The notes under the pieces are model-generated. The model saw only the letters and a list, made by a program, of their open reading frames with translations. It was not told where the DNA came from and searched no databases. Positions 1-37,304 of a DNA stretch of 37,304 bases are shown piece after piece. The stretch is taken from assembly GCA_002773615.1 (NCBI GenBank), contig PFAP01000001.1, positions 1 to 37,304 on the forward strand, given 5' to 3'. How positions within the stretch are numbered: the stretch's first letter is position 1; each line of letters starts with the position of its first letter. The position numbers and the translations under genes were made by a program. The DNA comes from Candidatus Falkowbacteria bacterium CG10_big_fil_rev_8_21_14_0_10_39_11 (lineage in GTDB: Bacteria > Patescibacteriota > Patescibacteriia > UBA11705).

Positions 1-2
1 TA

Positions 3-83
3 GGGATGGACGGTAAAACGCCTATGGAACGATTAAATGAACTGGCAAGTGTAAACTTGACGCTGCAATGCCACAAATGTTGA
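3..83 (+). pseudogene. C-terminal end of a probable integrase-core transposase (truncated by window start)
   Basis: Frame starting at nt 3 reads GMDGKTPMERLNELASVNLTLQCHKC*; the G-x-TPMERL motif resembles the C-terminus of integrase-core transposases. Only the tail is visible. Confidence 0.35.
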
Positions 84-135
84 CAAAGATAATTATTTAT
101 GATAACCTTACCAGTACATTCACCCAGGATGGAGC

Positions 136-438
136 ATGTCGCAGGTAACCAAAATCACCGAACTTCGTTCTCGAGCCAAATATTCACTCTGGTGGACATT
201 GACTGGAGCAGACGCTAAGTTGGTCAAGAAGCTGGGGATTAAAAATCGCGGTGAACCCATGTATCAAAGTCAGCTGGCCGAGCTCCAGATTCGTCGTATG
301 CAGCAGGATTTATGGTGGAAGATGATGTCTCCACCGTGTAGAGAATTTCTGAAAGATTTGATTCAGGATTCAAAAATGTTTAATCGTAACCGTCGAATTG
401 ATTTGGAATTGGGTAGAATTCGTATTTTCTTATTTTAG
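136..438 (+). CDS. hypothetical protein (100 aa)
   Basis: ORF track; ATG start; first of three closely spaced same-strand ORFs. No recognised family. Confidence 0.55.
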   Translation: MSQVTKITELRSRAKYSLWWTLTGADAKLVKKLGIKNRGEPMYQSQLAELQIRRMQQDLWWKMMSPPCREFLKDLIQDSKMFNRNRRIDLELGRIRIFLF

Positions 439-472
439 CAATTTCAAACCAAATCAACCGAAGGAGGTCTTG

Positions 473-796
473 ATGCTCAGAAGCACACTTATCGGTGTCA
501 CCATTATGACCGTTATTATGCTGTTGGTTTTCTTTGCTGACGGTAGCAACAGCCGTCATGCAGTTGAGCTTTACAATAACCTCCCTGATGCACTTCAGTT
601 TGTTTTTTCCTATGGCCTTATTATTTTGGCCGGTTTTGCTATTATGGTTTCAGCGCTTTATGATGTGCATCGACGTAGAATTCAGAATCAGCGTTATCAG
701 CTCGAAACCCAGAGAACTCAGCTGAAGCAGGATTATATCCGTGACATGCGCGCTATTGAAAATCAGCCGGCAACACAAACAGAGGGGGTTGGATGA
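473..796 (+). CDS. small membrane protein with two hydrophobic segments and a coiled-coil tail
   Basis: The ORF track starts at 398, but a strong SD (aaggagg) lies just upstream of ATG 473. Protein MLRSTLIGVTIMTVIMLLVFFADG...LIILAGFAIMVSALYDVHRRR. Confidence 0.6.
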   Translation: MLRSTLIGVTIMTVIMLLVFFADGSNSRHAVELYNNLPDALQFVFSYGLIILAGFAIMVSALYDVHRRRIQNQRYQLETQRTQLKQDYIRDMRAIENQPATQTEGVG

Positions 797-1095
797 GACT
801 GACACATGAAGTCTGGGTTGTCATTCAGGAGCACAGTCAACAGCTCAAGCGCAAAATTGAAACTGCTCTTCAGGTTTATTACCGTAACCTTAGAATCAGA
901 TGGCTGACTCAAGAGGATTTTCGTTCGGTCGGGGATGTATCACCCAACGCTACAGTTATTCTTGACACTGACCATTCTCTCCCCAAGGGTTTCAATCGAG
1001 AAGACGTCAGTTTCAATCGGTTGGTCTGGAATCGTGACGGTTCATTCTATCGTCTTCGGTTTGAACGTCGTGCAGGACTGGATTTCAAATCTTAA
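793..1095 (+). CDS. hypothetical protein (100 aa)
   Basis: ATGA overlap with the preceding ORF and a purine-rich SD; followed by an intrinsic terminator. Confidence 0.55.
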   Translation: MRLTHEVWVVIQEHSQQLKRKIETALQVYYRNLRIRWLTQEDFRSVGDVSPNATVILDTDHSLPKGFNREDVSFNRLVWNRDGSFYRLRFERRAGLDFKS

Positions 1096-1120
1096 ACACC
1101 AAACTGGTGTTTTTTGTTTT
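1094..1120 (+). terminator. intrinsic terminator
   Basis: aaacacc-aaact-ggtgttt stem followed by a T-rich tract. Confidence 0.75.
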
Positions 1121-1122
1121 GG

Positions 1123-1151
1123 TTGACAAAGTCGATGAGATATAGTATAAT
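1123..1151 (+). promoter_or_regulatory. consensus sigma70-type promoter
   Basis: TTGACA (1123-1128), 17 nt spacer, TATAAT (1146-1151). Confidence 0.8.
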
Positions 1152-1251
1152 TTCTTAGTTAACTCCAAGGAGGGAAGCATGCAGCAAATGTTTTTTATCC
1201 TCTGGCGGGAGGCGGTTTTCTCAGCCACCCAACTACCAGAGGAGAGGTACC

Positions 1252-1782
1252 ATGAGTACCAAAAAGCGTGTCCGGATCAAGTCTCATAGTGTGCTGGCCG
1301 TGGATCGTAGGGCTTGTGTCTGTTGGGATGATTTGCACGTGTCCTTGTGGCACGGCGACAGTTATGAGAAGTTTTGGATTACGGTCCATGACATCAATTG
1401 GCTCTCTGGTGAGGCTCAGCTTCACCGTTATGGTATGATGAGGGACCGGATTGACAGTAGTATCAATGATCAGGTTGGCTGGACTCGTGAGGAGGCCATT
1501 GCCTGGGACGTGAAGTCTTTGCTTCAGGTCAAGGCTTGGTTGACTCGGATTCGTCAGGGTGAGAAGTTCATTATGCAGGAGCAGGATGAATACCTTGAGG
1601 ATCGCGACGTCATCCCTGCTGACTTGCCGTACCTGCCGGACATTATCGTCAATAGCTACGACATGAATCGTTACCAGGCTGAGTGGGCTGTCGAGTGGTA
1701 TCTGCGCGAGGTGATGCAGTTCCCGTACGCGGAGTATCTGTTTACCTGGCCGCCGATCGACAATATCGTGTGTAATTTCTAA
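1252..1782 (+). CDS. hypothetical protein (176 aa), no recognised family
   Basis: ORF with SD aggagagg 5-7 nt before ATG, upstream consensus promoter, downstream terminator. Confidence 0.7.
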   Translation: MSTKKRVRIKSHSVLAVDRRACVCWDDLHVSLWHGDSYEKFWITVHDINWLSGEAQLHRYGMMRDRIDSSINDQVGWTREEAIAWDVKSLLQVKAWLTRIRQGEKFIMQEQDEYLEDRDVIPADLPYLPDIIVNSYDMNRYQAEWAVEWYLREVMQFPYAEYLFTWPPIDNIVCNF

Positions 1783-1790
1783 GATTTCCA

Positions 1791-1820
1791 AGATCAGTAA
1801 CAAACTGGTCTTTTTTGTTT
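1791..1820 (+). terminator. intrinsic terminator
   Basis: agatcagt-aacaa-actggtct stem (one G-U pair) followed by ttttttgttt. Confidence 0.7.
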
Positions 1821-1889
1821 GTCATTAGGGCAACTTTGACGCCAGGCTCATTTCCTGATATATTTATCATGTAATAATTAAAGTCAATT

Positions 1890-2546
1890 ATGCTTAAGCA
1901 AACTGCATATATATTGGTCGGCCCTCCCGGGGCCGGAAAGGGAACCCAAAGTGAGTTTTTAGTAGAGGAGTTAAAGTTAAAAGTTATTCAGCCTGGTGTT
2001 TTTTTGCGAAAAGAAGCCAAAAAAGACACAGAAGTTGGAATGCTAATTGAGGGGCTGATTAGTCATGGTGCATTTGTGCCAGACGAATTTGTCGACAAAC
2101 GTGTATATGCCGCATTGAAAAAGAATAGCAAGGATATTCTATTCGATGGTTATCCTCGGACCGAAGCTCAAGCTGAAAAGCTGGCTGACTATTTGAATAA
2201 ACATAAAATCGATACTTATTTTCTTGAAATCACCTTACCAGAAAAATTAATCGTCGAGCGTATCAATGGACGACGTAGTTGTACTTGTGGTGAAACTTAC
2301 CATATCAAATACAACAAACCAAAAAAGCATGGCCTTTGCGACAAGTGTGGCCAAAAATTATATATTCGAACGGATTCTCGCAAGCCGGTTATTCGTAACC
2401 GAATAAAAGCTTATCACAACCAGACCGAACCGGTAATCAAATATTTCAAAACTCACAAAGTAGTCAAATTAAAATTCGTCAAAATAAACGGCAATCAGTC
2501 AATTGATAAAGTTCATGCTGATATCATGAAAGCCATCAAAGTGTAA
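1890..2546 (+). CDS. adk: adenylate kinase (zinc-finger lid)
   Basis: GPPGAGKGTQ P-loop, FDGYPRTEAQA, lid CTCGETYH...CDKCGQ. Confidence 0.9.
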   Translation: MLKQTAYILVGPPGAGKGTQSEFLVEELKLKVIQPGVFLRKEAKKDTEVGMLIEGLISHGAFVPDEFVDKRVYAALKKNSKDILFDGYPRTEAQAEKLADYLNKHKIDTYFLEITLPEKLIVERINGRRSCTCGETYHIKYNKPKKHGLCDKCGQKLYIRTDSRKPVIRNRIKAYHNQTEPVIKYFKTHKVVKLKFVKINGNQSIDKVHADIMKAIKV

Positions 2547-2551
2547 TCATT

Positions 2552-3127
2552 ATGAAAACGATTGTTACTACAATAGGATTGCCTTTTTCTGGTAAAAGCA
2601 GATTGGCAAAAGAGTATCAAGACAAAGGCTTTACGGTAATAAGCCGTGACGATGAGCTAAAAAAAATTATTGATTCTTCAAGGTTCAAAAAGCAGGTTGA
2701 ACGCGATTTGGCAATCTTGGAGAGTCCGACGAGCAGAGATGTCTTTGCCGTTAAAAACAAAGTTGCGATTGAAATTTTAAATGAAAGACTCAACGACTTG
2801 GTTGAGCATTCAGACAGTCAAAAAATTTTTTACGACGCGACCAACCTTCAGAGAGCTACTAGACAAGGAGTTATAAATTTAAAATCCGATGAGGTGAAAG
2901 TACAAGCCCTATATTTGAGGACGCCATTGGAAGTTATAATACAAAGAGCCATCAAATCTCATGAAAGTGGTGAAAGAGTAGGTCAGTTCAATGAGGGGGC
3001 TTTGCAAGGTTTACAAAGAATGTATCAGATGCTTGAAGAACCAACGCCTGACGAAGGTTTTGATAAATTTACCATTATAGATTTTAAGCAGGAACAAGAT
3101 CATGAAATAAAAATACCAGTAAAATAA
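2552..3127 (+). CDS. AAA_33-like P-loop kinase
   Basis: TIGLPFSGKSRLAKEY Walker A; SRDDELKK; FYDATNLQRATRQ typical of polynucleotide kinase-like ATPases. Confidence 0.75.
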   Translation: MKTIVTTIGLPFSGKSRLAKEYQDKGFTVISRDDELKKIIDSSRFKKQVERDLAILESPTSRDVFAVKNKVAIEILNERLNDLVEHSDSQKIFYDATNLQRATRQGVINLKSDEVKVQALYLRTPLEVIIQRAIKSHESGERVGQFNEGALQGLQRMYQMLEEPTPDEGFDKFTIIDFKQEQDHEIKIPVK

Positions 3128-3130
3128 TTT

Positions 3131-3895
3131 ATGATCAGATTAAAAACAATTGAAGAGATAAAGGTTTTACGCGATGGCGGGAAAATTCTTTTTGATATAA
3201 TGATGCGCCTTGGAGATATGGTCAAGCCAGGAGTTTCAACTTGGGACTTGGACAAGGCCGCAGAGAAACTGATTTATGAATCCGGTGGTCTACCTGCATT
3301 CAAAAACTATGGTCAGCCACCATTCCCCGGTACTCTTTGCACCTCATTAAACGCCGAAGTTGTTCATGGCATCCCAAACCAAAAGACCGTTTTAGAAGAA
3401 GGTGATATTATCAGCTTGGATATCGGTATGAAATACCCATCAGACAATGGCATGTATACTGACATGGCGCGTACATTTACTGTCGGTTTAGTTGATGCGG
3501 ATTCGGTCCGATTGATTGAGGTTAGTCGTAAAGCCCTTGAAATAATTGAGTCTCGAGTCGCACCAGGAGTTGATTGGCATGATATTGCCAAGGAAGTTCA
3601 GCGATTTATTGAGTCTAGTGGTTTTGGCGTAGTTCGATCACTTGTTGGTCATGGAGTCGGACATGAAGTTCACGAAGAACCTCAATTACCAAATTATGTT
3701 ATCCCAAACTACCATTTGATATTAAAAGAAGGGATGGTTTTGGCGGCCGAACCGATGATTACCGCCGGTCACTTTAACATTACTACACTGGACGACAATT
3801 GGACCGTCCGCACTTCAGACAATCGTCGAGCTTCACACTGGGAAGACACTTTCGCCGTTACCAAAAATGGCTGTAAAATTATTACCGCAGAGTAA
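3131..3895 (+). CDS. map: type I methionine aminopeptidase
   Basis: LCTSLNAEVVHGIPN, GDIISLDIGM, GHGVGHEVHEEPQLPNY, EPMI metal-binding motifs. Confidence 0.95.
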   Translation: MIRLKTIEEIKVLRDGGKILFDIMMRLGDMVKPGVSTWDLDKAAEKLIYESGGLPAFKNYGQPPFPGTLCTSLNAEVVHGIPNQKTVLEEGDIISLDIGMKYPSDNGMYTDMARTFTVGLVDADSVRLIEVSRKALEIIESRVAPGVDWHDIAKEVQRFIESSGFGVVRSLVGHGVGHEVHEEPQLPNYVIPNYHLILKEGMVLAAEPMITAGHFNITTLDDNWTVRTSDNRRASHWEDTFAVTKNGCKIITAE

Positions 3896-4091
3896 AGTAT
3901 AATCATACGAAAGTTTTTGATATGAAAAATATTTTATATTGTTTTAAAAAAATCGGCTCATTTTTTTGAGAGTAATAGTTGCTGTACTTGGGCTTAGCTT
4001 CAAGTTTTGGCCAGGTGCCGAGAGTTAAAGAAAAAAAAGATAATAAAACCATTGAATCAAATAAATAGCATTGTATCTTTTACTTTAAAAT

Positions 4092-4484
4092 ATGCACTAC
4101 ATCGGCCTCGATTGGGGCACCGCAAAAATTGGAATTGCTATCGGGTCTGACGAAACAAAATTCGCCAGTCCGATTTTGACTTTGAGTTATCACAGTTTGT
4201 CTGAAATTATTGAGAAACTATCAGAACTGATAATTAGTGAACAGGCAGAGGCTTTTGTTATTGGACATCCTATTAGCCTCGCCGGTGAGGCAAAACGGGA
4301 GCAAAGTTTTCATACTTTTGTTAAAGAAATTGAATCTCTTGGTTTGCCTGTTTACTTTGAAGACGAACGTTTGTCTACCAAGTATGCCGCCAGTCTAGCT
4401 CGTGAATTTAAAGGTTCCAAAAAAGTCAGCGATGATGAAGTGGCGGCTGCCGCCATTTTGCAAACATATTTCGACAAAAAATAA
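4092..4484 (+). CDS. ruvX: RuvX/YqgF family Holliday junction resolvase-like protein
   Basis: MHYIGLDWGTAKIGIAIGSD; FVIGHPIS; FEDERLSTKYA. Confidence 0.9.
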   Translation: MHYIGLDWGTAKIGIAIGSDETKFASPILTLSYHSLSEIIEKLSELIISEQAEAFVIGHPISLAGEAKREQSFHTFVKEIESLGLPVYFEDERLSTKYAASLAREFKGSKKVSDDEVAAAAILQTYFDKK

Positions 4485-4486
4485 TC

Positions 4487-4522
4487 CCCTGAAGGCGACA
4501 TTCCGGAATGTCGCCTTCAGGG
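4487..4522 (+). terminator. perfect 36-nt palindrome, probable terminator
   Basis: ccctgaaggcgacattcc / ggaatgtcgccttcaggg; followed by agttgttttta (short U tract). Confidence 0.6.
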
Positions 4523-4564
4523 AGTTGTTTTTATGTTTTAACGCTTTAATGTTCACGTGTTTTC

Positions 4565-5293
4565 ATGAACTCAACCTACAAAACAATTGGAATCGTAATC
4601 AAACGCAAAGACTGGAGGGAAAATGACAGTCTTTTTTCTTTTTATACTCAAGATTTTGGCAAGGTAGAAGCCATCGCCACGAGTAGTAAAAAAATTACCA
4701 GTAAATTGGCCGGCCATCTCTCTTCGTTTGGTTTGGTCGATTTGATGATCGCTCGAGGTAAAAGAATTGATCGCCTGGCCCAAGCTCGTTTGATTCAAAA
4801 ATTTCCTTGCGACAACATTCAAGATTACAAATTTTTCACCAGTCTGATTGAGTTTCTAGACAAAGCGATTGTTGGTCATGAAGCAGACCCAGCCATTTGG
4901 TCATTGCTTACCAAAACTGTTGATTCATATATCTCTAATCCCAATCAAGATTATCAAGCCGTTCTGAAGTTACTTTTTTATCTCAAGACTATTGAGATTC
5001 TTGGCTACCGACCGGAATTGTATCAATGCGTCATCTGTCAAAAAAACAACGTCACGCATCCTTATTTCTCTTTTATTAATAATGGTCTAGTTTGCAAGAC
5101 CTGCAACATTACCAAGCATTCGGTCTCCAAAGAAAGCATAATACTCAGTCGTCTTTTGTATGATGATCAAGAGATGTTGTCTCGGGTTATATTCAATAGG
5201 GAGATAATCAAGCAAACATCGGCCTTTATTTCCAAATTATTGACCCATATTTTCGAAAAGCCATTTTACTCCATGGGTATTGACAAGGTTTAA
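4565..5293 (+). CDS. recO: DNA repair protein RecO
   Basis: N-terminal OB-like YKTIGIVIKRKDWRENDSLFSFYTQDFGKVEAIA; zinc motif CVIC...CKTC. Confidence 0.85.
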   Translation: MNSTYKTIGIVIKRKDWRENDSLFSFYTQDFGKVEAIATSSKKITSKLAGHLSSFGLVDLMIARGKRIDRLAQARLIQKFPCDNIQDYKFFTSLIEFLDKAIVGHEADPAIWSLLTKTVDSYISNPNQDYQAVLKLLFYLKTIEILGYRPELYQCVICQKNNVTHPYFSFINNGLVCKTCNITKHSVSKESIILSRLLYDDQEMLSRVIFNREIIKQTSAFISKLLTHIFEKPFYSMGIDKV

Positions 5294-5347
5294 AAATTAT
5301 GGTAATATTGTTATTCACCCACCATGACCAGAGGAGGTCAATTAGCC

Positions 5348-5629
5348 ATGACAATTCGAGAAAAGCGCGATGATCTTCAGGCTCGAATTCTCAAGCAAGA
5401 TACTGTTATTAGTGTTGCTTCGGATGCGCTGGTGCAACTTCAGGGAGAGCTTCTGGACGAGGAATTGCCTGCCAAGAAGCGCGCTTCATTGGAAAGAAAG
5501 ATTGCCAAGGCTGAAGAAAAAGTCAGCAAGGCTAAGGCCAAGTTGGCTGTGATGACTCGGGATTTTGCTGAGGTTGGTAGACTCCTCAATCTTCAGACCG
5601 CTTTGGCCGAGCGGGCTATGCTGGATTAG
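5348..5629 (+). CDS. coiled-coil hypothetical protein; 5' part of a longer reading frame interrupted by TAG
   Basis: SD agaggagg before ATG 5348 (the track start at 5324 lacks a comparable SD). The same frame continues after TAG 5627-5629 as open sequence to 6355. Confidence 0.6.
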   Translation: MTIREKRDDLQARILKQDTVISVASDALVQLQGELLDEELPAKKRASLERKIAKAEEKVSKAKAKLAVMTRDFAEVGRLLNLQTALAERAMLD

Positions 5630-5689
5630 AAGATCGAGCAGCTTCAGCTCGATGCACTGAATATTCAGGGCAGTGATCTGCCAGACAAT

Positions 5690-6355
5690 TTGATGCGTGA
5701 ATTTGTGTCCAATGCCAGACGACTTCAGCGTGGTTTGGAGGCTTTGTCCGTGCTCAAGGAGCCGGTGGAGACAGCCAAGGAGTGGCTTCGCGCCTTCGTC
5801 GGCAAGAATCCAACCGGCTGGCTGGATGATCCGGACGTCTTCAAGCGCTATCGTTTCACTCGGGTTGGCAAGCTGCGCGTCATTCTTCAGGATTCAGTTT
5901 CTTATCTGCTCGAAATGACCAAGGCAGCCAAGCTCTTTGGTCTGCAGCAGCTATTTGATCTGGGAATTCTCAAGGTCGACAACGCCAAGCTTCTCGAAGC
6001 GATCGAAAATGGTTTGCTCAAGTTCATTGATTCTGGTGAGATCGTCACTTATGAAGATTGGGAGACCATGCGCGAACGTAAGGTAAACAAGGCTGCGGTC
6101 GTAGTCAAGGAAGAGGACGCTGTCGGCGACGAACATGTCATCGTCATTAAGCCTGACCTCATGAGCACACCGGTAGATCGCCTTCGTGAACTGACTTCAC
6201 TGACCGGTCATCACATCAAGCCCCTAGCAGAGGCCGGCATTACTATTGTCGGTCAGCTGCGTGGTTGGTCTCTGGTTGATTTGATCGATATCAAGAATAT
6301 CGGTCGTAAGCGGGGGCAGGAGATTCTGGCTGCAGTCACCGGCTCCTTGAGTTAA
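5690..6355 (+). CDS. 3' part of the interrupted frame; C-terminal HhH/alpha-CTD-like domain
   Basis: Same frame as 5348-5629. C-terminus LAEAGITIVGQLRGWSLVDLIDIKNIGRKRGQEILAAV. No SD seen at 5690. Confidence 0.5.
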   Translation: MMREFVSNARRLQRGLEALSVLKEPVETAKEWLRAFVGKNPTGWLDDPDVFKRYRFTRVGKLRVILQDSVSYLLEMTKAAKLFGLQQLFDLGILKVDNAKLLEAIENGLLKFIDSGEIVTYEDWETMRERKVNKAAVVVKEEDAVGDEHVIVIKPDLMSTPVDRLRELTSLTGHHIKPLAEAGITIVGQLRGWSLVDLIDIKNIGRKRGQEILAAVTGSLS

Positions 6356-6360
6356 TTATC

Positions 6361-6386
6361 AACTAAGCGAACGGCTTAGTTTTTTG
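6361..6386 (+). terminator. intrinsic terminator
   Basis: aactaagc-gaacg-gcttagtt followed by a T run. Confidence 0.8.
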
Positions 6387-6453
6387 ATTGGACAGAAAGT
6401 TGTTCATCTGATAGGATGACTTATTGTCACCACAAGAGGAAAGGCAGGGCTTT

Positions 6454-7119
6454 ATGTCTGATCAATTGAGGACTAAATATGCGTCTTTGATCAACAAGGT
6501 TCGGTTTGATCATGTCCGGCAAGGTTTTGCTGGCGGACACCATGATTTTCTCCACGCCTTTATGGTAGCTGAGTATGCTCTGATGATTGCGGAAAGTGAT
6601 GAAGTCGGAGTGCTGGCTTGGATCGCCGGTATCTGTCACAATACAGATCATCTATTTCCGGCTGAGATTGTTCATCACAAGGTTTCCGCCTACATTGCCG
6701 GTTGGACTGCTCTTGACAAGGTGAACGCGCAGCTAGTTATCAATGCCGTGATGCAACATAGTAAGTTGAATGACCCAAATGATGATTCCGTTACTGTGAC
6801 CTTAAAAGATGCCGACAGATTGGCGAATCTTGGACCTAATGTAATCATTCGTTCCGGACAACACTTCAACGAGCTCCCGGCATTTAACCCGCTTTTCATT
6901 TCAGAGTTTGATCCCACAGCCACTTACCGTAATCCCAAATCCGTACTTCGCGACGTCTTGAGTTCACTCGAATGGGAAGACTGGATTCGCCTGCCCAAGG
7001 CCAGGGAATTGGCTCGCCCGTATGTGGCATTTTTGAAACAATTCAAAGCATTGATGTTGCATCAATTACAAGAAGTTCGACTTGATCCTTATCCTTTCCC
7101 CGAAGACTATAAAGATTGA
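6454..7119 (+). CDS. HD-domain phosphohydrolase-like protein
   Basis: HDFLHAFMVAEYAL...IAGICHNTDHL...MQHSKL...LKDADRLANL. ATG 6454 is preceded by SD-like sequence; the track start at 6424 is TTG. Confidence 0.65.
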   Translation: MSDQLRTKYASLINKVRFDHVRQGFAGGHHDFLHAFMVAEYALMIAESDEVGVLAWIAGICHNTDHLFPAEIVHHKVSAYIAGWTALDKVNAQLVINAVMQHSKLNDPNDDSVTVTLKDADRLANLGPNVIIRSGQHFNELPAFNPLFISEFDPTATYRNPKSVLRDVLSSLEWEDWIRLPKARELARPYVAFLKQFKALMLHQLQEVRLDPYPFPEDYKD

Positions 7120-7145
7120 AGCTGCTAATAAAACGGCTTAGTTCG

Positions 7146-7187
7146 CCCTGAAGAGAAATATGAAATATTTCTACTTCAGGGTTTTTT
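7146..7187 (+). terminator. intrinsic terminator
   Basis: ccctgaag-agaaata-tgaaa-tatttct-a-cttcaggg followed by tttttt. Confidence 0.8.
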
Positions 7188-7191
7188 GATA

Positions 7192-7217
7192 CAAAAAAAC
7201 TGATATTATATCAGTTT
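7192..7217 (-). terminator. intrinsic terminator for the minus-strand sigma4/alpha-CTD ORF
   Basis: aaactgat-attat-atcagttt with A-run on the + side (T-run on the minus strand). Confidence 0.7.
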
Positions 7218-7219
7218 AA

Positions 7220-8116
7220 TCATTGTAAATTTTTACGCTGCTTTTTTAGCAGCTCTTTTGTTTCCTCATCCAGATATATACCCAATGACAATTCCATTTC
7301 AGCCAAAACTTCCTTGATTTCTTTTAGTGATTTTCGTCCAAGGATTTTAGAGGAAAGTAGTTGTGCTTCAGTCATCTGCACCAATTCACCAACCAGCTTG
7401 ATATCAGTATTGTATAGACAGTTTGCGCTTCTGACACTCAGCTCCAATCTGTCGATACTGCCAAACAGGGCATTGAATTGTGATGGTTTAAAAACAAGAG
7501 TTGTCTTGATCACTTCAGCTTGATCTTTTTCATTTTGACGTTTTGCCAGTTCTCGCTCCAAAGCGTTTCCAATTGGCTGATATATGATAGTCAATTTCTG
7601 TTTCTGTAGTCTCCATCTTAATTTTCTCAGAGCTTTGGCTTCAATCTGACGAATTCGTTCTTCTGTCAGCAGCAGTTTAGCTCCAACTTGTTTAAGCGTT
7701 TTCTTTTCCTCACCAACAAGTCCAATTCTTAATTTTATGACTCTGGCTTCACGGTTTTCCAGCTCCGATAACAGATTCTTTAGCTTGAGAAATGTGAGAA
7801 GATCCCAGATGGGCATAATCCCTTGCCAGTTGTCAGCCAGCCATCGAGTAGCCAAAATTTGGCATAGCTCTTCATGAGATGTTGGTAGTGGCGGCATATC
7901 AACAGAAAATTCAATCATTATATCTTGCCACCAATTATTTACCCGATCAATCAAGTCAGAAGTATTTGATCTCAATTGAATTCCTGTGAGATTTGCCAGT
8001 AGTTCAGCCTGATTCTGATATCGAGGAGAATATAGCGGGATTTGAAGCAGATCAGTCGCCAGAATCAATCCTTTGATCGTGGCCAAAATAGAATTCTCAT
8101 TCAACCATTCAGCCAA
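7220..8116 (-). CDS. sigma-70 region 4-like HTH fused to RNA polymerase alpha C-terminal domain
   Basis: [45 protein letters not shown] (sigma4-like) and [56 protein letters not shown] (alpha-CTD). The ORF start is TTG and the upstream frame is disrupted. Confidence 0.75.
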
Positions 8117-8390
8117 AATCGGTTTGATTTCTTTATCTTCAGAAGATTGTAGGTGTCTCCAGCCGGTTGCGACTCAAGCATAAGCTTGAAGAATAGAAGC
8201 GTATTTTGCTTTTTTGGTTCGAACTCGCCCAGAGTAATTGTGATCCTTTCTCATCTCTTTGATATCATGAAAAACTGTAGAATGGCTAACCTGCAAGAAC
8301 GATGCAATTTCCGCAATTGATAGTCCGATTTAATACAATTTTTTCAAGCGGTTGCCGTTTTCGCTTTTTTGCTTGATAATTCTGAGGCAT
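8117..8390 (-). pseudogene. disrupted N-terminal HTH-coding region upstream of the sigma4/alpha-CTD ORF
   Basis: Frame-continuous minus-strand reading [84 protein letters not shown]. Stops are TAA (8330-8332) and TGA (8174-8176). An SD+ATG (8388-8390) sits in a shifted frame. Confidence 0.6.
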
Positions 8391-8525
8391 AATTTTTCTC
8401 CCTTCCTTTGGTGAGGAATATTATATGTTATCTTAAAATAGTCATTTTGTCAGCCAATGTATAGATTTAATTATAATGTTTGAATATGTTATAATTTGAA
8501 CAATTAATACTAAAATAAAAAAACT

Positions 8526-9134
8526 ATGGAAGAAAATTTACCAACACCTGAGCCAACAGTCGCCCAGACATCAAAGACTTGGATGATTGTTGGGATTATT
8601 TTTATTGTTTTGAGTGTCTTGCTCTCAGGTGTAGTTGTTTGGCAATTTTTAGATGTGGATGAGCCGATTTTTTATTGTGAAGAAACCGGCAACGCCATAA
8701 CTGAACCTGATGAAGTTGATGTAGAAGAAGAGGGCGTGGTTGAAGATAAAAACGATTCGACTGAATCAGAAGCCACCGTTTGCAAATATGATCATTTGGA
8801 TCTTCCAGCAGTCGCCTTTATCCGGCCAGGACTACTGACAGATGCTGAGAAAGCAGAGTTGAACGAAAAATTTATCAATCCATTCATTGCATATGAAAGT
8901 TCTGATCTGACTTCTTTGATTATCGAGGTCCCAAGTAAGAATGGCGAAGCATATCACATCACTAGTGTTTATTCCGGAGAACAACAAAATGGAACAGGTC
9001 AGTTTCAATTAGAGTCTCGTGGTAGTTTGAATTATTGGAGCCCTAGCTGTATGGGAGACTGTCCATTCACCGAAGCTTTTATTGGAGATTATCCAGAAGT
9101 GATTGCTGAATACAACCGGCTCAATAAACGATAA
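8526..9134 (+). CDS. membrane-anchored hypothetical protein
   Basis: N-terminal TM WMIVGIIFIVLSVLLSGVVVWQFL, then an acidic linker and a soluble domain. Confidence 0.65.
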   Translation: MEENLPTPEPTVAQTSKTWMIVGIIFIVLSVLLSGVVVWQFLDVDEPIFYCEETGNAITEPDEVDVEEEGVVEDKNDSTESEATVCKYDHLDLPAVAFIRPGLLTDAEKAELNEKFINPFIAYESSDLTSLIIEVPSKNGEAYHITSVYSGEQQNGTGQFQLESRGSLNYWSPSCMGDCPFTEAFIGDYPEVIAEYNRLNKR

Positions 9135-9152
9135 AAAGTATCTCAAAAATAT

Positions 9153-9182
9153 AAAAGCACTTACATTTCTGTAAGTGCTTTT
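9153..9182. terminator. bidirectional intrinsic terminator
   Basis: Perfect 13-bp stem aaaagcacttaca-tttc-tgtaagtgctttt between the convergent 8526 CDS and the tRNA-Val gene. Confidence 0.8.
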
Positions 9183-9183
9183 A

Positions 9184-9260
9184 TGGTGGGCAATAGAAGA
9201 GTCGAACTTCTGACCTCATCAACGTCAATGATGCGCTCTAACCAACTGAGCTAATTGCCC
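9184..9260 (-). tRNA. tRNA-Val(GAC), CCA encoded
   Basis: Minus strand GGGCAATTAGCTCAGTTGGTTAGAGCGCATCATTGACGTTGATGAGGTCAGAAGTTCGACTCTTCTATTGCCCACCA; full cloverleaf; loop TTGACGT gives GAC. Confidence 0.93.
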
Positions 9261-9297
9261 CCAGTCATTGTTTTCGATTTGAATTAGGGCGGCGATG

Positions 9298-9319
9298 CCA
9301 GGTACCGTCTGGTACCTGG
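9298..9319. repeat. perfect hairpin abutting the tRNA-Ile 3' end
   Basis: ccaggtacc-gtct-ggtacctgg; the right arm overlaps the tRNA CCA (9317-9319). Confidence 0.7.
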
Positions 9320-9393
9320 TAGGCCCGATGGGACTTGAACCCATGACCCCCACGTTATAAGCGTGGTGCTCTGACCAACTGAGCTACGGGCCC
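9317..9393 (-). tRNA. tRNA-Ile(UAU), CCA encoded
   Basis: Minus strand GGGCCCGTAGCTCAGTTGGTCAGAGCACCACGCTTATAACGTGGGGGTCATGGGTTCAAGTCCCATCGGGCCTACCA; anticodon stem CCACG/CGTGG, loop CTTATAA, anticodon TAT. Confidence 0.9.
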
Positions 9394-9530
9394 TTAATTG
9401 TCAAACGATTTCCCGTAGCGAAGTTGAGCAGCCATACCAACTGCTTGCCCGCCGAAGCTCGAGAGAGCGAAGGAGGGAGCTACGGACCCTAAATTTTCAT
9501 GTAAACACGTAGCTATTTTAGCACAAATGT

Positions 9531-10670
9531 TTATTTTTGTGAAGGGGTCGGGCTTTTGATCAATCCTTGAAGATGAAAAATAATATCTTCGGGTTTACTT
9601 TCCTTTAATTTTATTTTGACTACATTTTTATTTCCGGTTGGTTTGTAATCAGTCAAAGCTTCAAGTAAATTTATCGAGTTCTCACTTTTGATCAAGGCAT
9701 TATTTCCTTCAGATGTTTCATAAAATAAAACAGTCAGATTGATAGTTGGAATATTCAGTATCAGCTCATCAATCACATCAGCCAAGTGCTCCGGTGTAGT
9801 TTTTGTCACGTTGAAGTCATCAATTTTTACTGAAGACCAGACAATATCTTGCGCGTCATTTGACTTTAGTTTTTGTAATATTCGCCCCCACAATTTCAAC
9901 ATCTCAACTGATTTTGTATGATAAAGTTGCTTGACTATGGTGTCGCGATCAGCACCGATAGCCACTAATTCACTGGCAATTTGCAGACTTCGTGGTGTTA
10001 CATTTGGAGTTTTGAAACTTCGAGTTTTTTCCACCATTCCAGTCAACAAACAGGTTGCGATTTGCTCATCAATGAGTGAGCTGTCAATCTTTTCAATAAT
10101 ATTATACACAATTTCAGACACAGATGTCGCCGTCACATGGACCAAATTGTAATGCCCATAATGTTCATTGTCAGTTGAGTGATCAATATTTAATATTGGC
10201 GTGTGATAAAAGAAATCAGTATGATTTTCATAAACATTGTGCAGTGATTCCAAGTCCGGCGTATTTAGAGTAATGATCAAATCATGTCGATAGTCAGTAT
10301 TCATGGTCTGAATTGTTTCTTGGTTGATGAGGCCGGTTTCTGGCTCAATATGAATGTTTAGTTTATTATCTTTGACTTCGTGGTAAACATTATCAACCGG
10401 TGTATTTGTGATGTCAACACTGATAACAAATTTGCGTAATTTTTTCAAGTAGGTCTCAATAGTATTATTTTGTTTCAAAAACTCATAGGTTTTTGGCCAA
10501 TCAAAATTATGACAAACAATCTCATGGTTTTTATTCAGTTTATTAAAAAACAACGACAATGCCAAGCTAGCAGCTATCGCATCACCGTTGTGATCATGAC
10601 GAAAAGTGATCAGAGTGTTTTCTGATTGTTTGAGGGCTTCGTACAGTTGTTGGGTTTCATTCAGGGCCAT
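9531..10670 (-). CDS. DHH-family phosphoesterase-like protein (NrnA-like fold) with degenerate active site
   Basis: FRHDHNGDAIAASLALS; ILNIDHSTDNEHYGHYNLVHVTATSVSEIVYNII; LLTGMVEKTRSFKTPNVTPRSLQIASELVAIGAD align by eye with DHH/NrnA motifs. Confidence 0.7.
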   Translation of the reverse strand: MALNETQQLYEALKQSENTLITFRHDHNGDAIAASLALSLFFNKLNKNHEIVCHNFDWPKTYEFLKQNNTIETYLKKLRKFVISVDITNTPVDNVYHEVKDNKLNIHIEPETGLINQETIQTMNTDYRHDLIITLNTPDLESLHNVYENHTDFFYHTPILNIDHSTDNEHYGHYNLVHVTATSVSEIVYNIIEKIDSSLIDEQIATCLLTGMVEKTRSFKTPNVTPRSLQIASELVAIGADRDTIVKQLYHTKSVEMLKLWGRILQKLKSNDAQDIVWSSVKIDDFNVTKTTPEHLADVIDELILNIPTINLTVLFYETSEGNNALIKSENSINLLEALTDYKPTGNKNVVKIKLKESKPEDIIFHLQGLIKSPTPSQK

Positions 10671-10960
10671 ATTTTCTTGCAGACTCAGGGACCAAGAGTT
10701 AATTATATGTATATTTTATCCTACTTTGATATAAAATCAAAAAAGTGTAGTGTGAGATCTGTTGTGAATCTATGATCTTAGTTAAATTCTCATAAACTGT
10801 CAAGCGTATTGTTGTTTATAAACCAATAAAGTGGTTTCCTCGTCAATTTGCTGGAGAAAGTTGATAAAAATACAGAATTATCTTGTATTTTTGTGAAGCT
10901 CATGCTAAAATTTAAGAGAATTATTAGCGAAAATTATTGTTTCAAACAGACTGTAAAATT

Positions 10961-13900
10961 ATGAAAGAATTATCAAAAGCCTATAATCCTCAAGAATTTG
11001 AGGCCGATATTTATCGTTTGTGGGAAGAACAAGATTTATTTAATCCCGATACAACTCATCCTGATGGAGAACCGTATTCTATCTTGATGCCGCCACCAAA
11101 CGTGACGGGCGTTTTGCATTTGGGCCATGCCTTGGAAAATGCTTTGATGGATATAATGACTCGTTATCAACGCCTACAAGGCAAAAGAACATTATTGTTG
11201 CCCGGTACCGATCATGCTGCCGTGGCTACTCAGGCCAAAGTAGAAAGACTGTTGGTTGAGAAGGGGATTAAAAACCCTCGCGAAGAGTTTGGTCGCCAAA
11301 AATTGCTTCAAGAAATCCGAACTTACGCTGAAGAATCAAAGTCTACAATTTTAAGTCAGATTAGAAAAATGGGCACCAGTTGTGACTGGTCACGTTTGGC
11401 TTATACTTTTGATGCTGAACGCAGTGAGGCGGTGAACGAAGTTTTTTATCGCATGTATCATGACGGTTTGATTTACAAAGGTTATCGAGTGGTCAACTGG
11501 TCGGTCAAAGGGCAATCAACCTGTTCTGATGACGAATTGGTTCATATTGAACGAGAAGCCAAATTATACACTTTTAAATACAGTGATGACTTGCCATTTG
11601 CCATTTCAACCACCAGACCAGAAACAAAGTTGGGCGATACCGCGATTGCAGTTAACCCCAACGATGAGCGCTACAAAAAATATATTGGTGAAAATTTTAT
11701 TGTAGATGTTGGCGCTATTAAACCTTTGAAACTCAAAGTTATTGCCGATGAAAATATAGATCCTGAGTTTGGTACCGGTGCGGTCGGTGTTACTCCGGCG
11801 CACAGTCCGATTGATTTTGAAATGTATGAGAAACAAAAAGCTGATGGTAATCCAATCGATTTGATTTCTGTTATCGGTCCCGACGGCCAAATGACCGCCG
11901 AAGCCGGTCCGGATTATCATGGGCTGGATGTGCTTGCCGCTCGGCAAAAGTTTATTACTTGGCTCAAAGATAACGACTTATTTATTTCCGAAGAAGAGAT
12001 TAGTCAGAATGTCGGTACTTCAGATCGTTTTGGTGATGTTGTTGAAGCTTTGCCAATGACTCAGTGGTTCGTGGATGTTAATGCTGTAATTCCCAACCGA
12101 GGCAAATCATTGAAGCTGCTGATGAAAGAGGCCGTTACCACTGGGCTTGATGGTGACAAGAAGAAAGTCGTAAGGGTAACGCCCAAAAGATTTGAAAAAC
12201 TCTATTTCAATTGGATTGATAATTTGCGTGACTGGTGTATCTCACGCCAGATTTGGTGGGGACATCGAATCCCGGTTTGGTATTGTCGCGATTGTCAGGA
12301 ATCAGTAGTTTCTGACGCCAAACAATGCACCATTATTTTACAGCGACACGGCGAAGCTGACAGCAATGCCAATGATTATTTAAATTCCGATGTTAGCAAA
12401 GTTAACAACCGGTTGACAGAAAAGGGCCGTAAACAAGTTCTCGCTGCTGTCAAAAAAATGCCCCAGATCAATGCCATTTACTCGTCAGATATGGAACGAG
12501 CCAAGGAAACGGCTGAGATTTTTGCTGAAAAATTAAAATTAGAAATAGAATACGATGATCGTTTACGAGAAGTCGGCGTTGGTGACTTTGAAGGCAGTCC
12601 TGACGTTGGTGATGGTTTCAACCAGACACGGGCCAAATTTTCTGCCTGGCATCATGACAATCCTCATGGCATTGAGTCTTTTGACGAGCTCAAAACTCGC
12701 GTCTTTGCTTCATTGACCGACATTGCTTTTGAGCATCCAGGTGAGACTGTTTTGGTTGTGACACACGGTGATATTGCTCGAACTGCTCAAGGTTTACATG
12801 AAAACATTAGTGATGAAGATATTTTCCACTTGAGTTATCCTGACACTGGCGAAAGTTTTGAAATCAAAATCACTCCAGTAACTTGTGAGTGTGGTTCTCA
12901 CGATGTTTATCAAGATGAATATACTCTCGATACTTGGTTCAGTTCTGGTCTTTGGCCGTTTTCCACACTTGGCTGGCCAAATAATTCACATGACTTAAAA
13001 GATTTTTTCCCAACCAGCTGGATGCAGATGGGATATGAGATTATTTTTTTCTGGATGGCTCGAATGATTTTGATGAGTTCATATACTTTAAACGAAATTC
13101 CATTTAAAGATGTCTATATTCACGGCATGCTCCGCGATGAAAAAGGTCAAAAGTTTTCCAAGTCAGCCGGCAATGGAATTGATCCCGTTGAGATCGCAGA
13201 AAAATATGGTACCGACGCCCTGCGTTTGAGTTTGATCAGCGGAGTGACTCCCGGCAATGATTCTCGTTTTTATTTGGAAAAAGTTGAATCAAATCGAAAT
13301 TTTATCAATAAATTGTGGAACATTTCGCGTTATATTTTCATGTCATCCAAGGCCAAATACTCTGATTCAGTTCCTTCACACTCAGCCGCGGATGATTGGA
13401 TTTTATCCCGACTCAATCGGGTGATCGATGCGGTCAATCAACTGTTTGCTGATTACAACTTTTCTCAGGCGGCCGAGTTGCTTCGAGAATTTACCCGAGA
13501 TGATTTTGCTGATTGGTATTTGGAAATCGCCAAAGTAGAAAAGAAAAAAGATGATATTTTAATTTATATTTTGAATAATTTACTTCGATTGTGGCATCCG
13601 TTTATTCCCTTTGTCACGGAAGCAATCTGGCGTTCAATGGGAGAGAAGAGCTCTGTCATGGTCAGTTCTTGGCCCAAAGTAAAGTCAGCTATTGTTGATC
13701 AGGAATTCGAAGCGGCTTTTGCCGTTATTCCAGAAGCTATTACCAAGATTAGAAACGTTCGAGCTGAATATCGTATAGATCCCGGCAAAAAAATTCCACT
13801 GCGGATCAATTCAAATGCCAAGGAAACCATGCTGGCAGATAATTTAGAGATTGTAAAAGCTCTGGCTCGGTTGGATTCCATTGAATTTGTCTCCGCCAAA

Positions 13901-14167
13901 CCAGACCGGTCAGCTTCAGTGGTTATCGGTCCGATTGAACTGTATATTCCTCTGGCCGAAGTGATTGACATTGATCAAGAAAAAGAAAGATTATCAAAAG
14001 AATTGGAAGATATTAAAAAATACGTAAACTCAGTCAAGAAAAAACTGGACAATAAGAGCTTTGTTGATAATGCTCCAAAGAGTGTTGTCGCTGGCGAACA
14101 GGTTAAGTATGAAGAAGCTGAACAAAAGATGATTCTGCTTCACAAACAATTAGAAGAACTAAAATAA
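10961..14167 (+). CDS. valS: valyl-tRNA synthetase with inserted histidine phosphatase domain
   Basis: PPPNVTGVLHLGHAL, GTDHAAVATQ, STTRPET editing domain, WWGHRIPVWYC, DTWFSSGLWPFSTLGWP, KFSKSAGN, C-terminal coiled coil; insert at about 12326-12880. ATG 10961; the track start at 10937 is TTG. Confidence 0.95.
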   Translation: MKELSKAYNPQEFEADIYRLWEEQDLFNPDTTHPDGEPYSILMPPPNVTGVLHLGHALENALMDIMTRYQRLQGKRTLLLPGTDHAAVATQAKVERLLVEKGIKNPREEFGRQKLLQEIRTYAEESKSTILSQIRKMGTSCDWSRLAYTFDAERSEAVNEVFYRMYHDGLIYKGYRVVNWSVKGQSTCSDDELVHIEREAKLYTFKYSDDLPFAISTTRPETKLGDTAIAVNPNDERYKKYIGENFIVDVGAIKPLKLKVIADENIDPEFGTGAVGVTPAHSPIDFEMYEKQKADGNPIDLISVIGPDGQMTAEAGPDYHGLDVLAARQKFITWLKDNDLFISEEEISQNVGTSDRFGDVVEALPMTQWFVDVNAVIPNRGKSLKLLMKEAVTTGLDGDKKKVVRVTPKRFEKLYFNWIDNLRDWCISRQIWWGHRIPVWYCRDCQESVVSDAKQCTIILQRHGEADSNANDYLNSDVSKVNNRLTEKGRKQVLAAVKKMPQINAIYSSDMERAKETAEIFAEKLKLEIEYDDRLREVGVGDFEGSPDVGDGFNQTRAKFSAWHHDNPHGIESFDELKTRVFASLTDIAFEHPGETVLVVTHGDIARTAQGLHENISDEDIFHLSYPDTGESFEIKITPVTCECGSHDVYQDEYTLDTWFSSGLWPFSTLGWPNNSHDLKDFFPTSWMQMGYEIIFFWMARMILMSSYTLNEIPFKDVYIHGMLRDEKGQKFSKSAGNGIDPVEIAEKYGTDALRLSLISGVTPGNDSRFYLEKVESNRNFINKLWNISRYIFMSSKAKYSDSVPSHSAADDWILSRLNRVIDAVNQLFADYNFSQAAELLREFTRDDFADWYLEIAKVEKKKDDILIYILNNLLRLWHPFIPFVTEAIWRSMGEKSSVMVSSWPKVKSAIVDQEFEAAFAVIPEAITKIRNVRAEYRIDPGKKIPLRINSNAKETMLADNLEIVKALARLDSIEFVSAKPDRSASVVIGPIELYIPLAEVIDIDQEKERLSKELEDIKKYVNSVKKKLDNKSFVDNAPKSVVAGEQVKYEEAEQKMILLHKQLEELK

Positions 14168-14171
14168 AGCA

Positions 14172-14226
14172 GCCGTGTCATCCTGAGCCTGCCTGCCGGT
14201 AGGCAGGCTTGTCGAAGGAGGACGGC
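14172..14226. repeat. dispersed-type palindromic repeat between valS and tyrS
   Basis: gccgtgtcatcctgagcctgcctgccggtaggcaggcttgtcgaaggaggacggc; inner 9-bp stem agcctgcct/aggcaggct. Confidence 0.65.
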
Positions 14227-14245
14227 ATATACTTATAAACAAAAT

Positions 14246-15448
14246 ATGATTATCAATACTGACAATCAAAAAATCCACGATTTATTAACTCGCGGCGTTG
14301 AGAATGTGTATCCCAACCGTGAATTTTTGGAAAAACGCTTGAAAAGCGGTGAGCGTTTGACTCTGTATCTTGGTATTGATCCCACTGGCCCGGATTTGCA
14401 TCTAGGTCATGCCATTAGCATGATGAAGTTGTGTCATTTTCAAGAGTTGGGTCATAAAGTAATCTTACTGATCGGCAGTTTTACCGCCATGATTGGAGAT
14501 CCGACTGACAAATCAGCGACCCGCCAACCATTAACGCGCAAGCAAGTTCTTGAAAACGCCAAAAAATACAAAGATCAGGCCGCAAAAATTCTTGATTTTA
14601 AAGGCCAGAACAAAGTTGAGGTCAAATACAACAGCAAGTGGTTCGATAAAATGAATTTCAAAGAAGTGGTCGAATTAGCTTCAAACTTTACAGTCCAGCA
14701 AATGCTTGAACGTGATATGTTTGATAAAAGAATTAAGGATGGCAAACCAATTGGTCTTCATGAGTTTTTGTATCCCCTAATGCAAGGCTATGATTCCGTG
14801 GCTATGGATGTGGATGGCGAAGTTGGCGGTAATGATCAGACTTTCAACATGTTAGCTGGTCGAGATTTAATGAAATCCATGGATAAAAAAGAAAAATTCG
14901 TTGTCACCAACAAACTTTTGGTTGACAGCATTGGTACCAAGATGGGCAAAACTGAAGGTAACATGATTACTTTGAGTGACGAGCCCAATGATATGTTTGG
15001 CAAGGTTATGAGCTGGACTGACGGCATGATTGTAGCTGGATTTGAACTTTGCACCACCGTTCCGATTGAAAAAGTTAAAGAGGTTGAAACGCAAATAGAG
15101 AGTGATGTTAATCCACGCGACTTAAAAGTGAAACTAGCCAAAGAGATTGTGAAATTTTATTTTGATGAGGAAACGGCCAATGCGGCTGAAGAAAATTTTG
15201 TTAACACTTTTAAAAACAAACAACAACCGGACGAAATTGAAGTCAAAATCATTACCAATCGCAATATTGTTGACGCTTTGGTTGAGTCTGGTTTAGTTGG
15301 TTCAAAATCAGACGCCCGACGCCAGATCGAACAAAACGCCGTCAAGGTCAATGACATTCCAGTCGATCGAGTTTCACTCGAAGTTAGCGACGGCGATGTC
15401 ATTCAAAAAGGCAAGCGTCATTTTGCTCGCATTGCTTTTGAAAAGTAA
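14246..15448 (+). CDS. tyrS: tyrosyl-tRNA synthetase
   Basis: LYLGIDPTGPDLHLGHA, GSFTAMIGDPT, YPLMQGYDSVAMDVDGEVGGNDQTFNMLAGR, KMGKTEGN, C-terminal S4-like domain. Confidence 0.95.
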   Translation: MIINTDNQKIHDLLTRGVENVYPNREFLEKRLKSGERLTLYLGIDPTGPDLHLGHAISMMKLCHFQELGHKVILLIGSFTAMIGDPTDKSATRQPLTRKQVLENAKKYKDQAAKILDFKGQNKVEVKYNSKWFDKMNFKEVVELASNFTVQQMLERDMFDKRIKDGKPIGLHEFLYPLMQGYDSVAMDVDGEVGGNDQTFNMLAGRDLMKSMDKKEKFVVTNKLLVDSIGTKMGKTEGNMITLSDEPNDMFGKVMSWTDGMIVAGFELCTTVPIEKVKEVETQIESDVNPRDLKVKLAKEIVKFYFDEETANAAEENFVNTFKNKQQPDEIEVKIITNRNIVDALVESGLVGSKSDARRQIEQNAVKVNDIPVDRVSLEVSDGDVIQKGKRHFARIAFEK

Positions 15449-15454
15449 TCTAAC

Positions 15455-15559
15455 CTTGTCATGATGAGGTGGAAGGTCAAATAATTCGAGTATTCTTTCC
15501 TCGAAGCATAGCTGACACAACAAAATTTCTAGATACTGAAACAAGTTCAGCATGACAAG
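15455..15559. repeat. degenerate dispersed inverted-repeat element
   Basis: cttgtcatg...catgacaag ends; contains agatactgaaacaagttcagcatgac-type sequence. Confidence 0.5.
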
Positions 15560-15617
15560 AAATTTTGTATCCCCTTATTGCCAGTTACTTATTACTATTT
15601 ACTATTCCCTAACTCCC

Positions 15618-16106
15618 ATGGAACCCAAGTATCAAAGACGCAAACACATTCTTTTCCTGGCTATATTGGTCTTTGCCTTTGTTTTTTCAATTGTAATTTT
15701 CGACATGTTACTGTATATTGCTGAGCTCAACACCAATCCAGCTGTGCATTCACTCAATGATTCATTCCGAATGATTGAAAGCACTTACAATCTGGTTAGT
15801 GAAGAGGTTGCGGTTTATCCGATAACCAGTGCCGGTCGCATTTTGTCTTTATCATTGATTGCTGTCTCCGTTATAATCCTGATTGTTTTCGCCGCTCAAG
15901 TTTTTGCTCTGTTGCAAATTTTCCACTCTCGGCCGTTATTCCGGCGGCTGGAAAAAGATATTGATCAAGATGAAAAAGAATTGTTGTCTGAGTTTGAAGA
16001 AAGTCAGGTCATGGAACAGGAAATTTTGGACAAACAGCAACAAATTATTAACTATGAAGAAGATATTATTGCCAAGTTGGACCGTCTTCGTGATGAAAAA
16101 AAATAA
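15618..16106 (+). CDS. membrane protein with two TM segments and a C-terminal coiled coil
   Basis: MEPKYQRRKHILFLAILVFAFVFSIVIFDMLLYI...ILSLSLIAVSVIILIVFAAQVFALL...; the track start at 15552 falls in the repeat element. Confidence 0.65.
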   Translation: MEPKYQRRKHILFLAILVFAFVFSIVIFDMLLYIAELNTNPAVHSLNDSFRMIESTYNLVSEEVAVYPITSAGRILSLSLIAVSVIILIVFAAQVFALLQIFHSRPLFRRLEKDIDQDEKELLSEFEESQVMEQEILDKQQQIINYEEDIIAKLDRLRDEKK

Positions 16107-16326
16107 ATTTCCTCGTTTCATGCTGAGGTTATCGCTTGTCCGCCGTAAATTCATTGAAGGCGGGAATTATAGACACGGCTCACTTTATACCAGAAACACT
16201 ACCATGAGAGAATTGTGACAGGCAAATACTTTGATCCCGGATCAAGCCAGAGATGACAGGCAGTGGTTTGCGCCCTCGTAGTCGGCTGTAATACCGGCAT
16301 CTCATTTATTACACGTAAAAATTTAT

Positions 16327-18030
16327 ATGAGTACAATAAAACACCAACTCGCTGACGAGTTGAAAAAAATATTAAAGATCGTAGTAGATATTACTTTATT
16401 CACCGATCCGCCAAAAGCTGACCTAGGTGAGTTTGCTTTGCCCTTATTTGTCTTCGCCAAGGAAATGAAAAAAAATCCTAATGAATTAGCTACAGAGTTT
16501 GCTGAGAAAATTAATGCCGGTACGTCAAAGTTAATTTTAAATGCCGAAGCTGCTGGGCCATATTTGAATTTATATTTCAAACCGGAGGTTTGGAATGCCG
16601 CAGTTATTACCCACACTGAAACACTACCGACCGACTCTGGCGGCAAACCCGAAAAGATCATGATTGAATATTCTCAACCCAATACACATAAAGAATTTCA
16701 TGTCGGCCATTTGCGCAATGCTTGCCTTGGCGCTTCAATAGTCAATATTTTACGTTATCAAGGTCAAGAAGTTATCGCCGCCAACTATATTGGTGATACC
16801 GGCGTTCACGTCGCCAAATGTTTGTGGTGGCTGCAAAAAAAATATCCAGATGGCAATTATGATTTCGGCCATAAGTCAAAGGGAGAGTTCCTTGGCGACA
16901 TTTACGCTGAAGCAGTTCGTAAATTGGCAGATAACAAAGACTTAGAATCTGAAGTCTCTGCGATTCATAAACAATTGGAAAGTCAAAATCCTGAAATAAC
17001 AAATCTTTGGCAAAAAACAAAAGAGTGGAGCATGGCTGGTTTTAATTTGGTTTACGATAAGTTGAATGTCAGGTTTGATGAGTGGTTTTGGGAAAGCGAA
17101 GAGGAAATTGAGGGTAAAGAATTGATCTTTGACATTCTAAAAAAGGGGACAGTACCTCAAATCAAAGAGAGTGAAGGTGCCGTTATCGCTGATCTCAAAG
17201 AATTTGACTTGGATGTAATGGTTTTGATCAAATCTGACGGCAATGTTTTATACGGCACCAAAGATCTACCATTGGGCAAAAAAAAGTTTGATAAATTTAA
17301 CATAGATAAGTCAGTTTATATTGTCGACAACCGTCAGAGTCTGTATCTGAAACAGATTTTCAAGTTACTAGATCTACTTGGATATGAAAACAAAGAAAAG
17401 CTTCATGTTGCTCATGATTTTGTGACCTTGCCGGATGGTGCCATGGGCTCAAGAAAAGGGAATGTCGTTATTTTTTGGGACTTGTACAATGCCATGCATG
17501 AAAAATTGACAACTGAAACCAAAGAACGTCATTCAGATTGGACAAACGAGCAAATTGAGAAGACTGCCAGTCAAGTTACTTTAGCAGCTCTCAAATTCTG
17601 GATGCTCAAATACGAAAATAATTCCGTTATTATTTTTGACATGGACAAAGCCATGTCCGTCGAAGGCGCGACCGGTCCGTATTTACTTTACACTGTGGCT
17701 CGTATCAATTCAGTTTTGAAAAAAGCAGGCCAAATTAGTTCTAAAGTAGATTATTCATTATTAAAAGAACTTGAAGAAAAAGACGTGATAAAAATTATCA
17801 GCCGGTTTGATAATGTCGTAAAATTGTCAGCTGACAAATATCAGCCATCATTTTTGGCCACTTATTTGCTCGAGTTGGCTCAAGCGGTCAATTCTTTCTA
17901 TCACCAGCATCACGTCATTTCTTCTGACGGAACTTTGCAGGCAGTCCGAATCAAACTGCTTCAAGCCGCCAAGACAACTTTGGAAAAGGGCTTAAACTTG
18001 CTAAATATTGATAGTGTGGAGGAAATGTAA
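16327..18030 (+). CDS. argS: arginyl-tRNA synthetase
   Basis: IEYSQPNTHKEFHVGHLRNACLGASI, ANYIGDTGVHVAK, GAMGSRKGN, C-terminal DALR domain. Confidence 0.95.
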   Translation: MSTIKHQLADELKKILKIVVDITLFTDPPKADLGEFALPLFVFAKEMKKNPNELATEFAEKINAGTSKLILNAEAAGPYLNLYFKPEVWNAAVITHTETLPTDSGGKPEKIMIEYSQPNTHKEFHVGHLRNACLGASIVNILRYQGQEVIAANYIGDTGVHVAKCLWWLQKKYPDGNYDFGHKSKGEFLGDIYAEAVRKLADNKDLESEVSAIHKQLESQNPEITNLWQKTKEWSMAGFNLVYDKLNVRFDEWFWESEEEIEGKELIFDILKKGTVPQIKESEGAVIADLKEFDLDVMVLIKSDGNVLYGTKDLPLGKKKFDKFNIDKSVYIVDNRQSLYLKQIFKLLDLLGYENKEKLHVAHDFVTLPDGAMGSRKGNVVIFWDLYNAMHEKLTTETKERHSDWTNEQIEKTASQVTLAALKFWMLKYENNSVIIFDMDKAMSVEGATGPYLLYTVARINSVLKKAGQISSKVDYSLLKELEEKDVIKIISRFDNVVKLSADKYQPSFLATYLLELAQAVNSFYHQHHVISSDGTLQAVRIKLLQAAKTTLEKGLNLLNIDSVEEM

Positions 18031-18112
18031 TTGACGGAATAGGGGAAAATTACTTACAATATAGATTAATAGATTATATAAATAGGGGGTCTAATAAATT
18101 ACAAAAACAACT

Positions 18113-18577
18113 ATGTTTGGTGGAAGAGAAGACGAGGGGATGAACAACGCGAATATGGACCAAGGTCCACAAGCCGAAGATACCATTATTGGTAACACTA
18201 TTAGAATTGAGGGCGATCTAGTTAGTAATGGAAATATCATTGTTGATGGTGAAGTCGTTGGTACTTTGAAGACTGAACGCACCTTGCGTGTTGGTGGCGC
18301 CGCTAAAGTCAAAGCTGATATCAAGGCTGCTGAAGCATTGATTTCCGGCGAAGTGACCGGGAATGTGGATATCGATGGTCGGCTCGAGTTGACTGCGTCT
18401 GCTAGAGTGACCGGTGATATCAAGGCCAAGGTGTTATCAATTGAATCAGGAGCGACTTTTAATGGTAGCTGTACTATGGATGAGTCCGTCATGATGGCTG
18501 ATCATTCAGCATCAGCTCCAATCGAAGTTAGTGAGGATGAAGTAGTTGAATCCAAAGAAAAGGAAGATCAGGCTTAG
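18113..18577 (+). CDS. bactofilin family cytoskeletal protein
   Basis: DTIIGNTIRIEGDLVSNGNIIVDGEVVGTLKT...VGGAAKVKADIKAAEALISGEVTGNV beta-helix repeats. Confidence 0.9.
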   Translation: MFGGREDEGMNNANMDQGPQAEDTIIGNTIRIEGDLVSNGNIIVDGEVVGTLKTERTLRVGGAAKVKADIKAAEALISGEVTGNVDIDGRLELTASARVTGDIKAKVLSIESGATFNGSCTMDESVMMADHSASAPIEVSEDEVVESKEKEDQA

Positions 18578-18591
18578 TTATTTACAGCATT

Positions 18592-19383
18592 ATGTATTAT
18601 TACCTCTACGATAGTTTTTTGAATGACAAAAAATATGAAAAAGTTTTGGATAGAATCAAAACCAGACTTTTGGATTTTGAAATCCAAGGCCGCCACGAAC
18701 GATTGACCTTGCTCAAAACCATCGATGCCTTGATCGAAGACCAGGTCAAACGTGGCGTCAAGGCTGTCGTTGTTGTTGGTAATGATAATACATTTTTGAA
18801 AGCCGTAAATGTGGCTGCCCGTCTCGGCGTTACGCTGAGTATTATTCCTATTGGTGAAAACAACCAGATCGCCAAAACCCTCGGAATACCTGATGCGGAA
18901 AAGTCATGCGAAATTTTATCAGCTCGCAAGTTGGCTCAATTTGATCTTGGGCAAGTCGGGGATTTTTACTTTTTTTCGAGCCTCAAAATGTCAAAAAATT
19001 TGGATCGAATCAGCATTAGCCACGAAGGTTATCGGGTCATTCCCAAAGCCAAATGTCATGAGGTAGCGATCGTCAATTTCCATATCCCCAGACCTGGGTT
19101 AGAAGGGAAATTATTAAAAAAAGTTCAACCACAGGATGGCAAATTGGATTTGTTGATTCAAAGTGCCGAAGAATACAAGGGGTTTAAGAAATATTTTTCC
19201 AAAATAAAAAATACGCAAGTTGATACTATTATTCAGGGTGTTAATTTTGAAATAAAAAGTTTTGAATACTTACCGCTAATGATCGACGAATACAAAGTGA
19301 TAAAAACTCCGGTCGCAGTTAAAATTGCTGACAAAAAACTGCTTATTATTGTGGGTAAAAATAAAAACTTGATAATTAAGTAG
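18592..19383 (+). CDS. diacylglycerol kinase-like (DAGK catalytic domain) protein with divergent motifs
   Basis: VVVVGNDNTFLKAVNVAARLGVTLSIIPIGENNQIAKTLGIP in the position of GGDGT...GTGNDLA motifs. Confidence 0.65.
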   Translation: MYYYLYDSFLNDKKYEKVLDRIKTRLLDFEIQGRHERLTLLKTIDALIEDQVKRGVKAVVVVGNDNTFLKAVNVAARLGVTLSIIPIGENNQIAKTLGIPDAEKSCEILSARKLAQFDLGQVGDFYFFSSLKMSKNLDRISISHEGYRVIPKAKCHEVAIVNFHIPRPGLEGKLLKKVQPQDGKLDLLIQSAEEYKGFKKYFSKIKNTQVDTIIQGVNFEIKSFEYLPLMIDEYKVIKTPVAVKIADKKLLIIVGKNKNLIIK

Positions 19384-19443
19384 TGTTAAATAATTGTATT
19401 TTGTTTCTTGTTCATCGTACTTAATTCACTAACGATTTAACAT

Positions 19444-19638
19444 ATGACCATCAAAGTAGATAAAGAGGGCTGCATTGGCTGTGGTACCTGTGCCGCCATT
19501 TGTTCAGAAGTCTTTGATATGGCTGAAACTGATCAAGGTTTCAAAGCTGTAGTCAAAGAGGGTCAAGAAAAATCTGAATTGCCTTGTGTCAAGGAATCAG
19601 AGAGTGCTTGTCCGGTACAAGCTATTACAATTGTATAA
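19444..19638 (+). CDS. 4Fe-4S ferredoxin
   Basis: CIGCGTCAAICSEVF...CVKESESACPVQAI. Confidence 0.9.
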   Translation: MTIKVDKEGCIGCGTCAAICSEVFDMAETDQGFKAVVKEGQEKSELPCVKESESACPVQAITIV

Positions 19639-19643
19639 ATTTA

Positions 19644-19671
19644 AAATCGGTGGTATAATAAACACCGGTTT
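19644..19671. terminator. hairpin downstream of ferredoxin; loop contains TATAAT
   Basis: aaatcggtg-gtataataaa-caccggttt (one G-U pair) followed by ttatatt. Confidence 0.5.
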
Positions 19672-19691
19672 TATATTCGGAATATTTACAA

Positions 19692-19776
19692 GCCCAGGTG
19701 GTGGAATGGTATACACACTAGGTTGAGGGCCTAGGCTCTTCGGGGCGTGCGGGTTCAAGTCCCGCCCTGGGCACCA
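19692..19776 (+). tRNA. tRNA-Leu(GAG), CCA encoded
   Basis: gcccaggtggtggaatggtatacacactaggttgagggcctaggctcttcggggcgtgcgggttcaagtcccgccctgggcacca; long variable arm; loop TTGAGGG gives GAG. Confidence 0.93.
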
Positions 19777-19824
19777 TGAATGTTAATGAAAAGTACTCCG
19801 TAGGAGTGTTTTTTTATTCAGGGA

Positions 19825-19846
19825 GCAACACACAAATGTGTGTTGC
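19825..19846. repeat. perfect hairpin
   Basis: gcaacacac-aaat-gtgtgttgc. Confidence 0.7.
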
Positions 19847-19948
19847 GTCGGGACTTGAAGGGCGGAGCGATATCGAGTGAGTATTTGGGAGAACGAGATC
19901 GCGAGCCCCGGCTCGGAGCGACGAGTCGGAAGACGAGGAGACGGAGAG

Positions 19949-19969
19949 AAGTCCCGCCCTGGGCACCAT
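19949..19969 (+). repeat. 21-nt exact duplicate of the tRNA-Leu 3' end
   Basis: aagtcccgccctgggcaccat identical at 19757-19777 and 19949-19969. Confidence 0.9.
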
Positions 19970-20174
19970 TATTGGCTTTTACTTTGTAGAGCTTCGGATA
20001 GTGCAGTCATTAAACATCTGTTTGGGTGTTTTTTTGTTTATGAAGATTAGGAAATTAAGAGTATTGATGGTCATATTTCTCATGAACAAACGATGGGTAA
20101 AACATTGTAATACATTAATTGTTCGCCATTGTCTACTTTAATGTTTTCATATTTTTATGATATAATACTTCCAT

Positions 20175-20414
20175 ATGATTGGTCGAGTAATGCTAGGTTT
20201 AATTTTTATCGGAGTTGGTTTTGTCTGTGTTTGGAAGACAGACATTCCTTTTGGTTTGATTGGATACATTGATTTTGCTGAACGCTGGCTCATGGGTGGC
20301 AGTCGGGTATTTTACAAGGCGGTTGGTTTGTTTTTAGTCTTCTTGGGTGCTCTAATCGTTGCCAATTTGCAACAAAAATTTCTAGATGCAACATTAGGTA
20401 GTCTGCTGTTTTAG
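20175..20414 (+). CDS. small membrane protein (79 aa)
   Basis: Two hydrophobic segments; directly upstream of the YraN-family gene. Confidence 0.6.
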   Translation: MIGRVMLGLIFIGVGFVCVWKTDIPFGLIGYIDFAERWLMGGSRVFYKAVGLFLVFLGALIVANLQQKFLDATLGSLLF

Positions 20415-20416
20415 TC

Positions 20417-20773
20417 ATGAGTAATATAAAGAAAAAAATTGGTAACTGGGGCGAAGAAAATGCGGCCCGTTTTTTAATTAACCGAGGTTATGCCATTGTA
20501 CAGAAAAATTATCATTCACGTTATGGTGAAATTGATATTATCTGCACCAAGGATGATGAATTGATCTTTGTTGAAGTCAAAACCAGACGACAGGGCGGTT
20601 TGGGTAGTGGTGAAGAGTCTGTTGATTACAAAAAACGACAAAAGATAAGGTTAACGATAGAAGATTATTTGCAAAAACATGAGACTAAAGGTTTCCCACA
20701 ATTTGATGTTATTGTTATAGAGTTGAATGGTGTCAAACAGAAAATAAATCATTACCGATCTGTTGAAATCTAG
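20417..20773 (+). CDS. YraN family (UPF0102) endonuclease-like protein
   Basis: GNWGEENAARFLINRGYAIVQKNYHSRYGEIDIICTKDDELIFVEVKTRR. Confidence 0.9.
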   Translation: MSNIKKKIGNWGEENAARFLINRGYAIVQKNYHSRYGEIDIICTKDDELIFVEVKTRRQGGLGSGEESVDYKKRQKIRLTIEDYLQKHETKGFPQFDVIVIELNGVKQKINHYRSVEI

Positions 20774-20890
20774 AGTGCAGAATAGCAAATTTTGTGTTAT
20801 AATATAGAAAATAAATAAATCAATAAAATCATAAGCCAAGAAAACAAATTTTGCTTTCTTGATTTCATGTTTTTTTGTTTTAATGAGCGT

Positions 20891-21208
20891 ATGTTTGATC
20901 CAAAAGACATTGAAAAAAATAAAGTTTTAGCCGCCGTTGGTTATCTTGGAATTTTGTGTTTTGTGCCGTTACTTTTAGCCAAAGATAGCAAGTACGCCAA
21001 ATTCCACGGCAAACAGGGGTTAATTTTATTTATCGCCGAGGTCATAGTCACTTTTGTTAATGTTCTTCCGCTTATCGGACAAGTTATCTGGCTTATCGCT
21101 TTTATTTATTTCATAGTCATGACCATAACCGGTATTGTTAAAGCTCTAAATGGGGAAAAATGGGAATTGCCGATTCTCGGACAGTATACTGACAAAATTA
21201 ACATCTAA
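20891..21208 (+). CDS. DUF4870/Tic20-like membrane protein
   Basis: KVLAAVGYLGILCFVPLLLAKDSKYAKFHGKQGLILFI...GIVKALNGEKWELPILG; start chosen at MFDPKD. Confidence 0.75.
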   Translation: MFDPKDIEKNKVLAAVGYLGILCFVPLLLAKDSKYAKFHGKQGLILFIAEVIVTFVNVLPLIGQVIWLIAFIYFIVMTITGIVKALNGEKWELPILGQYTDKINI

Positions 21209-21260
21209 ATTACCAGTGGTTAATGTCCCGATTAACTAATGAAATAATTATCCAGTTTAT

Positions 21261-22697
21261 ATGGCTCGTACAAAAATAGTTTGCACTATTGGACCAGCGT
21301 CCAAATCAAAAAAAACAATACAAGATTTGATCAAAAGCGGGCTTAATGTTGCACGGCTGAATTTTTCTCATGGGACTCATGCCGATCACAAGTCGTTGTT
21401 AACCAATATTAGAAGTATGGCTGATAAGATGAATCGTACCGTGGCCATCCTTCAAGATCTTCAGGGGCCTCGTATTCGAATCGGGGATATTGGTAGTAAG
21501 GAGAGGGAATTAAAAGACAATGAAAAAGTTATTATCACCACCAGCAAGGTGACAAAGGATAGTAAAAAGATTCCCATAACATATGATCGTCTACATTCGG
21601 AAGTTGAAAAAGGCCATCGCATCTTGATTGTTGATGGTTTGATCCAGCTGGTCGTTGACCAGGTGACCGGCAGAGATATTCATGCTAGTGTAGTGATTGG
21701 CGGAATCATCGCGAGTCACAAAGGAGTGAATTTGCCGGACACTGCCGTTAGTATTCCATCCTTGACCGATAAGGATAAAAAAGATGTTGAATTTGGCGTG
21801 GAAAATGATGTTGATTATATGGCTTTGTCATTTGTCCGTAGTGCCAAAGATGTTTATGATTTGAAGTATCTGATTAAAAGTTATGAGAAAAAACTGAAGA
21901 AAAAAATAACCAATCCAATAAAAATAGTTGTGAAGGTTGAGCGCAAGGAGGCGATTGATAATTTGGAGGAAATAATTGAAGCCACCGATGCCGTTATGGT
22001 CGCTCGCGGTGACTTGGGCATTGAGCTGCCGGCTGAAGATGTGCCATTGATGCAAAAAATGATCATTGATCATTGTTTAGAAAAAGCCAAACCGGTAATA
22101 GTTGCGACTCAAATGCTCGACTCAATGATTCACAATCCACGACCAACTCGTGCCGAAGTGAGTGATGTGGCTAATGCGGTTATTGATCATACCGATGCTT
22201 TGATGCTTTCTGGCGAAACTGCAACCGGTTCTTATCCCATCCAGACCGTTTCTTACATGAAGCGGATTATTGAAAAAACAGAAGCCTCAGCCTACGATGA
22301 TTTGGCGCCACAATTATATTCAAAAAAAATCGAGCCAACTAATGAAGCGATTGGGAGAATTGCCAACATCTTAGCCACTTCTGTTGATGCCAAATTGATA
22401 TTGGTCGCATCAATTTCCGGTTATGCTGGGCGTATCATCAGTCGTTATCGGCCAGAATTACCAATTTTAGTCGCATGTGACAATAATAGAGTAAAGCAGC
22501 AATTAATTTTATCATGGGGGGTTGTCCCATTTATTATTCCGACTTGTCGGACAGTTGAGGAGCTTATTGATCGGTCAATCAGTCATCTAAAAAAAGAGAA
22601 GCTTATATTTAAGAGTGATAAAATTATCATAATCGCCGGTGAGCCGGTCGGTAGTAGTGGTAATGTAAATTTGGTCGAAATAAAAGAAATCAATTAG
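21261..22697 (+). CDS. pyk: pyruvate kinase
   Basis: KIVCTIGPASKSKKTIQDLIKSGLNVARLNFSHGTH, DLQGPRIRIG, MVARGDLGIELPAEDVPLMQK, MLDSMIHNPRPTRAEVSDVANAV. Confidence 0.95.
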   Translation: MARTKIVCTIGPASKSKKTIQDLIKSGLNVARLNFSHGTHADHKSLLTNIRSMADKMNRTVAILQDLQGPRIRIGDIGSKERELKDNEKVIITTSKVTKDSKKIPITYDRLHSEVEKGHRILIVDGLIQLVVDQVTGRDIHASVVIGGIIASHKGVNLPDTAVSIPSLTDKDKKDVEFGVENDVDYMALSFVRSAKDVYDLKYLIKSYEKKLKKKITNPIKIVVKVERKEAIDNLEEIIEATDAVMVARGDLGIELPAEDVPLMQKMIIDHCLEKAKPVIVATQMLDSMIHNPRPTRAEVSDVANAVIDHTDALMLSGETATGSYPIQTVSYMKRIIEKTEASAYDDLAPQLYSKKIEPTNEAIGRIANILATSVDAKLILVASISGYAGRIISRYRPELPILVACDNNRVKQQLILSWGVVPFIIPTCRTVEELIDRSISHLKKEKLIFKSDKIIIIAGEPVGSSGNVNLVEIKEIN

Positions 22698-22703
22698 ATT
22701 TAT

Positions 22704-25076
22704 ATGCCAGCCCAAAAAAACGAAAATATTTTATGGTTCAAACAGGTCGGGAAGAACGATTTGGGTTTGGTTGGTGGCAAAAATTCAGCTTTGGGTGAAA
22801 TGTATTCAAAACTAACAAAAACTGGCATCAATGTGCCAAATGGTTTTTGTGTGACCGCCAAGGCATATCAAGAATTTCTGAAATATGCGGGGCTAAAGAC
22901 TAAAATCGCTAGTTTACTTAAAGATCTGGATACAAATAATTCCCAGGAACTAGCCCAGCGAGGTAAAGATATTCGATCTTTGATTCTCGAAGCAGAATTT
23001 TCAGACCAGTTGAAAGCTGATATTGTAAAAAATTATAAAAAACTTTCCGTTTTGTGTGGTGTTACTGATGTCGATGTTGCCGTTAGGAGCTCGGCCACTG
23101 CTGAGGATTTACCGATGGCTTCATTTGCCGGACAGCTGGAATCATATTTGAATATTTCTGGCTCGGAAAAGTTATTGATGACCGTTAAGATGTGTATCGC
23201 TTCGTTGTACACAGATCGAGCAATCTCGTATCGGCAAGATCAAAAATTTTCCCATTCAAAAGTTTCCTTGTCGGTTGGGGTTCAGCAAATGGTTCGCAGT
23301 GATATGGCTGGAGCGGGAGTTATGTTCACTCTCGATACGGAATCTGGTTTTCGAGACTTAATTTTGATCAATGCTTCATGGGGGCTGGGTGAAAATATTG
23401 TCAAAGGTCGAGTTGATCCTGATGAATATTATGTCTATAAGCCGACCTTTAATGGGAAATTCAAACCATTATTGAAAAAGCAAGTCGGTCGAAAACAACT
23501 GAGGTTGGTTTATTCCAAAAAAACCAGTCAATCGGTCAAAAATCTAATTACCTCAAGCGAAGAACGTAAAAAGCTTGTCTTGTCTGACAAAGAAATATTA
23601 CAGTTGGCTGAGTGGGGGATGACAATTGAAAAATATTTTAAGCGTCCGATGGATATAGAGTGGGCCAAAGATGGCAAAAGTCGTAAGTTGTTTATCGTCC
23701 AAGCTCGTCCTGAAACGGTTTATTCGACCAAAGATAAAAGCATTTTTGAGGATTATCAGTTGATCAAACACGGCAAAGAACTGGTTTCTGGCACCAGTGT
23801 TGGCAACAAAATTGGTGCTGGTCCTGTTCGTATCATCAAAAATCCGACCGGTCTTGCCGCCTTCAAACCCGGTGAAGTTTTGGTTGCTCGCATGACCGAT
23901 CCAGCTTGGGAGCCAATGATGAAAAAAGCCAGCGCTATTATTACCGATTCTGGTGGGCGAACTTGCCATGCAGCAATTGTCAGCCGAGAATTGGGCGTCC
24001 CATGTATTGTTGGTACAAAAAATGGGACAAAAAAAATTTCAAACCGAAGCCAGGTTACTGTCGATTGCAGTTCTGGTATTCAGGGCTTTGTTTATTCTGG
24101 ATTGGCAGAGTTTACTAAGCAAAAAGTCAATTTGAAAAAAATTAAGAAGCCAACAGGGGTCAAGATTATGATGAATGTTGGCAACCCACATACCGCGTTC
24201 GCTTATTCATCGTTACCCAATGATGGTATTGGTCTCGCTCGTGAAGAATTTATCATTACAGACTATATCCGGATTCATCCGCTGGCTTTGATCAATTATT
24301 ATGGCTTGCCGCTTGAACTCAAAAAGAAAATTGAAGCTTTGACTTCAAATTATTCCAATAAGAAAGATTTTTTTGTTGACAAGTTGGCTGAGGGCATCGG
24401 CCAGTTGGCCGCCTCAGTCTATCCCAAGGAAATTATCGTTCGTTTCTCAGATTTTAAAACCAATGAGTATAAAAAATTGATTGGTGGTTCATTATTTGAG
24501 CCTCAGGAAGAAAATCCTATGTTGGGTTGGCGAGGCGCCTCTCGTTATTATGACCCCAAAGTAAAGCAAGCTTTTGTTTTGGAATGTCGGGCTGTTAGAA
24601 AAGTTATCAACCAATTCGGCTTGGACAATGTATCGGTCATGATCCCATTTGTCAGAACCGTTGATGAGGCTAAGAAGGTTTTGGCTATAATGCGTGCCAA
24701 TAATTTAAAACGAACTCGACGGCAAAAAGTTTATTTAATGTGTGAATTGCCAGCCAATATAATTTTGGCCAAAGATTTTTTAAATTTGGTTGATGGGTTT
24801 AGTATCGGTAGTAATGATTTGACCCAACTCATATTGGGGGTTGATCGGGATTCGGATACGATTAGTGCTCTGTATGACGAAAGAAACCCAGCGGTACTGG
24901 CCAGTATTGCCGAGGTTATCAACGTCGCAAAAAAAATGAATAAAAAAATCGGTATTTGCGGTCAAGCCCCATCTGATTTCCCTGACTTTGCCCGATATTT
25001 ATTGAAACACAGGATTGATAGTATGTCATTGACTCCAGATTCAATTATAAAAACCATAAAAGCGCTAAAGAAATAG
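22704..25076 (+). CDS. ppsA: phosphoenolpyruvate synthase
   Basis: LVGGKNSALGEMY, AVRSSATAEDLPMASFAGQ, DSGGRTCHAAIVSRELGVPCIVGT (phospho-His), SIGSNDLTQLILGVDRD, GICGQAPSD. Confidence 0.95.
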   Translation: MPAQKNENILWFKQVGKNDLGLVGGKNSALGEMYSKLTKTGINVPNGFCVTAKAYQEFLKYAGLKTKIASLLKDLDTNNSQELAQRGKDIRSLILEAEFSDQLKADIVKNYKKLSVLCGVTDVDVAVRSSATAEDLPMASFAGQLESYLNISGSEKLLMTVKMCIASLYTDRAISYRQDQKFSHSKVSLSVGVQQMVRSDMAGAGVMFTLDTESGFRDLILINASWGLGENIVKGRVDPDEYYVYKPTFNGKFKPLLKKQVGRKQLRLVYSKKTSQSVKNLITSSEERKKLVLSDKEILQLAEWGMTIEKYFKRPMDIEWAKDGKSRKLFIVQARPETVYSTKDKSIFEDYQLIKHGKELVSGTSVGNKIGAGPVRIIKNPTGLAAFKPGEVLVARMTDPAWEPMMKKASAIITDSGGRTCHAAIVSRELGVPCIVGTKNGTKKISNRSQVTVDCSSGIQGFVYSGLAEFTKQKVNLKKIKKPTGVKIMMNVGNPHTAFAYSSLPNDGIGLAREEFIITDYIRIHPLALINYYGLPLELKKKIEALTSNYSNKKDFFVDKLAEGIGQLAASVYPKEIIVRFSDFKTNEYKKLIGGSLFEPQEENPMLGWRGASRYYDPKVKQAFVLECRAVRKVINQFGLDNVSVMIPFVRTVDEAKKVLAIMRANNLKRTRRQKVYLMCELPANIILAKDFLNLVDGFSIGSNDLTQLILGVDRDSDTISALYDERNPAVLASIAEVINVAKKMNKKIGICGQAPSDFPDFARYLLKHRIDSMSLTPDSIIKTIKALKK

Positions 25077-25089
25077 CATGGGAGGGAAA

Positions 25090-26235
25090 ATGAAAAATAT
25101 TGTTTTTAATAAACAATTTTGGCAAGCAGTGGCTATTCTTGTCGGCACAATTATTGGCGCCGGCATTCTTGGTATCCCATATGTTATTGCTCAGTCTGGA
25201 TTTTTATCAGGTCTAGGTATTATTGTTCTTCTTGGCCTTGCGGCCATGATCATCAATCTAATGATTGCTGAAGTTATGATGCGAACCAGGTTTCGTCATC
25301 AGCTTAGTGGCTTGGCCGGCAAGTATCTCGGTAAGCCATTTGAACATATTCAAGCCCTCAGCGTTATTATTGGTACTTATGGTGGGTTGACCGCCTATAT
25401 TATCGGAGAGGGTCAAGTATTATCTGTTTTGTTTGGTACGCCAGAAAAAAACTTGCAGTATAGTTTGCTTTTTTTATTAATTGGAACCATTATCCTGCTT
25501 ATTGGTTTACGTATTATCAAAGTATTAGAGACGTTTTTAGTTTTACTTCTCATTCTGGCTTTACTTGTTATTACCGGCTGGAGTTTACCCAGTCTTGATT
25601 TGAGTAATTTAGTCTATAATCATTTTGATAAAATGTTTGTCCCATATGGAGTTTTGTTATTTGCCTATGGCGGCATGGGCTCAATTTTTTCGATCAAAGA
25701 GGTTCTGAATAAGAAAAAACATTTGATTCGTCCAGCCATTATTGTCGGTAGTCTAATCCCGCTTATTCTATACGCTCTATTTGCCTTTATTGTTGTTGGT
25801 GTTACCGGTTTAGCGACGACGGACATTGCTACGATTGGTTTGGGCGCCACCATTGGATACAAAATATTATTAGTTAGCAATATATTTGCCGTTTTGGCAA
25901 TGGCTACCAGCTTTTTTACCCTTGGGATTGGTTTGCTCCAACTTTTCCACTTTGATTATCGGCTGCCAGTCTGGTTATCCTGGCTTCTAGTGATAATTTT
26001 CCCTCTGATGATATTCTTGTTTGTTAGTCATAATTTTATTCAAGTGATTGGTACCGCCGGTAGTTTGACCTTTGGGTTGACCGGTGTTTTGGTGGTTTTA
26101 TCCTTTTGGCGAGCCAAAAAAGAGGGTGATCAACAGCCGGCTTTTTCCTTACCCAAATTCAAGTGGGTCGGTTTGTCTCTTGTGGCCATGTTTACGGTTG
26201 GTTTTGCCTTGACAATTATAAAATTATTTAGTTGA
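25090..26235 (+). CDS. amino acid permease (aromatic amino acid transporter-like)
   Basis: AVAILVGTIIGAGILGIPYVIAQSGF; about 11 TM segments; SD gggagg before ATG 25090. Confidence 0.8.
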   Translation: MKNIVFNKQFWQAVAILVGTIIGAGILGIPYVIAQSGFLSGLGIIVLLGLAAMIINLMIAEVMMRTRFRHQLSGLAGKYLGKPFEHIQALSVIIGTYGGLTAYIIGEGQVLSVLFGTPEKNLQYSLLFLLIGTIILLIGLRIIKVLETFLVLLLILALLVITGWSLPSLDLSNLVYNHFDKMFVPYGVLLFAYGGMGSIFSIKEVLNKKKHLIRPAIIVGSLIPLILYALFAFIVVGVTGLATTDIATIGLGATIGYKILLVSNIFAVLAMATSFFTLGIGLLQLFHFDYRLPVWLSWLLVIIFPLMIFLFVSHNFIQVIGTAGSLTFGLTGVLVVLSFWRAKKEGDQQPAFSLPKFKWVGLSLVAMFTVGFALTIIKLFS

Positions 26236-26260
26236 CAAACTGACATTTTTTAGTTAAAAT
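26232..26260 (+). promoter_or_regulatory. sigma70-type promoter
   Basis: TTGACA-N17-TAAAAT overlapping the upstream stop codon. Confidence 0.6.
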
Positions 26261-26294
26261 AGCCAAAAGTTAATTACTCACTTATTTTTGTGTC

Positions 26295-27794
26295 ATGAAA
26301 CCTCAAACAAAAAAAAGACTACATGAAATGTTCCCCGCCACCCTGGTTTGGGCCGTATTGATTGGATCCTTAGTTCTTTCGTTTATCAAACCACTTTGGG
26401 TGATTTATTTCATTATTGCATTTGATTTATTGTGGTTAATCAGGATTATATACTTTTCAATCCTGTTATTTTTTTCTTGGAAAAATTACCGTCGAGAGGC
26501 TGATATAGATTGGTTCAAGCGTCTAAAAGATGAAAATAAGGATTGGGAGCGGATTTACCATTATGTCCTTCTACCCACAGCGGGAGAACCGTTTGAAGTT
26601 TTGGATACAACCTTGAACAGTTTAACCAAAAACAACTTTCCTCTAGATCACTTCATTGTTCACTTGGCCGGTGAAGAAAGGTTCCAGGAACAGTTTGTGG
26701 AAATTTGGGAGCAGATTGAGAAAAAATACAAAAACAAATTTTTCAAACTTATTTATACCCTTCATCCCGATGGTCTGCCTGGTGAAATGAAAGGCAAGGG
26801 CGCCAACGCTCATTTTGCTGGTTGGGCAGGGAAAAAAGTTATCGACAAAATGAATATTCCCTATGAAGATATTCTTTGTTCATATTTTGATTCTGACACC
26901 CAGGCTCATCCAGCATACTTTGCCAATTTAACTTACAAATTCTTAACAACGGAAAATCCGCTACGCAAAGCTTATCAGCCGGCCGTTGTTTACAATAATA
27001 ATATCTGGGAGGCTCCGGCTATCACCCGTATTACCGCTTTTGGTACGGTTTTTTGGCTTATGGCAGAGTTGGTTCGACCAGAACGTATGCTGACATTTTC
27101 TTCCCATTCAATGCCATACAAAGCTTTGGTTGATATTGGTTTCTGGCAAAAAGATATTGTCACCGATGACTCCAGAATTTTTCTTCAAGGCTTTTTTCGC
27201 TACGATGGAGACTTCAAGGTGGTCCCAATGTATGTCCCCGTATCGATGGACAACGTTGAAGCTGACACTTGGTGGCAAAGTGCCAAAAATCTCTACAAAC
27301 AACAACGTCGTTGGGCTTGGGGGGTTGAGCATTTCCCATATTTGATGCAGCAGTATCGCTCTCATCCCAAAATTTCCAAATGGGAAAAATTCCGTCACGC
27401 TTTCAATCAAACCGAAGGCATGTTCTCTTGGGCTTCCGCTCCGATTTTAATTTTTATTCTTGGTCGGTTGCCATTATGGGTTGCCGGTCGAGGGGCTCAG
27501 TCTTCATCAGTGATTGTTCAAAACACCCCTTTTGTTCTAGAATGGTTAATGGGAGCCGCCATGTTTGGTATCTTGATTTTAGCTATTTTCAGTTTATTGG
27601 TATTACCCAAACGACCTCAGGCTCATCCCAAGTCAAAATGGCTAATCATGATTCTCCAATGGATTATGCTTCCAGTCACGATGATTATATTTGGTTCTAT
27701 TCCAGCCATTGACGCCCAAACGCGTTTAGCTCTTGGCAAAAAGTATCACCTTGGTTTCTGGGTTACACCAAAGAAACGCTTAATTAAATTCTAG
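26295..27794 (+). CDS. membrane GT2 family glycosyltransferase (cellulose synthase-like)
   Basis: N-terminal TMs, YFDSDTQAHP, QQRRWAWG (QxxRW), C-terminal TMs. Confidence 0.75.
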   Translation: MKPQTKKRLHEMFPATLVWAVLIGSLVLSFIKPLWVIYFIIAFDLLWLIRIIYFSILLFFSWKNYRREADIDWFKRLKDENKDWERIYHYVLLPTAGEPFEVLDTTLNSLTKNNFPLDHFIVHLAGEERFQEQFVEIWEQIEKKYKNKFFKLIYTLHPDGLPGEMKGKGANAHFAGWAGKKVIDKMNIPYEDILCSYFDSDTQAHPAYFANLTYKFLTTENPLRKAYQPAVVYNNNIWEAPAITRITAFGTVFWLMAELVRPERMLTFSSHSMPYKALVDIGFWQKDIVTDDSRIFLQGFFRYDGDFKVVPMYVPVSMDNVEADTWWQSAKNLYKQQRRWAWGVEHFPYLMQQYRSHPKISKWEKFRHAFNQTEGMFSWASAPILIFILGRLPLWVAGRGAQSSSVIVQNTPFVLEWLMGAAMFGILILAIFSLLVLPKRPQAHPKSKWLIMILQWIMLPVTMIIFGSIPAIDAQTRLALGKKYHLGFWVTPKKRLIKF

Positions 27795-27835
27795 AATCCC
27801 GCTTCTTATTACTATTTATCAATTACTACCTAACT

Positions 27836-28825
27836 ATGTCCAAAGTTTCCGTCAACCTAGTTACCTGGAATGGAGCCAACTACATCATTGGCTGTCTGGA
27901 GTCTTTGTTTGCTCAAACATATCCAGATTTTTCTTTGATGATTATTGACAATGGTTCAACCGATGAAACCGTTGAGCTGATAAATGAAAAATATCCTCAT
28001 CTGAGAATTGTAAAACATCGTGACAATTTAGGTTTTGCCAAGGCCCATAATCAAGCTATTCATTGGACCGATGGGGAATATGTTTTATTGCTCAATCAAG
28101 ACATTATTCTGGAGCCGAATTTTATTGAAAAGTTAGTTCAATTTGCTGATACTCAAGAAAAAGGCGGTGCTTTTACCGGCAAAATATTGCGTTTACAAGA
28201 TAGTCAAAAAACCAAATATATTGATTCGTTAGGTTTAAAGATATTCAAAAATCATCGGACCATTGATCTGGGTGCTGGCGAGCTCGATGAAAGTCAGTAT
28301 GATGCGGTCGAAGAGGTTTTCGGAGTTTCTGGTGCAATTCCTTTGTATCGGCGGTCAGCTTTACAGGCAGTTCAAATGGATAAGCAGTTTTTTGATGAAG
28401 ACTTTTTCAGCTATAAAGAAGACGTTGATTTGGCCTATCGTTTACGTTATGCCGGCTGGAAGGCTTTTAAAGTGCCAATCTCGATCGCTTATCATGATCG
28501 GACCATTGCTGTACCTCAAAAAGATATGTCCAAGATCCAGTTGGCCAAGGCTCGTCGGGGCCGCTCCAAGTTTGCCAACTATTATTCTTATCGTAATCAT
28601 TGGTTTTTTCTGATAAAAGAGTTACCTAGTACTAAGTTGAAATACTTATTTCCAGTTTTACGTTTTGAATTGTTAAAATTTTTCTACATTTTATTTCTGG
28701 AAACATCAAATTTAAAAACAATAAAAGAGGTTTGGAACAAGCGTAAGCACTTTCAAGCCAAACGAAAAATAATCAAAGAAAAACAAAAAATAAAAACAGA
28801 AGAAATTGATTCATGGTTTGCATAG
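27836..28825 (+). CDS. GT2 family glycosyltransferase
   Basis: VNLVTWNGANYIIGCLESLFAQTYPDFSLMIIDNGSTDETVELI; LLNQDI; EDVDLAYRLRYAGWK. Confidence 0.9.
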   Translation: MSKVSVNLVTWNGANYIIGCLESLFAQTYPDFSLMIIDNGSTDETVELINEKYPHLRIVKHRDNLGFAKAHNQAIHWTDGEYVLLLNQDIILEPNFIEKLVQFADTQEKGGAFTGKILRLQDSQKTKYIDSLGLKIFKNHRTIDLGAGELDESQYDAVEEVFGVSGAIPLYRRSALQAVQMDKQFFDEDFFSYKEDVDLAYRLRYAGWKAFKVPISIAYHDRTIAVPQKDMSKIQLAKARRGRSKFANYYSYRNHWFFLIKELPSTKLKYLFPVLRFELLKFFYILFLETSNLKTIKEVWNKRKHFQAKRKIIKEKQKIKTEEIDSWFA

Positions 28826-28827
28826 AT

Positions 28828-29655
28828 ATGGATTTATCAATTGTAATTCTCAACTACAAGTCAAAACGCCTAGTTCGCAACTGTATCAGAGCGATCAAAG
28901 AATCAAATCTTCAAGTAGATTTTGAAATTATTGTTGTTGACAACGATTCTCGTGACAACATTGTCAATGATTTGAGTCAGTACGCCCCGGACGTAAAATT
29001 TGTTTCGTCCGCCAAAAATATTGGTATGGGTGGTGGCAACAATATTGGTATCAAGGTTGCTTCTGGTAAATATATAATCGTTATGAATCCGGATATTTTT
29101 GTTTTCAAGGATTCTTTGCAACTTCTATATAATTTTATCCATCAAAATCCTGATATCGGATTGGCTGCTCCTCGTTTATTAAATCCAGACCGTTCTTTGC
29201 AACATACTTGTTATGAGTGGTATGGATCTTTGACCCCGCTTTATCGGCGGACGTTTCTGGGCCGGATGAAATTTGCTCAGAAGGACTTGGATCGTTTTAT
29301 TATGAAAGATTTTGATCATCAGAGTATTCGGGATGTAAGCTGGTGTCAGGGATCATGTTTTATTGTCTCCAAAAAGGTTTTTGATCAAGTCGGTTTGTTC
29401 GACGATCGATTTTTTATGTATTTTGAAGACACGGATTTATGTCGCCGGATGTGGAACAACAATTTTCGTGTCACCTACGTCGGTACCATTGAAGTGATTC
29501 ACATGCACATGAAGATGAGTCGCGGTGGGTTGCTTCAGCTTTTTACCAACAAATTAACCCGCATGCACATCTCAAGCTGGATGAAGTATTCATGGAAACA
29601 TCGAAAAAAGAACACTCGGGTTGCAGGGGGTGAGCCGCAAACAATATTAAGTTAA
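28828..29655 (+). CDS. GT2 family glycosyltransferase
   Basis: LSIVILNYKSKRLVRNCIRAIKESNLQVDFEIIVVDNDS; VMNPDI; MYFEDTDLCRRMWNNNF. Confidence 0.9.
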   Translation: MDLSIVILNYKSKRLVRNCIRAIKESNLQVDFEIIVVDNDSRDNIVNDLSQYAPDVKFVSSAKNIGMGGGNNIGIKVASGKYIIVMNPDIFVFKDSLQLLYNFIHQNPDIGLAAPRLLNPDRSLQHTCYEWYGSLTPLYRRTFLGRMKFAQKDLDRFIMKDFDHQSIRDVSWCQGSCFIVSKKVFDQVGLFDDRFFMYFEDTDLCRRMWNNNFRVTYVGTIEVIHMHMKMSRGGLLQLFTNKLTRMHISSWMKYSWKHRKKNTRVAGGEPQTILS

Positions 29656-29657
29656 AT

Positions 29658-30104
29658 ATGAAACAGCCATTTTATATTGGTGTTTTTGCCATAATAAAAG
29701 ACGACCAAGATCAGGTTCTTCTGGTTTTGAGAAATGATTATGACTTATGGAATCTTCCGGGCGGGGGATTGGATACTGGCGAGACTCCCTGGCAAGGCGT
29801 AATTCGTGAAGTGAAAGAGGAAACTGGCTTAAGTGTCAAAATTTCAAGTCTAGCTGGTATTTATAGCAAGCCAGATAAGAATGAAATTGTTTTTTCCTTT
29901 GAATGCAATGTAATTGGTGGTAAAATTACTTTGAATGAAGAAGCCAAAGACATTCAATGGTTTGCCCTGGATGACATTCCAAAAAACACATCACCAAAAC
30001 AAGTTGAGCGCATAAAAGATTTTTTTAATATCAATGATCAGCCAATAATGAAGGTTCAGACCGGTAAATCATCTATTGAACGAATAAAAGCCGGCGAATT
30101 ATAA
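29658..30104 (+). CDS. NUDIX hydrolase
   Basis: Nudix box GGGLDTGETPWQGVIREVKEETGL. Confidence 0.9.
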   Translation: MKQPFYIGVFAIIKDDQDQVLLVLRNDYDLWNLPGGGLDTGETPWQGVIREVKEETGLSVKISSLAGIYSKPDKNEIVFSFECNVIGGKITLNEEAKDIQWFALDDIPKNTSPKQVERIKDFFNINDQPIMKVQTGKSSIERIKAGEL

Positions 30105-30153
30105 AACTTCCTTCATCCCTATTTACTATTTACTATTTACTAGTTACTAACTC

Positions 30154-32121
30154 ATGGAGGGCCCACAAAATTTTCTTCATAAGTTTGATGAAAATCCACA
30201 ACCTAAAAAAACAAGACAGTGGTGGCAAATATTAGCTATCCCATTTTCAGTTTTCCCGACAATTCTGTTAACTATTGCCATTGTATTAATCGTCGTGGTT
30301 GTGGTGGGTTTATTTTTGGTCTGGCCGTCACTGAGCTCGGTCCAAACCATTTCAAGCGAGGCCATGAATGCCAAAAAGCATCTTGAAGCTGCTCAGGATT
30401 ATCTGATAGAACAAGATTTTGTCACAGCCAAAACACAAATCACCGCCGCAAAAGACAGTTTTTCTACTGTTAATCAAGAATTGGACGAACTTGGAACCAA
30501 GAAAGTTTTTCAACTGCCATATATCAAAAAACAGATTAACACCGTGCGCGATATTACATTGATCGGTGAAAATACGGCTGGATTATTGGAGGAAATATCC
30601 GAGCTTGGCGATGAAGTCCTTCAAATCTCCAATACCAGCACTTTGAATTTCAAAGACATTACCGAGGAGCAAAAGGTTCAAGTCCTAAATAAACTGGTTG
30701 CCACCGGTCAATCACTCAAGAAGTCAGAACCCAAAATAGTTGAAGTTGAATCCGCTTTGGTTCGGCTCCAACCACTCCAATCGTCAGGTTTGTGGCAGGA
30801 TGTTGTCGTGGAGTTGAATTCCAACATTCCGCCACTGATGCAAGGCATGCGCTACATCATTACCGCCTCTGATATTTTGCCTGAGCTGGCCGGTCTTGAA
30901 CGAGAAAAAGTGTATTTATTCTTATTGCAAAATAATTCAGAAATGAGACCCAGTGGTGGATTTATCGGCACCTACGGCATTATCAAGGTAAAAAATGGAG
31001 AACTGGCATCAATTTTTACTGACAATATTTACAATTTGGACCAAACCATCGAAGGTGAGATTGAGCTCGAACCGCCATATCCGATTACCAAATATATGGG
31101 CCAGGATCATTGGTATATGAGAGATTCCAATTGGTGGCCTGATTTTCCAACCTCTGCCGTTAAGGTTGAAGAATTTTATCACTTAGAAGGCGGGCCTGAG
31201 CCCCATCTTGATGGCGTGATCGCGATCAACCCAAACGTTATCTCGGATTTTCTCGGCATCGTGGGCGACATTACTGTGGCCGGGATTACATTTACCAAGG
31301 ACAACTTTGTTGAAGAGCTTCAGTACCAAGTTGAACTCGGTTTTTATGAAGACCCCAAGGATTTTGCTGAGCGTAAAGAAATTATTAGTCATTTGGCTGA
31401 TGAAATCAAAACGCGCATATTTAATTTGAAAGTAGTACAATTCCCAGCCGTATTTGAAACATTGAATAAAAATTTGGAAGAGAAATTCATCATCGGTTAT
31501 TTTGATAACAAAGATTTGCAGTCATATATGGAAAAAGAAAACTGGGGCGGGGTCGTTCGACCAACTCCTGACGACTTCCTCATGGTTGTTGATGCCAATC
31601 TGGCCGCTCTCAAGACCGATCGGGTCATGCAGCGGCAGATCAACTACTCTGTCCGGCCGGCAAATGACCGATTATTAGCCGAAACCAAACTTACTTATAT
31701 CAATAATGGTTGGTTTGACTGGCGTACTACCCGGTATCGCAGCTACACTCGTGTTTACACCCCGGCCGGTAGTCAGCTCCAAAGCATCACGGTTGGCAAT
31801 ACAGTCTTGAATCCAGATGCTATTGATACTTACAATGAATTTGGCAAGACCGCTTTTGGCTTTTTCTTTGAAGTTGAACCGGGCACGCGCAAAACCATTA
31901 TATTACAATACCTCTTACCGGATTCAGTGGAGCAAAGTTTAGCTGACAATAATTATAGCCTTTTGATTCAAAAACAAGCTGGTATTCCTGAACTTGAATT
32001 ATCTCTCAGCCTCAATCTGGGTGAGCCCATTATCAAACAATCAACCGGTGAAATTTTGAATTCACTCGATTATCTTACAACCATTAAAAAAGACGAACTT
32101 TTGACCGTAAAACTAAAATAA
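30154..32121 (+). CDS. DUF4012 domain-containing membrane-anchored protein
   Basis: N-terminal TM; LLQNNSEMRPSGGFIGTYGIIKVKNGEL characteristic segment. Confidence 0.85.
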   Translation: MEGPQNFLHKFDENPQPKKTRQWWQILAIPFSVFPTILLTIAIVLIVVVVVGLFLVWPSLSSVQTISSEAMNAKKHLEAAQDYLIEQDFVTAKTQITAAKDSFSTVNQELDELGTKKVFQLPYIKKQINTVRDITLIGENTAGLLEEISELGDEVLQISNTSTLNFKDITEEQKVQVLNKLVATGQSLKKSEPKIVEVESALVRLQPLQSSGLWQDVVVELNSNIPPLMQGMRYIITASDILPELAGLEREKVYLFLLQNNSEMRPSGGFIGTYGIIKVKNGELASIFTDNIYNLDQTIEGEIELEPPYPITKYMGQDHWYMRDSNWWPDFPTSAVKVEEFYHLEGGPEPHLDGVIAINPNVISDFLGIVGDITVAGITFTKDNFVEELQYQVELGFYEDPKDFAERKEIISHLADEIKTRIFNLKVVQFPAVFETLNKNLEEKFIIGYFDNKDLQSYMEKENWGGVVRPTPDDFLMVVDANLAALKTDRVMQRQINYSVRPANDRLLAETKLTYINNGWFDWRTTRYRSYTRVYTPAGSQLQSITVGNTVLNPDAIDTYNEFGKTAFGFFFEVEPGTRKTIILQYLLPDSVEQSLADNNYSLLIQKQAGIPELELSLSLNLGEPIIKQSTGEILNSLDYLTTIKKDELLTVKLK

Positions 32122-32265
32122 TATAATCTTTCATAACGGTGGCTAAAAAACTGAGTAAACGAACGTGAACAACGCTCGTTTATTTTGTTGAAAACTCACA
32201 TTTGTTCAGTTGGCTAAAATTTGCTAAACTAAGGAACACAGATTAGTCATATTTTTGTTTCATTT

Positions 32266-35200
32266 ATGTCCAAATTCGTTCACCTTCATGTCCACAGCCA
32301 TTATTCTTTATTAGATGGCTTGGCCAAAATTGATGACCTGGTAGGCAAAGCCGCTGAAGACGGAATGCCCGCTTTGGCTTTGACTGATCATGGGGTCATG
32401 TATGGCATTATTGAGTTTTATCAAAAGTGTCTAAAAGCGGGGATTAAACCAATCATCGGCGTTGAGGCTTATTTATCCAAAAGCAGCCACACAATCAAGG
32501 AATCTTCAACCGAAAAAAGATACCACGTGGTTTTATTAGCCAAAAATAATATTGGCTACAAAAATTTGATCAAACTTACCACCATTGCTCATTTGCAGGG
32601 GTTTTATTATAAACCAAGAATTGATTGGGATTTGTTAAAAAAATATCATGAAGGCATTATTTGTACGTCCGCTTGTCAGCAAGGTGAAATCGGACAAGCA
32701 CTTTTAAATGAAGACATTGAGGCTGCTGAAAAAGTAGCCCAGCGGTATCAAGACTTGTTTGGTGAAGGCAATTATTATCTTGAAGTTCAACATCACCCCA
32801 ACTTACCGCGGCAAAAAATAGTCAACGATGGTGTTTTTAAAATTGGCAAAAAATTGAATATTCCAATTGTGGCCACCAATGATATTCACTATCCAAATAC
32901 CGAGGATGCTGAAGCTCACGATATTCTCATTTGTTTGCAAACAAAAAAGAAGGTTACGGATGAAAATCGTATGAGTTATCTTGGAGAGGACTTTTCCATG
33001 TATACCACCGCTCAAATGCAGGATTTTTTTCGCGCCAACCCGGAAGTGTTAGAAAATACGGTCAAGTTGGCTGAAAAATGTAATGTTGAGATCACTTTGG
33101 GTGAAATTCAACTACCTCCATATGAATTACCTGGCGATCAAACCGCTTTTGAAGCTTTGACTGAACGTTGCCATGTTGGGATTCGCGAACGTTATGATTT
33201 TGACGCTCAAAATACAGATGACGAGGAACACAAAAAAATATTAGATCGCTTGCAATATGAATTGGGGGTGATTGAAAAAACCGGATACGCTTCATATTTT
33301 TTGATTGTGCAGGACTTCATTGTTTGGGCCAAAGAAAAAGGCATCGTGGTTGGTCCCGGTCGTGGTTCAGCCGCCGGTAGTTTAGTTGCATACCTGACCA
33401 AGATTACGAACCTTGATCCGCTACAGTATGACTTGCTCTTTGAGCGCTTTCTCAACCCGGATCGTGTGTCTATGCCTGATATTGATACGGATTTTGCTGA
33501 CGTTCGCCGCTCTGACGTGATCCGTTATGTGGAAGATGTTTATGGTAAAGAACATGTTTCTCAAATTATTACTTTTGGTACCATGGCCGCTAGAGTGGCT
33601 GTCCGGGATGTTGGCCGAGTTCTCGATATGCCATATTCTTTTTGTGACAAGATTGCCAAGTTAGTTCCAACTGGAATGACAATTGAAAACTCTATCAATC
33701 AAAACAATGAAATGAAGAGTTTGTATGAGAGTAATAGCGATGCCAAGCGGTTGCTTGATTTTGCCCGCAAATTAGAAGGCGTTTGTCGCCACACCTCCAC
33801 TCATGCCTGTGGTATTTTGATTACCCCCAAACCATTGACCGAATACACCCCGGTTCAATATTCGTCTACCAGTGATGAGGATATAGTCTCTCAATATTCA
33901 CTTCATCCAGTGGAAGATTTGGGGCTGTTGAAAATGGACTTTCTCGGGTTAAAAAACTTGACCATTATGCAGCACGCGACTGAGATTATTGAAAAAATAC
34001 ATGGAATAAAAATTAATTTAGATACACTCCCGTTAGGCGACAAAAAGGCTTTCAAGTTATTCCAGCAAGGAAAGACCACCGGTGTTTTTCAGTTTGAATC
34101 TCAGGGAATGAAAAAGTATTTGAAAATGCTAAAGCCAACGGAATTTGAAGATTTAATCGCGATGGTCGCTCTGTATCGTCCCGGTCCGCTTAATTCCGGA
34201 ATGGTTGATGAATTTATTGATCGCAAGCACGGTCGTAAAGAGATTTCTTTTCCTCATGAAATAATGAGAGAACCTCTAAAAAATACCTATGGCGTGATTG
34301 TTTATCAGGAACAGGTGATGCAACTATCCAAAGACATGGCCGGCTTTACCGGTGGTCAGGCTGATACGTTACGTAAAGCCATGGGTAAGAAAATCGCTGA
34401 CCTTATGGCCAAAATGAAGGTTGAATTCGTGGCCGGTTGTGAAAAAAACAAATTACCTAAAAGATTGGCTGAAGAAACTTTTACCAGTATGGAAAAGTTT
34501 GCTGAGTATGGCTTCAACAAATCACATGCCGCGTGTTATGCCTTGATTGCTTATCAAACCGCTTACCTCAAAGCCAATTACCCGGCAGAATTCATGGCGT
34601 CACTTCTTACTAGCGATCAGGAAAATATGGAGCGTGTCGCGATTGAAATTGATGAGTGCAAACAAATGAAGATTGAAGTTTTGCCACCAGATGTCAATGA
34701 GAGTTTTACCACCTTCACCGTGGTGGCTGACTCACTACAAAAAGGCAAGCAACCAACAATCCGCTTTGGTTTGCAGGCGATTCGTAATGTCGGACAGGGG
34801 ATTGTCAAAGAAATAATTCGAGAACGCAAGGATCATGGTCGTTTTGCCAATTTTGAGGATTTTCTTCAGCGAGTCAAAACCAAAGATTTGAACAAAAAAT
34901 CAATGGAGGGCTTGGCCAAGAGTGGGGCCTTTGATAATATGATCAATCGTACCATTGTGCTCGAAAATATGGAGCGTATTTTGCTTTACGTAAAAGCGGT
35001 TGATGAAGAACAAAACACCAATCAAACCAATCTGTTTGCTTTGAATGGTGGTGACGGTTTGCCAACGCTTAAACTGATCGGATATCCCAATTCTGATAAA
35101 AAACAACTATTATCCTGGGAAAAAGAATTCCTGGGTTTATATGTTACTGAGCATCCGTTCAGTGAATTTGAAGATGAATTGAAAGGTTTTATTAAGCCGA

Positions 35201-35760
35201 TTCATGAAATCAAAGATGCCGGTGAAGATGAACAGACCGAGCGGGCCGCAGTTGTAACCGCCGGCGTTGTTGGTAGTGTGACCAAGATTATCACCGCCAA
35301 AGGTGATCCAATGCTGTTTGTAAGGCTGGAAAACGCTTTTGCTGGTATTGAATTACTTATTTTCCCCAAATTATATGAAGAAATCGGCGATAAGATTGCT
35401 GAAGAAAAAATCATGATCGTTACCGGACAGCTCAGCTACAAGGATGCCGATGCCAAAATTTTAGTTAACAATTTATGGGAGATCAATCACGAGAATTTGA
35501 CAGGTATTATGACCACAGTCAAATCCTATGAACCACCAAGATTTACCAAGAAAAACATCATAATTACGTATCCCAAAGGCAGCAGTCATCAACTGGCCGA
35601 TCAGGTAAAACACTTATTTCGTTCATTCCCCGGCACCAATACCATTTTTCTTCATGTTGATGCTCAAATCATCAAAACCAACTTCAAAGTCAAATACTGT
35701 CCTAATTTTGAACAAAAAGTACAAGAATTATTGGGCAAGAATGCGATCAGGATTAAGTAA
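32266..35760 (+). CDS. dnaE: DNA polymerase III subunit alpha
   Basis: PHP domain FVHLHVHSHYSLLDGL; VVGPGRGSAAGSLVAYLTKITNLDP; MPDIDTDFADVRR; GVIVYQEQVMQLSKDMAGFTGGQAD. Confidence 0.95.
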   Translation: MSKFVHLHVHSHYSLLDGLAKIDDLVGKAAEDGMPALALTDHGVMYGIIEFYQKCLKAGIKPIIGVEAYLSKSSHTIKESSTEKRYHVVLLAKNNIGYKNLIKLTTIAHLQGFYYKPRIDWDLLKKYHEGIICTSACQQGEIGQALLNEDIEAAEKVAQRYQDLFGEGNYYLEVQHHPNLPRQKIVNDGVFKIGKKLNIPIVATNDIHYPNTEDAEAHDILICLQTKKKVTDENRMSYLGEDFSMYTTAQMQDFFRANPEVLENTVKLAEKCNVEITLGEIQLPPYELPGDQTAFEALTERCHVGIRERYDFDAQNTDDEEHKKILDRLQYELGVIEKTGYASYFLIVQDFIVWAKEKGIVVGPGRGSAAGSLVAYLTKITNLDPLQYDLLFERFLNPDRVSMPDIDTDFADVRRSDVIRYVEDVYGKEHVSQIITFGTMAARVAVRDVGRVLDMPYSFCDKIAKLVPTGMTIENSINQNNEMKSLYESNSDAKRLLDFARKLEGVCRHTSTHACGILITPKPLTEYTPVQYSSTSDEDIVSQYSLHPVEDLGLLKMDFLGLKNLTIMQHATEIIEKIHGIKINLDTLPLGDKKAFKLFQQGKTTGVFQFESQGMKKYLKMLKPTEFEDLIAMVALYRPGPLNSGMVDEFIDRKHGRKEISFPHEIMREPLKNTYGVIVYQEQVMQLSKDMAGFTGGQADTLRKAMGKKIADLMAKMKVEFVAGCEKNKLPKRLAEETFTSMEKFAEYGFNKSHAACYALIAYQTAYLKANYPAEFMASLLTSDQENMERVAIEIDECKQMKIEVLPPDVNESFTTFTVVADSLQKGKQPTIRFGLQAIRNVGQGIVKEIIRERKDHGRFANFEDFLQRVKTKDLNKKSMEGLAKSGAFDNMINRTIVLENMERILLYVKAVDEEQNTNQTNLFALNGGDGLPTLKLIGYPNSDKKQLLSWEKEFLGLYVTEHPFSEFEDELKGFIKPIHEIKDAGEDEQTERAAVVTAGVVGSVTKIITAKGDPMLFVRLENAFAGIELLIFPKLYEEIGDKIAEEKIMIVTGQLSYKDADAKILVNNLWEINHENLTGIMTTVKSYEPPRFTKKNIIITYPKGSSHQLADQVKHLFRSFPGTNTIFLHVDAQIIKTNFKVKYCPNFEQKVQELLGKNAIRIK

Positions 35761-35829
35761 AATTAGGGTATTTATTGGGAGCCCAGGCTTTTGTGTGGTA
35801 TAATCAAGGGTGTAATAATAGTATCTGAT

Positions 35830-36357
35830 ATGACCAAGTCATTGAACGTAAAATTTGAACAAGCCGTTAGCTTGCTTATTCAGCACATGCCAGTTTCTGA
35901 TGAGAGCTCGCGCAAACCAATTATTTTCCACGACATTAGAGTTGGAGTTTATTTATACAACCAGGGTTATTCAGAAAATATTGTTTTGGCCGGTTTATTG
36001 CATGATACGATTGAGTGGTCCAGTGCCACAAAAGAAATGATTGAAAAAGAATTTGGTTCTTTGGTTCTCAAATTAATTTTAGCCAACACCAAAGATGATT
36101 CAATTTCCGATAAAGCTGAAAAGACAACAGAGCTGATTACTCGTTGTATTGGCGTAGGGCTGGAGGCTTTAATTATAAAGGCAGCAGACATATTAGATAG
36201 CTACAGGTGGTATTCAAGTCAAGAAAGCATTGATCAGCTCAAATATTGTCAACGCAATGCTGATGCCATTTTCAAATACAAGCCAGCCAATTTTAATGAC
36301 AAAATTTTTGATGAATTAAATCAATGGCGGGGAAAATATTCAGATTTAAGCGAATAA
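35830..36357 (+). CDS. HD-domain protein, RelA/SpoT hydrolase-like
   Basis: PIIFHDIRVGVYLYNQGYSENIVLAGLLHDTIEWSSATKEMIEKEFGSLVLKLILANTKDD; start chosen at MTKSLN. Confidence 0.7.
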   Translation: MTKSLNVKFEQAVSLLIQHMPVSDESSRKPIIFHDIRVGVYLYNQGYSENIVLAGLLHDTIEWSSATKEMIEKEFGSLVLKLILANTKDDSISDKAEKTTELITRCIGVGLEALIIKAADILDSYRWYSSQESIDQLKYCQRNADAIFKYKPANFNDKIFDELNQWRGKYSDLSE

Positions 36358-36386
36358 TTTTATAATCTATAATAAAACTTTCCTCT

Positions 36387-37304
36387 ATGAGCTCAAGACA
36401 AACCAACAAGGTGGGGGTATCGAAGCTTTACGTTAAATTTATTGCAGTTTTTGTTATTTTGACGATTGCTTTGATATTTATAATTTTTTACTTTTCATTT
36501 AGTCGCGCCTTGATTCGTATCACTCCGCGTTTGGCAACAGTGTCGACTGACTTTATTGCTGATATTGAAACCCAGGATGACAATTTAAGTCCCGGAGAGT
36601 TGAAAGGCTTTTTATTCGACACCGAAGTGGAAATGACCAAAGAATATCATGCGACCGGAAGCAAAGACGTTGAGGGCAATGTCATCGGACAGGTTACGAT
36701 CACCAACCGGAGACCGGTTAGTCAGCCACTGGTGGCCACGACTCGATTAATTACTTCTGATGGTGTTTTGCTTCGTCTCAAGGACCGAGTGACCGTCCCC
36801 GCCGGTGGCACTGTGAATGCGGATGTTTATGCTGATGATCCATCATTGTTTGAATCCTTGGCTCCAAGCAAATTTACCATTCCCGGTTTATCTGAATCAC
36901 TCCAAAGTGAAGTTTTCGCTGAAAGCAATGCCACTTTAAAAAGTTCACCCGGAGCATTAAAAGTGGTTAAATCAGTTGATATTGCTCGAGCGAAGGAAGA
37001 TCTGACTGAAGAGTTGTATCAAAAAGCAATCACAGCATTTGAAGCAGAGGTGAGTGACGGTTATGTGGCTGTCTTAGTTGATAAGCGTATTGTCGAAGAA
37101 GGCGTCAGTGCCGGCATTGATGACGTAACAGAAACTTTTACCTTGATGCAAAAAATGAACGTAACATTGATTGGTCTTGAGCAGCAAGCCATTATTGACC
37201 TTTCAGCCGAGCGGCTCAAACAGTTAGTCACCGGTGAACGTGAATTAAGCCGTATTCAATTGGAAAATTTGACTTATGTAGTCCAAAATTATAATCAAGA
37301 AGAA
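36387..37304 (+). CDS. membrane-anchored baseplate J/gp47-like hypothetical protein, runs off window end
   Basis: Open from ATG 36387 to the window end: MSSRQTNKVGVSKLYVKFIAVFVILTIALIFIIFYFSFSRALIRITPRLATVSTDFIAD...VTVPAGGTVNADVYADDPS. Absent from the ORF track because it has no stop in the window. Confidence 0.6.
   Translation, partial: MSSRQTNKVGVSKLYVKFIAVFVILTIALIFIIFYFSFSRALIRITPRLATVSTDFIADIETQDDNLSPGELKGFLFDTEVEMTKEYHATGSKDVEGNVIGQVTITNRRPVSQPLVATTRLITSDGVLLRLKDRVTVPAGGTVNADVYADDPSLFESLAPSKFTIPGLSESLQSEVFAESNATLKSSPGALKVVKSVDIARAKEDLTEELYQKAITAFEAEVSDGYVAVLVDKRIVEEGVSAGIDDVTETFTLMQKMNVTLIGLEQQAIIDLSAERLKQLVTGERELSRIQLENLTYVVQNYNQEE

Follow-up and report, generated by a model that had tools for sequence, protein, structure and literature searches.

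The window analyzed here, a stretch of 37,304 nucleotides, carries on its forward strand a gene for valyl-tRNA synthetase (ValRS) with an RHG histidine phosphatase domain in its interior. The fused valS frame (10937..14167, +) is uninterrupted by stops and encodes 1076 residues when read from a TTG at 10937, although the ATG at 10961 is the likelier start codon. Its product passed the NCBIfam ValRS models NF004349 (962 bits, cut-off 704) and TIGR00422 (898 bits, cut-off 612), and has an anticodon domain and a C-terminal arm in addition to a HIGH motif (HLGH, 11117..11128, +), a KMSKS-type motif (KFSKS, 13151..13165, +) and the editing-domain motifs STTRPET and PAHSPIDFE, which are apparently intact (11606..11821, +). 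Alignment to Thermus thermophilus ValRS (1gax) located the two cysteine pairs of the zinc knuckle, CRDC (12284..12295, +) and CEC (12884..12892, +), which are followed by a DTWFSSG motif (12929..12949, +) lying 11-16 residues upstream of a second insertion site used in relatives. Residues 423 and 434 of 1gax aligned with residues 456 and 646 of the window protein, so that the window protein is longer by about 180-190 residues between its zinc pairs, C450-C453 and C650-C652. The stretch from the ISR motif to WFSSG, which we refer to as site A (the zinc knuckle), spans 8-59 residues in those ValRS of the class that are unfused and hold no other insert, versus mostly 201-234 residues in fused enzymes. 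The body of the window ValRS (10937-14167) looks mosaic, in that its catalytic halves share 65-74% identity with L015, L032 and L230, while its insert and C-terminal part stand nearer to its own family (L005).

The inserted domain (12326..12862, +; Pfam core 12332-12847) matched Pfam His_Phos_1 over residues 466-637 with E = 4e-33 and a score of 115 bits (cut-off 21.7), and when searched alone it found its best PDB match in PhoE of B. stearothermophilus (1h2e/1ebb, E = 1e-16). The catalytic residues are all present on the same strand, namely R470 and the nucleophile H471 in the RHG motif (12344..12349, +), R521 within SSDMERA (12497..12499, +), the acid E545 within LREV (12569..12571, +) and the second histidine, H610 of THG (12764..12766, +). 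These results bear out the initial annotation, which had described an RHG phosphatase inside a single valS ORF, complete in its catalytic residues and inserted between zinc ligands where a canonical ValRS has a short loop; the limits proposed there, 12326-12880, were right to within a few codons. AlphaFold2, run on the single sequence of the insert alone, returned a pLDDT of 41.

The insert did not reach the cut-offs of TIGR03162 (alpha-ribazole phosphatase, CobC; 93.7 versus 162.9 bits), NF038349 (2,3-diphosphoglycerate-dependent phosphoglycerate mutase, dPGM; 86.6 versus 225 bits) or TIGR00249 (phosphohistidine phosphatase SixA; 24.3 versus 74.5 bits), and PRK07238 (RNase H/CobC) was among its best-scoring models. 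That the insert substitutes for a missing metabolic enzyme, e.g., phosphoglycerate mutase, might be entertained since dPGM belongs to the RHG family and since the window's own genome (G000, 85% complete) gave no match to PF01676 (iPGM-type). We regard this explanation as highly improbable, given that the dPGM and CobC scores fall so far under their cut-offs, and a search of the same genome for enolase also gave no match, leaving no obvious need for a mutase. Lower glycolysis may be absent from this genome, at its 85% completeness.

One feature of the insert is a loop, LNSD (12380..12391, +), which is 88-100% conserved within the nine-member clade of inserts to which the window belongs and stands where free RHG proteins mostly have Q-G. 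Several inserts of isoleucyl-tRNA synthetase (IleRS) have a SCWP(E) loop. Such host-dependent loops suggest that the inserts may act upon particular substrates.

The fusion was also found in a genome of the same genus, in 3 of 3 genomes of the family and in 8 of the 11 genomes of the order, with frames of 1070-1124 aa, which rules out misassembly. A second species of the same genus has an insert 72% identical to that of the window, and non-synonymous differences of 0.16 per site (pN) between the two species, against saturation of the synonymous sites, indicate purifying selection. Among 113 inserts, which were gathered by RHG similarity such that badly decayed copies may escape the profile, the five catalytic positions were kept in 112, compared to a mean column majority share of 41%. 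Both catalytic histidines and the second arginine were invariant; the first arginine had a single exception (R to V in L157), and the acid was Glu, or Asp in four inserts. Long site-A segments without RHG, when screened, contained no recognizable decayed RHG and held other inserts only. A passive spacer, a decayed domain or an assembly artefact is accordingly a reading to which we assign next to no probability, as related genomes share the fusion, stops are absent, and the insert is catalytically conserved and under purifying selection. The argument of the initial annotation that retained catalytic residues speak against a passive linker is supported by their retention across relatives, and two of the ways in which it had supposed its reading might fail, a misassembled insert or homologues lacking the catalytic His and Arg, are contradicted by the same data.

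In order to determine the distribution of the domain, the class and phylum were searched with His_Phos_1, and further frames of 900-1570 aa were collected and then classified as IleRS or ValRS. The phylum as sampled comprises many families of small genomes, mostly 0.5-1.5 Mb, and is for that reason probably Patescibacteria (CPR). RHG was present in 123 of the 199 distinct IleRS and ValRS collected, a set that was partly selected by RHG; 85 of these were IleRS (71 with a single domain, 13 with two and 1 with three) and 38 were ValRS (37 single, 1 double). Class samples obtained with the two synthetase models rather than by RHG contained the domain in 18 of 148 ValRS and 21 of 108 IleRS by our count, which was verified on the retrieved sequences, and the insert is thus commoner in IleRS. 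Of 294 genomes across the phylum, at least 50 gave a match to a profile spanning the junctions (our count). The first collection of long frames (≥600 aa) with RHG held 98 distinct proteins, comprising 66 IleRS, 31 ValRS and 1 other protein. One contig scan returned no named fusion, only two ValRS without RHG (L051, L052) and a free RHG protein (L053). The suspicion of the initial annotation that similar fusions might exist unremarked is therefore supported, and our survey goes beyond it in finding that IleRS inserts are commoner, that tandem copies and other insertion sites occur, and that the ValRS site is common to an unrelated ASCH-like insert. We also considered mutual exclusion between IleRS and ValRS inserts (no overlap in 108 genomes versus 2.3 expected, p 0.06, uncorrected for kinship) and rejected it, at least two genomes, G133 and G502, carrying both.

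Site A holds 119 of the 139 RHG domains. Four ValRS domains and one IleRS domain lie at the second site (site B, 11-16 residues past WFSSG), three IleRS domains lie further downstream, and twelve were not placed by the script. The zinc cysteines themselves were frequently absent, whether or not the enzyme was fused. Two RHG domains, usually arranged in tandem at site A, occur in the IleRS L162, L163, L165-L167, L169-L172 and L174-L176 (family f150) together with L173; L189 is an IleRS with three, and L250 a ValRS with two. Other domains were observed as well. In six genomes (L227, L228, L229, L232, L234 and L239) site A of ValRS is occupied by a domain of about 110 aa, which we call ASCH-like because the Pfam ASCH match was only 0.001-0.004, just below cut-off, and came from 3 of the 6 that were scanned; in a seventh genome the ValRS (L116) has such a domain adjoining RHG. 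In the ValRS L168 the RHG domain follows a Ser_hydrolase domain, the IleRS L245 combines Ser_hydrolase, NUDIX and RHG, and the IleRS L251 combines GNAT and RHG. N-terminal extensions of two ValRS (L235, residues 1-335; L236, residues 1-160) matched no Pfam family.

Presence and absence of RHG mapped on the ValRS tree required at least 15 state changes, even within a genus. In genus g63, for example, the ValRS L158 has the domain and L069 does not, the two being 97.7% identical just after the site and 65% before it, and in genus g22 L045 has RHG where L232 has the ASCH-like domain. Gain or loss inside a single genus indicates that the domain is dispensable and not essential for ValRS function. 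The insert of L158 was closest to an insert from another order, and the catalytic halves of the window ValRS were closest to those of lineages with distant inserts, which together imply that inserts and enzyme bodies have had partly separate histories. On the tree of RHG domains the inserts grouped by host enzyme (13 label changes versus 66 in shuffles, with weak deep branches) and were separate from most free RHG proteins, and an AU test did not reject a single clade of all synthetase inserts (p-AU 0.90). Separate origins of the ValRS inserts, as appeared in a first quick tree, found no support in AU tests, which rejected neither one Val clade (p 0.54) nor the all-insert clade (p 0.90).

Taken together, the conservation of the catalytic residues and the recurrent state changes on the ValRS tree lead us to read the insert, from its sequence, as a phosphatase cassette of the branched-chain synthetases that is very probably active and under selection. 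The zinc knuckle may simply be a surface spot tolerant of insertion, in which an ordinary phosphatase rides along with an unrelated job of its own, or has been fixed by drift, uncoupled from ValRS. Other domains at the ValRS site (ASCH-like, Ser_hydrolase) or elsewhere in IleRS (NUDIX, GNAT) fit a permissive spot of this kind, as do the frequent changes of state and the normal editing motifs retained by fused enzymes, and there is the precedent of RNase H-CobC, the RHG fusion closest to this one among those studied, in which coupling between the domains was tested, the domains were found to be functionally dissociated, and the fusion was judged to be fixed by drift (PMC7466739). An indifferent docking place would nevertheless leave unexplained that RHG is far more frequent than any other insert and, in long proteins, nearly restricted to IleRS and ValRS, that the inserts stand apart from most free RHG proteins, and that tandem and triple copies occur. 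We consider an uncoupled passenger to be a substantial possibility, with about one chance in three, and on account of the near confinement of long RHG proteins to the two synthetases we rank coupling of some form slightly above it.

We therefore favor, at roughly even confidence, the reading that the segment is a complete RHG phosphatase inserted in the zinc knuckle of ValRS that would carry out a local reaction linked to the activation of isoleucine and valine. The cassette interrupts the aminoacylation core, a piece of which lies on either side, and is one of the RHG domains that have been gained and lost repeatedly, and apparently exchanged, in the IleRS and ValRS of the phylum. From what is known of the family, its predicted chemistry is the removal of phosphate by way of a phosphohistidine formed at His471, Glu545 serving as acid. 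As RHG occurs almost only in two related synthetases, near the site of amino-acid activation, a local small-molecule role seems likeliest; hypothetical examples would be the clearance of AMP, or the removal of phosphate from an enzyme inhibitor that is adenylate-like or linked to a nucleotide. The initial annotation had proposed coupling of aminoacylation to hydrolysis of a phosphorylated metabolite or alarmone, or to proofreading, which we likewise treat as hypothetical. What counts against our explanation is that the cassette is dispensable, and that unrelated domains are found at the same ValRS site or elsewhere in IleRS. Compensation for lost editing was also considered and rejected, the editing motifs of fused enzymes resembling those of unfused ones and giving no sign that the insert replaces an editing function.

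That domains are rapidly gained, lost and swapped at a single site could also reflect self-protection, with RHG, NUDIX, GNAT and serine hydrolase serving as alternative chemistries of swappable modules that detoxify natural inhibitors or toxins of IleRS and ValRS. The co-occurring domain families often modify small molecules, as is known of those families, and the inserts are confined to two known antibiotic targets; no inhibitor is known for these organisms, and PADLOC gave no match for the insert, and we hold self-protection to be improbable. IleRS and ValRS face a special difficulty in discriminating their amino acids. A broader form of the coupled reading, which we advance tentatively and with the balance against it, is that the zinc knuckle of both synthetases could serve in this phylum as a place where exchangeable enzyme cassettes, RHG foremost, dock and add a new layer of quality control or self-protection near the site of aminoacylation.

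Few enzymes are as conserved as the synthetases, and the repeated entry of a phosphatase, its active site intact, into the same place of two of them in a phylum of bacteria with small genomes suggests either an unrecognized reaction connected with the charging of isoleucine and valine or a striking example of domain parking. The question is directly testable, with a natural pair of enzymes with and without the domain in one genus (L158 and L069) and with single-residue mutants of the active site.

Several known systems share parts of this arrangement. The T. thermophilus ValRS has the same architecture, motifs and zinc pairs as the window enzyme but only about ten residues between the pairs and no phosphatase. 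Free RHG phosphatases such as PhoE, CobC and PspA (His_Phos_1; 1h2e) have the domain and all catalytic residues in common with the insert, whereas the window domain is internal to an aminoacyl-tRNA synthetase and has an LNSD loop where those proteins mostly have Q-G. Hydrolytic domains within synthetases are familiar from the INS domain of ProRS and the CP1 editing insertions of IleRS and ValRS; these act on aminoacyl-tRNA esters, whereas RHG enzymes transfer phosphate to a histidine. The IleRS with an N-acetyltransferase domain described by NF040702 likewise joins a class I branched-chain synthetase to an extra small-molecule enzyme, but the added enzyme is a different one, and the window protein scored 143.6 versus 1999 bits with that model and had no GNAT match. 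RNase H/CobC (Rv2228c, MSMEG_4305) is likewise an RHG phosphatase fused to a nucleic acid enzyme, but as an end-to-end fusion found in Actinomycetales only, whereas that of the window is an internal insertion. In the open-access literature searched there was no description of a ValRS or IleRS with a histidine phosphatase. While synthetases with extra domains are known, a recurrent phosphatase cassette in two synthetases across a phylum appears to be new.
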